DNA from: Anaerolineaceae bacterium
Lineage (GTDB): Bacteria; Chloroflexota; Anaerolineae; Anaerolineales; Anaerolineaceae
NCBI GenBank assembly: GCA_016841365.1
Contig: JAENZI010000003.1
Span: 81,423-145,422, forward strand
DNA length: 64,000 nucleotides
Direction: 5' to 3'
The notes beneath the pieces were generated by a model, which made no database searches, was not told the DNA's origin, and saw only the letters and a program-made list of their open reading frames with translations. Below are positions 1 to 64,000 of this stretch, piece by piece; the stretch's first letter is position 1; each line of letters starts with the position of its first letter. Made by a program: the position numbers and the translations under genes.

Positions 1-595
1 AAACAACCGACAAAGTATAGGAACTGCTTTCCCTGGATGATGTGATATTGTCATCCAGGGAATATTCGCGCGCCAGTGACAGCCTTAAGGGGGATTAATT
101 ATTGTGCGTAAAATTAGACCAACTGAAAAAAATAATTCGATTATCACTTTTTCTGTTCCGTCTCAGCTCACATATTTAGATCGCTTTTCCAGAATAACAA
201 TTACCTTAGTAAAAATCATCACTTTTGAAAATAATTAAATTGCAAAAATTGTTAAAACAATTTTAATAACCATGATAGAATGTTTTCTCAGGCCATGAAT
301 TTTAAAACGATGATAAACCAACAATAATTTTTACAACTGGTTGGCCTTACCACGAATCCGGAGCCACATATGCTGAAAATGATCATTAAATCCTTAAAAT
401 TCAACAATTCCCTTAAATTCACCTTAAATTTAAATCTTTTTTAATATATAATTGTCTATATTGTGATTAGATTGTTCTGGTATCGATTATGTATAGGGAA
501 ATGAATTAAATAATCTATCCCTTGCTCATTAGTATAGTTATTAATAATTTGATTAATCAACCAGTCAAGAGAATTTTCAACAAAGGAGAGAGATA
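1..595. other. AT-rich intergenic region upstream of the signalling cluster
   Basis: No convincing gene is visible on either strand. The stretch is markedly AT-rich. It holds a hairpin at 29-62, a perfect 9-bp inverted repeat with a 2-nt spacer (AAAATTGTT/AACAATTTT, 245-264) and a TATAAT hexamer at 447-452 that lacks a good -35 at 17 bp. A GGAGAG ribosome binding site sits just before the ATG at 596. The region probably carries the promoter and upstream control of the VWA-led cluster, but no factor can be named. Confidence 0.5.
29..62. repeat. 12-bp hairpin without T-tract
   Basis: TTCCCTGGATGA at 29-40 pairs perfectly with TCATCCAGGGAA at 51-62 around a 10-nt loop. Neither side is followed by a clear T-run. 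It may be a terminator remnant of a gene lying before the window, a processing signal, or an operator-like palindrome. Confidence 0.5.
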
Positions 596-2590
596 ATGAG
601 GAAATCACCGCTAACGAAATTATCATTATTACTGACAATTATATTGGGATTACTCCTCTGCAGCCCGCAGGTCGGGTTTGCTCAGGAAGACCAGATTTCG
701 GTGGTCATCGACCGGGTCATCACCAGCGCCTTCCCGACCGTAGACGTCTATTATTCCATCTACGACCGTTCCGGATCGCCGCTCACGAATCTCAGCAGCA
801 GTAACTTCACACTGCTGGAGGACCAGACTGCGGTTTCTGACTTCACCTATGCCAATCCCTTCGACACCCAAACACCCCTGGCGGTCGCATTGCTGATCGA
901 CACCAGCGACAGCATGGCGACTGGCGACCCCACACCACTGGATGTCGTTTCTCAGACTGCAATCAGCTTCATTGAGAACTTGCAAGATCATGATTCTGTC
1001 GGTGTGATCGGGTTTAACGAGCAGGTCACACGAGCGCAGGGGTTAACTGCAGAGAAAAACCTGGCCATTGATGCGATCAACAACCTGGTGCCAGGTGCGA
1101 ATGCCTCACTTTATGATGCCGTCTTTGAAGGCGTCGAAATGCTCAAAGGCTCCGAAAAGAAAAAGGCCATCATTCTAATCACCGATGGTGTCGAATCCCA
1201 AACCAGCGCACAAACACTCGAAAATGTGCTCCAGTCTGCCCAAACCTGGAACATCCCAATCTATGCCGTAGGGTTCGGCCCCAACCTGATAAGTGAAGGT
1301 GTGGTCAGCAAAGAAAGCAAATTGAGCGAGATGGCCCAGGCGACAGCGGGGTTTGATATGATCCTCGAAGACGAAACGGGCATTCAAAGCGCATTTGACA
1401 CCTTTAACCAGTTGCTGCGGAAGATCTATCATCTTAGCTACACCTCCACCCTGCCAGCCGATAGCACGCAGCACCAATTGACGGTTCAATTAAACTATAA
1501 CAACGCCACCTACAACGCTACTGGGGTCTTCGTCCCAAACCCGGTCAACCTGACGTTGACAGAACCGGTTGAGGGACAGGTTTTATGCCTGCAAACACCC
1601 ATCACGATAGATGCCTCCAGCAGTCTATCGAGCATTGCCAAAGTCCAAATCCTGTTGGACGGGGCTGAAATCACGACCCTCACCCAGCCCAATGCTGGTG
1701 AAACCCTCTACCTTCACAATTGGGATCTTAAAGACGTTCCAGCGGGTGACCATGTGCTCAAGGTTGTTGCCGTGGATGCACAGGGCAACACAAAAGAACA
1801 ATCGGTGAACTTCACCGTCCGTGACCCGATTCAAATCCAATTTGTCTCACCAGCAGAAGGCGATCAGCTTATAAATGTTGCCCAGGTCAAGATCGAAATC
1901 GATTCCTTCCTCGAACTCGAATCAGCGGTTGTCTCAATCAACGATACGCCTCAGCAAACCTTTACCGAAGAATCCATCACGATGGACTGGCCAATTCAGA
2001 TGCTTGATGATGGATTATACAAGATCTCGGTCAACGCCACTGATGTTCAGGGCAACCAGGCTGTTGAAGATATCAGCTTCAGGATTGGCGTGCCCATCCC
2101 CGAAGATGAAGAAGATGGGGCATCAAACTTACTCATGATCTTGTTTGCTGGCGGCGCAGCCATCATTGCGCTGATCCTGATCATTGTGCCCAGCATCACA
2201 AAGAAAAATAGCGGGAAGAAACAAAAACCTGCAGCTGAACCGCAAGAGGTCATGCAACCGCAACAACCAGAGATCGCCCCGCAAGTGAGTCCTTTTGGCA
2301 CTTCCCTGGCGCTTAAAGAAATCTCGGGAATGAACCCGAATAAGGTGTGGCCAGTGGACAAAGAGGAGATCAGTTTCGGCCGCAAACAGCAGGATAATGA
2401 CATCCAGCTGCAGGGGCTTAGCGCTTCACGGCGGATGGCGGTATTGCGCAGAGTGCCCGAAGGTTTATTGCTGCACCCGCTGCACCCCGAAAACCCTGTG
2501 ATCGTCAACGGTCAGCCCATGAACCACCAGGTGCTGCTCACCTCGGGTGACAAGGTCCAAATGGGCGAAAGCATCTTTGAAGTCATCTAA
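596..2590 (+). CDS. Membrane-anchored VWA-domain protein with C-terminal FHA-like domain
   Basis: The 664-residue protein opens with a signal peptide or anchor (basic MRK start, then about 20 hydrophobic residues to QVGFAQ). A von Willebrand A domain follows at about 93-275, with the metal-binding MIDAS motif DTSDSM. Two Ig-like modules lie near 315-405 and 410-500, each opening with a TEPVEG or VSPAEG type strand. A transmembrane helix is at about 511-533. The cytoplasmic tail (about 568-664) looks like an FHA domain: FGRK and VNGQ are present, but the usual SxxH histidine is replaced (SASRRM), so phosphothreonine binding is uncertain. The VWA part should face outside and the FHA-like part inside. 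It starts at ATG 596 behind GGAGAG and ends 24 bp before the PP2C gene. The domain calls are firm; the ligand is unknown. Confidence 0.85.
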   Translation: MRKSPLTKLSLLLTIILGLLLCSPQVGFAQEDQISVVIDRVITSAFPTVDVYYSIYDRSGSPLTNLSSSNFTLLEDQTAVSDFTYANPFDTQTPLAVALLIDTSDSMATGDPTPLDVVSQTAISFIENLQDHDSVGVIGFNEQVTRAQGLTAEKNLAIDAINNLVPGANASLYDAVFEGVEMLKGSEKKKAIILITDGVESQTSAQTLENVLQSAQTWNIPIYAVGFGPNLISEGVVSKESKLSEMAQATAGFDMILEDETGIQSAFDTFNQLLRKIYHLSYTSTLPADSTQHQLTVQLNYNNATYNATGVFVPNPVNLTLTEPVEGQVLCLQTPITIDASSSLSSIAKVQILLDGAEITTLTQPNAGETLYLHNWDLKDVPAGDHVLKVVAVDAQGNTKEQSVNFTVRDPIQIQFVSPAEGDQLINVAQVKIEIDSFLELESAVVSINDTPQQTFTEESITMDWPIQMLDDGLYKISVNATDVQGNQAVEDISFRIGVPIPEDEEDGASNLLMILFAGGAAIIALILIIVPSITKKNSGKKQKPAAEPQEVMQPQQPEIAPQVSPFGTSLALKEISGMNPNKVWPVDKEEISFGRKQQDNDIQLQGLSASRRMAVLRRVPEGLLLHPLHPENPVIVNGQPMNHQVLLTSGDKVQMGESIFEVI

Positions 2591-2614
2591 GTCACAAGCT
2601 AACTGGGAGAAGGT

Positions 2615-4171
2615 ATGGTTAATGTACGATCAGCGGCGCTGACACATCCTGGCAGAAAGCGCCCAAACAACGAAGATTTCATCACATTTTTTGAACCCAG
2701 CGATGAGGAGGTGCTGCGGCACAGCGGGCGCATCTACATTCTTGCAGACGGTGTGGGCGGTGCCTCTAAGGGCGAACGAGCCAGCCAGTATGCCGCGCAA
2801 AAGATCCTGCACGATTACTACCAATACACCGACATGCCCGTCCCGGATCGTCTGCGCACCATCCTGCGCCAGGCTGGCAACGATATCTACGAATACGCTG
2901 AAAGTCAGTCTCAGTATATGCAGATGGCGACGACTGTGGTCGTAGCAGTGGTGCGAGGTGAAACTGTTCAGGTAGCACATGTCGGTGACAGCCGGGCATA
3001 TCTTGCCCATAACGGGCAGGTTACGCAGCTTACCTCCGACCACAACACCGTCGGTGAACTGTTGCGCAGCGGCACCCTGACAGAAGAAGAGGCATTCCAT
3101 TTCGATGGGCGTAACCCCCTATCCCGCAGTTTGGGCGGCCAGCGTGACGTCCGCGTAGATGTCACCGAGCCAATCCCATTCCAACCCGGGGATAAACTCC
3201 TCCTCTCTTCAGACGGATTAACCCGCTACACCACCCGGCAGAACATCAGCGACCTGCTCAACCAGGGCGACCCGGACGATGTCATTTACCGCATGGTGGA
3301 TTATGCCAACCAGAGCGGCGGCGCAGATAATGTCTCTGTGGTGATCGTCGAAGCGCTAAGTAAGGCTGAAGCAGGAGCGGTGGTCGCTAAAGGTCAAAAG
3401 CCAACACCTGTTGACTGGGAATCGATCCCGACCCTACCGCAAAATTTTGTCTATGCTAAACAAACAAACCGGAAATCCGTGCTGCCAAAGGTCTTTGTTG
3501 GGCTTGGTGCAGCGATCCTGCTTGCATTGGTCGTCTTCTTCGGCGGGCGAGCGCTGGGTCTATTTCCAAAAGCAAGCGAAACCGAGACCCCCGTGGCGAT
3601 CATTGAACCAACAGTCACTGAACCCGTGATCGTCGCCGGCAATCCTGAAGTCACACAACCACAACCAACCATCGAACGCTTGCCAACACCGACAGAAACG
3701 GTTGCCGTCTCACCGACACCCGAAACAATCGATGCACCAGAGGAAGGGATTAATGATGGCATTCCCGAACCAGGGAGCCCTGAGATCACATCTACCTTCT
3801 CCAATACGGAATTGCCAGAACAAATCGGTTGGTGCTCTTACATGGTTGATTCTGATATGTTTACCAATTTAGATAGTTGTTACGCTTCTATCACAAGAGA
3901 AAATTGCAGAGAAAATATACCAAACTTTGGGTCAAAAGAATCGGAAACACTCGATATCCTGTGTTTACTTGATTGTAAGTTTCCTGATTTGTCTGAAAGT
4001 TTTCAAACGCTGAAGGATTACGAAGATTATGCAAAGAAAATAGAATCTGAATTATACATCTATGATCCAGGGACATGGCAGCAAATAGAGAGCGGCTGGG
4101 TTTTACGATTACCAAATTTAACAAAAGACAGCTGCGATAAGGCTAGTGGTGAATTTGAACCCGAGCAATAA
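2615..4171 (+). CDS. Transmembrane PP2C-family Ser/Thr protein phosphatase
   Basis: Residues 1-250 form a PP2C (PPM) phosphatase domain. Metal-binding motifs are visible: NNED at 18-21, ADGVGG at 44-49, HVGDSRAY near 122-129, SSDGL near 198 and GGADNVS near 236. One transmembrane helix lies at about 291-313, followed by a Pro/Thr-rich linker. The C-terminal domain of about 120 residues is presumably outside the cell and contains at least six cysteines; I do not recognise it. The enzyme should remove phosphate from Ser/Thr in the cytoplasm and so counter the two kinases downstream, as PstP does in actinobacterial kinase clusters. The DNA of the last 350 bp looks more AT-rich than the phosphatase part. 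The start at 2615 has GGGAGAAGG ahead of it. Confidence 0.9.
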   Translation: MVNVRSAALTHPGRKRPNNEDFITFFEPSDEEVLRHSGRIYILADGVGGASKGERASQYAAQKILHDYYQYTDMPVPDRLRTILRQAGNDIYEYAESQSQYMQMATTVVVAVVRGETVQVAHVGDSRAYLAHNGQVTQLTSDHNTVGELLRSGTLTEEEAFHFDGRNPLSRSLGGQRDVRVDVTEPIPFQPGDKLLLSSDGLTRYTTRQNISDLLNQGDPDDVIYRMVDYANQSGGADNVSVVIVEALSKAEAGAVVAKGQKPTPVDWESIPTLPQNFVYAKQTNRKSVLPKVFVGLGAAILLALVVFFGGRALGLFPKASETETPVAIIEPTVTEPVIVAGNPEVTQPQPTIERLPTPTETVAVSPTPETIDAPEEGINDGIPEPGSPEITSTFSNTELPEQIGWCSYMVDSDMFTNLDSCYASITRENCRENIPNFGSKESETLDILCLLDCKFPDLSESFQTLKDYEDYAKKIESELYIYDPGTWQQIESGWVLRLPNLTKDSCDKASGEFEPEQ

Positions 4172-4231
4172 AATCGTATGAATTTTAAGGCTACTTAATT
4201 GATAAATTTAGCCGGAATGCAGGAGGTGCTT

Positions 4232-4327
4232 TTGAGCCAAATCCGAGAGAGTAAAAGATATTGTCATTTTCGTTTTGGATATATTTTAATCAACTTAAAC
4301 AGGAAAAAAGGAGAGTATTATGGATGA
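4232..4327 (+). CDS. Candidate 31-codon upstream ORF (leader peptide) before the FHA gene
   Basis: A near-consensus Shine-Dalgarno, AGGAGGTG at 4221-4228, sits 5 nt before a TTG at 4232. Such a site serves no other gene here, since the FHA gene at 4320 has its own GGAGAG. The frame stays open for 31 basic, aromatic-rich codons and stops at a TGA (4325-4327) that overlaps the first codons of the FHA gene, so translation would be coupled. The peptide resembles nothing I know. Chance occurrence of a short frame is a fair alternative. Confidence 0.22.
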   Translation: MSQIRESKRYCHFRFGYILINLNRKKGEYYG

Positions 4328-5081
4328 ATTTGGCGGTCTTTTCGAAGGTTTGATCGATGGATTCCGAAATTTGATGTTTATCGGAAGATACTATCAAAAT
4401 CAATGGTTGTTATATTTCGCGATCGCACTGGCAGCAGTGGCGTATGTTTTCATTGATTCCTACCGCCGCCGGGGTCAAAACTTTGGCTTCTGGCGCGCAG
4501 CCGTTTTGATCAATCTTGCGCTTTTTATCCCAACCATCGTTGTCGCATTTGGATTTGTCACCATCCTGGACCTAACCATGCTGACAATCTTTGCCTATAT
4601 GGGCATCGCATCCGGCATCATTGCCCTTGGTTTAGGGATTGGGTATTTTATCAACTTCCGTGGTGCACCTAAAGCTAGCCCCGAATATGGCGCAAATGCC
4701 TATATTCCCCCTGCCCCGGTCATGCAGCAACCAGCTGCACCAGCTCCTCGCCCCCAACCGCAGGCGCCTTACAAGCCCCCAAAGGTGAAAGTCGCCGCCT
4801 GGGTAGTAATGAAAGCCAACGGCAAGAATTATCAACTCAATCAGGGCACAACCATCATCGGTCGTTCAAAACAATCCGATATCCCCATCCTCAACGATCC
4901 AACAGTATCGGGCCAGCACATCAAAATCGTGGAAGAAAACGGTCACTACACGCTTTATGACCTCGGCAGCACAAACGGCACCTGGGTCAATGGATACCGG
5001 GTTCGCCAACCAATGTTATTGGATATCAACGACGAAATTCGTTTGGGCGACAACACGTTCATGAAATTTATCGCTTCATAA
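4320..5081 (+). CDS. Membrane FHA-domain protein
   Basis: The N-terminal half holds about three hydrophobic helices (near 28-45, 58-80 and 88-113). A Pro/Ala/Gln-rich linker and a canonical FHA domain (about 160-253) follow. The phosphothreonine-binding signature is complete: IIGRS, SGQH, STNGTWVNG. The protein should therefore sit in the membrane with its FHA domain in the cytoplasm and dock to a threonine-phosphorylated partner, most plausibly one of the kinases or the TEI-motif protein encoded next. The ATG at 4320 has GGAGAG upstream. The spacing to the next gene is 18 bp, so the two are very likely cotranscribed. Confidence 0.88.
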   Translation: MDEFGGLFEGLIDGFRNLMFIGRYYQNQWLLYFAIALAAVAYVFIDSYRRRGQNFGFWRAAVLINLALFIPTIVVAFGFVTILDLTMLTIFAYMGIASGIIALGLGIGYFINFRGAPKASPEYGANAYIPPAPVMQQPAAPAPRPQPQAPYKPPKVKVAAWVVMKANGKNYQLNQGTTIIGRSKQSDIPILNDPTVSGQHIKIVEENGHYTLYDLGSTNGTWVNGYRVRQPMLLDINDEIRLGDNTFMKFIAS

Positions 5082-5099
5082 TTAGAAAGGATTATTAAC

Positions 5100-5666
5100 A
5101 TGGCAAAATTAATCTGCCCTATTCACGGATACTACGATGCAAGTGAGGGCTCCTGCCCATATTGCCGTGGTGAACAACCTCAAGCCCCGGCACCTCTTGG
5201 CGATGATGCAGCCACCCAAATAGGCCAGGGCAACTTTGAAGGTGATTATGGCAATGAAGCAACCGAAATCGGTGGCGGATATGCAGGCGGCGGCGGTATG
5301 GGATATACCGACCAAACAGAATTAGGCAGGGCTCACCGTAATGACGTCACAGAAATTGAATTCAAGGACGATGGGCCGATCGCGATGCTGGTCGTCAAAG
5401 CAGGACCGCGGCGAGGCCAGATCCACAGGATCAAAGACGGCATCGTGCTCGGTCGCTCCAATGGCGAGATCCTTTTGGATGAACCAAAAGCTTCCAGCAG
5501 CCACGCAAAGATCACCTTTGAAGAAGACAAGTGGTTTATCTGGGATTTCGGTACCCGCAACGGCACCTACGTCAATGGTGAGCGCATCCGGGCAGCCACA
5601 CCGCTTGAAGAAAACGACGAAATCAAAATTGGCGATTTACTGTTTGTGTTAAAGATCATCGACTGA
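5100..5666 (+). CDS. Cytoplasmic FHA protein with N-terminal zinc-ribbon-like motif and repeated T-E/Q-I/L motifs
   Basis: Of 188 residues, the first 25 carry a CPxH...CPxC motif (C6, H9, C19, C22) suggesting a small zinc knuckle. Residues 35-90 form a Gly-rich, low-complexity segment with four similar threonine sites: ATQIG (T39), ATEIG (T55), QTELG (T73) and VTEIE (T84). Residues about 95-188 form a canonical FHA domain (LGRSN, SSSH, TRNGTYVNG). The layout recalls GarA/OdhI, where a kinase phosphorylates an N-terminal threonine that the protein's own FHA then binds. By analogy, I infer that this is the soluble phospho-relay of the cluster. There is no signal peptide. Both neighbours are on the same strand. 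Confidence 0.85.
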   Translation: MAKLICPIHGYYDASEGSCPYCRGEQPQAPAPLGDDAATQIGQGNFEGDYGNEATEIGGGYAGGGGMGYTDQTELGRAHRNDVTEIEFKDDGPIAMLVVKAGPRRGQIHRIKDGIVLGRSNGEILLDEPKASSSHAKITFEEDKWFIWDFGTRNGTYVNGERIRAATPLEENDEIKIGDLLFVLKIID

Positions 5667-5673
5667 ACATGAT

Positions 5674-5714
5674 TTTTATGGACGCGTGGACAATAAGTCC
5701 ATGCGTCCATAAAA
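5674..5714. terminator. 18-bp hairpin between FHA and kinase genes
   Basis: The arm at 5674-5691 pairs with 5697-5714 around the loop AATAA, with one G-T wobble. The right arm ends in AAAA and a T-run follows only after 7 nt, so this is not a textbook intrinsic terminator. It could attenuate or process the transcript and set different expression for the FHA and kinase genes. Confidence 0.4.
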
Positions 5715-5748
5715 TGACAAATTTTTATTCAACACTCAATAGGTGATG

Positions 5749-7032
5749 ATGGCTGACCTAACAGGACAACGATTATCAAATCAATACATTCTTGAAGAGC
5801 GCATCGGCTCAGGTGGGATGGCCGATGTCTATAAGGCATGGGATAGTTCGCGGGCAATCAACATGGCCATTAAAGTTTTGCGCGCCGGATATTCCAATGA
5901 TCCGCGCATACGCAAGATGTTTGAAGATGAAGCCCGCATCCTCAAAGATTTTGGCCATCCAAACATCGCCCGTTTGTATGAGTTTAATCAGCATCAGGGG
6001 CATTATTACTTGGTACTGGAGTGGGTCGATGGTCAGAGCCTGGATAAGATCATCAAGGCACGCGGCAACCCTTTGTCGCTGGATGAGGTATCGAAAATCC
6101 TCTTCCCGATCACATCTGCGCTGCACTATTTACACAACAATAATTACCTGCATTGTGACATCAAACCGGGCAATATTCTGATTGCGAGAAATCAAAAGGT
6201 TTACCTGACCGATTTAGGTGTCTCACGCACTTCAAAATCGGATAGCACTGGCGGCACGCCGCCTTACATGGCGCCGGAGCAATTCAAAGCAGCGAAGGTC
6301 AGCCCTCAAACAGATATTTACGCCTTAGGCATCACGGTTTATGAGATGCTCAGCGGCGGCAACCTGCCCTTCAATGGCAAGAGCACACAGAGCGTAGGAT
6401 CAACGTTGAGTGAGAAAATCGCCTGGGAACATCTCAATTTGCCGTTGCCGCCAATCACGAAATACAATCGCCAAGTCCCAAAATCTGTCTGTGTTGTTAT
6501 GAACAAAGCTCTTTCAAAACAGCCTGAAGAACGCTTCAGGTCTGCCAATGACTTTTACAATGAATTTGAAAAAGCTAAGATCGGTGTTTCGTCTGCACCA
6601 TCACAAAACAGTGTCCAGAGTCTAACATCAGCAACGACCATGTTTTTCGGTAATCTCAAAAGTGCTTTAGAGTCACGCCCCGACCTGCCAGGTGGAAACG
6701 GCCAAATCCCGACCGACTTTGACCGTAAATATCGCGGGAAACCCCGATTAATCGGCCTGAGCGGTGAATGGAAGCAACAGATTATTTTGATTCAACATAA
6801 TTTTTTGTCACTGGGCAGAAACACTCAAATGCAGATCCGCTTTTCTGACCGTCGTGTTTCGCGCATGCACGCCACAATCTTAAAGAACCATCAGGGATGC
6901 TGGATCAAAGACGAAAACAGTTCAATGGGTACTTTTGTCAATAACCGAAAGGTAAATGGGACTGTGAAATTAAATCATGGTGATCAGATCAAAATAGGAA
7001 TCAATGAAGTTCTTGAATATAGAGAGAAATAG
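5749..7032 (+). CDS. Soluble Ser/Thr protein kinase with C-terminal FHA domain
   Basis: The kinase domain covers about 13-275, with glycine loop GSGGMADV at 20-27, AIK lysine 42 and APE motif MAPEQF. The catalytic loop reads HCDIKPGN (H135-C136-D137) instead of HRD, and the metal loop reads DLG (155-157) instead of DFG, so this is a non-RD kinase of the Hanks type. A linker leads to an FHA domain at about 332-427 (LGRN, SRMH, SSMGTFVNN). There is no transmembrane helix. Three adjacent starts exist (GTG 5743, ATG 5746, ATG 5749). I chose 5749 because AGGTGAT at 5741-5747 then serves as ribosome binding site. It likely phosphorylates its FHA neighbours, but the substrate is not shown by sequence. 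Confidence 0.92.
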   Translation: MADLTGQRLSNQYILEERIGSGGMADVYKAWDSSRAINMAIKVLRAGYSNDPRIRKMFEDEARILKDFGHPNIARLYEFNQHQGHYYLVLEWVDGQSLDKIIKARGNPLSLDEVSKILFPITSALHYLHNNNYLHCDIKPGNILIARNQKVYLTDLGVSRTSKSDSTGGTPPYMAPEQFKAAKVSPQTDIYALGITVYEMLSGGNLPFNGKSTQSVGSTLSEKIAWEHLNLPLPPITKYNRQVPKSVCVVMNKALSKQPEERFRSANDFYNEFEKAKIGVSSAPSQNSVQSLTSATTMFFGNLKSALESRPDLPGGNGQIPTDFDRKYRGKPRLIGLSGEWKQQIILIQHNFLSLGRNTQMQIRFSDRRVSRMHATILKNHQGCWIKDENSSMGTFVNNRKVNGTVKLNHGDQIKIGINEVLEYREK

Positions 7033-7149
7033 AGAATTATTATTCTGCACGACTAATCAGAAATTATTTTAATAATCAAAGAAGAATTCTTTATAAAACA
7101 ATCTTTAACTTATCAATATTTTATCGTTAGCATCGAAAAGGAAGGTTTA

Positions 7150-9300
7150 ATGGCATCAATGATCGGTCAGGTTATTTCCGGGAGATATAAAATCACCGAA
7201 TCCGTTGGCAGAGGGGGGATGTCTGACGTCTATAAAGCATGGGATCAGCAAAGAGCGACTTATCTTGCGCTAAAAGCACTCCGCCAAGACCTTGCACAGG
7301 ATCAAATCTTTCTGCGGCGATTCCAGCGTGAAGCACAAACCCTGGAAAAACTTCAACATCCTAATATCGTCAGATTTTACGGCATTGAAAAATATGACGA
7401 TATGGTCTTTATGTTAATGGACTATATCGAAGGGACGACGTTACAGACTCTCCTTTTCAGGAACACTGGTAAACCGTTGCAACCAGACCTGGTAGCGCAA
7501 GTGATGCGATCTGTTTGCTCCGCATTACATTTTGCCCACCAAATGGGATTAGCACACTGTGACATCAAACCCGGAAATATTATGATCGACAGCAGTGGCA
7601 GGGTGTTGTTGACAGATTTCGGTATTGCCCGGATGACAGATGCGGCGACGTCTACGATGGTTGGGTTTGGTACGCCGGCCTATATGGCACCCGAATTGGT
7701 GCGCGGGATGGACCCCACACCTCAATCTGATGTTTACTCTTTGGGTGTGGTTTTGTTCGAGATGGCCACCGGTGGTGAAAGGCCGTTCACCGGTGAAACC
7801 GCTCAAACGACTGGCATGACCAGCGAAAAGGTGCGCTGGGAACAACTGAATCTAGAGCCCCCTTCTCCCCGTGTGTATAACCCGAATATCACACCGCAAA
7901 TGGAAACGTTAATTCTCAAATGTTTAAATAAAAACCCTGAAGAACGTTACCATTCAGCTTTAGCACTATTGAATGATTTTGAACTTATCCTTTCAGGTAA
8001 AATGCCTGAAAAAACTGAAATTGCTGAGGTTACCGAAATTTCCAGTAACAACACACCGCCGAAAACTCAGGAGGAACAAAAAGACATGTATCAACAAACG
8101 CCCCAATACCCAAATGGCACAAATCAACAAAATCCACCACCTGCCCACAAAACAGGCATTCCAGGCTTCGTGCTGGCGATCATCATCATCGTCGGCGTTG
8201 GTGTTCTGGTTGGCATTGGTGCGCTGATCATCATCATGATGGGTAATAATAATATGACTCCTACGCCCACGGAACCAGTGGCTATCATTGAAACAATGGT
8301 TGAAACAGAGCCACCTGCGATCGAAACCGAGTCTCAATCCGGCGAAACCCGCCCTCTTGGGGGCAGTGCAGAAACAGAATCGCCAGTTGGGGAAACCGAA
8401 ATCGCTGAAACAGAAGTAGAAGAAATCACTGAAGAAGAAGCATCAGTACCAACACCAGAACCAAAGACTGAGGAAAAGAACTCAATCGATGGTGCTACAC
8501 TGGTCTATATCCCAGGCGGGCCTTTCATTATGGGGAACACCGCTGATGATGTAGAGGAAATCGTGACACAATCTTGGTGTGAGAAATGCACAACCAATGT
8601 TTTAGACCAAACCAGGCCAGCACACGAAGTGACGGTTGATGGGTATTGGATGTATAAAACAGAAGTAACCAACAGCCAATTTGCAACATTCGTGAATAAA
8701 ACTGGATATGAAACAACAGCCGAAGTATACGGATCGAGTGTCATTAATTATTTTAAGGGCTATGGAACACTCGATGGTGTTACCTGGAATGAACCCCGTG
8801 GACCAATGAGCAATCTTAACGGTAAAGATAATCATCCTGTTACCCACGTAAGTTGGGAAGATGCTAAAGCCTATTGCGAATGGGCAGGCGGACGACTACC
8901 CACTGAAGCAGAATGGGAAAAGGCTGCCCGAGGTACGGATCAGCGGCAATTTCCATGGGGTGATCGACCGCCATCTGACTCTATTGCAAGTTACACTTGG
9001 AACGGTGGCGATCAACCAGTGGGCAGTTACCCAGGTGGTGCCAGTTTTTATGGCTTACTGGACATGGCCGGTGGCATGTATGAATGGGTTGCAGATTACT
9101 ATTCTGTGACAGCCTATGACGAATCAGAGTACGACAACCCTCTTGGTCCTTCATCGGGCGATTACCGAACTGTTCGTGGTGGTTCTTGGAACTATCCGGT
9201 TTACACACTCCTTGCAACATACCGCTCTGGTAGAGAAGAAACGTTTACAGCGTTCTACGTCGGTTTCAGATGTGCAGTAGACCATCCAATAACCCCATAA
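7150..9300 (+). CDS. Transmembrane Ser/Thr kinase fused to a formylglycine-generating-enzyme-like (SUMF1) domain
   Basis: Residues 12-280 form a Hanks-type kinase (GRGGMSDV, K42, DFG at 156-158, MAPELV), again with HCD (136-138) replacing HRD. A linker containing an EVTEI site leads to a transmembrane helix at about 337-366. A Thr/Glu-rich extracytoplasmic stalk follows. Residues about 446-716 form an FGE/sulfatase-modifying fold (PGGPFIMG, VSWEDAKAYCEWAGGRLPTE, ARGT, MAGGMYEWV, VRGGSW). The two active-site cysteines of true FGEs, normally just after the RGGS motif, are absent, so sulfatase activation is unlikely and a binding role is more plausible. Chlamydial Pkn1 has a similar kinase-FGE layout. 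The start at 7150 has AAGGAAGG ahead of it. Confidence 0.92.
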   Translation: MASMIGQVISGRYKITESVGRGGMSDVYKAWDQQRATYLALKALRQDLAQDQIFLRRFQREAQTLEKLQHPNIVRFYGIEKYDDMVFMLMDYIEGTTLQTLLFRNTGKPLQPDLVAQVMRSVCSALHFAHQMGLAHCDIKPGNIMIDSSGRVLLTDFGIARMTDAATSTMVGFGTPAYMAPELVRGMDPTPQSDVYSLGVVLFEMATGGERPFTGETAQTTGMTSEKVRWEQLNLEPPSPRVYNPNITPQMETLILKCLNKNPEERYHSALALLNDFELILSGKMPEKTEIAEVTEISSNNTPPKTQEEQKDMYQQTPQYPNGTNQQNPPPAHKTGIPGFVLAIIIIVGVGVLVGIGALIIIMMGNNNMTPTPTEPVAIIETMVETEPPAIETESQSGETRPLGGSAETESPVGETEIAETEVEEITEEEASVPTPEPKTEEKNSIDGATLVYIPGGPFIMGNTADDVEEIVTQSWCEKCTTNVLDQTRPAHEVTVDGYWMYKTEVTNSQFATFVNKTGYETTAEVYGSSVINYFKGYGTLDGVTWNEPRGPMSNLNGKDNHPVTHVSWEDAKAYCEWAGGRLPTEAEWEKAARGTDQRQFPWGDRPPSDSIASYTWNGGDQPVGSYPGGASFYGLLDMAGGMYEWVADYYSVTAYDESEYDNPLGPSSGDYRTVRGGSWNYPVYTLLATYRSGREETFTAFYVGFRCAVDHPITP

Positions 9301-9328
9301 CAAATAAATAAAAAGTTTAGTTCCTTTG

Positions 9329-9364
9329 GAGCCAGCCACACATCGATGTGTGGCTGGCTCTTTT
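9329..9364 (+). terminator. Rho-independent terminator of the signalling cluster
   Basis: A perfect 32-bp palindrome (9329-9360, arms GAGCCAGCCACACATC) is followed at once by TTTT. It lies 28 bp after the kinase-FGE stop and overlaps the stop codon of the opposing gene. Confidence 0.85.
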
Positions 9365-10887
9365 AATGATCTTTGAGCTGATAAAGAAAGAAAGTGAAAT
9401 CCTCTTGCCCGTAGGCTTGAACCAACAAATAACCTTGATCAAGAATGAATTCTTGGTGTTTATCATTTTCTTCAAATGATCTCGTGACAATGAAGTCAAT
9501 CACGCCATCTTCAATATATCTTTTTTGCTCATCTTGCATTTGAGGGAATTTTATATATGATAAATTTGCCTTCTGGAAAAAACGCACATTAGGAATGGTC
9601 TCCGCACCAAGGTAAAAACCACCATCGATAAAGAAATAATTTAAGAGCGAGGCGTCTTCTTTCTCCTTGACAATCTCACCAATTTGGTATTGCGCCAAAT
9701 CTGCCCTTTTTATCCTGCTAAATTCAATTCTTCCAGAAGAAAGAAATGACACAGTGGATATCAGTGTCAATGATAACAATGAGAACATAATTGCGTATCT
9801 CATGTTGAGTTTGTCCAATGAGAATTTTTTGGCCAACGCTTGGCTAATTAAGATAAAAGCCAGAATTGTAAATGCCAAAAAAACAAAACGATAATAAACT
9901 GGCGCCACACGTCCCTCAAAGATACCCAGCGATAAAAACATAAAGCAGACGAAAGGCGTCAACCTTTCCAATCTATGCCGTTTATTTTTGCCAACAAACC
10001 CAAACACGATTATTCCTGCCAACCAGGGCAAAAGAAAAGTCCTGGATCAGGCTGAGATAAATGTTTTCAATGTAGGTTTTTATTGGTGTTAAAAGTGAAT
10101 TGGATATTGGGTAATAGAAAATGTTGACAATAAAATAAGATTCGATCAGGTATGACCATGCGGAGGTAAGAGAAAAATACAAGATGACTGGCAAACAGCT
10201 TAGAATAAAACCGGCCAAGAAGTTTCGAGCAAATGTGAGAATTTCTGAATAACATCTTTCAGAGATTAAGAAAAATAAAATGATTAGAATCCAACCTATC
10301 CAAAATCCTGTGGCGTTGAACTTGATCCAAAATACTGCTCCAAACGCAAATCCATTCAAAATACTGATAAATTTGTTCCCCAACCATCTTTCATATCCGT
10401 GAATCAAAAGCAGTAAATAATAAAAACTGAGGGTTATGAACGGAAGAATAAATTCCTCCGGGCTGTCACCCACCGCAAATGCCTTAGAGTGATAAATCAG
10501 TAATGAAAGCAAAGGCAGCCCGAAAATCGCAGCTTTTTCTGGTAGATATATCAATAAGGTTTTGTATGAAAAATAGAGGAAAATGGTAGAAAAGATCACC
10601 TCTAATATGAATACCCCTGCGAAAGAATGATCTGACATCAACGCTGCAATGGCATGGATAAAATAAAAATAAGGACCTCGATGATCGAATAAATCCCGAT
10701 AAACGACTGTTCCATTGATCATCCCCCTGCCGATTGTCAGTGCGGCATTTGAGTCAACCCATAAATTTATAGGATATATCGGGGAGGATGTCGAACGATA
10801 CAGCAGCACAATAAAGGCGATTGCAAGACAATAGAGTACAATCCAATTCGATTTTTTTAATACGGTTCTATTGAAAATATGAGCCAT
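9363..10887 (-). pseudogene. Frameshifted multi-spanning membrane glycosyltransferase-like protein
   Basis: Two overlapping minus-strand frames together make one protein of about 510 residues. The first (10887 down to about 10040) has an N-terminal helix and the motif WVDSNAALTIGRG followed by YRDLFDHRGP, typical of GT39/PMT-like lipid-linked sugar transferases, then many membrane helices. The frame must shift near 10031-10042, inside the run AAAAGAAAAG on the plus strand. After it the protein continues RTFLLPWLAG and more helices, ending at 9363 with a soluble tail. The shift truncates the first frame within 20 codons. It may be a real mutation or a one-base error in a homopolymer. The region is AT-richer than the glycan cluster beside it. 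Its likely role is addition of a sugar to envelope glycans or proteins. Confidence 0.65.
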
Positions 10888-11126
10888 ACAACAACCTGGT
10901 TCTAATCACCTTCCCATCAGGAAGAAACTTGGGTAAAGCGCATTCACCTTATCGAAAAAGCAAACCGGACTGCAGAAAATATGGATAGAATAAAATTTAA
11001 AAAAATTATATCATGCCGCGAGTCACTCTAATTTCTTACGATCATAAAAATTTAATAAGCTATAATAAAATCCACAATCAAAATTAACCAACAGGGATAT
11101 CACTTAACACTCTCACAAAGCTATTT

Positions 11127-12497
11127 ATGAAAAAAAGTTTATTGATTTGGGAAAAATTCAATACTCAACTCGTTCTTGCCCTCCTCATCATGGTCTTTTC
11201 AGGTTATGCGGTTTATGTTGCCACCCATCTGCAGCGGGATATCGTCCCTGACGAACCCTATCACTTTGCGGTTTCCAAATCCTTTGCACCCACCTGGGGC
11301 ATTCCGGAAGATGTCTTCGAAGCCAGAAGTATGGGGGTATCCATCAGGCAGAATCCATTTTTTGCCTACTGGTTGAATGGCCGGGCGTTGAACCTTCTCA
11401 ACTGGGTAAAATCTAACCCCAGTGATTGGCAGCAGTTGGTCTTCTTAAGGTTGGTCAATGTCCTTTATTCAATCGGAACAGTAATTTTTACTTATCTGTT
11501 CTCAAAAGAATTGATTCTGCACAGGTGGTGGTCCTTACTGCCTGTGTTTGTCCTCACGAATACCTTGATGTTCGTGCTGCTATCCGGGGGAGTCAGTTAT
11601 GATAACCTCACCAACCTGCTCAGTATTGCGGGTCTTTACTTCTTGCTGCGTGTGCTAAAAGGCAAGGCCTTCGTTATCAACAGTTTGCTTTGGCTGATCC
11701 TGATTGCATTGGGTGCCCTGACAAAAGAAACGATCCTGCCGCTGGCTTTAGGATTGGCCGTTGCTTGGATAATTTTTGTCATTAAAAATCGATCGAACCT
11801 TGACCTTACGGTTTTGAAAACTTCAAGGGCAATCGTTCTATTATCCGTAATGGCTCTCCTTGTGGTTGGCAACCTGGCGATATATGGTTTGAACCTGATC
11901 CGCTATCAATCCCTAACACCCGCATGCTCTGATGTTTACACGCTTGATTTTTGTCAAAGCACGGCTCAGGCAATCCGGCGACAGCAGCTTGCCCTACCCG
12001 AAAAACTGACCGTCCTTCAGGCATTCAGGCAGGGCTATCCCGAACCCATCCGGTATGCCTTTGACACCTGGATAAGGGCCATGTTGATGAAGACATTCGG
12101 CATTATGGGCGGACAGAAGTCCTACTACCCCATTGGCATCACTTATTTCCACATCCTCCTTTACTGGATGGTCGCATTGGGGATCCGTTACTATCGAAAA
12201 ACCAGCTACAAGTTCTACGCACTGGCCGGGATCTTTAGCTTTTATGCCCTAACGTTGTTCATTAAGAATTACAGCATTGAGCTCGCCTACGGATTTATCC
12301 AGGTCGCCCTTCAAGGCAGGTACATTTTCCCTGTAATCGGCATTGCTTTTGGATTAGGCAGCCTCATGTTAATGAAGGTGCCTCACAAATTCATCCGCAC
12401 AGCCACATTAATTGCGATCATAGTATTATTCCTTTATGGCGGACCGTTCAGATTCATAATCTATAATCAATCGGTTTTCGCAGATTGGTTTGTGTAA
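11127..12497 (+). CDS. Multi-spanning membrane protein, DUF2142/GT39-like (paralogue 1)
   Basis: This 456-residue polytopic protein has about ten hydrophobic helices. The first extracytoplasmic loop carries the acidic motif IVPDEPYHF, the kind of DE site used by lipid-phosphate-sugar transferases of the GT-C fold, and a conserved QNPFF.YWLNGR segment follows. It is clearly paralogous to the protein at 15862-17253: both share LLPVF.LTNTLMFV and Y.LRVLKGK blocks in the same order. A TATAAT at 11061-11066 lies upstream, without a good -35. The first of a run of same-strand glycan genes, it probably transfers sugar from a polyprenyl carrier on the outer face of the membrane. The donor and acceptor are unknown. 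Confidence 0.75.
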   Translation: MKKSLLIWEKFNTQLVLALLIMVFSGYAVYVATHLQRDIVPDEPYHFAVSKSFAPTWGIPEDVFEARSMGVSIRQNPFFAYWLNGRALNLLNWVKSNPSDWQQLVFLRLVNVLYSIGTVIFTYLFSKELILHRWWSLLPVFVLTNTLMFVLLSGGVSYDNLTNLLSIAGLYFLLRVLKGKAFVINSLLWLILIALGALTKETILPLALGLAVAWIIFVIKNRSNLDLTVLKTSRAIVLLSVMALLVVGNLAIYGLNLIRYQSLTPACSDVYTLDFCQSTAQAIRRQQLALPEKLTVLQAFRQGYPEPIRYAFDTWIRAMLMKTFGIMGGQKSYYPIGITYFHILLYWMVALGIRYYRKTSYKFYALAGIFSFYALTLFIKNYSIELAYGFIQVALQGRYIFPVIGIAFGLGSLMLMKVPHKFIRTATLIAIIVLFLYGGPFRFIIYNQSVFADWFV

Positions 12498-12587
12498 TTC
12501 ACTTGACGGAGAGGAATGTAGATTGCTATTGATAATTAATCTCCCTTGGCTTGATTTTGGCATCATTAAGATGAGATTGGATCGGCA

Positions 12588-13586
12588 ATGAAATTAGTCA
12601 TATTGATCCCTTGTTATAACGAAGAAGAAACCATCACGGCAGTGATTAGACGGATCCCCAAAGATCTGACGCACATAGACGAAGTTATCACGCTGGTGGT
12701 TGACGATGGGTCTAACGACCGGACGGTGGCGTTGGCTAAAGAGGCAGGTGCCCTTGTCATTTCCCATTCACAAAACCGAGGTGTGGGAAGTGCCTTCACA
12801 ACCGGTCTGCAGGCTGCATTATCCATGGGTGCGGGTATCATGGTCAACATCGATGCAGATGGACAGTTTTCTCCGGATGAAATCCCCCTGCTGATTGCTC
12901 CCATCCTCACCAAACAAGCCGACTTCGTTTCGGGCGACCGTTTTGCTGATCCGAACGGGAAAATCCGCAAACCCAAAAATATGCCGACGATCAAATATTA
13001 CGGCAATCTTTGGATGGCAAAGCTGATCAGCCTGCTCTCGAAGCACCGGTTTACGGATGTAAGCTGCGGTTTCCGCGCTTACTCAAGAGAGGCCATGCTC
13101 TGGCTAAATTTGAGCGGTAAATTCACCTACACACAGGAATCCTTTCTTGATTTTGCTTACAAAGGTTTGAACATCAAAACAGTTTCTGTCCAGGTGAAAT
13201 ATTTCCCTGAGCGTGAATCAAAAGTGGCTTCTAATCTCTTTCAATACATGGTCCGGACGATGAAGATCATCTTGCGCTCTTACCGTGATTACAGCCCCAT
13301 GCGTTTTTTCGGCTGGTTAGGGCTAATTCCATTTGTACTTGGGCTCGCTGCCGGCATTTTCATGCTGATCTTTTACATCAACAACGGCAGCTTTACACCG
13401 TATAAATTCGTCGGCATCGCCAGCATTTACCTGATTTCAATGGCGATCTTGTTTTGGATCGTAGGGCTTTTGGCGGATATGTTTATGCGCATCCGCTCAA
13501 ATCAGGAAAAACTGCTGTATTACGAGAAGAAACGACAGCACTCAGAAGACACAATCATCTCATCAGAAAACGATTCTCGATCGTGA
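12588..13586 (+). CDS. GT2 family glycosyltransferase, dolichyl-phosphate-mannose-synthase-like, with membrane tail
   Basis: The 332-residue protein has an N-terminal GT2 catalytic domain (VILIPCYNEEETI at 4-16, VDDGSND, NIDADGQFSPDE as the metal-binding DxD region, and CGFRAY further on). Two C-terminal transmembrane helices lie near 245-265 and 280-305. This architecture matches DPM1/GtrB-like enzymes that move a sugar from a nucleotide donor onto undecaprenyl or dolichyl phosphate at the cytoplasmic face. It would supply the lipid-linked donor used by the DUF2142-like proteins on either side. No strong ribosome binding site is visible before ATG 12588. Confidence 0.88.
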   Translation: MKLVILIPCYNEEETITAVIRRIPKDLTHIDEVITLVVDDGSNDRTVALAKEAGALVISHSQNRGVGSAFTTGLQAALSMGAGIMVNIDADGQFSPDEIPLLIAPILTKQADFVSGDRFADPNGKIRKPKNMPTIKYYGNLWMAKLISLLSKHRFTDVSCGFRAYSREAMLWLNLSGKFTYTQESFLDFAYKGLNIKTVSVQVKYFPERESKVASNLFQYMVRTMKIILRSYRDYSPMRFFGWLGLIPFVLGLAAGIFMLIFYINNGSFTPYKFVGIASIYLISMAILFWIVGLLADMFMRIRSNQEKLLYYEKKRQHSEDTIISSENDSRS

Positions 13587-13632
13587 ATCCATTGGATTGA
13601 ATCACTGGCCTCCATAATCTCCAAATAATTAA

Positions 13633-14727
13633 ATGAAATCTACAGTAAACAAGCCTTTACCCGATATTAAGCTCAAAATCCTGTTCATTGCACGCACCTA
13701 CCCGCCCCTGGTCGGCGGAATGGAACGCTTTGCCAGTGATTTCTACCGCTATCTTGGCAACTTAGCCGTTGTGCACTTGATCGCCAACCGCATCGGCAAG
13801 AAGCGTGTCCCGTGGTTTTTCTTGAGGGTTTGCTTTTACCTGATTTTCAACGCCAAGCAATTCGATCTGATTCATTTCAACGATGCGATTTTGACACCCC
13901 TAATCCCAATCATCCGGCTTTTCTCTACGGTAAAAGTCACCGTCACCGTTCATGGTCTTGATATCGTCTACGATAAGCTCGGCTATCAAAAACTGGTGAT
14001 CCCTTTCCTGCGTAAAGCTGACCGGATCTTCCCCGTCAGCCATTACACTAAAGAACAATGCCTAAAAAGAAATATCACAGAGGATAGACTCCACGTCATC
14101 CCAAATGGGTTAGATTTTTCACAGATTACAGAATGTGTCGAAGCAGAAAAGTATAACATTCTGTCAAGAATAAAAGGAGATATTGCACAGAAAACCATTC
14201 TGCTATCTCTGGGCAGGCTGATTGAGCGCAAAGGCCATTCCTGGTTCATTCAGAATGTGTTTCGCTACTTGCCGGAAAACGTTATTTACCTCATTGCGGG
14301 TGATGGTCCTGAACTTGATAAAATCAAGGCGCTTGTGCGGGATTACGCGTTTGAAGACCGGATTTTTATGCTGGGATATGTCTCAGAGGGAGAAAAGAAC
14401 TGCCTGTTTGAGCTTGCCGACTTATTCATCATGCCCAATATCATTGATTCGCATGACCAGGAGGGTTTTGGGATTGTCCTCCTTGAAGCGGGCAGCCACA
14501 ACCTCCCCAGCATCGCGACCAAGATCGAGGGCATTCCTGATGCCGTCATCGATGGCGTCTCTGGCGTTTTGGTAGAAGAAAAAGATGCCCAGGGCTTTAT
14601 TGATGCAATCCTGAAACCCAAAATTCAACGCAAAAACATCACAGCCCATTTGCGAGCTAAGTATGACTGGGAAATCATCAGCAAAACCTACTATAAAGCC
14701 TTTATTTCTTTGGTCGATCAAAAATGA
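13633..14727 (+). CDS. GT4 family glycosyltransferase
   Basis: This 364-residue GT-B enzyme shows the N-terminal Rossmann signature LFIARTYPPLVGGMERF, the mid-protein HVIPNGLDF hinge, and the C-terminal donor site with GRLIERKGHSWFI, IAGDGPELD and the EGFGIVLLEAG segment containing the conserved E-x7-E pair. It has no signal peptide or membrane helix. It should add one sugar from a nucleotide donor to a growing lipid-linked glycan in the cytoplasm. It lies 46 bp after the DPM1-like gene and in the same direction. Confidence 0.9.
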   Translation: MKSTVNKPLPDIKLKILFIARTYPPLVGGMERFASDFYRYLGNLAVVHLIANRIGKKRVPWFFLRVCFYLIFNAKQFDLIHFNDAILTPLIPIIRLFSTVKVTVTVHGLDIVYDKLGYQKLVIPFLRKADRIFPVSHYTKEQCLKRNITEDRLHVIPNGLDFSQITECVEAEKYNILSRIKGDIAQKTILLSLGRLIERKGHSWFIQNVFRYLPENVIYLIAGDGPELDKIKALVRDYAFEDRIFMLGYVSEGEKNCLFELADLFIMPNIIDSHDQEGFGIVLLEAGSHNLPSIATKIEGIPDAVIDGVSGVLVEEKDAQGFIDAILKPKIQRKNITAHLRAKYDWEIISKTYYKAFISLVDQK

Positions 14728-14846
14728 CTACTCGCCAACAGCACTAATGATCCTCAACCTTTTCCCAATTTAACAAAATCCATAAACACATCTATAATTC
14801 ATATAGTGAAATACTTGGCTGGTCAGAAGGCAATCATTGAGAATTG

Positions 14847-15830
14847 ATGAAAAAGAATAAAAAACCCTACATCAAGAAACTAATCACCTGGGCACTGACG
14901 ATAATCGTCATCGCGTTGATGGTTCACTACTTAAACAACAACCGTGACATTTTTACTAATCTCCGAAAAATCAACGCCCTCGATATCATCGCCATCGCTC
15001 TACTGCAACCCATCAATATTCTCTTCAGCGCAATCATTAACAAATTGATTATTGACAGCATCGACCAACAAATCCCCATATCAGATGCCCTTTTACTGCA
15101 GTTCACCAACAACTTCCTGAATCGGTTTATCTCAGAAGGCGGTGCAGTTTATCGCGGCATCTATCTAAAAGCAAAATTTGATTTTCCGATTTCCAAATTT
15201 TTAGCCTCCTTAGGCGGCGTTTATATTATCGGTCTTTCGACAAATGCCCTGCTTGGGATCATCCTTTCTGGGATCATTTACATCCGAGACGGCGTCTACA
15301 ACATCTACCTGCTTGGTGTATTTGCTGCCATTCTGATTGGTGCGTTCTTATTGATCTTCATCCACCCGCAATTTAAATCGGAAAACTGGTTCCTTAGAAA
15401 ATTAAACCAGGTCAGCCTGGGTTGGTTGAATATCAAACGTAATAAACCGCTCATAATAAAAATTTTTGTCTTATCTCTGCTCGGTTTAGCCAATTCAAGC
15501 CTGATCGTTTTTATTGTTTACCGAAGTTTAGGGACAGATGTTCAGTTTCTGAATACCATCTTTTACAGTACAATATCCTCGATGGTGAATGTGATCAACC
15601 TGACTCCAGGCGGTTTAGGTATCAACGAGGCGATCTTAATGTTCTCATCAGATGTGATCGGCATTTCCAGTGAGATGATTTTGCTGGGTGCACTGCTTCT
15701 TCGGGCTATCTCGATGATTTCCACACTTACTATTGGAGCCATGAGCTACTTTATCTTAAACGCAAGATTACAAAAATCTAATACCAGCAAGAATGCGCCA
15801 AAAAAAGAACAACCTGAAACCCGTTCATAA
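14847..15830 (+). CDS. Flippase-like lysylphosphatidylglycerol synthase transmembrane (UPF0104) protein
   Basis: The protein has about 328 residues and some eight transmembrane helices. It carries the family's SEGGAVYRG segment near the middle of the N-terminal half and NLTPGGLGINEA near the end. Such proteins (AglD/MprF-N type) are annotated as flippase-like and often accompany glycan gene clusters, where they are thought to move lipid-linked intermediates; that role is inferred. TTG 14844 and ATG 14847 both fit, and I chose the ATG. No mprF soluble domain is attached. Confidence 0.82.
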   Translation: MKKNKKPYIKKLITWALTIIVIALMVHYLNNNRDIFTNLRKINALDIIAIALLQPINILFSAIINKLIIDSIDQQIPISDALLLQFTNNFLNRFISEGGAVYRGIYLKAKFDFPISKFLASLGGVYIIGLSTNALLGIILSGIIYIRDGVYNIYLLGVFAAILIGAFLLIFIHPQFKSENWFLRKLNQVSLGWLNIKRNKPLIIKIFVLSLLGLANSSLIVFIVYRSLGTDVQFLNTIFYSTISSMVNVINLTPGGLGINEAILMFSSDVIGISSEMILLGALLLRAISMISTLTIGAMSYFILNARLQKSNTSKNAPKKEQPETRS

Positions 15831-15861
15831 CGACTTTGATGAGCAAAGATGATATCAATTT

Positions 15862-17253
15862 ATGACATCTCAAAATAATCTTCTGAGGCTTTGGAAATCT
15901 CACAATGCAAAATTTGTGATGGCATTATTGCTGATCATTTTTACTGCCTACAGCCTGTTTTTGGCATTCAACCTTCAACCAGGCATTATCCCTGACGAAC
16001 CAGCCCACATTGCATTTTCTAAACATTTCTCAACCACCATAGGGATCCCGCCGGACACTTTTGAAACTTATAAATGGGGTTGGTACATAGAGCAAAATCC
16101 GTTTTTGTTCTATTGGCTGAATGGCCGCTATCTCAACATCATTAACCTTGTTGCGCCACAAGCATCAGACCAAGAAATATTGGTTACTTTGCGGGTCATC
16201 AATACGCTATACGCCCTGGGCACCCTGATTTTTTGTTATTTGCTTTCCAAAGAAGTGCTCCAGCACCGCTGGTGGCAAATTCTCCCGGTTTTTCTGCTGA
16301 CAAATACGCTGATGTTCGTCTTTCTTTCAGCCGGTGTTAATTATGACAACCTGGCAAACATATTCAGCATGGCAAGTTTATACTTCTTGGTGCGCGTACT
16401 CAAAGGAAAACGCTTTGTGTCAAATAGCCTGATGTGGATCTTCCTGATCGGGTTAGGAACACTGACAAAATACACGATTCTGCCTTTAGCCCTGGCGATG
16501 ACCATCACCTGGGTCATCCATATGATTATCCGAAGAAGAACCATTTTCCCTCTAAAATTTTCGGGGTGGAAAACGGTAATGCTTTTTATCGTTTTCCTTT
16601 TAGTCTTAGTGGGGAATGTGCTGATCTACGGTGTGAACATTTTACAATATCAATCCATAACACCTCCCTGCCGGGAGATTCTGCTCGAAGCACAGTGTGA
16701 GATCAGCCCCTACGAAAAACGGTCAGAAGCAATCGCCAATAACCCTAAAATGACGGTTGAAGAAAGCATCGCAGAAGGCTTTCCCTCACCACAACGTTAT
16801 GCCGCTGTTGATTGGGTGAAAAATATGCTCTTACGCACCTTCGGGATGATCGGGCACAAGTCATTCTTCCCGCTGACATTGATCACTTATTACCAGGTGC
16901 TGGTTTATGGCATACTGGTTTTGGGGTTGGTCAACTTGCTGCATTGGAGAAAAATCCCTTATATTCCTATCGTTCTTCTGCTGATATCAGCCTTCTATGC
17001 AGCCGTTCTGCTATACCAAAACTACCAATCAGAGCTTCTTTATGATTTTCAGCACATCGCGATGCAGGGACGCTATATCTTCCCGATCATTGGTTTACTT
17101 TATATTCTGCTGGCATATCTCATTAAATTGACTCCCAGCAAATTATTCAAATGGCTCGTGCTGATCTTTGTTGTTTGTCTCTTCTTACTTGGCGGGCCGA
17201 TTGTCATCCTGCGCGGGTATGATACAATCTTCTCGAGCTGGTTCGTTTCATGA
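15862..17253 (+). CDS. Multi-spanning membrane protein, DUF2142/GT39-like (paralogue 2)
   Basis: This 463-residue polytopic protein is paralogous along its full length to the one at 11127-12497, with IIPDEPAHIAFSKHF in the first loop, QNPFLFYWLNGR, NYDNLANIFS and LYDFQHIAMQGRYIFPIIG. The acidic DE pair after helix 1 is kept, so both copies may be active with different substrates. It starts at ATG 15862, 31 bp after the flippase-like gene, without a clear ribosome binding site. It is followed after 18 bp by the GT2 gene. A transferase acting on lipid-linked sugar outside the membrane is the most likely role. Confidence 0.75.
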   Translation: MTSQNNLLRLWKSHNAKFVMALLLIIFTAYSLFLAFNLQPGIIPDEPAHIAFSKHFSTTIGIPPDTFETYKWGWYIEQNPFLFYWLNGRYLNIINLVAPQASDQEILVTLRVINTLYALGTLIFCYLLSKEVLQHRWWQILPVFLLTNTLMFVFLSAGVNYDNLANIFSMASLYFLVRVLKGKRFVSNSLMWIFLIGLGTLTKYTILPLALAMTITWVIHMIIRRRTIFPLKFSGWKTVMLFIVFLLVLVGNVLIYGVNILQYQSITPPCREILLEAQCEISPYEKRSEAIANNPKMTVEESIAEGFPSPQRYAAVDWVKNMLLRTFGMIGHKSFFPLTLITYYQVLVYGILVLGLVNLLHWRKIPYIPIVLLLISAFYAAVLLYQNYQSELLYDFQHIAMQGRYIFPIIGLLYILLAYLIKLTPSKLFKWLVLIFVVCLFLLGGPIVILRGYDTIFSSWFVS

Positions 17254-17271
17254 CGAAGATTGAAGAGCTTT

Positions 17272-19146
17272 ATGAGTAAAAATCAACCACCAAACATCCC
17301 CGGCAAACTTCGTAGATTCTTCCACCCGATTACGATCTACAACAATTTAAAGTCAATTTTTTTTACCATCATACCCAAAGGCAGCAAGCGCTACGAACTC
17401 ACCTATGACGTGATGCGCACCTTCATTAAACAATTTCAGCCCTTCAACATCTATTATCGAGAATGGATCAGGCTTTTCGACAAATTCGACGAGGAAGACC
17501 TTCAAAAGGTTAAGCATGAAATTCAAGATATGCAGATCAAGCCTCAATTCTCGATCATCATGCCCGTCTACAACCCATCACTAAAATTTCTCGAGGAAGC
17601 CATTCAATCCGCACAGGAGCAAATATATCCGCACTGGGAGTTATGCATCGCAGATGATGCCTCAACAGACCCTCGAGTTAGACCGCTGATTGAATCTTTT
17701 ACGCAAGCCGATAACCGCATCAAGGTTATTTTTCGTCCGAAGAACGGGCACATCTCAGCAGCAAGCAATTCAGCCCTCTCGCTTGCACAATTTGAGTATA
17801 GCGTTCTGCTGGATCATGATGACAAACTGCATCCACTGGCGCTTTATCACGCGGCTAAAGTCATCGAGCAGCATCCAGATAGCGAAATCATCTTTTCAGA
17901 TGAGGACAAAATCACCAAACGCGGCAAAAGGCTCGACCCTTATTTCAAGCCGGAGTTTGATTACGAGCTGCTTCTCAGCCAAAATATGGTTTCCCACCTG
18001 GGCATTTACCGCACTGCCACAATCCGTAAGGTTGGTGGTTTTCGGCTCGGGTTGGAGGGGTCACAAGATTATGACCTATTGTTGAGGGTGCTTGAACGCT
18101 GCGAACCGCTTCAAATCCAGCACATCCCCCGCCCGCTTTACCACTGGCGGATCTCGAAACAGAGTGTGGCAGAAAATATTGATATCAAACCATATGCGGC
18201 GAATGCCGGTCAGCGTGCGATCAGTGAGCATCTTGAACGCCGATCCGTTCCCGCTGAGGTGACGTTTTTATCCGGTTTAGCTGGCTATTCGGTCGCTTAC
18301 ACCCTGCCGGACCCTTTGCCAAGTGTAAATTTGATCTTAATAGGAGAACAATTAGATAAGACATTACAGCGCTGCCTCGAATTGATCCTTCAAAACACGA
18401 CTTACGCAAATTACAAAATTACGGTTGCCCTACAAACGATACCTTCATCCACCGAGCATCTATTACCAGAAAAGTGGTCTGACAAGATAGATTTTTTCTC
18501 AATCCGGCAGACTAGCAGCCAGAGCCATGCAGTTATCATCAACGATGTGATTTCTCAGACCACATCCGACTTAGTTTGTTTGCTTGATCAAAGCCTGTCG
18601 GGCTTTACCCCGGGTTGGCTATCTGACCTGGTGGGTCAAGCGCTACAAAAGGGTATTGGCGCAGTCGCCCCCCGGCTGCTCAACCAAAATGATACCGTCT
18701 TCAGCAACGGGATGATCCTGATTTCCGGCAAGCTGCCTCAACACCTTTCCAAAGGTGATAAAAAGGACGAAAGCGGTTATTTCGGTTGGCCTCGTTTATG
18801 CCGTGGCTATTCTGCACTTTCAGAAAAATGTCTGCTATTCAAGCGGTCTGATTTTGATGATGCTGAAGGATTTAATCAACAGCTTCATGAAACAAACCTG
18901 ATTGGTGTAGATTTTTGCTTGCGGTTAAAGCAGCTCGGACTGCGCAATGTTTTACGCCCTTCTGTTATGCTTTATTTAGATGACAGGAGCGATGAAAATG
19001 AAATAAACGCATCTGAATTGGCTTTCCTGGAGCAGCAATGGCACCAGTGGTTTGAGGCAGACCCCTCATTTAATCCCAACCTGACGATCAATGATGACTC
19101 TAAGATCACTGTCAATTTGGCACCGACAATCGATTTCCCCGGCTGA
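17272..19146 (+). CDS. Two-domain GT2 glycosyltransferase, N-terminal domain active-looking
   Basis: Residues about 90-320 form an intact GT2 domain: FSIIMPVYNPSLKFL, ADDASTD, LLDHDDKLHP, FSDEDKI, DPYFKPEFDYELLL and a YHWR motif. Residues about 345-625 repeat the fold in decayed form (VNLILIGEQLDKTLQRC, CLLDQSLSG where an acidic triad is expected, GIGAVAPRLL, VDFCLRLKQLG). A TTG at 17260 would add four residues. I prefer ATG 17272, which has GAAGAG at the right distance. The next gene has the opposite pattern of intact and decayed domains, so the two may work as a pair on the same glycan. Confidence 0.88.
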   Translation: MSKNQPPNIPGKLRRFFHPITIYNNLKSIFFTIIPKGSKRYELTYDVMRTFIKQFQPFNIYYREWIRLFDKFDEEDLQKVKHEIQDMQIKPQFSIIMPVYNPSLKFLEEAIQSAQEQIYPHWELCIADDASTDPRVRPLIESFTQADNRIKVIFRPKNGHISAASNSALSLAQFEYSVLLDHDDKLHPLALYHAAKVIEQHPDSEIIFSDEDKITKRGKRLDPYFKPEFDYELLLSQNMVSHLGIYRTATIRKVGGFRLGLEGSQDYDLLLRVLERCEPLQIQHIPRPLYHWRISKQSVAENIDIKPYAANAGQRAISEHLERRSVPAEVTFLSGLAGYSVAYTLPDPLPSVNLILIGEQLDKTLQRCLELILQNTTYANYKITVALQTIPSSTEHLLPEKWSDKIDFFSIRQTSSQSHAVIINDVISQTTSDLVCLLDQSLSGFTPGWLSDLVGQALQKGIGAVAPRLLNQNDTVFSNGMILISGKLPQHLSKGDKKDESGYFGWPRLCRGYSALSEKCLLFKRSDFDDAEGFNQQLHETNLIGVDFCLRLKQLGLRNVLRPSVMLYLDDRSDENEINASELAFLEQQWHQWFEADPSFNPNLTINDDSKITVNLAPTIDFPG

Positions 19147-19190
19147 AGGATGTTAATCGCAATGACCTCCTGCCGATCAAAGAGACAACG

Positions 19191-20975
19191 ATGAGCAATC
19201 AATTCTTTCATAAACTCCGCTTCACGCTCTTCTCGCCCGATTCCAAGGTTGAGTTGTTCGTGCGGTCTCTTTACCATCGCCTTGCAGCCACACACTTAAA
19301 TTTCTTGTTGCAGAACTGGTTGGCAAAAAGATCTTATAAACAATGGATTTCGAAGAAGGAAGATGAACCCATAATTGAGGTGGATTCATTTGCGTTCCAG
19401 CCCAAAATTACTTTCATCATAAACCAAACTTCTTTTAGCGCCCAGGCCACCCTTACAACAATTAAGTCCATACAAAAATTAAGAGGGGATAATTGGGAAA
19501 TTCTCCTTATCTCCGAAAATCACAAGACTAATAATAAGCTCAATGACATTATAGGAACAGATCATCGTATAAAACGCGTCAATCCAGATCAAGACGACAT
19601 TCTCGCTGAAGTACAGGGAGATTTCATCATCTTCTGCCTGGCTGGCGACCGGTTTTCTCGGCGATTGCTGATTCGCTTCTACCAAATGGTGAAAAACGAA
19701 CCTGCCCCAGACCTGATTTATTACGATTGCGAAGTGCATAATGCACATCAGGAAGAACCTATCCCTTTCTTCAAGCCTGCCACCATTTCACCAGCGTTAC
19801 TTCTTTCCACCAATTTTCTATCACGCGGCATCATCAAGCTGACCACGCTCAAAGAAATAATGGGAAACCTCAGCCCAGAGACAAGCATTCTCCCATTTGA
19901 ATATGATTTCGGGCTCCGGCTATACGAAGGCGACGGAAAATTTTCACGTATTCCCGACATCCTGGTGTCTCAAGCAGTCTTTGTTGAGCCTTCCAACCCG
20001 GAAATCAAACAGGTTATCACCGATCACCTCTCCCGCAAGGGCTTACAAAACGTAAGCGCCGATCAAGAGATCAACGGCGTGCGCTTTTCATGGCATACCG
20101 CAAAAACTGAGACAACTATCATCATCCCCACTAAGAACAACAGACATCTTCTAAAGCCGCTGCTCGACTCGATCTTTGATAACGCAGAGGGTCACAATCT
20201 TAAGATCAACATCGTCGACAACAATAGCGATGATCCATCCACCCTCGCTTATTACGAAACCTTGCACCGTGAGCCAAATTTCACAATCATCCCTTATCAC
20301 GAACCCTTCAATTACTCCAAAGCCATCAACCTGGGTGTCTCAGAAGCTGATACCGAGCTGATCCTGTTGATGAATGATGATATGAAGATAAAAACCCCCA
20401 ACTGGTTGGACGAGATGTCGCAATGGGCATTACGGTCAGAGATTGGCGTGGTAGGTGCCAAGTTATTACGCGCCAACCACACCATCCAACACGCGGGTAT
20501 TGTTTTGGGATTGAGCGGTTTTATGGGGCATATCTATTTAAATGCGCCTGAAGATTATTGGGGCTTGCTCGGTTCAGTGAATTGGTATCGCAATTTTCTG
20601 GCGGTGACGGGTGCCTGTCAGATGATGCGGCGCAGCCTGTTCAATCAGGTAGGCGGATATGATGAAGGTTACATGCTGGCCTTCGGAGATATTGATTTTT
20701 GTATCCGGATCCACGAACTTGGTTACCAGAATATCTATACCCCGTTTGCAGAACTGTACCACTTTGAAGGCAAAACCCGGGGATATACCACACCTGTCGA
20801 TGACATTCTTTTGGGATTTGAAAAGATGTCCCAGTACATGATCCAGCCAGACCCCTTTTTTTCGCCAAACCTGAGCTACTCAAGAATTCCGAAATGTGAA
20901 CTTTCCCCCAATACCGAAGACGCCCGTAAAGCGCAAATCGAAACCCGCAAACAGTTCTATCTCTCAAAACAGTAA
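19191..20975 (+). CDS. Two-domain GT2 glycosyltransferase, C-terminal domain active-looking
   Basis: The 594-residue protein carries an N-terminal GT2-like domain that has lost its acidic motifs (FCLAGDRFS in place of LLDHDD, YYDCEVHN in place of FSDEDK), yet keeps the PFFKP...LLLSTNFLSRG layout. The C-terminal domain, from about 305, is intact: TTIIIPTKNNRHLLKPLL, VDNNSDDPST, PFNYSKAINLG, LLMNDDMKI, VVGAKLLR and FGDIDFCIR. It lies 44 bp after the companion GT2 gene and closes the glycan cluster. I infer that it is the active partner for a second linkage. Confidence 0.88.
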   Translation: MSNQFFHKLRFTLFSPDSKVELFVRSLYHRLAATHLNFLLQNWLAKRSYKQWISKKEDEPIIEVDSFAFQPKITFIINQTSFSAQATLTTIKSIQKLRGDNWEILLISENHKTNNKLNDIIGTDHRIKRVNPDQDDILAEVQGDFIIFCLAGDRFSRRLLIRFYQMVKNEPAPDLIYYDCEVHNAHQEEPIPFFKPATISPALLLSTNFLSRGIIKLTTLKEIMGNLSPETSILPFEYDFGLRLYEGDGKFSRIPDILVSQAVFVEPSNPEIKQVITDHLSRKGLQNVSADQEINGVRFSWHTAKTETTIIIPTKNNRHLLKPLLDSIFDNAEGHNLKINIVDNNSDDPSTLAYYETLHREPNFTIIPYHEPFNYSKAINLGVSEADTELILLMNDDMKIKTPNWLDEMSQWALRSEIGVVGAKLLRANHTIQHAGIVLGLSGFMGHIYLNAPEDYWGLLGSVNWYRNFLAVTGACQMMRRSLFNQVGGYDEGYMLAFGDIDFCIRIHELGYQNIYTPFAELYHFEGKTRGYTTPVDDILLGFEKMSQYMIQPDPFFSPNLSYSRIPKCELSPNTEDARKAQIETRKQFYLSKQ

Positions 20976-21048
20976 GCGACCAAAGCACACATCCTAAGAT
21001 GATTAGGGGTTGCATTTATGGATTAAAATTCAAGCCTGAGCTCTGCTG

Positions 21049-21987
21049 CTACACAGCCGCATCTGAAAGTAATGCATCCACATCCAATGGAACGCCTTTG
21101 CGCTCGTCCCGCACCAGTGTGATCGCCTCATTCGGGCAATGATCCACACATACGCCGCATCCCATGCATTTTTCCCAATTCAGTTCAGCGAAATCAGTCA
21201 CCATTAACGCCTGGAACGGACAAATATCTACGCAAACGCCGCACGCCGAACATTCATCCGGGGCAATAGAAGCCACATATCCTGATGATGCGAGCATCGG
21301 CACGCCATATTTGACCATCATTTCAATCCCCCCGCAGCAACACGGGCAACAATTACAGATCACATAAAACCGGTCCAACATCGCATCCTTAAACCAGGCA
21401 GTATGAACATGCCCCCGCTCGTGTTCCTCCTTCAAAATCGTCAATGCTTCCTGATGGGTTAATGAGCGGCTTTCCTTGGGATGATGCTCTGCCATAAAAT
21501 CAGCAAAAGGTTCTCCGATCCAAAGACAAACCTGGGTTGGTTCACAATGATTTTGTCTCGCAAGCCGGCATCCGCACTCATAAACCGTGATCTTTAGTGG
21601 GGCTTTCAACACCAAATCATGCGCAACCGGGTACGGGACAACCTTTTCGATCTTTTGAAAAGGGATATCCTCGTCTATGGTGATCACCTTTTTCGCCTGG
21701 TCTTCCGTCAACACCTTGGCGTGGTAGATACTCGACCACCACCGCCGCAGGCCTTTGGTCGAAACCTTTTCAACTTGATTGATGAAAAAGCTCAAATAAA
21801 ACTTCTGCCAGCGCATATAGATGTAACCGTGTAACGATTTAAAATTGAGCAATCTTGACCTACCCCCAAGATGGAAGAAGGTTTTCGTTGAGGGCAACGT
21901 CCTGGCACCCCGTTCACCGAACAGCCAAAAGACAAGAATGAGTACACACAAAAAGCCAAATATCACCAGAAAAATCGTCCAGTTCAT
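21049..21987 (-). CDS. Membrane-anchored 4Fe-4S ferredoxin-type protein with extra cysteine clusters
   Basis: The 312-residue protein begins with a transmembrane helix (about 3-22). Its C-terminal quarter carries two ferredoxin motifs, CSACGVCVDICP and CMGCGVCVDHCP, which should hold two [4Fe-4S] clusters. Further conserved-looking cysteines lie upstream: CGCRLARQNHC, QVCLW and the striking run CNCCPCCCGG. These could bind another cluster or metal. Similar proteins occur in anaerobes, but I cannot assign a pathway. It is a single gene on the minus strand with no electron-transfer partner next to it; the nearest minus-strand gene starts 200 bp away. Confidence 0.75.
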   Translation of the reverse strand: MNWTIFLVIFGFLCVLILVFWLFGERGARTLPSTKTFFHLGGRSRLLNFKSLHGYIYMRWQKFYLSFFINQVEKVSTKGLRRWWSSIYHAKVLTEDQAKKVITIDEDIPFQKIEKVVPYPVAHDLVLKAPLKITVYECGCRLARQNHCEPTQVCLWIGEPFADFMAEHHPKESRSLTHQEALTILKEEHERGHVHTAWFKDAMLDRFYVICNCCPCCCGGIEMMVKYGVPMLASSGYVASIAPDECSACGVCVDICPFQALMVTDFAELNWEKCMGCGVCVDHCPNEAITLVRDERKGVPLDVDALLSDAAV

Positions 21988-22188
21988 GGCAAACGCCCTT
22001 TTCTTAATAAATTTCTACATTACTACATTGATATGCCTATACAACTCAATTATATAATTATCTGATCGAATTATTCAAATTTTAGTTATTAGGAATTAAT
22101 AACTCGTTCGTTTAGACAAAAATCCACACAACCCTCTCGGATTATGTGGATGATTTCGCTTCCAGTATTCAATTTCAATCTAATAGAT

Positions 22189-23085
22189 TTATGCTATGTG
22201 CAATTCCTCACCCGCTAAGGCTTCAATCACACCCAGCACGGCTGAATTGTCCAGTTCCGCCATCCCCATTTCAAGCATTGCGTTGAATAATTGCGTATTG
22301 ACGGAAGTCGTGGGAAGCGGGATACCATATTCCCTCGCCGTATCCATCACAATCCCTAAATCCTTGGCTTGCATGTAAGCCTTAAACCCGGGCTCTCTAT
22401 TCCCTTCAAACAGCCTTTGGGGTTTGTTATCGAGTGTCCAGCATCCTGCTGCCCCGCCCCGGATCGCCTGAACCACCTTTTGCGGGTCTGCGCCTGCTTT
22501 CTGGGCTAAGATAAGTAATTCGCCCATCGCGACCATCTGCGCGGCTACCATGATCTGATTGGCGGCTTTTGCGATCTGCCCATCACCTAAATCACCGACA
22601 TGGGTGATGGTTTTCCCAATCGCCTGCAGAACAGGCATCGCTTTTTCCAGGGCTTTTGCTGGTCCGCCGACCATGATGGTTAACGTCCCATTGATCGCGC
22701 CGATATCGCCCCCGCTGACCGGGGCATCGAGCATTTGCACCCCATTTTCAGCCAGCCTCCCACCAATCATCCTTGCTGTCGCCGGTTTGATGGTGGAGTT
22801 GTCGATAAAGATCAAACCTGCATGGGCCCCCTCAATAATTCCCTGTTCGCCAAGCACAACCAGCTCCACGTCGGGGGAATCGGGCAAATTCGTAAATACA
22901 ATATCCACCTGGCGTGCGACCTCAGCCGGACTGTGGGCTTCAATCGCGCCTTCAGAAACCAGCTCATTCACACTCTCCCTGCTGCGGTTATGAACAACGA
23001 CCTCATAACCCGCTTTCATGATATTCCGTGCCATCGGCTTACCCATAATACCTAAACCAATATAGCCAATTTTCAACGTCATCAT
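22189..23085 (-). CDS. NAD(P)-dependent beta-hydroxyacid dehydrogenase (2-hydroxy-3-oxopropionate reductase-like)
   Basis: The 298-residue protein has an N-terminal Rossmann fold with GLGIMGKPMARNIMKAG, the substrate loop DAPVSGGDIGA, and the catalytic lysine region QIAKAANQIMVAA. These are hallmarks of the tartronate semialdehyde / 3-hydroxyisobutyrate dehydrogenase family. The length is normal for GarR/GlxR. It reduces or oxidises a small beta-hydroxyacid; the exact substrate cannot be read from sequence. Two ATG codons (23085 and 23082) follow AAAGGAAA, and the second has better spacing. It is the last gene of a four-gene minus-strand run with gaps of about 30 bp. Confidence 0.85.
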   Translation of the reverse strand: MMTLKIGYIGLGIMGKPMARNIMKAGYEVVVHNRSRESVNELVSEGAIEAHSPAEVARQVDIVFTNLPDSPDVELVVLGEQGIIEGAHAGLIFIDNSTIKPATARMIGGRLAENGVQMLDAPVSGGDIGAINGTLTIMVGGPAKALEKAMPVLQAIGKTITHVGDLGDGQIAKAANQIMVAAQMVAMGELLILAQKAGADPQKVVQAIRGGAAGCWTLDNKPQRLFEGNREPGFKAYMQAKDLGIVMDTAREYGIPLPTTSVNTQLFNAMLEMGMAELDNSAVLGVIEALAGEELHIA

Positions 23086-23116
23086 TTTCCTTTCAAATTT
23101 TCTTGATAAAAATTAA

Positions 23117-23920
23117 TTATAGCTCTTTTATAAACGCTTGCGGGTCTGACAAGAAGGAGCGGTATAAGATCACATGCTCAAGTTGATCATAATCAGTGGC
23201 TGCCGGCGGACTCTTGTCAAAATCCATCAGGCTCGCCTCCGGGAAGGCCATCAGGATGGGTGAATGGGTGGCGATGATAAATTGTGCATCCTGCAGGATC
23301 ATCTCTTTTATCAATGAGATCAGGCTCAGCTGCCGCAGGGGTGAAAGTGCCGCTTCAGGTTCATCCAGTAAATATAACCCCCCGGGCACAAAACGGGATT
23401 GAAACAGTGTCAGGAAAAATTCCCCATGGGAATAGGCATCCGCATCCTCTCCATACCGGCTTTCCAAACCTTGCAGCGAGGATGATGCCGGCATTTTCGC
23501 CAGATTTTTCGAATATTCCGATCTTCCCTCATATTCGCGGTCGATGCGTGCCGTTTCTTCAAGCATGGACTGCCTGATTTGGTGGATGCGCTTAATATAA
23601 CCAAAAACATCTTCGGCGCGCAAAAAGAAACCACGACGAGTGCGTTTGTTCCACACCAGCTTGAGACAATCCACCAGCGGTTGCAGTGAGGTCAGTGTTG
23701 TATCGCGCCCAATCTCTTCGCTGCCAATGGCAATCGATTGGGCGGCAAGCGCAATACCCTCGATCAGCGTAGACTTGCCGGTGCCGTTTTCACCGACAAG
23801 GATCGTGACGGGTGTATTAAATGTGAGTCTTCCGAGGTTCGTGATGGCAGGTATGTTGAATGGGAAAACAGCATTCTCATTCTTCACATGCTCAATGGAT
23901 ATTTCTCGGAGATGGATCAT
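23117..23920 (-). CDS. AAA/ABC-type ATPase of the COG3910 group
   Basis: The 267-residue protein has Walker A GENGTGKST near residue 43, an ABC-like Walker B LYLLDEPEAAL near 178, and a switch histidine in IIATHSPIL. It lacks the long coiled coil of SMC or RecF proteins and any nuclease domain. Small stand-alone ATPases of this kind are widespread, with unknown roles. It lies 29 bp downstream of the response regulator and 31 bp upstream of the dehydrogenase on the same strand, so it is probably cotranscribed with both. Confidence 0.8.
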   Translation of the reverse strand: MIHLREISIEHVKNENAVFPFNIPAITNLGRLTFNTPVTILVGENGTGKSTLIEGIALAAQSIAIGSEEIGRDTTLTSLQPLVDCLKLVWNKRTRRGFFLRAEDVFGYIKRIHQIRQSMLEETARIDREYEGRSEYSKNLAKMPASSSLQGLESRYGEDADAYSHGEFFLTLFQSRFVPGGLYLLDEPEAALSPLRQLSLISLIKEMILQDAQFIIATHSPILMAFPEASLMDFDKSPPAATDYDQLEHVILYRSFLSDPQAFIKEL

Positions 23921-23949
23921 ATTGATAAATTAGGGTTTATGCCCGAACT

Positions 23950-24606
23950 TTATTCATCGCGGTGAACCAACCCTTGCTCCCAGGCAAAGACTGCCGCCTG
24001 CGTTCGGTCAGCTAACTGAAGCTTGCTGAGAATGTTGCTGACGTGGCCTTTTACCGTGTTCTCACTGATAAATAGCTCCTCGGCAATATCGCTGTTCGAA
24101 AGCCCCCGGGCGATCAAGCGCAACACCTCCATTTCCCGGTTGGTCAGCGACGTGAAGGGATTGAACACCCCTCCCTTTGCGCCGTCAATCTCTTTGATCA
24201 CCCGCTCTGCAACTCGCGGATGCAAAACCGCCTCCCCATGGGATGCTTTGCGAATGGCGTCCGCCAGATCCTCCATCATCACATCTTTCAATACATACGA
24301 GATTGCCCCAGCCTGCAACGCCGGGAAGATAAATTCATCCTGGTGGTAGGAAGTGAGAACAACGACCTGGGTGCGCGGTGTCAAATCCTTAACCTTGCGG
24401 GTTGCCTGAACCCCGCCAATCCCGCTCATCACAAGGTCCATCAACATCACGTCCGGCAGATATTCCACGGCTAAACTGACCGCTTCTTCACCAGATGAGG
24501 CCTCCCCAATCACCCTGAAATCCGGCTGAGCGTCCAGATAAGCCCTCAACCCCTGCCTGACAACCTCGTGGTCATCCACAATCAATATCGTAATTTTCCT
24601 TGCCAT
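23950..24606 (-). CDS. NarL/FixJ-family response regulator
   Basis: The receiver domain (about 1-120) has the acidic pair in IVDDHEVVRQG, the phospho-acceptor aspartate in VMLMDLVMSG, and VVLTSYHQDE. A LuxR-type HTH (about 150-215) follows: LTNREMEVLRLIARGLSNSD and ENTVKGHVSNIL. An upstream in-frame start would add 24 residues inside the kinase gene. The ATG at 24606 begins exactly at MARKITILIVDD and lies 4 bp after the kinase stop, so I use it. Phosphorylated by the adjacent histidine kinase, it should bind DNA as a dimer. Its targets are not visible. Confidence 0.92.
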   Translation of the reverse strand: MARKITILIVDDHEVVRQGLRAYLDAQPDFRVIGEASSGEEAVSLAVEYLPDVMLMDLVMSGIGGVQATRKVKDLTPRTQVVVLTSYHQDEFIFPALQAGAISYVLKDVMMEDLADAIRKASHGEAVLHPRVAERVIKEIDGAKGGVFNPFTSLTNREMEVLRLIARGLSNSDIAEELFISENTVKGHVSNILSKLQLADRTQAAVFAWEQGLVHRDE

Positions 24607-24610
24607 ATCG

Positions 24611-26224
24611 CTAAATCTCCATGCTTTGATAAGGATATCGTAAAATAACCTTTGTGCCGAGTTCAGGCCGGCTTTCAATCTTGATCGTTCCGTTGATTAA
24701 TGCTGCCCGTTCTCTCATCGATTCCAAACCAATCCCATTTCGCGAAACGCGGTTTGGATGGAACCCAATCCCGTCATCTTTTACAGTTAGCATCAGTCCC
24801 TCTGGCCGGAAATTAAACACAATATCGACCGTTTCTGCGTGGCTATGCCAGGCGACGTTCGATAATGCTTCTTGAACGATTCTGAATATGCTGTTTTCGA
24901 TTTCAAGAGGGAGAGAGCGTTCGCCGCGCACATGCACAGCGACCTTAATTTCATTGCGGCGGGACCATGTTTCAGCATACTCCTCAACCGCTGGAATTAA
25001 TCCTTTGCCCTTCATTTCAATCGGGCGAAGTTCCTGGATCAAATCGGTCAACTCCTGCCTTACTTTTCCAACCAGTAATTCTGCTTCCTTGAGATGGGTG
25101 GCTGCCGCCTCAGGGTTTTGCTCAAAATGCGCTCTCGCTGCACCGAGCTGTGCTGAAGCAGCAAAAGCCTGCTGCTTGACGCTGTCATGCAAATCTCGGG
25201 CGAGACGGTTGCGCTCTTCAAAAACAGAGAGTTCCTGGCGGCGGTCTAATAGGTTCTCGAGTTGTTTGGCCATCTTGTTGAGGTCGCGTGTTAACACACC
25301 CAGCTCATCATCATTATTATCGCGAATGACGGCTGAGAAATCACCATCAGACCAGGCATGTGCAGCCTGAGAAATCTTTGCCAACCGTTTTGTCAGTCCG
25401 CCTGCGGTGAGAAGGCCAAAAATTGTCCCAAGAATGCCGGCAAAAAGCGTAAAGATCAAGACTGACCGGCCTATTGCCGCCAGCACTTCATCCAACGGGA
25501 GGAATTCCCAGGGGAAACGTTTGGTCGTGAATACGATCACACCCACCAGGTTACGTTCAACATCCAGCATGGTATCTGGCGGGCTTGAAGGAATTTCACC
25601 TACCTCGATCGGCTCATAGCGAAAGACCGGGATGGCACCCGTAATGCGATTGCCTGGATTGACCTTTTCATACAGCAAATTTTGGTCTTCCACGCCGTCC
25701 AATGCTGCCTCAAGGGGCTTACGCAAACCGGGCAAGTAATTGTAAGAAATCTTCTTGCCAATGTCAGAATCCGGCACAATTTTGCGCGGGATGACATCCA
25801 CCAATGTCCGGTCATCTAACAGGTAATAAAAATGCAAGAAATCTTGCGCCTTCATTTCCAACTGTAAATTACCCAAGATGAACAAAGGACGCGTACTGAT
25901 GACTGAACCCTGCACATCATTCAGATAATCCCGCATGCCATCAATATCCGGCGGCTCCTGGGAGAAAAACTCCTGGACCATCGGCGTCCATTCTGCCCGT
26001 AAGTTGGTGATCAACGTTTCAGGTGACAGGTCAATGTTCTGGATGAAATACGCCATCAAGGAGGAGACCAAAATCAACTCGGCGACCAGCAGCGCGGCAA
26101 CAGTCACAAACGAATAGCTGAAGGTTGTCCGCCAGCGCAGGGTCCGAAAGGACATCCTGACATGATGCATAAATGAATTTGGATTATCTGCCGTGTTGTT
26201 GCCTTTTTCCTGATCTTTTGTCAT
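24611..26224 (-). CDS. Membrane sensor histidine kinase of the NarL type (HisKA_3)
   Basis: A first transmembrane helix (about 33-59) and a second (about 248-270) bracket an extracytoplasmic sensor domain of about 190 residues. A HAMP linker follows (DGDFSAVIRDNNDDELG). The dimerisation and phosphotransfer box is ERNRLARDLHDSVKQQ, with the histidine near 343. The ATP-binding domain ends the protein (EALSNVAWHSHA, VKDDGIGF, GIGLESMRERA). A TTG at 26233 would add three residues; I chose the ATG at 26224. The ligand is unknown. It pairs with the regulator encoded 4 bp downstream. Confidence 0.9.
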   Translation of the reverse strand: MTKDQEKGNNTADNPNSFMHHVRMSFRTLRWRTTFSYSFVTVAALLVAELILVSSLMAYFIQNIDLSPETLITNLRAEWTPMVQEFFSQEPPDIDGMRDYLNDVQGSVISTRPLFILGNLQLEMKAQDFLHFYYLLDDRTLVDVIPRKIVPDSDIGKKISYNYLPGLRKPLEAALDGVEDQNLLYEKVNPGNRITGAIPVFRYEPIEVGEIPSSPPDTMLDVERNLVGVIVFTTKRFPWEFLPLDEVLAAIGRSVLIFTLFAGILGTIFGLLTAGGLTKRLAKISQAAHAWSDGDFSAVIRDNNDDELGVLTRDLNKMAKQLENLLDRRQELSVFEERNRLARDLHDSVKQQAFAASAQLGAARAHFEQNPEAAATHLKEAELLVGKVRQELTDLIQELRPIEMKGKGLIPAVEEYAETWSRRNEIKVAVHVRGERSLPLEIENSIFRIVQEALSNVAWHSHAETVDIVFNFRPEGLMLTVKDDGIGFHPNRVSRNGIGLESMRERAALINGTIKIESRPELGTKVILRYPYQSMEI

Positions 26225-26419
26225 TATTATCAAATTGTATTCTAATTGATATCTGTGGCGGCTATTTGACTTTAGGCTAAAGCCTATATCCTATTTTACA
26301 ATGAAAGAAAGCGACGCAGACCATTCCGCAGAAGGGTATAACAATAAGGTGTCTTGTTATTTGTCGCTTAATAAATGCCAAAACCGCAGCTCTATTTCTT
26401 TATCACACACAAACAAGTC

Positions 26420-27181
26420 TCAATAGACTGCATTCCAATGCTTCCTAAACACAGGACCGTCGAAGCAGGCCAACCACCCCGCTGGTAAGGATGGGTCAGC
26501 ATCAGGTGAAACTTCACAACTACCGCACAAACCCATCCCGCAGCGCATGTGGGCTTCCCATGAGAATTGATAATTGATTTTGTGTTTATGGCTAATCTTT
26601 GCGAGCGCCGTCAACATGCCCGTGGGTCCGCAAGCATAGATCGTATCTATATGTTCCCGCCGGAGCACATCCTCCACGACATTCGTCACCAAGCCTTTAG
26701 TTCCAGCACTGCCATCCTCAGTCGCCACGGCGACCTGACAGTCCAGTCTATCAAATTCATCCCTAAGCAGCACACTGGATGATGTACCAGCACCCAAACA
26801 CACAATCACATGCATCAATTGTTCACGGCACGCCTTTGCCAGAGAATACAGCGGTGCCGCACCATAGCCACCGCCCACCATCAAGACATTCTCGCCCTCG
26901 GGTGTAAAACCGTTGCCAAGCGAACCTTTGATCCAAACGCTGTCTCCGATCCTGAGCGTCTGCAGAGCATGGCTGAAAGGTCCGACATCGACGACGACGA
27001 TGGAAAGGGGTGAGCGTGTGAATAAACTAAATGGCTTCTCTCCCAATGAAGGCAGCCAGGCCATCAAAAACTGCCCTGGTTGGGCGTCCACATCCCGATC
27101 GAAAACAATCCGGCTTGTGGCGGCATTTAACTTCTCGATTGTAACAACTTTGCAGGCAGTAAAGGTCCCGGTGTGTTTCAT
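26420..27181 (-). CDS. pyrK: Dihydroorotate dehydrogenase B electron-transfer subunit
   Basis: The 253-residue flavoprotein has a ferredoxin-reductase-like FAD domain, an NAD-binding domain (VLMVGGGYGAAPLYSLAK, YACGPTGML) and a C-terminal [2Fe-2S] site with the spacing CGMGLCGSC...C. This matches PyrK, which passes electrons from the dihydroorotate dehydrogenase subunit to NAD+. The start ATG overlaps the pyrD stop by 4 bp (ATGA), so the two subunits are translationally coupled. No other pyrimidine gene lies in the window. Confidence 0.9.
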   Translation of the reverse strand: MKHTGTFTACKVVTIEKLNAATSRIVFDRDVDAQPGQFLMAWLPSLGEKPFSLFTRSPLSIVVVDVGPFSHALQTLRIGDSVWIKGSLGNGFTPEGENVLMVGGGYGAAPLYSLAKACREQLMHVIVCLGAGTSSSVLLRDEFDRLDCQVAVATEDGSAGTKGLVTNVVEDVLRREHIDTIYACGPTGMLTALAKISHKHKINYQFSWEAHMRCGMGLCGSCEVSPDADPSLPAGWLACFDGPVFRKHWNAVY

Positions 27182-28110
27182 AAGGCTTTCCCGATCAATT
27201 GGCCAATATCCCGGATATTGTGATCAATCATAAATTCCTTCATCTCGTCCAAAATAAGTGCAAACGCTTCAGCCCCGCGATACCAGAAGGCTGACCCCAC
27301 ACCCACCGCCGATGCACCTGCCATGAGCATTTCAACCGCATCCCGGCCAGTGATAACCCCTCCCGTTCCAATGATCGGCACATCAACACTTCGGGCAATC
27401 TCTGCCACGCACCTTAAGGCAATCGGCTTCAGCGCCGGGCCAGAGATCCCGCCGGAACGATTAGAGAGCACTGCTTGTTGCGCATCGGCGTCGATCAGCA
27501 TCCCGGGCATGGTGTTGATCGCTGTGATCACGTCTGCGCCCTCAGCCACCACCGCCTGCGCAATGCGCCCGATATCAGGCACGTTTGGCGCCAACTTCAC
27601 CGCCACCGGGATCGTACCAACAGCATTTTTCACAGATCTGACGACTTCAGCCGCACTCTTCGCATCTGCAGCAAACGGCAATCCAAAATCATCATGGACG
27701 TTCGGACAGGAAATATTGACTTCTATCAGTGCCGGGTGCGCTGCGCTTATCACCGCCGCCACCTCGCCAAACTCTTGTGCAGAACCGGCAAAAATGGATG
27801 CAAATAATGGCACGTCAATTGTTGTTAGCTGTGTTTGCGCCTCAATCAATTGCGCCACCTCTTCATCGACGCCCGGGTTAGAGAGGCCAATGGCGTTGAT
27901 CAACCCGTGCGCCCATTCCGCCATCACCGGGTTGGGGTGCCCCTCCCGGGGTTGAGGGCCGCAGCTCTTGGCTGTCACCGCCCCCGCCCCAGAGCGTGCA
28001 ACCCGCATCAGCAGCGTTGGGCTGACGCCCATCGCACCTGATGCCAAAACCAACGGGTTTCTCAGGTGAATGTTATTCAATTGGCATGCTAAAGTGGGTT
28101 CAAGCGGCAA
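27178..28110 (-). CDS. pyrD: Dihydroorotate dehydrogenase, catalytic subunit, class 1B
   Basis: This TIM-barrel flavoprotein of 310 residues oxidises dihydroorotate to orotate. Visible motifs are NPLVLASGAMG, INAIGLSNPG, the active-site loop NISCPNVHDD whose cysteine marks class 1, and IIGTGGVITGRDA for FMN phosphate binding. Coupling to pyrK makes it class 1B (NAD-linked). The start is a TTG at 28110, supported by AAGGAG at 28116-28121 on the minus strand; no suitable ATG lies at the family's usual N-terminus. Confidence 0.92.
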   Translation of the reverse strand: MPLEPTLACQLNNIHLRNPLVLASGAMGVSPTLLMRVARSGAGAVTAKSCGPQPREGHPNPVMAEWAHGLINAIGLSNPGVDEEVAQLIEAQTQLTTIDVPLFASIFAGSAQEFGEVAAVISAAHPALIEVNISCPNVHDDFGLPFAADAKSAAEVVRSVKNAVGTIPVAVKLAPNVPDIGRIAQAVVAEGADVITAINTMPGMLIDADAQQAVLSNRSGGISGPALKPIALRCVAEIARSVDVPIIGTGGVITGRDAVEMLMAGASAVGVGSAFWYRGAEAFALILDEMKEFMIDHNIRDIGQLIGKAL

Positions 28111-28184
28111 TGGGCGCTCCTTGTTTTTGTTTCAAGCCTATATGACTATACGAAAATTTAACGGTAAAAGACGAGAAAACAGCC

Positions 28185-28212
28185 TTGCAAATCGTCTTAT
28201 TCGCGGTAAAAT
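28185..28212 (+). promoter_or_regulatory. Candidate promoter of tRNA-Gly
   Basis: TTGCAA at 28185-28190 and TAAAAT at 28207-28212 are separated by 16 bp and lie 16 bp before the tRNA gene, which fits a sigma-70-type promoter. Confidence 0.5.
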
Positions 28213-28228
28213 TATATCCTAAACTTGT

Positions 28229-28300
28229 GCGGGCGTAGCCAAGTGGTAAGGCAGTAGCTTCCCAAGCTACCATTCGCGAGTTCGAATCTCGTCGCCCGCT
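28229..28300 (+). tRNA. tRNA-Gly(CCC)
   Basis: The cloverleaf can be folded by hand. The acceptor stem GCGGGCG pairs with CGCCCGC (28293-28299), with discriminator T at 28300. The D-stem is GCC/GGC with a GTGGT loop. The anticodon stem GTAGC/GCTAC encloses loop TTCCCAA, giving anticodon CCC at 28261-28263. The variable loop has 5 nt, and the T-arm is GCGAG-TTCGAAT-CTCGT with one wobble. The 3' CCA is not encoded. It reads GGG codons. Confidence 0.97.
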
Positions 28301-28349
28301 TTTTCTTTTTAACAACGGGGAAAACCTTCTAAGCAGAGACTATAAAGAT

Positions 28350-28377
28350 AAAGAGGCTGCCTTTTGGCAGCCTCTTT
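28350..28377. terminator. Bidirectional terminator between tRNA-Gly and the subtilase
   Basis: AAAGAGGCTGCC (28350-28361) pairs perfectly with GGCAGCCTCTTT (28366-28377) around TTTT. It serves the plus-strand tRNA and the converging minus-strand protease gene. Confidence 0.75.
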
Positions 28378-28417
28378 CCTTATTGTCTAAAAAGGATCGG
28401 ATAGTCTTACTCCATCC

Positions 28418-30442
28418 CTACTGAACCATAAACGTCATCGTAGCAGTCGCCGGGTCATACCCATCCTTGGTCGCCGTCAGGTCTAGTGTATAAAGGCCTG
28501 CCCCCATGCTGTTGGTATTCAGGCGATAGCTGAAGCTGACTATCCCATCCACACCGCTTGTGCCAGTGAGGACTGCTGACCGGAATGGTCCCGTCACCGT
28601 GACAGTTACAGCCGCGCCAGAAACAGGTGCGTCATCGCAGGTGATGTCCGCGCTGATCGCAATGGTCTGCTTATTTTTATAGGTCACGCTCGGATCCGGG
28701 GCTGTAAAGACTGCTGACAGCGCGCCGCTCGGTGTCGGTTCGACCGTCTCTGTTGGAGTCGGTGTCGGCTCCTCGGTTTCCGTCGGGGTTGGTGTTGGTT
28801 CTTCTGTTTCCGTCGGGGTTGGCGTAGGTGTCGGCTCAACACCACCGAGATAAACCAGCGCATCAAGTGCCTGAACCAGGCCATAACCAAACATCACATC
28901 CCGCCCTGTTGGACCAAGGTCTACAGCCGTGGCAGATAATGCCTCACGGATTTCAACATTTGTCCACGCAGGATTTGCGGACCAAACCAGGGCTGCCACG
29001 CCGGCGACATGTGGTGTCGCCATTGATGTGCCGTCCCAGGCTTCATAGCCGCTGGCTGGCTTCTCTAATGTGCTGGTCACGGTTGCGACTGCACCAAGTT
29101 TGTTTGCTACCAGGTATTGACCGTCTTCCTGGCTGATTGAAATACCCACGATTGAAGAAGTTCCATCACCTAATGTGCCGAGGAAGTTCCCGGGTTCGTT
29201 ATTGTAAACAATAGCTGCAACACCGCCGCCATTCTGGACAGCCTCCACCTTTTCTAAGAAGGAGTAAACACCACGTTCACATAAAACCACTTTGCCGCTC
29301 CAGTTACCGCTGATGTCACATAAACCACCATCAACAAGCGCCCCACTGGCTGTGCCATAGGCGCTGAACTCAATGTGGAAGGGTTCATAATCAACATTAT
29401 CCACCGTCAGCGTGTTGGTTTCGATGTAAGGAATGGTTGAAAGCACACCCACACCAGGGGCGGCGATTTCAACAGCCGTGTTCTGATTCGAGAACACAGC
29501 CACATTCATAGCAGAATCAACTGCGGCGACAGACATCACCGAGCTGTATGAGGCAGGGTAAGAAAGCGCACCAGGGGTGTCCTCTTGCTCATTACCGGCT
29601 GCTGCAACATGCAAAATACCGCCGCTATAAAGCGAGTCAAAGGCACGTTCTTCCTGGCGGTTCATGCGTGTGCCACCGAGGCTCATGCTGATCACATCAG
29701 CACCGCTATCCCGGCAGCTATAAATGGCTGCAGTCAAATCAGAAGCACTTGTCCACAAACCATCATCGTTGAAGATTTTGACGATAAACAGATCAACCAT
29801 ACCAGGGCTGACGCCAACCACACCTAACTCATTATTGAGTGCGGAAACAGTCCCAGCCACATGGCTGCCGTGCGCGCCGCCATCACGGGACCAATCATCG
29901 TCCACCTGTGAAGTGCCTAATACCAGGTCTGAATCCTTTAAGTCTTCATGACCACCATAATAGCCAGTGTCAATGATGCAGACCTTGATCCCCTCACCCG
30001 TGGGGGCACCGCCGTCAATCACACCATCGCGATCACCATCCCAAACATCACGCGCCTGCACTGCGTCAATCCCCCATGGGATCGTTTGGCCATTTACATC
30101 GGTGATATCCTCGAGAACGGCTTCAAAGGGCGCTTGCTCAGAGGCAATCGGGTAACGAACGGGATCGCCTTCCACAGCCACCACATGTGGATTTCGGATG
30201 ATGCCGTTCAAAGCGCTTGCGGGCATAGTGACCACATAGGCTTCCAGTTCAGGGAAGTCATAGTGGAATACCGCTTTTGCACTGGCAAGTGCCTGCGAAA
30301 CCTCCGCAGCTCGACCGCTGCGATAACCGACCCAAACCCGGACGGTATCTTGTGGTGCGGCATCAACGGGTGTGGCTGCGCCGACAAGCATGGCGATCAC
30401 CACCAAAGAAACAACAATGGAACTGATTTTCAAAAAGCGCAT
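28418..30442 (-). CDS. Secreted subtilisin-like serine protease (S8) with PA insert and C-terminal Ig-like domain
   Basis: A signal peptide (1-28, ending VDAAPQ) and an I9-type propeptide (about 32-100) lead to the S8 domain. The catalytic triad is visible: D in CIIDTGYYGG near 159, H in HGSHVAGT near 194, and S in GTSMATPHVAG near 472. A protease-associated (PA) domain is inserted at about 345-455. A Pro/Thr/Glu linker of three repeats (about 537-569) connects to an Ig-like domain at the C-terminus. The enzyme should be exported, self-processed, and degrade proteins outside the cell. GGAGG precedes the ATG at 30442. It is monocistronic, with a terminator downstream. Confidence 0.93.
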   Translation of the reverse strand: MRFLKISSIVVSLVVIAMLVGAATPVDAAPQDTVRVWVGYRSGRAAEVSQALASAKAVFHYDFPELEAYVVTMPASALNGIIRNPHVVAVEGDPVRYPIASEQAPFEAVLEDITDVNGQTIPWGIDAVQARDVWDGDRDGVIDGGAPTGEGIKVCIIDTGYYGGHEDLKDSDLVLGTSQVDDDWSRDGGAHGSHVAGTVSALNNELGVVGVSPGMVDLFIVKIFNDDGLWTSASDLTAAIYSCRDSGADVISMSLGGTRMNRQEERAFDSLYSGGILHVAAAGNEQEDTPGALSYPASYSSVMSVAAVDSAMNVAVFSNQNTAVEIAAPGVGVLSTIPYIETNTLTVDNVDYEPFHIEFSAYGTASGALVDGGLCDISGNWSGKVVLCERGVYSFLEKVEAVQNGGGVAAIVYNNEPGNFLGTLGDGTSSIVGISISQEDGQYLVANKLGAVATVTSTLEKPASGYEAWDGTSMATPHVAGVAALVWSANPAWTNVEIREALSATAVDLGPTGRDVMFGYGLVQALDALVYLGGVEPTPTPTPTETEEPTPTPTETEEPTPTPTETVEPTPSGALSAVFTAPDPSVTYKNKQTIAISADITCDDAPVSGAAVTVTVTGPFRSAVLTGTSGVDGIVSFSYRLNTNSMGAGLYTLDLTATKDGYDPATATMTFMVQ
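28746..28835. repeat. Three tandem 30-bp repeats encoding a PT/TE linker
   Basis: Units at 28746-28775, 28776-28805 and 28806-28835 share the core GTTTCCGTCGGGGTTGG. The last two units are nearly identical over 20 bp and the first has diverged. They code for the repeated PTPTPTETEE linker of the protease and can expand or contract by slippage. Confidence 0.8.
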
Positions 30443-30684
30443 ATTTTCCTCCGTGAAATTGAGTTGATAAACTATTATAAACCCATTTTGTGTGAATTAA
30501 TACAAGTTTTTTGAATTAATTTACTGGTTAACAAACACTTAACCTCTGCGCACTGATTTGATTGTCGGATAAGACCTTAGAATTTGACACAGGATGCATA
30601 ATCAAGAATAGAGGTATGAACAGCCCAGGCTTCTAGTGGTAAAATTCAACTCGTTTATTCTTATTACGCAGCATTGGAGAAATT

Positions 30685-31860
30685 ATGGAAACAGATGTAA
30701 TCATCGAAGAACAAGATTTCCAAACTGGCGGTGTGGCCGTGGTCTCAACAGCCCACGCAGTGCACGACACTTACACCGCATACCTACCAGCACTACTGCC
30801 GCTCCTGATCGAAAAGTTCTCCCTGACCAATACCGCCGCCGGTCTGCTTTCTGTCTTCATGCAAATCCCCTCACTTCTCCAACCCCTCATTGGGCACATT
30901 GCTGATCGCAAGAACCTCAAAATGTTGATCATCCTGACGCCAGCCACTACTGGCGTGGCAATGAGCTTGCTGGGTGTCGCGCCTGGGTATGGCTTCCTGG
31001 TTATTCTTTTACTCTTGGCAGGGATAAGTTCCGCTGCGCTGCACGCGGTTGGCCCGGTGGTAGGCAGCATGATGTCTGGCAGCAAACTGGGCAAAGGGAT
31101 GAGTTTTTGGATGGTTGCCGGCGAATTGGGCCGGGCGCTCGGACCCTTGATCATGGTCTCTGTGGTTGGCTTGCTGTCCCTCGAAAAATTACCCTGGTTG
31201 ATGATATTCGGTCTGGGCGCGTCAGTCTTTCTCTACAGCAAACTAAATGGGATCACCACCCTTCCAAAGAAAGAACCCACCAAAATTCACTGGAAGACAG
31301 CCTTACGAGACATGAGCAAGGTAATGATCCCCGTCACTTTTATTATCCTTGCTCGTTCAATGATGCTGTCATCGCTCACCATCTATTTGCCCATTTTTAT
31401 GACGGATCAAGGGGCATCACTTTGGGTCGCTGGTGCCTCCCTCACAATCCTTCAGGTTTCGGGTATGGTCGGCGCATTCCTGGCCGGCGGCCTCAGTGAC
31501 CGGTTCGGGCGCCGATTGATGTTGATCATCTCCTATGTTGCCACGCCCATTCTTATGTATCTCTTCATCCAATCAAAAAATGCCATGCAAATCCCCCTGT
31601 TGATCCTGCTGGGTTTCTTCGCGGTTTCTGTTGTGCCGGTCATCATGGCAATCGTGCTCGAAAACGCCAATGAAAACCGCTCATTTGCAAATGGCGTCTA
31701 TATGGCAGTCAGTTTTATCATCCAGGCTTTGGCCACGCTGTTGGTGGGCATTATCTCAGATGCTGTAAACTTACAGGTCACCTTTACGATCAGCGCAGGC
31801 TTGGTGTTTTTGGGGCTGCCCTTTATTCTGATGCTGCCAAAATCAACAAAAAATGAATAG
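30685..31860 (+). CDS. MFS transporter, fosmidomycin-resistance-like
   Basis: The 391-residue protein has about twelve transmembrane helices. The N-terminal loop region AHAVHDTYTAYLPALLPLL resembles the Fsr (fosmidomycin resistance) group of the major facilitator superfamily. The inter-domain loop GGLSDRFGRRLML is the standard MFS signature. It should export a small molecule by proton antiport; the substrate cannot be read from sequence. GGAG lies upstream of ATG 30685. It is a single gene, divergent from the protease. Confidence 0.85.
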   Translation: METDVIIEEQDFQTGGVAVVSTAHAVHDTYTAYLPALLPLLIEKFSLTNTAAGLLSVFMQIPSLLQPLIGHIADRKNLKMLIILTPATTGVAMSLLGVAPGYGFLVILLLLAGISSAALHAVGPVVGSMMSGSKLGKGMSFWMVAGELGRALGPLIMVSVVGLLSLEKLPWLMIFGLGASVFLYSKLNGITTLPKKEPTKIHWKTALRDMSKVMIPVTFIILARSMMLSSLTIYLPIFMTDQGASLWVAGASLTILQVSGMVGAFLAGGLSDRFGRRLMLIISYVATPILMYLFIQSKNAMQIPLLILLGFFAVSVVPVIMAIVLENANENRSFANGVYMAVSFIIQALATLLVGIISDAVNLQVTFTISAGLVFLGLPFILMLPKSTKNE

Positions 31861-31874
31861 TCTTCAACATTAAA

Positions 31875-31904
31875 AATCAGACCTCTAAACTAAGGGGTCT
31901 GATT
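31875..31904 (+). terminator. Hairpin after the MFS gene
   Basis: AATCAGACC (31875-31883) pairs with GGTCTGATT (31896-31904) about 15 bp after the stop. The T-tract is weak, so this is a probable rather than a certain terminator. Confidence 0.45.
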
Positions 31905-32035
31905 GTGATTACACACAGATTATTTAGAGCAACGTGACACATAATTACACATAAATGCGTGCAAAATCGCTTAGAGGCTGCCTGAAAGCCTCAGAACAAG
32001 GTTTGAAGCGCATCCCGCATTCAACTGCCAAAAAA

Positions 32036-32716
32036 TTACTCCGGATTTTCGAAAATCACCTGAAGATAACCCAGCGTGTTGAACAATCTCTCAAGGTACA
32101 CCTCGGCGTTTTGCTGTGCCTGTTGCAGGATGCCGTCATCCACTGCAGCCTTGAGGATTTCCTGCTCAGCCGCCTGGCGCGCGGCTGTTTCGAGGTCGGG
32201 GTCACTCTTACGTAACACACCCGTCTCCCGGTCATACACATAGGAATCCTCATTGTTAAGCGTTGCCACAAACACCTCTGCCTCAGGCAAAGTCACATAC
32301 AAAATATCATTTTCAAGCCGTAAATCCTGTTCATCAACCTCAGCCAGATCAACACCTGCGATCACATAACCCTGGGCGACAAACAGCAGGCGGTCGCCAA
32401 ACAACGGTCCAAATACACCCTGGTTAATTTCTGCAGTGATCACCTTTTCCACGGAATACTGGATCGTTTCTAAGCGCGCAAGCGATTGCACCTCACGGAT
32501 GATCGTTACCGGGTCTGGCAGCACCGTAGGGGTTGGATTAAGCAGTTTAGACACCTGGGTGCTGATCGTCTGGTTCACATTCTGGATCGGCGAAATTGCT
32601 GCATCCACTGTTTTGTTGATAATAAACATAATAAAGAATACCGATCCGATCACGGTGATTAACAACACAACCAGTAAGACCGTCACGATATTCACTTTGG
32701 GTTTTTGCTCAGTCAT
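32036..32716 (-). CDS. DUF4230 family membrane-anchored protein
   Basis: The 226-residue protein has one N-terminal transmembrane helix (about 10-32). A domain typical of DUF4230 follows: TIIREVQSLARLETIQYSV, LLFVAQGYVIAGVDLAEV, YVTLPEAEVF, and an Ala/Gln/Glu-rich helical tail ending with the Arg/Leu pattern of the family. The function is unknown. It lies 23 bp downstream of the GNAT-like gene and is probably cotranscribed. GGGAG precedes the ATG. Confidence 0.82.
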   Translation of the reverse strand: MTEQKPKVNIVTVLLVVLLITVIGSVFFIMFIINKTVDAAISPIQNVNQTISTQVSKLLNPTPTVLPDPVTIIREVQSLARLETIQYSVEKVITAEINQGVFGPLFGDRLLFVAQGYVIAGVDLAEVDEQDLRLENDILYVTLPEAEVFVATLNNEDSYVYDRETGVLRKSDPDLETAARQAAEQEILKAAVDDGILQQAQQNAEVYLERLFNTLGYLQVIFENPE

Positions 32717-32739
32717 AAAACTCCCTCCTCAAGTTGCAC

Positions 32740-33870
32740 TTATATATCGCGTTGGTAAACACGATGATTTTTATAAAACCTTACACCAAGGTTCTTCAAA
32801 TCCTTGCGCATTTGTTCTGCGGTCTCAGCCACCTGGGTCAGTTCCGAATGGACAAATTGCTGATTAGCATGCATCGCTCTTTCCAATTCGGCATACATGA
32901 TGGCATTGCCGCCCAACCCCTGGAATTCCGGTAAAATACCCACGCCATTGAACGAAATCCACTTTGTGCGTTTGATCTCCAATAGCAAGCGCAAGATCGC
33001 AATCGGCCCCAGTTTGCCCTGGTTCTTCTGCATGGCTTCTGAGACATCCGGGAACGGGAACACAAACCCCACCACTTCATCATCCTTGGTGATGATCTTG
33101 ATCAGATTGGGATCCACGATGGTCATCACATTGTCCACCACAAAATCAATCTCGCGTTGGCTCAACGGGTAATATTCCCAGTTATCCACGAACGCCTTGT
33201 TATATGCCTGACCAATCCGCCCAGCCCACTGGATCAAATGGCGCTTGTTCTTGAAATCCAACACCTTAAATGTGCCGCGCTTTTTGGCAATCTCTGCAGC
33301 TTTGCGCACCTTCGGTGGCAGTTGGAAATCCTGCGGTTGAACATAACTGGACACAAAATCAACAACCTTAACAAAACCCAGATTTTCGACCAGTTCGCGG
33401 TAATAGGGATAGTTGTAATTCATCATGTTCATCATTTGCCGATGTTCAAACCCCTCAATCTGAATCCCGTAACCATCCAGAGGGCCAAAGCCTTTGGGGC
33501 CGACCATTTTGTTTAATCCCCTGTCACGCGCCCAATCAAATACCGTCTTAAAGAGTGCATTTGCTACTTCCTGGTCGTCAATACACTCAAACAGGTAAAA
33601 TTCTGCATCTTTTGCATCGTGATAGCGGTTGAAGGGCTTATTTTCCAACGCCGCTATCCTGCCCACGGCCTTGCCGTCCTTTTCAGCAATGAAAAATTCG
33701 GCATCCGAATGCTCATAATATGGATGTTTTTCAGGGTTCATCATGGTCTTCACATCAGTGATGAACGGCGGCACCCATTGCGGATGCCCGGCATACAGGT
33801 CAAATGGGACCTGCACAAAACGGTCGATATCAGATTTCGACGATAAATCTACTTTATGAATATTAATCAT
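32740..33870 (-). CDS. GNAT-like acyltransferase family protein of unknown substrate
   Basis: The 376-residue protein has an N-terminal N-acetyltransferase-like segment (VPFDLYAGHPQWVPP, FFIAEKDGKAVGRIAAL) and a C-terminal half with VGFVFPFPDVSEAM and GILPEFQGLGGNAIMYAEL. The latter resembles the acyl-CoA-binding turn of GNAT enzymes. The double-length layout is shared by a conserved group of uncharacterised proteins. Two ATGs lie together; I use 33870, since GGGA is too close to 33873. No substrate or pathway is suggested by the neighbours. Confidence 0.7.
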   Translation of the reverse strand: MINIHKVDLSSKSDIDRFVQVPFDLYAGHPQWVPPFITDVKTMMNPEKHPYYEHSDAEFFIAEKDGKAVGRIAALENKPFNRYHDAKDAEFYLFECIDDQEVANALFKTVFDWARDRGLNKMVGPKGFGPLDGYGIQIEGFEHRQMMNMMNYNYPYYRELVENLGFVKVVDFVSSYVQPQDFQLPPKVRKAAEIAKKRGTFKVLDFKNKRHLIQWAGRIGQAYNKAFVDNWEYYPLSQREIDFVVDNVMTIVDPNLIKIITKDDEVVGFVFPFPDVSEAMQKNQGKLGPIAILRLLLEIKRTKWISFNGVGILPEFQGLGGNAIMYAELERAMHANQQFVHSELTQVAETAEQMRKDLKNLGVRFYKNHRVYQRDI

Positions 33871-34092
33871 CATTCCCTTTCAAAATAAAAACAAAATATC
33901 TCATGAAGTTAAACAAAAAAGAAATACCAAAGTTGCGAAGAACAGGTTCTTAGGGTTTTTCAAACAACGGCTCCAAGGAAAATAGTGACTGCCTCAAAAC
34001 CTGATTATAACCCTGTTTGAAAAAATCCTAATTAAAACTGATTTATTACAACCTGAGGAAAGGCTCAAAGCAAGTCTATAAAGGCAAGCGAC

Positions 34093-34121
34093 TTGTAAAC
34101 CTCGCCTGTCTGAGCTATAAT
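34093..34121 (+). promoter_or_regulatory. Sigma-70-type promoter of efp
   Basis: TTGTAA (34093-34098) and a perfect TATAAT (34116-34121) are spaced by exactly 17 bp, 41 bp before the efp start codon. Confidence 0.65.
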
Positions 34122-34162
34122 CCTTGTGTTATTTTTACCGAAAGATTAAAGGAATTAAACAT

Positions 34163-34720
34163 ATGATCGATGTCAATGAACTACGCAAAGGTGTAACCTT
34201 TGAACAAGACGGCAATCTTTACAAGGTGCTCGATTACGCCCACAACAAACCAGGCCGCGGGGCTGCCACCATCCGCATTAAGGCGCGTGATCTGCGAAGT
34301 GGGACAACACTTGAAATGACCTTCTCCTCGGGCAACCGCGTGCAGGATGTCAGGCTAGATTATCACAACGCCCAGTTTTTATACTCCGATGAACGTTTCT
34401 TTTACTTCATGGATAACAACACCTACGAGCAATATCCGGTCAACCGGGATATTGTGGGTGAACAGGCTGATTTTCTAAAGCCAAATATGGATGTCAAGCT
34501 CATGTTTTACGAAACAGAAGCTCTCGACATCGACTTACCCACATCCGTTGACCTGCTCATCACCCAGGCTGAAGCTTCCGTGCGCGGCGACACTGCTACA
34601 GGTGTGACGAAAAAAGTCATCACTGAAACGGGCTTAGAGGTACAGGTACCCTCATTTGTAGGTGAAGGTGACACTATCCGCGTGGATACCCGCAATGGTG
34701 AATACGTTACTCGTGTATAA
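34163..34720 (+). CDS. efp: Translation elongation factor P
   Basis: The 185-residue protein has the three-domain EF-P layout (MIDVNELRKGVTF, NTYEQYPV, VDLLITQAEASVRGDTA). It relieves ribosome stalling at polyproline. The tip of domain I reads NKPGRG: arginine 32 (codon 34256-34258) stands where most EF-Ps have the lysine that is lysylated or otherwise modified. Arginine at this site is known from the EarP-rhamnosylated subfamily; no EarP-like gene is in the window. An earlier in-frame start would add 13 residues, but AAAGGA at 34148-34153 points to the ATG at 34163. Confidence 0.95.
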   Translation: MIDVNELRKGVTFEQDGNLYKVLDYAHNKPGRGAATIRIKARDLRSGTTLEMTFSSGNRVQDVRLDYHNAQFLYSDERFFYFMDNNTYEQYPVNRDIVGEQADFLKPNMDVKLMFYETEALDIDLPTSVDLLITQAEASVRGDTATGVTKKVITETGLEVQVPSFVGEGDTIRVDTRNGEYVTRV

Positions 34721-34753
34721 GCACGAGTTCCACAAAACTAAATAGTAACAACA

Positions 34754-34777
34754 GAATCCCTTCGGGGATTCAGTTTT
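34754..34777 (+). terminator. Terminator-like hairpin after efp
   Basis: GAATCCC (34754-34760) and GGGATTC (34765-34771) enclose a TTCG tetraloop and are followed by AGTTTT. It is short, but the stable tetraloop supports it. Partial read-through into the next gene is likely. Confidence 0.6.
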
Positions 34778-34792
34778 AACTGGGAGGTCAAC

Positions 34793-35119
34793 ATGCGAGT
34801 CCCAACGACAGGAAAAGAATGCCCATATTTCTACGGCGATTATCATCGCGGCAAACACCACGAAGAGTGCCGCCTGATTGAGAATAGTGACCCGCCGTGG
34901 CAAATTAAGCACTGTAAAACCTGTCCAGTCCCGGATATTGTGATGGCAAACTCATGTCCGCACATGATCCTCTCCGGCGAGATCAAAAAGGGCTTTCTTG
35001 GGTTTGGTCAAAAAGTGAAAATCTCAGCCTACTGCACCAAAAGCCACCAGGTCGTCGAAGACCCCTTCGTCGGCTGCAGTGAGTGCCACCCAATCCTCAA
35101 TTTATTTAAAGAACCCTGA
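34793..35119 (+). CDS. Small cysteine-rich protein of unknown function
   Basis: This 108-residue soluble protein has eight cysteines, including CKTC (42-45) and CSEC (95-98) pairs and isolated ones at 10, 27, 56 and 81, plus several histidines. The pattern suggests one or two structural zinc sites or an Fe-S cluster. The segment SGEIKKGFLGFGQKVKISAYC looks like a small beta unit. I do not recognise the family. GGGAGG lies before ATG 34793, and it follows efp closely, after a weak terminator. Confidence 0.65.
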   Translation: MRVPTTGKECPYFYGDYHRGKHHEECRLIENSDPPWQIKHCKTCPVPDIVMANSCPHMILSGEIKKGFLGFGQKVKISAYCTKSHQVVEDPFVGCSECHPILNLFKEP

Positions 35120-35288
35120 TGCCACTTAGCGGATTTTTTGGTCTCGGCGACACCTTACTAAATACCAATTTAGACGTTTTCCTGCAAGAAATGGTCGCAT
35201 TCAGCGCTAAACACGACCGAATCCATCTTCGGCAAAGCACAGCGTTGACCAATATCTAAAACTTTTATTAATATTCCTGCCATTATGC

Positions 35289-35317
35289 TGGTCACCCGCT
35301 ATCATGATAGGTATAAT
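35289..35317 (+). promoter_or_regulatory. Candidate promoter of ftsH
   Basis: A perfect TATAAT at 35312-35317 sits 17 bp after TGGTCA (35289-35294, four of six consensus bases). It is about 50 bp before the ftsH start. A TATCATGATA palindrome lies in the spacer and could bind a regulator. Confidence 0.45.
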
Positions 35318-35367
35318 ACCTGAGGCATTATGTCTAATGGAACGTTTTTAATACTATGGAGGACTAA

Positions 35368-37230
35368 GTGAAATCACGAAACCAATCGTTTATCATCTAT
35401 ATATTGCTGTTTGTAGCAATCATTGCGATGGTATTCTTTTCTGTCAACCAGCAGGCTGCTGGTTCTGATGAAATCCCAATTAACAAACTTGCCACCGATA
35501 TCAAGGCAGGCCGGGTAAAGACCATCATCGAAGATGACAGCCGGCTTGAAATCATCTACAAAGACTCCGATGCCATCAAAACATCAACCAAAGACCCCAG
35601 TTCCCCGCTGATCGAACAACTGGTTGAGCTTGGTGTTTCCCCTGAAGATCTTTCTGCAGAGAATATTTCTGTTGAAATCAAGCTACCGAGTCCGTTCTTA
35701 GGCATCGTTTCGATTGCAAGCTACATTCTGCCCTTCCTGTTCCTGATCGGTATGTTCTGGTTCATCTTCCGGCAGGCACAGGGCAGCAACAATGCCGCCA
35801 TGTCATTCGGCAAATCAAAAGCCCGCATGTTTTCGGGTGATCATCCCACAGTAACATTTGATGATGTCGCAGGTGTGGATGAATCCAAAGAAGAACTGCA
35901 GGAAGTGGTTGAATTCTTACGTGAACCTCAAAAATTCATCGCTTTAGGCGCAAGGATCCCGAAAGGTGTGCTTTTAGTTGGTGCGCCCGGAACTGGTAAA
36001 ACCCTGATGGCAAAAGCCGTTTCAGGTGAGGCTGGTGTGCCCTTCTTTTCAATTTCCGGTTCAGAATTCGTTGAGATGTTTGTAGGTGTTGGTGCCAGCC
36101 GTGTGCGAGACCTATTTGAACAGGCAAAACGCCACTCCCCCGCAATTGTGTTTGTTGACGAAATTGACGCCGTCGGCCGGCACCGTGGTGCAGGTTTAGG
36201 CGGCAGCCATGACGAACGCGAACAAACCCTCAACCAACTCCTGGTTGAGATGGACGGTTTCGACACGGATACCAATGTGATCATCATTGCAGCCACGAAC
36301 CGCCCCGATATCCTCGACCCTGCCCTCTTGCGCCCAGGTCGTTTTGACCGTAGAGTGGTCTTAGATCGGCCGGACATTAAAGGCCGGGAGGAAATCCTCG
36401 AAGTGCATATCAAAGGCAAACCGGTCTCACCCGATGTTGACCTGCATGATATTGCCCGCTCGACACCCGGCTTTGTTGGTGCAGATATTGAAAACCTGGT
36501 CAACGAGGCTGCCATTCTCGCTGCCCGTCGGGACAAGAAAGTCATTGAACATCCCGAATTCATTGAAGCTATTGAACGTGTGATTGCCGGCCCAGAGCGT
36601 AAAAGCAGGCTGATCAATGAAAATGAGAAACGAATCATTGCCTACCATGAAGCTGGTCATGCCGTGGTGATCAATGCCCTACCTGAGGCAGACACTGTGC
36701 AAAAGGTTTCGATCATCTCCCGCGGTGAAGCAGGTGGTTACACCATCGCCTTCCCGGAAGAGGATCGTGTTCTAAAGTCCAAAAACCAAATCATCAGCGA
36801 CATGGTCAGCCTTCTTGGCGGCCGTGCGGCTGAAGATGTCGTCTTCAGTGACATCACATCCGGGGCCTCTAACGACCTTGAGCGTGTCACCAAACTTGCC
36901 CGCACGATGGTAATGCGCTTGGGCATGAGTGATGAATTAGGTCCGATGGTTTACGGCAAGCAAGAAGAGCTGGTGTTCTTAGGTCGTGAGATGTCGGAAC
37001 AGCGTGATTATTCCGAGCACATCGCTGAAAAAATCGACTCTGCAATCCAGAAACTCGTGCAGGATGCTTACACACAGGCAAAAGCGATCGTTGTGAAATA
37101 TCGGGAGGAACTCGATAAGATTGCCAACAGGCTTCTCGAGGCAGAAACGATCAGTGCCGACGAGTTTTACGAAATCTTCCCAACCCCGGTTGAGAAAAAC
37201 GGCGGAATACCTGAAAAAGTTATCGGATAA
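35368..37230 (+). CDS. ftsH: ATP-dependent zinc metalloprotease FtsH
   Basis: Two transmembrane helices (about 8-26 and 112-135) flank a short outer domain. The AAA+ domain has Walker A GAPGTGKT, pore loop MFVGVG, Walker [12 protein letters not shown] and the second region of homology with [19 protein letters not shown]. The protease domain has the zinc site HEAGH. At 620 residues it is full length. It extracts and degrades membrane and regulatory proteins. The start is GTG at 35368, backed by GGAGGA. Confidence 0.97.
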
Positions 37231-37235
37231 AGTCA

Positions 37236-37264
37236 AAGGCTGCGATTTGATCGCAGCCTTTTTT
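37236..37264 (+). terminator. Terminator of ftsH
   Basis: AAGGCTGCGA (37236-37245) pairs perfectly with TCGCAGCCTT (37251-37260), followed by TTTT. It lies 6 bp after the stop and just before the end of the opposing acyl-CoA ligase gene. Confidence 0.85.
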
Positions 37265-37274
37265 ATTATACAAA

Positions 37275-38900
37275 TCAGGGTTGCCGTGCCATGTGCTCCC
37301 TGACCAATTCCCGCCTGAGCACTTTACCCACACGTGTTCGGGGCAGTGTGGTCTTGAATTCAATCCACTTCGGGATCTTATAGCGGGTGAGGTATTCTGC
37401 ACAAAAAGTTTGAATTTCTTCCACTGTTACAGAAGCCCTTTCCTTCAAAACAACCCATGCCATCACTACCTCAGATCCGTCCTGGTCAACCACACCGGCA
37501 ACGGCAACATCCTGCACTTCAGGATGCTTGCGGATCACGGCTTCAACTTCATTTGGCCAGACCTGGAATCCCCCGGGTTTGATCACATCCTTTTTCCGAT
37601 CAACAATGTAAAAATAACCGTCTTCATCCATACACACGATATCACCGGTATACAACCAGCCATTCCGGATTGCCATTTGACTCTCTTCAGGCCGCCCAAA
37701 ATACCCGGCCATCACCTGCGGTCCACGGATGATCAATTCTCCTGCCTGGTTCGGACCTAATTCCGTTTCCCCAGTTTCCATATCGACCACTTTGCAATCC
37801 ACATTGGGCAAAGGCAAGCCGATTGAACCCTCACGATTTTCACCCAAAACCGGGTTACAATGCGTGGCTGTTGGTGCTTCCGAAAGGCCATATCCCTCCA
37901 CCAGATGACCGTGAGTTAACGCTTCAAACTCGCGTTTAACCTGAATGGGTAAAGTCGCTGATCCCGAGATGCAGGCTTTAATAGATGAAAGGTCATATTT
38001 ATCTTCCAATACAGGCGGATAATGGTTAATCGCAGCATACAGACTGGGTACGCCGGGGAAAACTGTCGCCTGGTGCTTTTCTGCTGCTGCCAAAAGATGA
38101 TCAAGATCAAGCGGGTTGGGTATTAACACCATCCTGGCACCCATTTTGACAGCCAGATTCATCCCCAACACCATGCCATACACGTGATAAATCGGTATGG
38201 CGACCAGCACCGTCTCTTCACCCGGTGAAGTATTGACCAGCCATTGGTTAAACTGGTAGACATTGGCAATAAGATTGCGGTGCAGCCCAATAGCACACTT
38301 CGGCGTGCCCGTTGTGCCGCCAGAATATTGAAATACAGCAGGTTCATCATGCCGCACATCAACCTCAACAGGCTCCCCGCCTGCTTGCTGTTTCAACATC
38401 TCGTTCCAGGTAATATCTGCGGAATTTAAATCGAGGTTCTCACCATCAACCACAATCATCGAATTAATTCTTTTCCGGATCGGCTCAGAATTGATGGCCT
38501 CATAGGCTAATGCGTGTAGAATCATGGACTGAAAACCCGACTCCGATACGAGGGTTTCAACTTCTGCAGGCGTATAAGCAGGGTTCAACGCCATCACCAC
38601 GCCGCCTGCTTTGAGGATGCCATAATAACCGATCACAAACTCAGGCGTGTTTGCCAGGTAAATCCCAACCCGGTCGCCCTTATTCAATCCTCGTGAGATC
38701 AAGAAACGCGCAACTCGTTCTGAAAGTAAATCCACCTGCTGATAGGTCAATTGTTCATCCCCAAAAATAACGCAAACCGATTCCCCATAAGTCTTCACAG
38801 CGTTTCTAAACAAATCAACCAGTGAAATATCGGGAATGTCGATCTCTGCCGGCACACCCTCATCATAATGTGCTAACCAGGGACGATTAATTTTCTTCAT
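37275..38900 (-). CDS. Long-chain fatty-acid-CoA ligase (AMP-binding)
   Basis: This 541-residue adenylate-forming enzyme shows the P-loop QYSGGTTGTPK, the GYGLSEAP motif, the TGD box GWLYTGDIVCMDEDGYFY and the hinge DRKKDVIKPGGFQVWP, and it retains the C-terminal lysine region (TRVGKVLRREL). It activates a fatty acid with ATP and CoA; the length and motifs fit the FadD group. Its start overlaps the miaA end by 14 bp, with GAGGAGG as ribosome binding site inside miaA, so the three genes yraN-miaA-ligase form one operon. Confidence 0.9.
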   Translation of the reverse strand: MKKINRPWLAHYDEGVPAEIDIPDISLVDLFRNAVKTYGESVCVIFGDEQLTYQQVDLLSERVARFLISRGLNKGDRVGIYLANTPEFVIGYYGILKAGGVVMALNPAYTPAEVETLVSESGFQSMILHALAYEAINSEPIRKRINSMIVVDGENLDLNSADITWNEMLKQQAGGEPVEVDVRHDEPAVFQYSGGTTGTPKCAIGLHRNLIANVYQFNQWLVNTSPGEETVLVAIPIYHVYGMVLGMNLAVKMGARMVLIPNPLDLDHLLAAAEKHQATVFPGVPSLYAAINHYPPVLEDKYDLSSIKACISGSATLPIQVKREFEALTHGHLVEGYGLSEAPTATHCNPVLGENREGSIGLPLPNVDCKVVDMETGETELGPNQAGELIIRGPQVMAGYFGRPEESQMAIRNGWLYTGDIVCMDEDGYFYIVDRKKDVIKPGGFQVWPNEVEAVIRKHPEVQDVAVAGVVDQDGSEVVMAWVVLKERASVTVEEIQTFCAEYLTRYKIPKWIEFKTTLPRTRVGKVLRRELVREHMARQP

Positions 38901-39825
38901 TGAGCCTCCTCATGATGATCGCTTCAATATCGTCAGCCACAACATCCGTTGCGTCCACCCAGGTGATACGCGGATCATCTGGCTTGAACCAGTTTGCCTG
39001 ACGGCGCACAAACACCCGCGTGTTCCGCCTGATCAACGCAATCGCTTCCTCAAGGTCAATCTCCCCCTGCAAAAATTGGATGATCTCCGCATAACCAATG
39101 GCTGAAAAGGTAGAAAGATCTGGTGAATAGCCAGCATCCAGCAAACGCTGCACCTCTTCAACCAAACCATCAGCGATCATCTGGTCGATCCTTTGATCCA
39201 CCCGGTCATAAAGTTCTTCACGTGGCCGATTAAGCCCAATAATCACTGGATCATAAAGACAGCTTTGCTTATCACGCAAGTCCGAGAACCTTTCGCCGGT
39301 TTTTAAGATCACTTCCAGCGCCCTTACTGTCCTGCGCAGATTGCGATAATCAATTTTTTCTGCAGCCTTACGGTCCAAAACTGCCAAACGCTTGTGCAGA
39401 CCTTCTGCACCAATTTCTGCTGCCCAGGCATTCAATGCCGCTCGTAACTGATGATCCGGTCGTTGCGGCGGGATGTTCCACCCTTCAATAATTGACCGCA
39501 CATACTGCCCGGTGCCCCCCACCAGAAAAGGTAATTTTCCTCTTTTATGAATAGCGTCAATCGCTCGGTAAGCCTCAGGCTGATAAACCGCCAGGCTCCA
39601 GCGCTCATCCGGGTCAGCCACATCAATCAGGTGGTGCGGCACTTCCTGCTGCTCTTGTAGGCTGGGTTTTGCTGTGCCGATATCCATCCCCCGGTACAAA
39701 AGCCGCGAATCAGCAGAAACGATCTCGCCACCCAACCGCCTGGCAAGGGTAATTGATACAGTCGTCTTGCCAACAGCTGTTGGTCCAACAATCACAATCA
39801 GGGGTAGTTTACGCGGAGAATTCAT
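38887..39825 (-). CDS. miaA: tRNA dimethylallyltransferase
   Basis: The 312-residue enzyme has a P-loop GPTAVGKTTVS, the DSRLLYRGMDIGTAKP segment that contacts tRNA and the isoprenoid donor, and QYVRSIIEGW followed by a basic Arg-rich region. It adds the dimethylallyl group to A37 of tRNAs reading UNN codons. The ATG overlaps the yraN stop by 4 bp (ATGA). Length and motif order are standard. Confidence 0.96.
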   Translation of the reverse strand: MNSPRKLPLIVIVGPTAVGKTTVSITLARRLGGEIVSADSRLLYRGMDIGTAKPSLQEQQEVPHHLIDVADPDERWSLAVYQPEAYRAIDAIHKRGKLPFLVGGTGQYVRSIIEGWNIPPQRPDHQLRAALNAWAAEIGAEGLHKRLAVLDRKAAEKIDYRNLRRTVRALEVILKTGERFSDLRDKQSCLYDPVIIGLNRPREELYDRVDQRIDQMIADGLVEEVQRLLDAGYSPDLSTFSAIGYAEIIQFLQGEIDLEEAIALIRRNTRVFVRRQANWFKPDDPRITWVDATDVVADDIEAIIMRRLNEEN

Positions 39826-40184
39826 ATAGCTACATTTATAAAATGCTGGATGTCTTCGATCTGATTCTGATGATCCATCAATATGGCGACAACATCAATC
39901 CGCCAATCATCAGGCTGGTCTGGGTTCGCTTGCAGCCAGAGTAAGGCGGTGTTACTAATGCGCTCGAGCTTCTCCGGGGTCACACTGTCTTCAGGTTCGC
40001 CAAAAGCTGAGGATGTCCTGGTTTTAACTTCCACAAACACGATGCTATCACCATCACGAGCGACCAAATCAAGTTCACCATAACGGGAGGTGAAATTCTG
40101 TTCAATGATCTGATAACCCTGATCTTCCAGGTATTTTGCTGCCAGGGCTTCACCTGTTTTTCCGACATGTTGTTGATAAGTCAT
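39822..40184 (-). CDS. YraN/UPF0102 family endonuclease-like protein
   Basis: The 120-residue protein has the restriction-endonuclease-like core of this family: GEALAAKYLEDQGY, ELDLVARDGDSIVFVEVKTR, with E/D-EVK residues that would bind metal. The cellular role is unproven, although a nuclease or DNA-processing role is suspected for the family. GTG 40190 is possible, but AAGG 5 nt ahead favours ATG 40184. It is the first gene of the yraN-miaA-ligase operon. Confidence 0.9.
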   Translation of the reverse strand: MTYQQHVGKTGEALAAKYLEDQGYQIIEQNFTSRYGELDLVARDGDSIVFVEVKTRTSSAFGEPEDSVTPEKLERISNTALLWLQANPDQPDDWRIDVVAILMDHQNQIEDIQHFINVAI

Positions 40185-40299
40185 CTTCACCTTGTCTTTG
40201 AGTGAATTAATCCTACGCTATTGGATCAGAAGCGTCAAGAAAAATTAATCCCCGAATCATTAACTTATAATTATCGGTTAAAATCAATATGGAGGTCTT

Positions 40300-41457
40300 A
40301 TGCCCATATCAGAAATCATCACCATCGGAACCGAGTTGTTACTCGGGGAAATCACAGACACAAACTCAACCTACATCGCCCGCACGCTGCGTGACTATGG
40401 GATTGATATTTACCGCATCACCACCATCGGTGATAACCCCGGCAGGATCGCTTCAACCATCAAAGAAGCACTCAAGCGGGCGGATATCGTCATCACCACG
40501 GGCGGGCTTGGTCCAACCATTGATGACCCCACCCGCCAATCAGTCGCGGCTGCTGCTGATAGAGGATTGGTCTTCGAACCCGATCTCTGGGAACAAATCC
40601 TGGAACGGTTCAAAGCCTATGGCAGAACGCCAACAGAAAACAACCGCCGGCAAGCTTATATTCCGCAAGGTGCCATTAAGGTCAACAATCCTGTAGGTAC
40701 AGCCCCTTGTTTCATTGTGGAAATCGACCACTCGTGCATCATCTCGCTCCCGGGCGTCCCAAAAGAGATGGAATTTATATTGCGGGAATCCGTTATTCCC
40801 TATCTCAGCCAAAATTACGAATTAAAATCTCAAATTATTAAGGCAACCGTCTTACATGCGGCGTCAATTGGCGAATCGATGATCGATGAAAAGATCGAAG
40901 ACCTCGAACAACTTGCCAACCCTACCGTTGGCCTGCTGGCACACCCCGGGCAGGTGGATATTCGGGTGACCGCCAAAGCAGAATCAGGAACAGAGGCTCA
41001 AAAATTAAGCAAACCCATCATTGAAGAACTATTCTCCCGCCTTGGAGATTACATCTACGGCATCGATGGCGAAACTTTGGAAGGCACAGTGAGCCAAAAC
41101 CTGAACCAAAATCAGCAGCAATTAGCGTTGATTGAATTTGGCATGAACGGATCCTTCATTTCCCGGTTGAACCATGGGCAACCCAATTTGCTTAAGACTC
41201 AAATCATCAACACCCATACAGCAGATGAAAGCGATTTTCTCAAGCAGGTTGTAGAATTTCAACACCAGCATCTTGCTGACATCGGCTTTGGTATTGCACT
41301 GACGGTGAATGACCGAGTCACAGTACAATTAGCCTATGTTGATTCACGAAAATCTAAATTAATTACGCGCAGTTATGGCGGCCCGAAAGAGCATGCCCAC
41401 CTATGGGCACAAAACACAGGCCTCGATTTTTTGCGCAGACAAATTTTAAACATTTAA
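40300..41457 (+). CDS. CinA-like protein with degenerate C-terminal domain
   Basis: Residues 1-170 form the MoaB/MogA-like CinA domain (IGTELLLGEITDTN, TTGGLGPTIDDPT, PGVPKEM), followed by the KH-like middle domain. The last 130 residues align in position with the PncC nicotinamide-nucleotide amidase domain. The catalytic ESCTGG motif is missing: the equivalent stretch reads LIEFGMNGSFISR. The ADP-ribose or NMN pyrophosphatase function of the front part may persist, while the amidase is probably lost. GGAGG lies ahead of ATG 40300, and TATAAT is at 40266-40271 without a good -35. Confidence 0.85.
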   Translation: MPISEIITIGTELLLGEITDTNSTYIARTLRDYGIDIYRITTIGDNPGRIASTIKEALKRADIVITTGGLGPTIDDPTRQSVAAAADRGLVFEPDLWEQILERFKAYGRTPTENNRRQAYIPQGAIKVNNPVGTAPCFIVEIDHSCIISLPGVPKEMEFILRESVIPYLSQNYELKSQIIKATVLHAASIGESMIDEKIEDLEQLANPTVGLLAHPGQVDIRVTAKAESGTEAQKLSKPIIEELFSRLGDYIYGIDGETLEGTVSQNLNQNQQQLALIEFGMNGSFISRLNHGQPNLLKTQIINTHTADESDFLKQVVEFQHQHLADIGFGIALTVNDRVTVQLAYVDSRKSKLITRSYGGPKEHAHLWAQNTGLDFLRRQILNI

Positions 41458-41483
41458 CGGTAACTCAATCAAATAGGAGAAAC

Positions 41484-43472
41484 ATGAAACAAGCAGATAC
41501 GATTTTTTACAACGCAACTGTATTGACCATGGACGAAAACTTTCACATATACGAGCCCGGTGCGGTTGTCGTTCAGGGCGATAGCATTCTGGATGTGGGC
41601 AATCAGGAAGAAATTTTGGAGCAGTACACCGCCGAAGAGCTCTTTGATTGCCATCAAAAGATCCTCCTGCCCGGTTTGATCAACGCGCACACACATGTTC
41701 CCATGACCTTGCTGCGCGGCCTCGCCGATGATCTTCGCCTTGATGTGTGGCTGATGGGCTACATGATGCCCGTTGAACGCGAGTTTGTCTCACCTGAATT
41801 CGTCAGGTTAGGCACAAAATTAGCCTGCGCCGAATCGATTCGCAGCGGTGTCACCACCTTTGTCGACCTGTATTATTTTGAAGACGATATCGCTCAGGCA
41901 ACAGCAGAGGCTGGTTTGCGAGCGGTTTGTTCACAGACCGTTCTTAAATTCCCCACACCAGATGCCACCTATTATGAAGAATCATTAGCTGCTTCAGAGG
42001 AATTCATCAAAAAATGGAAGGGACACCCGCTGATTGTGCCCTCTATCGGCCCTCACGCGCCCTACACCACCACGGATGAAATCCTGCGAGCCTGCGCTCA
42101 CATGGCTGTAAAGTACGATGTGCCGCTGCACATCCATATTTCAGAAACAGCCAGTGAGGTAGAAGAAATGCGGGAGGAACATGGGATGCCAGTTGTCCCC
42201 TATGTCCGCAAGCGCGGCATCTTTGATGCAAAGGTTATCGCTGCCCATTGTGTTCACATTGACGAAGGCGAGATGCGCACGCTCCAGCACGCGGGTGCTG
42301 GTGTCGCCCATAACCCTTCCTCAAATCTCAAATTAGCCTCCGGGTTCGCCAATACCACCCGCATGCTTGAGCTAGGCCTCAACGTCGGGATTGGCACAGA
42401 TGGACCGGCGTCAAATAACGACCTGGACATGATTGAGGAAATACGTCTAGCCTCCATGATCGCCAAATGCTCATCAGGCGATCCAACAGCCCTGCCAGCC
42501 AGACAGACTTTGGCAATGGCTACCAGTCTGGGTGCAAAAGCGATCCACATGGATCACCTGACCGGTTCCATCGTCCCCGGAAAGCGAGCGGATATCATCC
42601 TGATCGGCATTGATGAACTTCACAATTCCCCCAACTTCAGGAGGGACATGGAAGGCATTTATTCTCAGGTGATCTATGCCGCGAAATCAACCGACATCAG
42701 CGATGTGATGGTGAATGGGCAGTGGCTGATGCGGGATCGAGAATTACTTACGCTGGATGAGAAATCGTTGATCGCAGAAGCACAGGCGTACGCAAAAAAA
42801 ATCGACACCTTCTTAATCGCCAGGGAACAATCCGTGCTTTCAAAACTCATCGCCATTGGCGGTGCTATGGAGCAGGAAAGCTTCGAAGTGCAGGCAAAGG
42901 TTCACATCAAGGATCCAGATGCCATCATCGCTGCCCTCAACCAGGATCAAATTGAGATTGTCTACACCCGTCATTACCATGAATATGATACATATTTCTA
43001 CTTTGAACGTGAAGAACAGGGCCGCCTCCGCTATCGTGAAGATGAATTCATCGATAAGAACGGCCAGGTGACCAATGTACGCGGCCGGCTGACGCTGATC
43101 GGCATGACACGTGAAGGCTCATTCGACCGAGATGTAATGCTTTCTCGCAGCAGGTATTATGCTCCAGCCACCCACTCGCTCCGCTTCTACAGGGAATATT
43201 TCGAGCCCAACCATGAGATGGACATCGAAAAGAGCCGCCGCCGCTTCAAGATCCAATATCGGGATGTGGATTTCTATATCAACATTGACACCTTGCTCAA
43301 TCCTGATTTGGGCCACTTCTTAGAGGTGAAAAGCCGTACCTGGAGCCGTGGCGATGCTGAACTGAAATCAAAAATGATTGCAGAATTGATCGAATATCTG
43401 GGTGCATCATCTGAGATGGCAGAAACCCAGGATTATCCTGAAATCGTTGAAAACTATCACAAAAATAAATAA
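41484..43472 (+). CDS. MtaD-like amidohydrolase fused to a CYTH-like domain
   Basis: Residues 1-440 form a complete cytosine-deaminase/ATZ-TRZ-type metal hydrolase: LPGLINAHTHVPM, HIHISETASE, AAHCVH, VAHNPSSNLKL and GTDGPASNN. These are the motifs of 5'-methylthioadenosine/S-adenosylhomocysteine deaminases. Residues about 455-655 are an added domain resembling CYTH (triphosphate tunnel) proteins: FEVQAKV at its first strand (ExExK in the family, with Q for the second E here), YDTYFYFE, LRYRED and LGHFLEVKSRTWS. An earlier in-frame start overlaps cinA; AGGAGA supports ATG 41484. The fusion is a single open frame without any gap. Confidence 0.8.
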   Translation: MKQADTIFYNATVLTMDENFHIYEPGAVVVQGDSILDVGNQEEILEQYTAEELFDCHQKILLPGLINAHTHVPMTLLRGLADDLRLDVWLMGYMMPVEREFVSPEFVRLGTKLACAESIRSGVTTFVDLYYFEDDIAQATAEAGLRAVCSQTVLKFPTPDATYYEESLAASEEFIKKWKGHPLIVPSIGPHAPYTTTDEILRACAHMAVKYDVPLHIHISETASEVEEMREEHGMPVVPYVRKRGIFDAKVIAAHCVHIDEGEMRTLQHAGAGVAHNPSSNLKLASGFANTTRMLELGLNVGIGTDGPASNNDLDMIEEIRLASMIAKCSSGDPTALPARQTLAMATSLGAKAIHMDHLTGSIVPGKRADIILIGIDELHNSPNFRRDMEGIYSQVIYAAKSTDISDVMVNGQWLMRDRELLTLDEKSLIAEAQAYAKKIDTFLIAREQSVLSKLIAIGGAMEQESFEVQAKVHIKDPDAIIAALNQDQIEIVYTRHYHEYDTYFYFEREEQGRLRYREDEFIDKNGQVTNVRGRLTLIGMTREGSFDRDVMLSRSRYYAPATHSLRFYREYFEPNHEMDIEKSRRRFKIQYRDVDFYINIDTLLNPDLGHFLEVKSRTWSRGDAELKSKMIAELIEYLGASSEMAETQDYPEIVENYHKNK

Positions 43473-43491
43473 TTGCGAAAGCGAAACAAAA

Positions 43492-44946
43492 ATGAGCATA
43501 CATGTCCTCTTTCTCGCGGCCGAGGCAGAACCCTTTGTGAAAATCGGTGGCTTAGGCGATGTAGCAGGTGCATTACCTGATACCATTTATCACCTCACAA
43601 AAAATTTGCCGCCAGACGAGAAAGTGGACATGCGTGTTGTGTTGCCATACCATTTCGCCATCAAACAAAAAGAATTTAAACCCAAACACCTGGGGCAATT
43701 TAACGTTCATAGCAATGATCGAGCTTTTCCTTGCCAAGTCTATGAATACGACAAAGACGGTATGCCGATCTATTTTTTGGATGGCGAACCGATCGACGAA
43801 AAATCTCCCGTCTATTCACAGGATCCCATCCATGACGGGTATAAATTCGTGTTTTTTTCGTTGGCTGCACTTGGCCTACCAGAATTCTTGGATTGGCGTG
43901 TGGACGTGCTGCATGGTAACGATTGGCACACCGCAACAGCCATTTATGCGCTCAATCACCTCGAGTCACTCCCCAACACACTAAAAGAAACCAAGACTCT
44001 GCACACCCTCCACAACCTGCCTTATATGGGTGTCGGTGTTCAACAAGCCTTAACTGATTTTGGATTGCCTCCCACAAAAGACAAATCACTCCCAGAATGG
44101 GCCAGGCATTTACCGCTCCCGCTGGGACTGCTCTATGCAGATATGATCATCGCAGTTTCACCCAATTATGCCAAAGAAGTCCTCACGCCAGAGTTTGGTT
44201 GCGGTCTATCTGAGTTTCTTAAAACAAAAGGCGCTGCATTGGATGGAATCGTCAATGGACTGGATACAGATGTATGGAATCCGGAAACAGACGAGATGAT
44301 TGCGCAGAAATTCTCATCACACACGCTTTCTCTACGAATGGATAACAAACGAGCCTTACAACAGAAATTTGACCTGCTCGTCAATGATGACATCCCGCTT
44401 CTGACTCTGATCAGCCGCATGGACCCGCAAAAGGGCATTGACATTGTCCTCAAGGGGCTGAGCTACTGGGCAGATTTGCCATGGCAGGCGATCCTGCTCG
44501 GCACAGGCAACCCTGTTGTGGAAGAAATGGCCCGTCAATTACAGGAGGTATATCCGGATCGAGTCCGCAGTGTGATTGATTTCAACGGGAAACTAGCCCA
44601 CCAGCTTTACGCAGGTGCTGACATCTTCATGATGCCCTCCCGCTATGAACCCTGCGGGCTTTCGCAGATGATCTCCATGCGCTACGGCTGTGTGCCAATT
44701 GCCCGGGCAACCGGCGGATTGGTAGATACCATTGAACATATCTCCCACAAAGTCAACGGCGGGACCGGATTCCTGTTCGATGAGCCATATCCTTCTGTGT
44801 TCGCTGTCACGCTCAAACGAGCACTTAAGCATTATGCGAACAAAGAAACATGGAAAAAGATCCAGCTGAATGGCATGAAAATCGACTTTTCGTGGGAAAA
44901 TTCGGCTCAGAAGTATATTGATGTTTATAAGGCGTTGCTCAATTGA
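43492..44946 (+). CDS. glgA: Glycogen synthase (GT5)
   Basis: The 484-residue GT-B enzyme has the ADP-glucose-binding KIGGLGDVAGALP motif at its N-terminus, LHTLHNLPYMG, SRMDPQKGID, and the C-terminal PSRYEPCGLSQMISMRYG segment holding the catalytic glutamate. It extends alpha-1,4-glucan from ADP- or UDP-glucose. In-frame starts upstream lie inside the preceding gene; ATG 43492 begins directly at the conserved N-terminus. It lies 32 bp before malQ, forming a glucan operon with it. Confidence 0.94.
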   Translation: MSIHVLFLAAEAEPFVKIGGLGDVAGALPDTIYHLTKNLPPDEKVDMRVVLPYHFAIKQKEFKPKHLGQFNVHSNDRAFPCQVYEYDKDGMPIYFLDGEPIDEKSPVYSQDPIHDGYKFVFFSLAALGLPEFLDWRVDVLHGNDWHTATAIYALNHLESLPNTLKETKTLHTLHNLPYMGVGVQQALTDFGLPPTKDKSLPEWARHLPLPLGLLYADMIIAVSPNYAKEVLTPEFGCGLSEFLKTKGAALDGIVNGLDTDVWNPETDEMIAQKFSSHTLSLRMDNKRALQQKFDLLVNDDIPLLTLISRMDPQKGIDIVLKGLSYWADLPWQAILLGTGNPVVEEMARQLQEVYPDRVRSVIDFNGKLAHQLYAGADIFMMPSRYEPCGLSQMISMRYGCVPIARATGGLVDTIEHISHKVNGGTGFLFDEPYPSVFAVTLKRALKHYANKETWKKIQLNGMKIDFSWENSAQKYIDVYKALLN

Positions 44947-44978
44947 CAAAATTGAGCATCCCTTTAAAGGAGTAGTTT

Positions 44979-46538
44979 ATGAAACAAAACCGTGCATCCG
45001 GCATTTTACTTCACCCCACCAGCCTGCCCGGTCCAGACGGCATTGGCGATCTCGGACCAGAAGCTTATCGTTGGGTTGATTTCCTATACCGTACAGGGTG
45101 TCAATTCTGGCAAGTGCTCCCATTGGGTCCAACGGGATATGGCGACTCGCCTTATCAGTGTTTTTCCGCTTTCGCTGGCAGCCCCTACCTGATCAGCATA
45201 ACCATCCTTTTAGATCAAGGCCTGCTGACAAAGGCTGATCTTGCAGAAAGGCCTGAATTCCCCTTTGAGAGAGTGGATTACGGCCCTGTAATTGAGTGGA
45301 AAATGAAAGTACTGAATAAGGCTTTCAAACACTTTAAATCCGGACAGGATGCCCGGTTGATGAGTGAGTTTGTGGCGTTCAAAGAACAAGAAAAAACCTG
45401 GTTGGAACCCTTTGCCACCTTCATGGCGGTCAAGGCACATTTAGGCGGAGGTCCGTGGGATAAGTGGCCGGATGATCTGCGGAAACGTGAACCGAAGGCA
45501 TTGGAAAAATTTAAGCAAGAACATGCCGATGAAATCGAAAGCCAATCCTTCTTCCAATTCATTTTTAATCAGCAGTGGCAAGACCTGAGAGAGTATGCAC
45601 ACCAAAAGGGTATCCGCATCATTGGCGACATCCCGATCTTTGTCGCTTATGACAGCGCGGATGTGTGGGTGAATAAAGAATTATTCTATCTTGATAAAGA
45701 CGGACTGCCAGAGGTCGTGGCTGGCGTACCACCGGATTACTTCTCAGTGACGGGGCAATTATGGGGTAACCCGCTCTATAATTGGAGCACTCATAAAGAC
45801 ACCGGGTATGCGTGGTGGCTCAGACGCATGCAAGCCGTTTTAAACATGGTGGATATTGTCCGTCTAGACCATTTCCGCGGATTTGAAGCCTATTGGGCAG
45901 TACCTTATGGCAATGACACCGCTGTTGAAGGCCAATGGGACCCCGGTCCAGGGCATGACTTTTTTAGAGTGGTCAAAGAGAAGCTTGGTGAGCTGCCCAT
46001 CATCGCTGAAGATTTGGGTGTGATCACGGATGGCGTGGTCCAAATTAGAGACGACTTCAACCTGCCCGGGATGAAAATCCTGCAATTTGCCTTTGCTTCC
46101 GATCCGGATGACGATTTCCTCCCCCACAATTACCCCAGACATTGCGTCGCCTACACAGGCACACATGACAATAATACCTCTCGCGGCTGGTATGACAATG
46201 CACCTGAAAGGGAAAAAGATTTTTGCCGCCGCTACCTGGCAAGGTCCGGGCAGGATATCGCCTGGTCTATGATTCGCAGCTTATGGCAATCTGTCGCAGA
46301 TTGGGTTTTAGCCCCCATGCAGGATTTTCTCAGCCTGGGTGAATGGGCTCGCATGAACTACCCGGGCAACCCTTCAGGTAACTGGGGTTGGCGAATGCAT
46401 CCCGACGCCATAAATGAAGGCTTAGCGCAACGGCTACACGAAACCAACTATCTTTATGGGCGATTACCGCAAGATGAGAAACAAGCGATTCGCCAAGCGC
46501 TGATTGAGGAGATGGAAGGCCAGACTATGCCGCATTAA
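44979..46538 (+). CDS. malQ: 4-alpha-glucanotransferase (amylomaltase, GH77)
   Basis: The 519-residue GH77 enzyme has the nucleophile region IVRLDHFRGFEAYW, the acid/base IIAEDLGVI and the TGTHDNNTSRGW motif. The N-terminus ASGILLHPTSLPGPDGIGDLG is typical of the short bacterial amylomaltases. It transfers maltodextrin chains between glucans and releases glucose, which the PpgK encoded nearby can phosphorylate. AAAGGAG precedes the ATG. The 3' end overlaps the opposing EamA gene by 14 bp. Confidence 0.96.
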   Translation: MKQNRASGILLHPTSLPGPDGIGDLGPEAYRWVDFLYRTGCQFWQVLPLGPTGYGDSPYQCFSAFAGSPYLISITILLDQGLLTKADLAERPEFPFERVDYGPVIEWKMKVLNKAFKHFKSGQDARLMSEFVAFKEQEKTWLEPFATFMAVKAHLGGGPWDKWPDDLRKREPKALEKFKQEHADEIESQSFFQFIFNQQWQDLREYAHQKGIRIIGDIPIFVAYDSADVWVNKELFYLDKDGLPEVVAGVPPDYFSVTGQLWGNPLYNWSTHKDTGYAWWLRRMQAVLNMVDIVRLDHFRGFEAYWAVPYGNDTAVEGQWDPGPGHDFFRVVKEKLGELPIIAEDLGVITDGVVQIRDDFNLPGMKILQFAFASDPDDDFLPHNYPRHCVAYTGTHDNNTSRGWYDNAPEREKDFCRRYLARSGQDIAWSMIRSLWQSVADWVLAPMQDFLSLGEWARMNYPGNPSGNWGWRMHPDAINEGLAQRLHETNYLYGRLPQDEKQAIRQALIEEMEGQTMPH

Positions 46539-47472
46539 CTCTCGGCCGCCGGTTGACCGAGCCGATCACAATCCCAATCAATATCAACACGGCCCCCACC
46601 CCCTCGAGGAGTGTGGGGCTTTCCTTCAGGAAGATCAATGCTAAGATGATTGTCCCAATTGGCTCACCCAGCAGCGTCAGTGAGACGTAGGCAGCAGATA
46701 TGTACTTCAGCGCCCAATTCAACAGCGAATGACCCAATAACTGAGGGAATACACCCAATGCCAGCAGCCAGATATAGGTCTGCCCGGAATATGAAAATAC
46801 CGGCTCTTTCCGGATCAGGACAACCACCAGCAAGATCAGCGCGGCCACCCCATACACCAATGCCGTATAGGAGACCGTGCTTAATTTATGCCGTAGTCGA
46901 CGCCCCATCAGCATATAACCTGCTGCCATCCAGGCGCCAAACAGCGCCATAAAATTCCCGAGCATGGCATCCCCGCTGAAGAATTGCCCCTGGCACTGCA
47001 GAGTCCCACTCTGAAAGGAACATGCGTTGCTAAAACCGACAATCACCCCGCCTGTGATCGAAACGAGCAAGCCAATAATCACGGATTTCCGAATGGACTC
47101 TTTCAACACCACCGGTGAAAGCAAAGCCACCCATAGTGGTGTGGTTGTCACCAGCACGACAGAACTTGCCACGGATGTATACTGTAAAGAGCTAATCCAT
47201 GTGGCGAAGTGCAACGCCAAAAATAAGCCCGACAACCCGCCTTTGATCAAATCGGGCTTCGTCAATTTTCCAAACTCATCACGGAACTTAAAAAACGCAA
47301 TCGGCACAAGGATCAGGCTGGCGATCAAAAGCCGCGAGGCTGCAATCACAATAGAAGAAGCCTCGCTTTGGGCAAACCGAATGAATATCGATGCAGTTGA
47401 GACGAACAAGATTCCCAACGTCGTCGCAAGGATCGGCCGCTGATGTGCATCGTTTTTTGGTGTATCTGCCAT
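46525..47472 (-). CDS. EamA/DMT-family transporter
   Basis: The protein has about 315 residues with ten predicted helices in two EamA repeats (LGILFVSTASIFIRFAQSE and the second half beginning near LFGAWMAAGYMLMGRR). It ends with LLEGVGAVLILIGIVIGS. It belongs to the drug/metabolite exporter superfamily; the substrate is unknown. An upstream start at 47514 would add 14 residues. I prefer ATG 47472, which begins at the conserved family N-terminus, although neither site has a good ribosome binding site. Confidence 0.85.
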   Translation of the reverse strand: MADTPKNDAHQRPILATTLGILFVSTASIFIRFAQSEASSIVIAASRLLIASLILVPIAFFKFRDEFGKLTKPDLIKGGLSGLFLALHFATWISSLQYTSVASSVVLVTTTPLWVALLSPVVLKESIRKSVIIGLLVSITGGVIVGFSNACSFQSGTLQCQGQFFSGDAMLGNFMALFGAWMAAGYMLMGRRLRHKLSTVSYTALVYGVAALILLVVVLIRKEPVFSYSGQTYIWLLALGVFPQLLGHSLLNWALKYISAAYVSLTLLGEPIGTIILALIFLKESPTLLEGVGAVLILIGIVIGSVNRRPRVNAA

Positions 47473-47559
47473 AGAGACTAATTGTAATGCAATCCCCACG
47501 CTTGACAAAGCCATTTGCCAGGGCTACAATCTCTGAAAATCACAAGCATCGGAGACTTT

Positions 47560-47976
47560 ATGACCCATATCATCACCAGCCTGTGTGTACGCGAAGGAAG
47601 TTGTGTAACCGTTTGCCCTGTCGAGTGCATTGTGCCAGGCAAACCTGAAGACGAATGGCCGTGGTTTTATATTGACCCCGCCACTTGCATCGATTGCGGC
47701 GCCTGCATCCCTGAATGCCCCTTTGGCGCGATCTTTCCCGAACATGATGTACCTGAAGATTACATTGCATTAGGCGGTGAAGTTCAAACTGCACCTGCCG
47801 GCACACCCGGTTTTAACCAACCCTTTGATGGTTTTGATTATGAGGGAAATGAGGTGCATCTGGATCACACACGCACCCTTGAGCCAGAAGAAACACTCGA
47901 CCTTACGAATGATATCCAGCCAAATTACGATTACTTCGAAAATGGCCCCGGGTATCTATCGTTGATGGAAGATTAA
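47560..47976 (+). CDS. Ferredoxin-type protein with two clusters and acidic tail
   Basis: The 138-residue protein has an N-terminal bicluster ferredoxin fold. Cysteines at 9, 15, 19 and 23 (CVREGSCVTVCPVECI) and at 43, 46, 49 and 53 (CIDCGACIPECP) match 7Fe/8Fe ferredoxins. About 75 acidic residues follow that are absent from short ferredoxins. It should carry electrons in the cytoplasm. ATG 47560 has GGAG ahead; an earlier frame start lacks support. It is a single gene with a terminator after it. Confidence 0.88.
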   Translation: MTHIITSLCVREGSCVTVCPVECIVPGKPEDEWPWFYIDPATCIDCGACIPECPFGAIFPEHDVPEDYIALGGEVQTAPAGTPGFNQPFDGFDYEGNEVHLDHTRTLEPEETLDLTNDIQPNYDYFENGPGYLSLMED

Positions 47977-47988
47977 GCCAGCCAATAC

Positions 47989-48016
47989 AAGAGGACAGAT
48001 TTGTTGCTGTCCTCTT
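47989..48016. terminator. Bidirectional terminator, ferredoxin / ppgK
   Basis: AAGAGGACAG (47989-47998) pairs with CTGTCCTCTT (48007-48016) and is followed by TT on the plus strand. It lies between converging genes and serves both. Confidence 0.7.
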
Positions 48017-48021
48017 TTCAT

Positions 48022-48774
48022 TTAATCGATGATCAGCATCTCCGCTGCTGCAATTGCCGCACCAACGATCCCAGCCTGGTTACGTAATTCCGCAGGGATC
48101 ACATCCGCATTAATCCCTTTTAAGTACTTTCCATATTGATCATACTTTTTACTGACACCACCGCCAAGAATGATCGCATCGGGGCTGAGCAGGAAATCAT
48201 AAACCTCCAACACTTGGCCTAGTTTCTTCCCCCATTTCTTCCATGAATATCCTTTTTCCTGCCTGACGCCATCGCCAGCCCGATCTTCCGCGTCTTTGCC
48301 ATTAATTTTCAAATGGCCCAGTTCCGAATTTGGCCATAATTCTCGTTTAACGAACAAAGCAGACCCAATCCCAGTGCCGATGGTAAGAAATAGCACATAG
48401 TCATCCTGGTAGCGCTGCCCAACGCCAAACCGCATTTCTGCTAAACCGGCGGCATCGGCGTCGTTCAGAGCAACAGCCACACATCCGGTTGCTTCAGTGA
48501 TTAGAGAAGCCAAATCTTTTCCGACCCATTCCGGGCTGACATTGGCAGCCGTTTTAACCACACCCTTTTGCACCACTCCCGGAAACCCTGCCCCGATTTT
48601 TCCTTCCCACCCAAAGTGATCAACAATCCGTTTGATCACCTCGATTACCTGTTCAGGTGTACCGGGTGAGGGTGTCGGAATACGGAAGCGGCTTTCGAGA
48701 AATTCACCGGTCTGCACATCCACTGGCGCACCTTTAATCCCAGAACCGCCAATATCAATTCCTAAAACTGACAT
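48022..48774 (-). CDS. ppgK: Polyphosphate glucokinase (ROK family)
   Basis: The 250-residue ROK-fold kinase has LGIDIGGSGIKGAPVD, ALNDADAAGLAE, FLTIGTGIGSA and LGGGVSKKYD. The segment SELGHLKINGKDAEDRA with its nearby GYSWKKWGKKL is typical of polyphosphate-glucose phosphotransferases rather than ATP-only glucokinases. It makes glucose-6-phosphate from glucose using polyphosphate, and sometimes ATP. Of two adjacent ATGs after GAGGAGG, 48774 has better spacing. It is last in the ruvX-mltG-ppgK operon. Confidence 0.88.
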   Translation of the reverse strand: MSVLGIDIGGSGIKGAPVDVQTGEFLESRFRIPTPSPGTPEQVIEVIKRIVDHFGWEGKIGAGFPGVVQKGVVKTAANVSPEWVGKDLASLITEATGCVAVALNDADAAGLAEMRFGVGQRYQDDYVLFLTIGTGIGSALFVKRELWPNSELGHLKINGKDAEDRAGDGVRQEKGYSWKKWGKKLGQVLEVYDFLLSPDAIILGGGVSKKYDQYGKYLKGINADVIPAELRNQAGIVGAAIAAAEMLIID

Positions 48775-48801
48775 CATTCCTCCTCATCTAATAAAACCGT
48801 G

Positions 48802-49938
48802 TTAATCACACGCATTTTCAAGGTGTTCTTCAAAAGTGATCGCAAAATTATGCCTTCCTGAACCGTCACAGGCTGCCCTGAAGTAAAAATAGGGCGTGTC
48901 AGCAGGGAATGCTACTGCTTGCAGCGAACCCAAATCCGGACTGCATATGGCCGTCGGCGGTAAACCACTCACTATATAAGTATTATAGGGTGAGTTCACG
49001 GCTAAATCAGCACTGCCCAACGGTGATTTCCACCAGCTTTGATTTGCCGTCTGATATCCAAGGGCATATTGAACGGTGGGATCCGTTTCAAGCCGCATAC
49101 CCAATGCCAAACGATTGTAAAAAACTGAGGCGATCATCGGTTTTTCAGCCTCAACAACGGCTTCTTTCTCAACAATTGAAGCTAATGTCACTGCTTGCTG
49201 AATGGAGAGCCCCTGGCGGGTGAACCCATCCATCAGGGTCTGATCAACATTCTTAGAAAAAGCCGTTAACAACTCCCCAAGCAGTGCCTCCAACCTGGTT
49301 TCTCTTGGCATCTCGTAAATCCCAGGGAACAAGTACCCCTCAAGAGAAGAGACATCCTCCACGGGCAGTACGCCCACCAGTTGTGGTGTTGGTGCATAAG
49401 CGAGTTTGATGAATTCTTCAGCCGATATCTGCAGACCGCTGCCAGCCACGTTTTGGGCAATCTCCTCGATCCGCCAACCGGGTAGAACTGTGATAACGGC
49501 ATCTCGTGGTGTTGCATCCAGCATTTCTCCAGCAATTTGCATCGGGGACATGGCTGAACTCAACTTGAATTGACCGGCCTGCACATACCGGTCTAAGCCA
49601 GAATACACCAGGTAAGTGCGCATCAGTTCAGCATCATCGATAAAACCCTCTTGTTCCAAACGCAAACAAACCATCGAAACGGATTCGCCTTGACCGATTT
49701 CAAAACGCCCTTCTGAATCCGTCCTTTCTCGAGCCGTTGTAAGCGATTCCTGATTGAGGAATAATTCCACCGGGTAAATCAACCGTTGCGTGACAGTGAG
49801 GTTCGGATTGGCTGGCCCAAACTTTTCTGAAACAGTTGTTTTGATCAGATAAAAACCTCCGACCAAAACAAGGCATAAGATCAAGAATATGATCAGACAG
49901 CCTGTTGCGAAAGCCGGTTTTTTACCTTTACGAGCCAC
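48802..49938 (-). CDS. mltG: Endolytic murein transglycosylase MltG (YceG)
   Basis: The protein has an N-terminal transmembrane helix, a LysM-like region (IGQGESVSMVCLRLEQEGF) and the YceG catalytic domain. The glutamate motif is ASIVEKEAV, followed by ASVFYNRLALGMRLETDPTVQY and SPYNTYIVSGLPPTAI. It cuts nascent peptidoglycan and sets glycan length. An ATG at 49953 is in frame, but GTG 49938 has GAGGAG at ideal spacing and begins at the basic VARKGKKP leader, so I chose it. It overlaps the ruvX end by 11 bp. Confidence 0.93.
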   Translation of the reverse strand: MARKGKKPAFATGCLIIFLILCLVLVGGFYLIKTTVSEKFGPANPNLTVTQRLIYPVELFLNQESLTTARERTDSEGRFEIGQGESVSMVCLRLEQEGFIDDAELMRTYLVYSGLDRYVQAGQFKLSSAMSPMQIAGEMLDATPRDAVITVLPGWRIEEIAQNVAGSGLQISAEEFIKLAYAPTPQLVGVLPVEDVSSLEGYLFPGIYEMPRETRLEALLGELLTAFSKNVDQTLMDGFTRQGLSIQQAVTLASIVEKEAVVEAEKPMIASVFYNRLALGMRLETDPTVQYALGYQTANQSWWKSPLGSADLAVNSPYNTYIVSGLPPTAICSPDLGSLQAVAFPADTPYFYFRAACDGSGRHNFAITFEEHLENACD

Positions 49939-50374
49939 GTAATAACTCCTCATCTTTGACCAGGTCTTGATTATGAATCAGGAAATCCTGTAAAAGGATG
50001 CTGGCCGCAATATCATCCAAATGGCCTTTGCGCTTTTTCCGGCTGACATTGAGCGCAATTCGGCTTTGAATCGCTGCCTGTGTTGTCCCGCTTTCATCCC
50101 ACATCTTTACAGGTAGTGCCGTTTTGCTTTGTATAGTATCCGCAAAACGCTTTGATTTCCTTGCCCTGAACCCAACTTCACCCTGCGAATCAAGCGCCCA
50201 GCCAACCACGATCATACCGACCTCTTCCATCTCTGCAATCTCAATGATCTTTTGGGCATCCTTTTCTCTGGCGCGGTGTTGCACAACGGTCAACGGACGT
50301 GCCAACGTCCCTGTAGGATCGCTGATCGCGAGGCCGATTCGCTTATCACCTGGGTCAACACCTAAAACCTTCAT
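49928..50374 (-). CDS. ruvX: Putative pre-16S rRNA nuclease / Holliday junction resolvase YqgF
   Basis: The 148-residue RNase-H-like protein has VLGVDPGDKRIGLAISDPTG with the first catalytic aspartate, GMIVVGWALDSQG, WDESGTTQAA with a catalytic acid, and KRKGHLDDIAASILLQDFL with the last. The family is known as RuvX/YqgF and acts in 16S rRNA 5' maturation. It is the promoter-proximal gene of the ruvX-mltG-ppgK operon. Confidence 0.94.
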   Translation of the reverse strand: MKVLGVDPGDKRIGLAISDPTGTLARPLTVVQHRAREKDAQKIIEIAEMEEVGMIVVGWALDSQGEVGFRARKSKRFADTIQSKTALPVKMWDESGTTQAAIQSRIALNVSRKKRKGHLDDIAASILLQDFLIHNQDLVKDEELLRGS

Positions 50375-50481
50375 GCTAAATCAGTCCTGTTTGGCTTTAG
50401 GATGATCTGCTCACAAACAACAATCATTTCATCAATCATAATCAAAATTATACAATATTTAGCTTCAGAAAAATCCTGATC

Positions 50482-50517
50482 AAAAAAGTTCCCGGAGAAT
50501 TGTTCATCCCCGGGAAC
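50482..50517 (-). terminator. Terminator of the tkt-rpiB-tal/pgi operon
   Basis: On the minus strand GTTCCCGG and its complement (plus strand 50488-50495 and 50510-50517) form a GC-rich stem followed by six Ts (50482-50487). Confidence 0.8.
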
Positions 50518-50551
50518 CTTTCGAATGCCTAATATTCGATTGTGCTGATGC

Positions 50552-53323
50552 CTACAGATCAAAATCTAAGGTGTGATCTGCAGGCAAGTGAATGCGGATC
50601 ACCCTGCGATCCCTTGCCTTCAAGGCTTCATAATCACCCAATGCCTGAGCCCGGGCAAGAACCCCAAAGCTATAGGCCTCGTTGGGGATATCAATATCGT
50701 CGGCATTTTCCTGAGTAATTTGCAGGAACAAACCGTTATTCGCACCGCCTTTATGCAATTGTCCGGTGGAATGCTGGAACCTGGGTCCAAAGCCTAAGGT
50801 TGTTGCTTTACCCGATTTCTCGAGGATCTCCTGACGCAGTTCTTGCAGTGCAGACTGTGTTCTTTCATTGCGCGGCAGGTATGCGTTGATCCCGACATAG
50901 TCGCCATCTTCCGCAAGCGCCACAAAACCATCAATCACATCCTGCAAGGATTGGCTTACAGACAATCCCGGATCGTCCCTGCCGAACACCTTCACACCAT
51001 CACGCGCCCAAACCACATCGGGTTCTCTTAGCTTCCCGTCCTCAAGAAACGCGGCAATCATCTTCTTCGTGCGATCTTTGCTGTCCTGCACATCTGGTTG
51101 GTCGAAAGCGTTCACGCCGATGATACTGCATGCCACGGCTACCGCAAACTCCCATAAATAAAATTGGGCTGCCAGGCTATACATACCGCTTACCTCAAGG
51201 ACAATACAAGGATGCTCATTTTTCTTAATGTTCTCTACAAAGCCATCCAGATCACCGGTGTTTCTAAGATAAACAAATACCCGGTCAGAAGAATAAGCGC
51301 CTGCCTTGATAATCGGTTCATCCGCCACCGGGACGATCCCCACGTCTTCCTTACCGCTGCTTTCTGCCACGAGCTGTTCCAACCATGCACCCAGCGGTTT
51401 GAGTGATTCATCGGTAAGAAATGTTAGTTTGTCCCGCCCCGATTGATAACCCAAACCGATATAAATGCCCAACAGTGCACCAAGATTGAGGTCAATCTCT
51501 CGAGATGGCGCACACATTTTCGCAGCTTTCTGCGCCTCTTCTATAAACCGTTTGAGATCGATACCTATTAATGCTGCTGGAACCAGCCCAAAATGCGTCA
51601 GGGCTGAATAACGCCCGCCAACATTCGGGTTAGCCGTAAAGACTCGCCTGAATCGCAGTGCATTGCCCATCTCAGCCAGCTTGCTGCCGGGGTCAGTAAT
51701 CGCAACGAAATGCTTCTGGTGACCTTCACCAAGCGCCTGTTTTGAGCGCTCCCAAAAATAATGAAACAAAGCCATGGTTTCGCTGGTTGTGCCAGATTTG
51801 CTGCCGACGATGAAGAGCGTCCTGTCATAGTCCACCCAATCCTCAGCACCTTTAACCTGGGCAGGCACTGTAGAGTCAAGGATTTTCAGTTCAGCTCCCT
51901 CAGTGGTTCCATTAAGAATCAAGCTCATGGTTTCTGGCGCGAGTGAAGAGCCGCCCATACCCAGCAGCAGCACCTTTTCAATGCCGTCTTCAAGGCATTG
52001 CTCAGTAAAATCGGTCAGATCTGAGATCAAATATTCGCTTTCAAATGGCAGATCCAGCCAGCCAAGCCGTTTTTGGATTTCTGCTTTACCGCCGGCATCA
52101 TTCGTCCACACAGTTGGGTCATTCCGGAAGATCCGTGACACAACACCGTCCTTCTCAAATGAACGGACTGCGTTTTTGAATCCGTTATCTAAAAAACCCA
52201 GTTCCTTTACAAAAGCATTCTGTTGGGCTTCAATGGCTTGCAGCAAACCCTTAAAGGACTCTGAAAATTTCCGAACGCCCTCATCTTCCAGTTCTTGCGT
52301 GATTTCATCAATCGAAATGCCAAGCGAGTCTAATTTCTTAAAATCTTCTTTGGCTCGATCAATATCATCATAGATGGTAATCTTGGGATCACCATGATCA
52401 ATGAATGCCGCCAGGGTCTCTGGCGGTATCGTATTGATCGAATTTTCGGCGACAAGCTCTTCGACATACTTAATATCGCTGTATTCCGGATTCTTGGTGC
52501 TGGTTGACGCCCATAATGGACGCTGCCGTTGTGCACCCGCATCTGCTAACATCTTGAACCGCTTGGAATCGAAAAAGGATTCATAAGCCTGATAAGCCAG
52601 CTGTGTGTTATCAACAGCAATCCTGCCGATAAGTTCTTTAGCAATCTCGGCATTATCTCCGCCCTGATCAACAACCTTCTGCAGGCGCTGATCAGCTGTA
52701 GATTCAAGCCTGGAAACGAAAAAGGAAGCAACAGATGCGATGTTGGAAAGTTCTTCACCGCGTTCAAGCCTTTTCTCCAAGCCGGAAAGGTAAGCGTCCA
52801 TCACCTCTTCGTAACGTTTGCGCGAAAAAATCAGGGTGACATTGACATTAATCCCAGCAGCAATCACTTCTGTGATCGCCGGCAAACCTGCCTTTGTCGC
52901 CGGGATCTTGATCATCAGGTTGGGACGGTTAACTTCTTTCCACAGCCATTTTGCCTCAGCGATCGTGTTCTCGGTATCATCCGCCAAATCAGGATTCACC
53001 TCAAGACTCACGTACCCATCGGAACCATTCGTGGCGTCATAATAAGGGCGAAACAGGTCTGCTACGTTCCGGATATCTTCGATTGCTACCCGGTAAAACA
53101 TTTCCTTCGGTGACAACCCAGCCCAGGACATGGTTTGCAAATCACCATGGTAATTTTGGGTGGTTTTAATGGCACTTTCAAAGATGCTGGGGTTAGAGGT
53201 CACACCATAGATTTCCCGGCGTTCGATCATCTTTTTAAATGAGCCGTCTTCAATCAACGACCGGGTGATATTGTCATACCAGATAGACTGTCCCAATAAT
53301 TTTAATTGTGTGACGCTGCTCAT
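50552..53323 (-). CDS. Bifunctional transaldolase / glucose-6-phosphate isomerase
   Basis: The 923-residue fusion has a transaldolase half (about 1-370) with QSIWYDNITRSLI, GVTSNPSIF, and the Schiff-base lysine in MIKIPATKAGLPAI. The phosphoglucose isomerase half (about 400-920) has LLLGMGGSSLAPETM, GSKSGTTSETMALF, GGRYSALTHFGLVP and EFAVAVACSIIGVNAFDQPDV. The fusion is known in several phyla. It links fructose-6-phosphate to both glycolysis and the pentose phosphate pathway. Its ATG abuts the rpiB stop (TAA then ATG), so translation is coupled. Confidence 0.95.
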   Translation of the reverse strand: MSSVTQLKLLGQSIWYDNITRSLIEDGSFKKMIERREIYGVTSNPSIFESAIKTTQNYHGDLQTMSWAGLSPKEMFYRVAIEDIRNVADLFRPYYDATNGSDGYVSLEVNPDLADDTENTIAEAKWLWKEVNRPNLMIKIPATKAGLPAITEVIAAGINVNVTLIFSRKRYEEVMDAYLSGLEKRLERGEELSNIASVASFFVSRLESTADQRLQKVVDQGGDNAEIAKELIGRIAVDNTQLAYQAYESFFDSKRFKMLADAGAQRQRPLWASTSTKNPEYSDIKYVEELVAENSINTIPPETLAAFIDHGDPKITIYDDIDRAKEDFKKLDSLGISIDEITQELEDEGVRKFSESFKGLLQAIEAQQNAFVKELGFLDNGFKNAVRSFEKDGVVSRIFRNDPTVWTNDAGGKAEIQKRLGWLDLPFESEYLISDLTDFTEQCLEDGIEKVLLLGMGGSSLAPETMSLILNGTTEGAELKILDSTVPAQVKGAEDWVDYDRTLFIVGSKSGTTSETMALFHYFWERSKQALGEGHQKHFVAITDPGSKLAEMGNALRFRRVFTANPNVGGRYSALTHFGLVPAALIGIDLKRFIEEAQKAAKMCAPSREIDLNLGALLGIYIGLGYQSGRDKLTFLTDESLKPLGAWLEQLVAESSGKEDVGIVPVADEPIIKAGAYSSDRVFVYLRNTGDLDGFVENIKKNEHPCIVLEVSGMYSLAAQFYLWEFAVAVACSIIGVNAFDQPDVQDSKDRTKKMIAAFLEDGKLREPDVVWARDGVKVFGRDDPGLSVSQSLQDVIDGFVALAEDGDYVGINAYLPRNERTQSALQELRQEILEKSGKATTLGFGPRFQHSTGQLHKGGANNGLFLQITQENADDIDIPNEAYSFGVLARAQALGDYEALKARDRRVIRIHLPADHTLDFDL

Positions 53324-53782
53324 TTATGATCCTTTCAATTCTTTCTGTTCAATCGCCCTGATCTTGCCCACCCGGCGTTGATGGCGTGGCTCATCCGAGG
53401 GAACCGCACCTACAAAGGCCTCTACGATGCCTTTAGCCAATTCAGGGCCAATGATCCGCCCGCCAAGGCATAACATATTCATCTGGTCATGCTCAACGCC
53501 TTGAGCGGCTGAGTATGTGTCATGGCACAGGCAAGCGTATACACCGACAATCTTGTTCCCGGCAATACACGCCCCAACGCCTGATCCACAAATCACCACA
53601 GCGCGTTCTGCTTCGCCAGAGACAATTGCCCGTCCTGCCTTTTCAGCAAAATCCGGATAGTCAACGCTTTCGGTTGAATCGGTGCCCAAATCCAGCGGCG
53701 TATGACCCAGCATTGTTAAAGTATCAATAACGGTTTGTTTCAAAGGGAAACCAGCGTGATCAGCTGAAACCGCAATTTTCAT
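53324..53782 (-). CDS. rpiB: Ribose-5-phosphate isomerase B
   Basis: The 152-residue RpiB/LacAB-fold enzyme has IAVSADHAGFPLKQ, DYPDFAEKAGRAI, VVICGSGVGACIAGNKI and MLCLGGRIIG. The cysteine of the CGSG motif is the catalytic base and is present. It interconverts ribose- and ribulose-5-phosphate. It lies between transketolase and the transaldolase/isomerase fusion in the same operon. AAGGAAA precedes its ATG. Confidence 0.95.
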   Translation of the reverse strand: MKIAVSADHAGFPLKQTVIDTLTMLGHTPLDLGTDSTESVDYPDFAEKAGRAIVSGEAERAVVICGSGVGACIAGNKIVGVYACLCHDTYSAAQGVEHDQMNMLCLGGRIIGPELAKGIVEAFVGAVPSDEPRHQRRVGKIRAIEQKELKGS

Positions 53783-53824
53783 CTTAATTTCCTTTTCTCT
53801 TAATAGACTATTCGTCTGATAATA

Positions 53825-55840
53825 TTACGCGTTTGCATCCTTTTTAAGCAGGGCGAGGGCTTTCTCGATGACATTGGCGATGGTAAAGCCATACTCGTCC
53901 ATGACCAGGTCCCCTGGCGCTGACGCGCCAAATTTATCAATCCCAATCACGGCACCCTTGTCACCGACCCAACGCTGCCAGCCGAATGATACGCCAGCCT
54001 CAACCGCCAGCCGCTTTGTGACCTGCGGCGGCAAGACCAATTCCTGGTAATCCTTATCCTGTGCTTCAAAAAGCTCCCAGCTCGGGAAGGAGACCACACG
54101 CAGGTTTACTCCTTCTGCTGCCAGGTTTGCACCTGCACGCAGCACAAGATCAACTTCTGAGCCGGAAGCCATCAGTATTAATTCCGGATCCTCATTACCA
54201 AAATCTGCCAGAACATACGCACCTTTAGCGAGTTCCTCAGCGCCTGCATACACATCCCGGTCAATCGTCGGCAGGTTCTGCCTTGAAAGAACCAGTGCCA
54301 CAGGCCCGTTGTGTTTAATAGCAACGCGCCATGCCTGAGCCGTTTCATTTGCATCGGCTGGGCGGATTGTGACCAGATTCGGGATCATGCGCAGACTGCC
54401 AACATGCTCAATCGGTTGATGCGTGGGGCCATCTTCCCCCACACCGACCGAGTCATGCGTATACACCCAAATCGAAGGATAATGCGAGAGTGCCGAAAGC
54501 CTGACAGCCGGACGCATATAATCCGAAAAGACCAGGAACGTTCCGCCATAAGGAATCAACCCGCCATGAACAGACATACCGTTCACGATCGCGCCCATGG
54601 CATGCTCTCGTACGCCAAAATGCATATTCCGTCCTTCGGGCACAGTTGCCTGAAAATCAGGTTCACCCGATATCCAGGTCTTATTCGATGGCGCAAGGTC
54701 AGCAGAACCGCCCATCAACTCAGGGATCGCTTTTGCCAGCGCGTTCAACACCTTACCAGATGCCGCACGCGAAGCCATGCCTTTTTCATCAGCCGGGAAA
54801 ACGGGCAATGCTGACTCCCAATCTTCTGGCAGATCCCCGTTAATTCGACGCGCTAATTCAGCCGCTAAGTCAGGATATGCCTTGCGGTATTCCTCAAACC
54901 GATCTACCCAATTGGATTCCTTCTTTTGTCCGTCTGCTACCTTCGTTAAGAAATGTTCGTTAACATCTTCCGGTATGTAGAATTTGGGCTCCACCAGCCA
55001 GTCTGCGTTCTTTTTTGCTTGTTCAATTTCATCCCATCCGGGTGGGGACCCATGCGCTTCTTCTGTCCCAGCAACCGTTGGCAACCCGTGCCCAATGGTC
55101 GTCCTGACGACGATCAAAGAGGGCCGTTCATCAGCCTTAGCGGCATCAACCGCTGAAAGCATTCCATCCACATCAAAGGGGTCATCCACTTCTAATACAT
55201 GCCATCCGTACGCCCTGAACCGGGCTAACCGGTCTTCGGTAAATGCCAATTCTGTCGAGCCATCGATGGATATTCGGTTGTCATCATAAAAATAAATCAA
55301 TTTACCAAGTTTTAGGTGGCCGGCTAAAGATGCGGCCTCTGATGCAACCCCCTCCATCAAATCACCGTCTGTGACAATTGCATACACATAATGGTCGACA
55401 ATTTCATGACCAGGCCGATTGAATTCTGCAGCCAGATGCGCTTCTGCAATCGCCATACCCACACCGTTGGCAAAACCCTGTCCCAACGGTCCTGTGGTGA
55501 CCTCAACACCGGGCGTCAGGCCATATTCAGGATGGCCCGGGGTGATGCTGCCCCATTGCCGGAAGGAATGCAAATCTTCCATTGACACATCAAAACCCGT
55601 CAGATGGAGCATGCTGTAGAGCAGCATAGAACCGTGGCCGCCAGAGAGAACAAACCGGTCACGATTGAACCACTTGGGGTTTTTGGGATTGAAATTTAAA
55701 ATTTTCATCCATAACGAATAAGCTATCCCGGCATTGCCCATAGGTAAACCTGGGTGCCCTGAATTTGCCTTTTGAATGGCGTCTACAGATAAAAATTTGA
55801 TGGTCTTGATAGATTTGGTTTGGAGGGGATCAGAACTCAT
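53825..55840 (-). CDS. tkt: Transketolase
   Basis: The 671-residue thiamine-diphosphate enzyme has [29 protein letters not shown], the ThDP motif [22 protein letters not shown] and [15 protein letters not shown]. It moves two-carbon units between sugar phosphates. It is the first gene of a minus-strand operon that continues with rpiB and the transaldolase/isomerase fusion, covering the non-oxidative pentose phosphate pathway. AAAGGAAA lies ahead of the ATG. Confidence 0.96.
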
Positions 55841-55957
55841 ATTTATTTTTCCTTTCGTCTAATAATCCTTTCAATTTTACCATGAGAGGGTATTTGGCTT
55901 TGATTAAGATGTTGTAAACCTTTTCATTTTTTATTTGATTTAACTTGTTCAAATGTC

Positions 55958-57235
55958 TTATCTATGCACGTAAGGAATGGTCAAAGGCCCATCCGGAATA
56001 ACGCACACCTTATGCCCGTAGGTTCTCATCATCGCAGGTAAAGCAAGGTCAATCGAGTCACATGGTGTCATAAATGCAGTGCGAATCTCATCATCGCCCA
56101 AACCTTCACTATACACAAAAACATCGGTATCCTTTTGCACCCTTGCCTGGATTTGAACCTGCCATTGATCCTGCATGGAAAAACCTGGTTGTTGAAGCAT
56201 CTCGAGCACGCCATCTACTGAACCGGCTTTCCGTAAAATTTGGGCATATCCGCCATATTCAGGCAAGCCCTCAACGCAACGGGCTGCCAATAGAATTGCA
56301 CCGCTCTTTCGCACAATCTGGCTGGCAGCACTGATACCTTTGATCGATTGGTACAGGTTTTGATCGAGAGGATAGCCGCTATTGCTCGTGACCACAATAT
56401 CAAAAGGTTCAGAAACCGCTGCCATGGCATTTTCTCTGGCAAACTGACAACCCGCTTGATGCGCCTGGTGCACATCACCTGCAAACACCTGTGTGACTCC
56501 ATTTTTCGTGTTCATAGTGACATTGAGTAAAAAGGATGGACCTAATTTTCTGACTACTTCCATCATTTCCATCCATACCGGGTTCCCTTCCGTGACGCCG
56601 AAGGTTGCCTGAGGGTCAGCGATCAACTCATAACCGTGATTATCCAGGATCGTTTGCAGCCCCACTGTGCCTGGCATAATCGCTTTCGGTCCGCCGCTAA
56701 AGCCGGCAAAAAAGTGTGGTTCAATAAAACCTGTCAGAATCCTTAAATCCGCTTCAACCACAGCCTTGTTGATCCATATCGGGTGGCCGAAGCTTGACTC
56801 TCCAATCAATGTCAAATTTTCCTGGTCCCTGCTGTCATGTTGCAGACACCTGAATCGCTTCAGGATATCCTCTCCCAAAAGTTGATCCATTTCCTCCTGG
56901 GTCTGCGGCCTGTGGGTTCCCAGCCCATTGATCAACACAATATCTTCCGGTGCAACGCCATGATCAAGCAAGTAATCAAGGATCACGGGCAATATCAGGC
57001 GATTAGGGGTCGCTCTCGTGATATCAGTGTGCAGAATGGCCACCTTTTTACCCTTAGCCACCAGATTCTTCAATGGTGGTCCGCCAATAGGTGCATCTAA
57101 CGAAAATAAGAGGGCAGATTCAGGGTCATCCAAACCCGAAATGGATTTTGGCTGCAAAATCACCGCCGAATCAGGGAGCTGAATATTCAGTCCTGTGCGC
57201 CCATAGGCTAATTTAATCTCCAATCCATCCTCCAT
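55958..57235 (-). CDS. LarA-like nickel-pincer lactate racemase family protein
   Basis: The 425-residue protein has the two-domain LarA layout with LHTDITRATP, the ligand histidine motif NGLGTHRPQT, FGHPIWINKAV, and EPHFFAGFSGGPKAIMPG. The lysine of this last motif carries the pincer nucleotide in LarA. The family racemises lactate or other 2-hydroxyacids with a nickel-pincer cofactor. The maturation proteins LarB, LarC and LarE are not in the window, and the true substrate may differ from lactate. It is a single minus-strand gene. Confidence 0.85.
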   Translation of the reverse strand: MEDGLEIKLAYGRTGLNIQLPDSAVILQPKSISGLDDPESALLFSLDAPIGGPPLKNLVAKGKKVAILHTDITRATPNRLILPVILDYLLDHGVAPEDIVLINGLGTHRPQTQEEMDQLLGEDILKRFRCLQHDSRDQENLTLIGESSFGHPIWINKAVVEADLRILTGFIEPHFFAGFSGGPKAIMPGTVGLQTILDNHGYELIADPQATFGVTEGNPVWMEMMEVVRKLGPSFLLNVTMNTKNGVTQVFAGDVHQAHQAGCQFARENAMAAVSEPFDIVVTSNSGYPLDQNLYQSIKGISAASQIVRKSGAILLAARCVEGLPEYGGYAQILRKAGSVDGVLEMLQQPGFSMQDQWQVQIQARVQKDTDVFVYSEGLGDDEIRTAFMTPCDSIDLALPAMMRTYGHKVCVIPDGPLTIPYVHR

Positions 57236-57402
57236 TTATGACTCAAATCCAAGCGGTTGCGGACATTCTGCTTAAGCTAGCAAATCAATATTGATTATAC
57301 CTTTTGGTGCTCGCAAATCCTGTGTGCAAACAAAAACGACACTGATCCATCAAAGCCTACATCATGACCAGACCATATACGAATTAAAACCAACAACCTT
57401 AT

Positions 57403-57438
57403 CCATTTACTATGTAAATGGCTGATTTCTACTATAAT
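57403..57438 (+). promoter_or_regulatory. Candidate promoter with 8-bp operator palindrome before the tlpA-folK genes
   Basis: CCATTTAC (57403-57410) and GTAAATGG (57414-57421) form a perfect inverted repeat with a TAT spacer. A consensus TATAAT (57433-57438) follows 11 bp later. The palindrome covers the expected -35 area, where a repressor would block RNA polymerase. The next start codon is at 57492. Confidence 0.5.
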
Positions 57439-57491
57439 TAGAACACGAGATACACCTGATACTTTATTGAAAATTGTTTTTGAGGTGAAAT

Positions 57492-58046
57492 TTGAAGAAT
57501 AGAAATTTTTTTATAGGTGCCACAACCCTTACTGTGCTGAGCGTTATCTGGATCCTATTGACACCAACGATTTTCCCGAGGGTCGAAGGCGCTGCGCAAT
57601 CAACTGCAGCCCATCCCGGTTTTACTGCTCCTGACTTCACATTATCAACCCCGCAAGATCAAACTCTTTCCCTGGCTGATTTCCGCGGCCAACCGGTTCT
57701 GGTCTTCTTTTGGGCGTCCTGGTGTTCTGTGTGCAAAGCCACCATGCCCGGTCTGCAAGCTGTTTATCAGGATTATCAGGACAAGGGATTTGAACTATTA
57801 GCTATCAACACTACCTATCAAGACACATTGTCCACTGCGATCAATTACTACAATACCCAGGGATATTCATTCCCCTTCTTGATGGATGAATCTGGTTCAG
57901 TTTCTAAGGACTACCAACTGCACGCCCTTCCGACATCTGTGATGATCGATCCACAAGGCACGATCACAGATGTAATCATCGGTTCCGGCATGAGCGAGGG
58001 GTTCTTACGTTCTCTCCTTGATAACATGCTCGCTGAAAGGGAGTGA
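57492..58046 (+). CDS. TlpA/ResA-like membrane-anchored thiol-disulfide protein
   Basis: The 184-residue protein has an N-terminal signal anchor (about 8-28) and a thioredoxin fold: APDFTLSTPQDQTLSLADFRG, the redox motif ASWCSVCKATMPGL, and LLAINTTYQD followed by DYQLHALPTSVMIDPQG with the cis-proline. It should act outside the membrane as a disulfide reductase or carrier. The start is a TTG at 57492, supported by GAGGTGA at 57482-57488; no ATG serves. It is followed after 9 bp by the Lgt-FolK fusion, so the two are cotranscribed. Confidence 0.9.
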   Translation: MKNRNFFIGATTLTVLSVIWILLTPTIFPRVEGAAQSTAAHPGFTAPDFTLSTPQDQTLSLADFRGQPVLVFFWASWCSVCKATMPGLQAVYQDYQDKGFELLAINTTYQDTLSTAINYYNTQGYSFPFLMDESGSVSKDYQLHALPTSVMIDPQGTITDVIIGSGMSEGFLRSLLDNMLAERE

Positions 58047-58055
58047 GGTAGAACT

Positions 58056-59300
58056 ATGTTTCCAATCATCAACATCGGTCCCTTAGCCATTCAAGCTTAT
58101 GGTTTCATCCTCTTGCTAAGTGTGTTTATCGGTTTCTGGCTAAGCGGGAAATATGCAAAAAACCTGGGAACAAACGGCGATGCCATTGAAAATGGTTTAT
58201 TGATTGGGCTTCTAAGCGGCATTCTCAGTGCCCGAATTGGTTTTTTCCTGCAAAACCCTTCGCTATTCATGGAGAACCCATTAAGCCTTGTCTCACTAAC
58301 ACCCACAATGCTGAATGCAAACTTTGGGTTGTTAATCGGATTGTTGGCAATCTTTATCTATGCGCAAAAACAACACCTCCCACTATGGCCGACTTTAGAC
58401 ACGCTAACGCCTTTAATCATCCTGGTTTTCGGGGGCATGCACCTGGCAAACTATGCCAACGGTGATACCTATGGGCTTCCAACAAACCTCCCTTGGGGAA
58501 TCCAGCTTTGGAATGCCATCCGGCACCCCGTTCAACTATACGCAATCATTTTAGCCATCGGGCTTCTTGTATGGCTGTTGCTGAAAACCCAATGGCTGAA
58601 GCACAATCCTTATCCCCGCAGCGGCACATTATTCCTTTTCATTTTGGTCGGTTTAGCGGTCACCACCATTTTCACCCGATCCTTTGTCGCCCAAAAGTCG
58701 CAAATGTTAGGGTTAGACAGCCTTCAGTTACTTGCCTTTTTGCTTCTTTTGCTCAGTCTTTACCTCATTTATCAATTGTCCATCAAACCCCAAGAACACA
58801 TTCAGGTTTTTATCAGCCTGGGGTCCAACACGAACCCTGAAGAAAATTTTGCTGCAATTCAACAGCAGATCAAAGATGATTTTACATTCAGGCGCGCCTC
58901 AAGTATTTACAGGACACAGGATGTTAAGTCACCCCCTGCTAACGGCAGCTATTTTCTAAATCAAGTGATGGAAATTGAAACAAACCTCAGTTTTCAAACA
59001 CTAACAGAAAAACTCAAATCACTCGAACGTGACTTTGGCAGGATTCCCGGCGATAAGAAGGTTGTGCCTTTGGATATTGACCTACTGACCTACAACAATG
59101 ATGTCTTTACATATCAGAACAAGAAAATCCCCAACCCGGATCTCACCCAATACCAGTATATTGCTGTGCCTTTAGCAGAAATCGCAAGCGACTTTCGTCA
59201 TCCGGCAACCGGGAAAGCCATCGCCGAAATCTTAGATGACCTGCAAGATAAGACAACAGTTATCAAAATTGAAGAGGTGGAAAATGGAACTACAGGGTAA
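58056..59300 (+). CDS. Divergent Lgt-like membrane domain fused to HPPK (FolK)
   Basis: Residues 1-235 are polytopic and resemble prolipoprotein diacylglyceryl transferase (AIQAYGFILLLSVFIGFW, ARIGFFL, ANYANGDTYG, RHPVQLYA). The HGG motif around the essential histidine is replaced (LNANFGLLIG), so lipidation activity is doubtful. Residues about 250-405 form a complete 6-hydroxymethyl-7,8-dihydropterin pyrophosphokinase: VFISLGSNTNPEENF, YFLNQVMEIET, FGRIPGDKK and LDIDLLTYNN. The frame is continuous with no internal stop. The C-terminus overlaps the FolM-like gene by 17 bp, so pterin genes are coupled here. GAGG precedes ATG 58056. Confidence 0.85.
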   Translation: MFPIINIGPLAIQAYGFILLLSVFIGFWLSGKYAKNLGTNGDAIENGLLIGLLSGILSARIGFFLQNPSLFMENPLSLVSLTPTMLNANFGLLIGLLAIFIYAQKQHLPLWPTLDTLTPLIILVFGGMHLANYANGDTYGLPTNLPWGIQLWNAIRHPVQLYAIILAIGLLVWLLLKTQWLKHNPYPRSGTLFLFILVGLAVTTIFTRSFVAQKSQMLGLDSLQLLAFLLLLLSLYLIYQLSIKPQEHIQVFISLGSNTNPEENFAAIQQQIKDDFTFRRASSIYRTQDVKSPPANGSYFLNQVMEIETNLSFQTLTEKLKSLERDFGRIPGDKKVVPLDIDLLTYNNDVFTYQNKKIPNPDLTQYQYIAVPLAEIASDFRHPATGKAIAEILDDLQDKTTVIKIEEVENGTTG

Positions 59301-60015
59301 AACGGCACTGGTAACTGGCGGCGGAATCCGCCTTGGCAAAGCTTTTTCACTGGCACTGGCTAAAGAAGGTGTCAATATCATCGTCCAATACAATAGTTCA
59401 AAAAAGCCTGCAGAAGAAACAGCGGAAGAAATCCGCTCACTGGGAGTCAAAGCCGTCACAATCGGTGCAAACTTCAACAACCCGGATGCTGTCGAACAGA
59501 TTATCCCTCAATCACGTCAGCATTTCGACCAGGTTGATATTTTGATCAACAACGCAGCAGTCTATCTTAAGGGCAAAGGGCTGGAGACGAGCCGTGAGAT
59601 CTGGGAGAAACAATTCAGGATCAATCTGCAAGCACCTTTCATTCTCACCCGTGCGTTTGCCCAGCAACTGCCAAACGGTCAACCGGGCAGGGTGCTGAAC
59701 ATTGCGGATGCACAGATCATCCAGCATGACACAGACCATTTTGCTTACCGGTTGACGAAGTATGCCCTGGTTGAGATGACCCAGATGTTTGCTCTTGAAC
59801 TGGCGCCGGCGATTACCGTCAACGCCCTCGGTCTGGGCATTATGCTCCCCTTAGCAGGCAAAGAGGATGTGGACCTGCAGGCTTATGCCAACAATTACAT
59901 TCCTCTCAAACGCACAGGCAGCCCTGAAATTGCTGTCGAAAATGCCCTGCACCTGATCAAAAGCGACTTCACCACCGGTGCATTTCTCAGGGTTGACGGC
60001 GGTCAATACTTATAA
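59284..60015 (+). CDS. FolM/PTR1-like short-chain dehydrogenase (pteridine reductase-like)
   Basis: The 243-residue SDR has the PTR1/FolM-type cofactor loop TGGGIRLG, with the arginine that favours NADPH, NNAAVYLKG, the catalytic pair in YRLTKYALVEMTQ and the end TTGAFLRVDGGQYL. It aligns by motif with E. coli FolM (dihydromonapterin reductase). Immediately downstream of and overlapping the FolK fusion, it is likely a dihydropterin or dihydrofolate reductase. A start 48 bp earlier is in frame, but AGAGG supports ATG 59284. Confidence 0.82.
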   Translation: MELQGKTALVTGGGIRLGKAFSLALAKEGVNIIVQYNSSKKPAEETAEEIRSLGVKAVTIGANFNNPDAVEQIIPQSRQHFDQVDILINNAAVYLKGKGLETSREIWEKQFRINLQAPFILTRAFAQQLPNGQPGRVLNIADAQIIQHDTDHFAYRLTKYALVEMTQMFALELAPAITVNALGLGIMLPLAGKEDVDLQAYANNYIPLKRTGSPEIAVENALHLIKSDFTTGAFLRVDGGQYL

Positions 60016-60018
60016 ATC

Positions 60019-60735
60019 TCAGGCGCTGCCAAAAACGGGGATGGCTACCCCATTTACAGCATCCGATTCCTCTGATGCCAGGAAGACGATCACATCAGCA
60101 ATTTTCTCAGGCGCAACCCATTTCGAAAAATCTGCCTTAGGCATCTCTTTCCTGTTTTCAGGCGTATCAATTGTTGAAGGCATGACGCAATTCACCTGGA
60201 TCTGATATTGTCCCAGCTCATCTGCCAGGCTCTCCGTTAAACGTAAAAGCGCACCTTTAGCAGCCGCATACGCCCCCATCTTAGCCCCGCCTTTCAACGA
60301 AGCACGCGATCCTACGGTTATCACTTTCCCTGATTCGTTTTCAATCATTTCGGGCACAAAAGCTGCCGAACAATTCAAAAAGGATTGTACGTTCAGTGAC
60401 ATCATGCTTTGCCATGTTTCTGCTGATATCTGATCCACGCGCTCACCCATCGTAAAACCACCGACGGTGTTGACGATCACATCTACGCTGCCCACCTCCT
60501 CCCGAATTTTCTCCCCAATGCGCAGCATGCCTTCTCTATCGGTCACGTCTACATTATCAAAGATGTATAACATGCCATTGCCAGAAACAAAATCAACCAT
60601 GCCATCCAAACGACCCTGTTTATGATCCAGGCCGCAGACCGTGCATCCTTGATGTAAAAATGCCTTGCATACAGCGCTTCCAAGGTTGCCCGCGGCACCT
60701 GTTACGACAATAACTCGATCTTGTAAATTTCTCAT
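60019..60735 (-). CDS. Short-chain dehydrogenase with a dihydropteridine-reductase-like signature
   Basis: The 238-residue SDR has VTGAAGNLGSAVC, NTVGGFTMGERV, and the catalytic pair in YAAAKGALLRLTESLADELG. Its C-terminal block DTPENRKEMPKADFSKW is nearly the same as that of animal dihydropteridine reductase (QDPR), which recycles quinonoid dihydrobiopterin. Together with the pterin neighbours, this points to a dihydropteridine reductase rather than a fatty-acid reductase; that is inference. An upstream start would add seven residues; AAGGAAA supports ATG 60735. Its 3' end faces the FolM-like gene with only 3 bp between them. Confidence 0.78.
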   Translation of the reverse strand: MRNLQDRVIVVTGAAGNLGSAVCKAFLHQGCTVCGLDHKQGRLDGMVDFVSGNGMLYIFDNVDVTDREGMLRIGEKIREEVGSVDVIVNTVGGFTMGERVDQISAETWQSMMSLNVQSFLNCSAAFVPEMIENESGKVITVGSRASLKGGAKMGAYAAAKGALLRLTESLADELGQYQIQVNCVMPSTIDTPENRKEMPKADFSKWVAPEKIADVIVFLASEESDAVNGVAIPVFGSA

Positions 60736-60752
60736 CTGTTTTCCTTTTCGAT

Positions 60753-62156
60753 TCACTTAAAAACTGGCACGATATAAGATTTCAGAATCCAGCTTTCCCA
60801 CGCTTCTGCTGATACACCTAAATTCATTGCCTCATGATGGCTAATCAGTGGTGAGCCTGTCATGATCTCAGCTAACTGACCCGCTGGTTCAAATTTGCTG
60901 CGAAAGTCATGGTAAATTTGTCGGTCGTGAAGGTAACACCATGGTGCCAGCATGTATTGCTGATCTTCCGAGTGCACAGGCGGGGTGAAACGCAATACAT
61001 CTCGCTTTTCACATGACGTTATGATCTCAGCATAAGCCCTCACCTGTTTTCCAAAATCTAACTTCGATTGTAGATACCGGGTTGTTCCTTCTTCAATCTT
61101 ATCGCTGCCCTCATTGATAGCCAACACAGCATCCACGGCACCATCAATATCGCCGAAATGCACTTTTGCGACCAATTCATCTGGCAGCAGTGTTCGATGC
61201 ACCCCCACCCTTGCAACAATGCTCGGTGTGCCGCAAGCCATCGACTCATAGGCAACATTACCAAACGCTTCCACAATACTGCCCAAACACAGCGTGACAT
61301 TCCCAAGGCTGTAAAGTTCTGGCATCCGCTCGATAGGCAGCCACGGGATAAACATAAAATGATCAAGAACACCGAGGTCCGCCATCAGCCGCATCATCGC
61401 GTTATAAAATTCCGAATCCACTGATGAGGTCATTTCCCCGATCCATTCCGGCACAAGCACTTTGATGTTCGTCATCTGATAATCATTCACCAACCTTGCC
61501 GTCACCTGGATCGTTTCAGGCAATCCTTTGCCTGCTTCAGGCCTGTGTGGATGCAAGAAAATAAAATCTCGAGTCGGGTCTACACCCAACCTTCGAGCTA
61601 TGCGACTCGAGTCAACATCGGAAAAAACACCAAAGTCGATTCCATTATGGACCAGGTGCATCCGTTCTTTCAGACCGGGATAAAACCGTCCAGCAGTGTG
61701 TTCAATGACAGAAGAAGAATATTCAGAAACACAAACGATCTCATCCGCTTTGCCAGTAAAAGTGCCTAATACGGACTCGGGGTAAATATTATCTCTGAAT
61801 GAAATCACTGTTGGGATTTTTTCATAAACATCGGGGAGCAGCCACTCGCCATCGTGGATGTAAAATCGATCAGCCCCCCTTAAAGTATCGGTTAGTTTCT
61901 CCACCATAAGCGCTAAATCAGCACCGCTGACTGCATAAGGCTGTGGGAAGGGTAAATTAAACGCTAATTCCGGTAAAACTGTGACGTTCTCTGCCCACTT
62001 AAAATGATCTGCAGTACCTTTTGGTTTGGCACACAACACCACGACCTCGTGTCCAAGTTCGCCTAAATATCGGCTGATGTGATACAAATGTTTTGAAGCA
62101 CCGCCCGTGACACGATCATGATATAAGGGGTTAATCGAAAACATCACAATTTTCAT
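60753..62156 (-). CDS. GT4-like glycosyltransferase
   Basis: The 467-residue GT-B protein has an N-terminal FSINPLYHDRVTGGASKHLYH segment and the hinge LVHNGIDFG. The donor domain has FIFLHPHRPEAGKGLPETI, LYSLGNVTLCLGSIVEAFGNVAYESMACGTPSI, which keeps the E-x7-E glutamate pair. It transfers a sugar from a nucleotide donor; the acceptor is unknown. It lies 17 bp upstream of the QDPR-like SDR on the same strand, so the two are probably cotranscribed, which hints at a glycosylated pterin or at chance linkage. GAGG precedes ATG 62156. Confidence 0.85.
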   Translation of the reverse strand: MKIVMFSINPLYHDRVTGGASKHLYHISRYLGELGHEVVVLCAKPKGTADHFKWAENVTVLPELAFNLPFPQPYAVSGADLALMVEKLTDTLRGADRFYIHDGEWLLPDVYEKIPTVISFRDNIYPESVLGTFTGKADEIVCVSEYSSSVIEHTAGRFYPGLKERMHLVHNGIDFGVFSDVDSSRIARRLGVDPTRDFIFLHPHRPEAGKGLPETIQVTARLVNDYQMTNIKVLVPEWIGEMTSSVDSEFYNAMMRLMADLGVLDHFMFIPWLPIERMPELYSLGNVTLCLGSIVEAFGNVAYESMACGTPSIVARVGVHRTLLPDELVAKVHFGDIDGAVDAVLAINEGSDKIEEGTTRYLQSKLDFGKQVRAYAEIITSCEKRDVLRFTPPVHSEDQQYMLAPWCYLHDRQIYHDFRSKFEPAGQLAEIMTGSPLISHHEAMNLGVSAEAWESWILKSYIVPVFK

Positions 62157-62211
62157 ACAACCTCAATTCGGATTTCTCGGTACAATCATAGCAACAGAAA
62201 AGCGAGCAACT

Positions 62212-62568
62212 ATGGACACCATTTTTATCAACAATCTGCAGGTTCAGGGGATATTAGGGATCCATCGCCATGAACAGCAGAACCCGCAACTCATCCAGAT
62301 CAGCGTGCGTGTCAGCACAGATATCCGCAATGCTGCTGTTAACGATGATATCCTTCAATCGGTTAATTATTCAACCCTGGCGAAGGATATCATTGAATTC
62401 ATTGATCACAACCATTTTCTTACTATCGAAGCCCTGATCGAATCACTGGCTGACAGAATCTTGCAAAGCCCACAAATTAGTGATGTGTGGCTGCGGGTCG
62501 AAAAGCCAAATGCTGTGCCTGCCGCAAAATCGGTAGGGGTAGAAATAACCCGCTCCAAAAAAGCTTAG
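62212..62568 (+). CDS. folB: Dihydroneopterin aldolase
   Basis: The 118-residue enzyme has the FolB fold: [19 protein letters not shown] near the start, [35 protein letters not shown] in the middle and [11 protein letters not shown] with the catalytic lysine. It converts 7,8-dihydroneopterin to hydroxymethyl-dihydropterin and glycolaldehyde, the substrate of the FolK domain encoded at 58056-59300. Its last 4 bp overlap folE on the opposite strand. Confidence 0.92.
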
Positions 62569-63203
62569 ATATGCAGGCTGGATGCACCACGGGAGATGTT
62601 GTTTAGAAATTCCATCCTGGTGGTGATTTCATCCCTGAAAACACCCAGCATTGCTGATGTCGTCATTCGGGCATCTTGTTTCTTCACACCGCGCAGCATC
62701 ATGCACATGTGTAATCCTTCAACAACAACCGCCACGCCCTGCGGATTAAGCACAAATTGAATGTACTCTGCAATTTGCGTCGTCATCCGCTCCTGAACTT
62801 GCAGCCGCTTTGAAAACAAATCCACAATACGTGGGATCTTCGACAAGCCGATGACCTTATCCGTTGGCACATATGCAATATGCGCCTTGCCAATAAACGG
62901 CAGCATGTGGTGTTCACACATGCTCGAAAATTCAATATCCCGCACGATCACCATCTCATCGTAAGCCACATCAAAAACAGCCTCGTTGATCAATGCCTTG
63001 GGATCCATGCGGTAACCGCTAAGCAGTTCTTCGTAGCTTTTCGCTACCCGGTGAGGTGTCCTTACTAATCCTTCACGGTCCGGGTCTTCGCCAATGGCGA
63101 CAAGGATATCCGCAACTGATTTTTCAATCGAGTCAATATCCATCTCTTCTTCACAAAACAAATCCGCTGCCTCAGCAAGGGGATCTCTACAATCATCTAC
63201 CAT
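62565..63203 (-). CDS. folE: GTP cyclohydrolase I
   Basis: The 212-residue enzyme has the zinc and substrate motifs [40 protein letters not shown] and [17 protein letters not shown]. It makes dihydroneopterin triphosphate from GTP, the first step of the pterin route. Length and motif order match FolE of type IA. GGAGG lies ahead of ATG 63203. It converges with folB. Confidence 0.95.
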
Positions 63204-63270
63204 GTTGAACCTCCATTTTTATAGTTTATTTAATTTTAGCACAATCAAAAATCGGTTTCTTAATCATAAA

Positions 63271-63301
63271 GCGGCTTGTATAAGGTCTTTATACAAGCCG
63301 C
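63271..63301 (-). terminator. Terminator of the HPF gene
   Basis: GCGGCTTGTATAA (63271-63283) pairs perfectly with TTATACAAGCCGC (63289-63301) around GGTCT. On the minus strand it is followed by TTTATG, 20 bp past the HPF stop. Confidence 0.7.
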
Positions 63302-63320
63302 CGTCATTTCTCTTCAGTAA

Positions 63321-63887
63321 TTATCCAATTTCAGGGATGATGATCCCATAAGTGTCATCACGACGCTTATAAAGCACATTAAACTCACTGGTATTGGCAT
63401 TATAAAAAACGAAGAAATTCTCATGCCCCAGAAGCTTCATTTGTTCGACGGCTTCCAGTTCGTTCATCGGCACAAGTGGGAACCGCTTTCTGCGGACGAT
63501 TTGGGGTTCTTCTTCGATCTCTGTTTCAACTGGGTAAGCCACGTCGATGGCTTCAGCAATCGTCTGACCGTCCCCGCGGCCGCGATCCCGTTTGCCTTTG
63601 TAGCGCCTGATCTGGCGGCGCATCTTATCAAGTGCAGCATCAACTGCGGAAAAGATACTGTCGGAGCGTTCTTCAGACCGTAAGATAAAGCCTTTCCCGC
63701 GCAAGGTTAATTGAGCGACGTGACGGTCATTTGCATTTCTGGCGGTCTTAACATGAGAAAGATCTACCCGGCATTCATCGACTTCATCCAGAAATTTTTC
63801 AAGCTTTTCTACTTTCTTCACAACATAATCATTCAGACGATCCGTTAATTCTAAGTTCTTCGTGAAGATATCGATTTTGACAGTCAT
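63321..63887 (-). CDS. hpf: Ribosome hibernation promoting factor, long form
   Basis: The 188-residue protein has an N-terminal RaiA/HPF domain (VKIDIFTKNLELTDRLNDYV, KTARNANDRHVAQLTLRGKG, AVDAALDKMRRQIRRYKGK). After a charged linker comes the C-terminal dimerisation domain of long HPFs (VRRKRFPLVPMNELEAVEQM, HENFFVFYNANTSEFNVLYKR). It pairs 70S ribosomes into 100S dimers in resting cells. An in-frame start four residues earlier exists, but GGAGG 5 nt ahead of ATG 63887 decides the call. A terminator follows. Confidence 0.95.
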   Translation of the reverse strand: MTVKIDIFTKNLELTDRLNDYVVKKVEKLEKFLDEVDECRVDLSHVKTARNANDRHVAQLTLRGKGFILRSEERSDSIFSAVDAALDKMRRQIRRYKGKRDRGRGDGQTIAEAIDVAYPVETEIEEEPQIVRRKRFPLVPMNELEAVEQMKLLGHENFFVFYNANTSEFNVLYKRRDDTYGIIIPEIG

Positions 63888-64000
63888 ATTAGCCTCCATT
63901 AATTGTGGGTAATTTAATTATACTTGAACAGACTCCAACTTGGACAGTTGTTTATCATTCAACAAGGCAGCACCAACCGTTGCGCAGAAAATAAAATTTC

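Follow-up and report, generated by a model that had tools for sequence, protein, structure and literature searches.

A conserved fusion of an Lgt-like membrane protein with an HPPK-type domain in Brevefilum, and a corresponding pterin operon in its relatives

The fusion gene, its neighbours and its distribution

The window, the whole 64,000-nucleotide stretch of Anaerolineaceae DNA that was analysed, contains a group of pterin-related genes in which a single open frame, evident from the ORF reading, encodes a protein of 414 amino acids (Table 1). Pfam assigns the LGT family to residues 4–239 of this protein (96.1 bits, cut-off 24.9) and HPPK (PF01288) to residues 252–377 (cut-off 25.7). The gene is closely flanked on both sides, with the stop codon of tlpA at 58046 followed by the fusion ATG at 58056, and the ATG of the downstream short-chain dehydrogenase/reductase (SDR) gene lying inside the end of the fusion gene with an overlap of 17 nt. 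Together with the conserved gene order, this spacing agrees with the original prediction that TlpA, the fusion and the FolM-like SDR share one transcript. For a free HPPK made from an internal start, TTG codons are present in the window with no clear ribosome site by eye, and some relatives' fusions have an ATG at codon 255 that is a possible internal start.

Table 1. Genes and domains at the fusion locus, with positions in the window
Feature	Position	Strand	Basis
TlpA/ResA-like membrane-anchored thiol-disulfide oxidoreductase, WCSVC	57492..58046	+	Pfam AhpC-TSA 101 bits
Fusion gene, 414 aa	58056..59300	+	Single ORF; frame shared by 12 of 15 other genus genomes
Lgt-like half, aa 1-243, seven long helices	58056..58784	+	PF01790 96 bits; AlphaFold2 model; 5azb match Z 20.1
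Linker, aa 244-248, past last helix	58785..58799	+	Secondary structure of model; gap-free surroundings in 13 sequences
HPPK2-type domain, aa 249-414	58800..59297	+	PF01288 73.5 bits; TIGR01498 69.0 bits (cut-off 54.1); HPPK structures Z 23.8
SDR with TGX3RXG motif, FolM/PTR1-like pteridine reductase	59284..60015	+	adh_short 120.8 bits; NCBIfam pteridine reductase among best matches, below cut-off
FolB, dihydroneopterin aldolase	62212..62568	+	PF02152 107 bits; sole copy found in genome
FolE, GTP cyclohydrolase I, convergent with folB	62565..63203	-	PF01227 259 bits; sole copy found in genome

The SDR carries the sequence TGGGIRLG, an instance of the TGX3RXG motif given for FolM/PTR1-type pteridine reductases in the available portion of PMC1971073, and relatives were scanned for the same motif. 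Its score against the pteridine reductase model PRK09135 is 157.6 bits, and because the cut-off of 288 is not reached the protein is named here merely as pteridine-reductase-like.

The genus to which the window belongs is Brevefilum, the name being taken from the records of two relatives, Brevefilum sp. KA23 and CSSed162cmA_390. By similarity search, the full uninterrupted fusion frame is present in 13 of the 16 genomes of the genus, counting that of the window, and the 12 other fusions are 50–56% identical to the window protein. In the remaining three genomes, the fusion is divided between two contig ends (G007), is represented by its last 97 amino acids at a contig end (G015), or gave no match in the similarity search (G005, 70% complete). 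An alignment of the 13 fused sequences has no gaps in the junction columns, residues 236–258. A fusion in one 414-codon frame, as first described from the sequence alone, is thereby upheld by the open frame, both Pfam domains and 12 other genus genomes; at the junction the relatives show the same frame and linker, with no stop and no separate genes. An assembly or sequencing artefact at this point, for which no support was found, is ruled out to a near certainty by the identical layout of frame and linker in those 12 genomes.

The family search covered 147 genomes at an E-value cut-off of 1e-30, and 51 matched, 14 of them genus members. The fusion was not seen in any of the 131 family genomes outside the genus in this search, and 37 of these carry a stand-alone Lgt-like half. 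A class-wide sample of 396 genomes (cut-off E 1e-25; 78 matched) yielded the fusion only in the three matching genus members (G000, the window's genome, G006 and G012), a distribution that, like the preceding one, comes from similarity searches with cut-offs from which a very divergent fusion could escape.

Residues, fold and selection in the two halves

An AlphaFold2 model of the fusion, built from a 50-row alignment, has a mean pLDDT of 92.6 and a pTM of 0.87, and consists of seven long helices, a linker of about five residues and the HPPK domain. The N-terminal half of the model matches E. coli Lgt (5azb) over 237 residues at an rmsd of 3.2, and the C-terminal half matches the HPPK structure 4m5n with a Z score of 23.8 and an rmsd of 1.8 over 155 residues, so that both halves are confidently modelled as Lgt and HPPK folds. 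In the topology of Lgt the N-terminus is outside, and with this topology the HPPK domain is predicted to be cytoplasmic. The charge pattern agrees weakly with this placement.

With E. coli Lgt (PF01790) the membrane half shares its fold, its seven helices and the RHPxQxY region, but the fused clade differs from Lgt in its C-terminal HPPK, in missing the cut-off of the NCBIfam Lgt equivalog TIGR00544 (61.4 against 118.9 bits for the window protein), and in key residues. Arg143, Arg239, Glu243 and Arg246 of Lgt are critical or highly conserved according to the available portion of PMC4728403. Their equivalents in the window protein are H129, T204, R208 and V211, and among the 13 fused sequences Arg never occurs at 129, 204 or 211, nor Glu at 208. 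At the site of the arginine network of Lgt, the fused clade has invariant T207, F210 and K214, with T204 in 12 of 13 sequences, a pattern that looks like replacement and not decay. Stand-alone Lgt-like proteins (n = 56) likewise include none with Arg at the Arg143 place, within the residues listed, and 27 of them retain the full Arg239-Glu243-Arg246 set.

Two other LGT proteins in the window's genome score 233 and 214 bits, compared with 98 for the fusion. These standard Lgts (L001 and L002, on contigs C13 and C17) have GIPGA and YFGA in place of HGG. Loss of the HGG motif had been pointed out in the fusion, and the motif is indeed absent, but since both standard Lgts of this genome are also without it, HGG is an unsafe marker of Lgt here and its loss is rejected as the sign of a dead enzyme; the telling losses are those at the Arg143, Arg239, Glu243 and Arg246 equivalents. 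These losses and the better-scoring Lgts elsewhere bear out the suggestion that the membrane part is probably not a working Lgt. Lipidation of the neighbouring TlpA by the Lgt-like protein was also considered and is unsupported, the window's TlpA having just the two CxxC cysteines.

The C-terminal half is accepted by the FolK equivalog TIGR01498. Residues are numbered as in E. coli HPPK, in which we take Asp95 and Asp97 to be metal-binding and Arg92, His115 and Arg121 to be ATP-site residues, and the numbering was carried to the fused sequences via the motifs of HPPK1, the separate canonical HPPK of these genomes. Like HPPK/FolK (PF01288), the fused domain has the fold, the metal aspartates and the equivalents of Arg82, Asn55 and Glu77; D340, D342, R329, N302 and E324, corresponding to Asp95, Asp97, Arg82, Asn55 and Glu77, are invariant in all 13 fused sequences. 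Unlike HPPK/FolK, it is joined to a membrane protein and lacks ATP-site residues: across the 13 full-length fused HPPKs, Arg92 is found in none, Arg121 in none at the aligned position (five have an Arg one residue past it) and His115 in one, whereas 15 of 15 HPPK1s keep all three. The domain had been called a complete HPPK, which stands for the fold and fails for the active site. By their PDB entry titles, structures of the HPPK mutants R82A, R92A and H115A have been solved.

In an HPPK tree with the root imposed on 15 HPPK1s and with L006, L007 and L129 left out, the fused sequences (10 included) cluster with 21 HPPK2s encoded in operons of relatives, with a support of 0.949. All fused, operon and HPPK1 sequences of this set keep the equivalents of Asn55, Glu77, Arg82, Asp95 and Asp97. 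Arg92 is present in 0/10 fused sequences, 21/21 operon HPPK2s and 15/15 HPPK1s; His115 in 1/10, 0/21 and 15/15; and Arg121 in 0/10, 9/21 and 15/15, where the stretch from His115 to Arg121 is shortened in the operon HPPK2s and the equivalences there are uncertain.

In the three closest pairs (dS 0.34–0.62; saturation affects most pairs at greater distance), dN/dS is 0.16–0.18 for the Lgt half and 0.14–0.25 for the HPPK half. Both halves are, on this measure, under purifying selection, and by the same comparisons the fusion is genuine and maintained. A neutral or decaying fusion, with the HPPK copy as a redundant relic, would fit the redundancy with HPPK1 and the disappearance of several ATP-site residues, but it is highly improbable given the low dN/dS of the HPPK half, the frame kept open in 13 genomes, the invariant residues and the compact, confident model.

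A corresponding operon outside the genus

Loci fetched from relatives were scanned with profiles built from the collected sequences. The census comprises 56 Lgt-like loci in 53 genomes outside the genus, 38 from the family search and 18 chosen from another similarity search; left out are the loci L009, L010 and L011, in all three of which TlpA stands beside the Lgt-like gene and no pterin gene is present, and also an additional, weak Lgt-like match in L122. All 56 loci have TlpA beside the Lgt-like gene, directly upstream on the same strand in 55 and convergent in one. In the 6 kb that follow the Lgt-like gene, on its strand, and as lower bounds given that some loci end at contig borders, a TGX3RXG SDR is found in 20 loci, FolB in 21 and HPPK2 in 18. 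One or more of the three occur in 24 loci, seven of which have a partial set, and 17 have all three in the order SDR - FolB - HPPK2, with 13 of the 17 also facing FolE. Three families (f1, f7 and f8) have the full set, and a further two (f6 and f13) have parts of it. Because the pterin-linked loci are scattered over the Lgt-like tree, these sequences suggest an old arrangement with losses, repeated gain being the alternative. SDR - FolB - HPPK2 facing FolE also stands apart in G025 and in G047 and G060, the latter two with their Lgt-like genes elsewhere.

The order differs in the genus, where the SDR follows the Lgt-like gene with its fused HPPK2, and FolB and FolE lie about 3.5–4 kb further on; FolB was found in nine of the ten loci that cover this stretch. 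Judged from the gene orders and the HPPK tree, the fusion is derived from the older operon tlpA - Lgt-like - SDR - folB - folK2, usually facing folE. Between the SDR and FolB lie a second SDR and a glycosyltransferase, both on the opposite strand (in the window, at 60019-62156 on the reverse strand, the latter of family 4). The same pair recurs at this place in genus loci and looks like an insertion into the older operon of pterin genes.

No pterin gene lies within 6 kb in 32 of the 56 outside-genus loci. Most conserved residues are common to the pterin-linked (24) and unlinked (32) Lgt-like proteins, and the differences that do appear may reflect kinship: Asp at 87 in 23/24 against 15/32, Asn at 132 in 11/24 against 2/32, and Arg at 204 in 18/24 against 15/32. 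The comparison of shared residues and the Lgt-like tree leave out L006, L007, L130 and L131. An apparent Lgt-like/SDR fusion from the first ORF scan (G042) was discarded as an overlapping open frame, Pfam having found no LGT there. In G143, a Lgt-like match (L102:1650-2279, aligned to residues 1-258 of the query) crosses one TGA, possibly the gene's stop codon that the alignment has read through.

A single open frame covers FolB and HPPK2 in eight outside-genus loci (L071, L104, L105, L108, L109, L112, L115 and L117), and HPPK2 has thus been fused to different partners in different lineages. By PDB titles, HPPK also forms part of a longer chain in FolB-HPPK (2cg8) and in HPPK-DHPS, but the partners there are soluble folate enzymes and here the partner is a membrane protein.

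Second folK copies and FolM clusters, in which an SDR pteridine reductase is tied to pterin genes as here, are already known from the available portion of PMC1971073, and in PruA-PruR-DcpA pterin signalling an SDR pteridine reductase is tied to a periplasmic pterin role (available portion of PMC13259868); the same portions of the two papers describe no Lgt homologue or comparable HPPK fusion. In the open-access literature, no description of the tlpA - Lgt-like - SDR - folB - folK2 operon was found, nor anything on folate in Brevefilum or on the prolipoprotein diacylglyceryl transferase with TlpA in Chloroflexi. The statement that no Lgt-FolK fusion had been described likewise agrees with the open-access literature, most subscription papers lying outside the search. 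A published sul4 with a truncated folK alongside, found in the literature on folate and Anaerolineae, is, from the available portion of its description, not the fusion gene.

Pterin genes elsewhere and the role of the fusion

The window's genome has one other HPPK, which scores 132 bits against 77 for the fusion. Because the same genome has two better-scoring Lgts and this better-scoring HPPK, the fusion is, on sequence grounds, unlikely to be the cell's Lgt or its main folate HPPK. FolB and FolE have one match each in the genome, both in the cluster of the fusion, and FolP lies elsewhere. HPPK1 is near FolP in four genomes (G018, G025, G028 and G042) and is not near it in the window's genome. 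Among the eight genus genomes that are at least 90% complete, seven have both HPPK1 and the fusion, and G011 (92%) has the fused HPPK alone, with FolP present; of eight less complete genus genomes, two have both, five have no HPPK other than the fused one, whole or in part, and G005 has no HPPK. The original prediction allowed for a membrane part that only anchors FolK. That a standard folate enzyme is merely tethered is not supported, given the separate canonical HPPK kept beside the fusion in those seven genomes and the missing ATP-site residues that all 15 canonical HPPKs retain. The original prediction did not take in the operon of relatives, where the two halves are encoded by separate genes, or the nearby folB and folE.

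DHFR (PF00186) scored over the cut-off in 3 of 20 genomes, and it was not found in any of the eight genus genomes tested (G000, G006 and G009-G014), though FolP is present in them. Because of this, the FolM-like SDR may serve as a dihydrofolate or dihydropterin reductase, a candidate stand-in for the missing DHFR. Two genomes that are 99% complete (G022 and G034) have the TlpA/Lgt-like pair, and genome searches found no FolB, FolE, FolP or HPPK in them, so pterins made by the cell itself are not a general requirement of the membrane protein. A pterin system acting as the missing reductant of TlpA was considered and is weakened by a CcdA/DsbD-type protein found in 20 of 20 genomes.

The reading that we favour, with our judgement about evenly balanced for and against it, is that a genus-wide fusion arising from the old operon ties to the membrane, and to the TlpA/Lgt-like pair, a pterin-handling domain that descends from HPPK and has changed its chemistry. 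By this reading, folK2, the last gene of tlpA - Lgt-like - SDR - folB - folK2, would have become attached to the Lgt-like gene at its 3' end. Comparison shows the operon in relatives, the fusion, the residue losses, the purifying selection and the two folds, and these count in favour of the reading together with the grouping of fused and operon HPPK2s, the invariant residues, the separate HPPK1 and the two better-scoring Lgts; the functional part is inferred. The Lgt-like half would serve as a membrane scaffold without lipidating activity, working with TlpA and keeping the HPPK-derived domain at the cytoplasmic face, where the domain would bind pterin, possibly reduced, supplied by FolE, FolB and the SDR, its ordinary ATP-dependent role as HPPK being gone. 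It might then either present the bound pterin to the membrane protein or carry out a changed, metal-dependent step on it, and folate itself would be made by way of canonical HPPK1, encoded separately, and FolP. Changes may extend to the pterin pocket, and pterin as the ligand is uncertain for that reason. Also against this reading are the TlpA/Lgt-like pairs of G022 and G034 and the 32 loci with no nearby pterin gene, the sharing of most conserved residues by linked and unlinked Lgt-like proteins, the acceptance of the HPPK half by a curated FolK model, the presence of FolP in G011 with the fused HPPK as its sole HPPK, and the Arg next to the Arg121 position in five fused sequences. The retention of the fusion across the genus hints that a membrane protein of the Lgt fold and a pterin enzyme act together.

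The main rival, which we regard as doubtful, is an anchored and still active HPPK with a remodelled nucleotide site, in which the fusion sets only the amount or place of the enzyme and the Lgt-like half has its own task with TlpA. Such an enzyme would explain why TIGR01498 is passed, why the metal aspartates, Arg82, Asn55 and Glu77 are kept, why the fusion has FolE, FolB and the SDR as neighbours, and why only the fused HPPK was seen in G011 and in four of the less complete genus genomes. It is harder to reconcile with the loss of Arg92 and Arg121 in 13 of 13 fused sequences and of His115 in 12, and with the canonical HPPK in seven of the eight near-complete genus genomes.

A machine for pterin transfer or export, in which the Lgt fold would move or attach activated pterin across the membrane and TlpA would keep an acceptor thiol reduced, we consider improbable. 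The conserved order TlpA - Lgt-like - SDR - FolB - HPPK2 facing FolE and the fusion itself would fit it, as would a chemical analogy: Lgt brings about thiol attack on a phosphate-bearing carbon, and such a carbon is also present in the products of HPPK. However, the fused Lgt half is without the Lgt catalytic arginines, TlpA/Lgt-like pairs occur in genomes without pterin synthesis genes, and no acceptor is known. As a long shot, the operon as a whole could encode membrane machinery by which reduced, activated pterin reaches the outer face, to be released there or attached to a thiol, with the Lgt-like protein as carrier or transferase, TlpA keeping the acceptor reduced and, in Brevefilum, a pterin-loading domain fused to the membrane part; if true, it would provide a first candidate for the export of pterin or its covalent attachment.

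The fusion also calls for caution in annotation: from its domain matches the protein would be labelled Lgt or FolK, yet it probably performs neither of these standard functions. In a separate observation, matches to HPPK and DHPS adjoin at G031:C1:256923-258197, each in an open frame of 459 amino acids, which suggests an HPPK-DHPS fusion.
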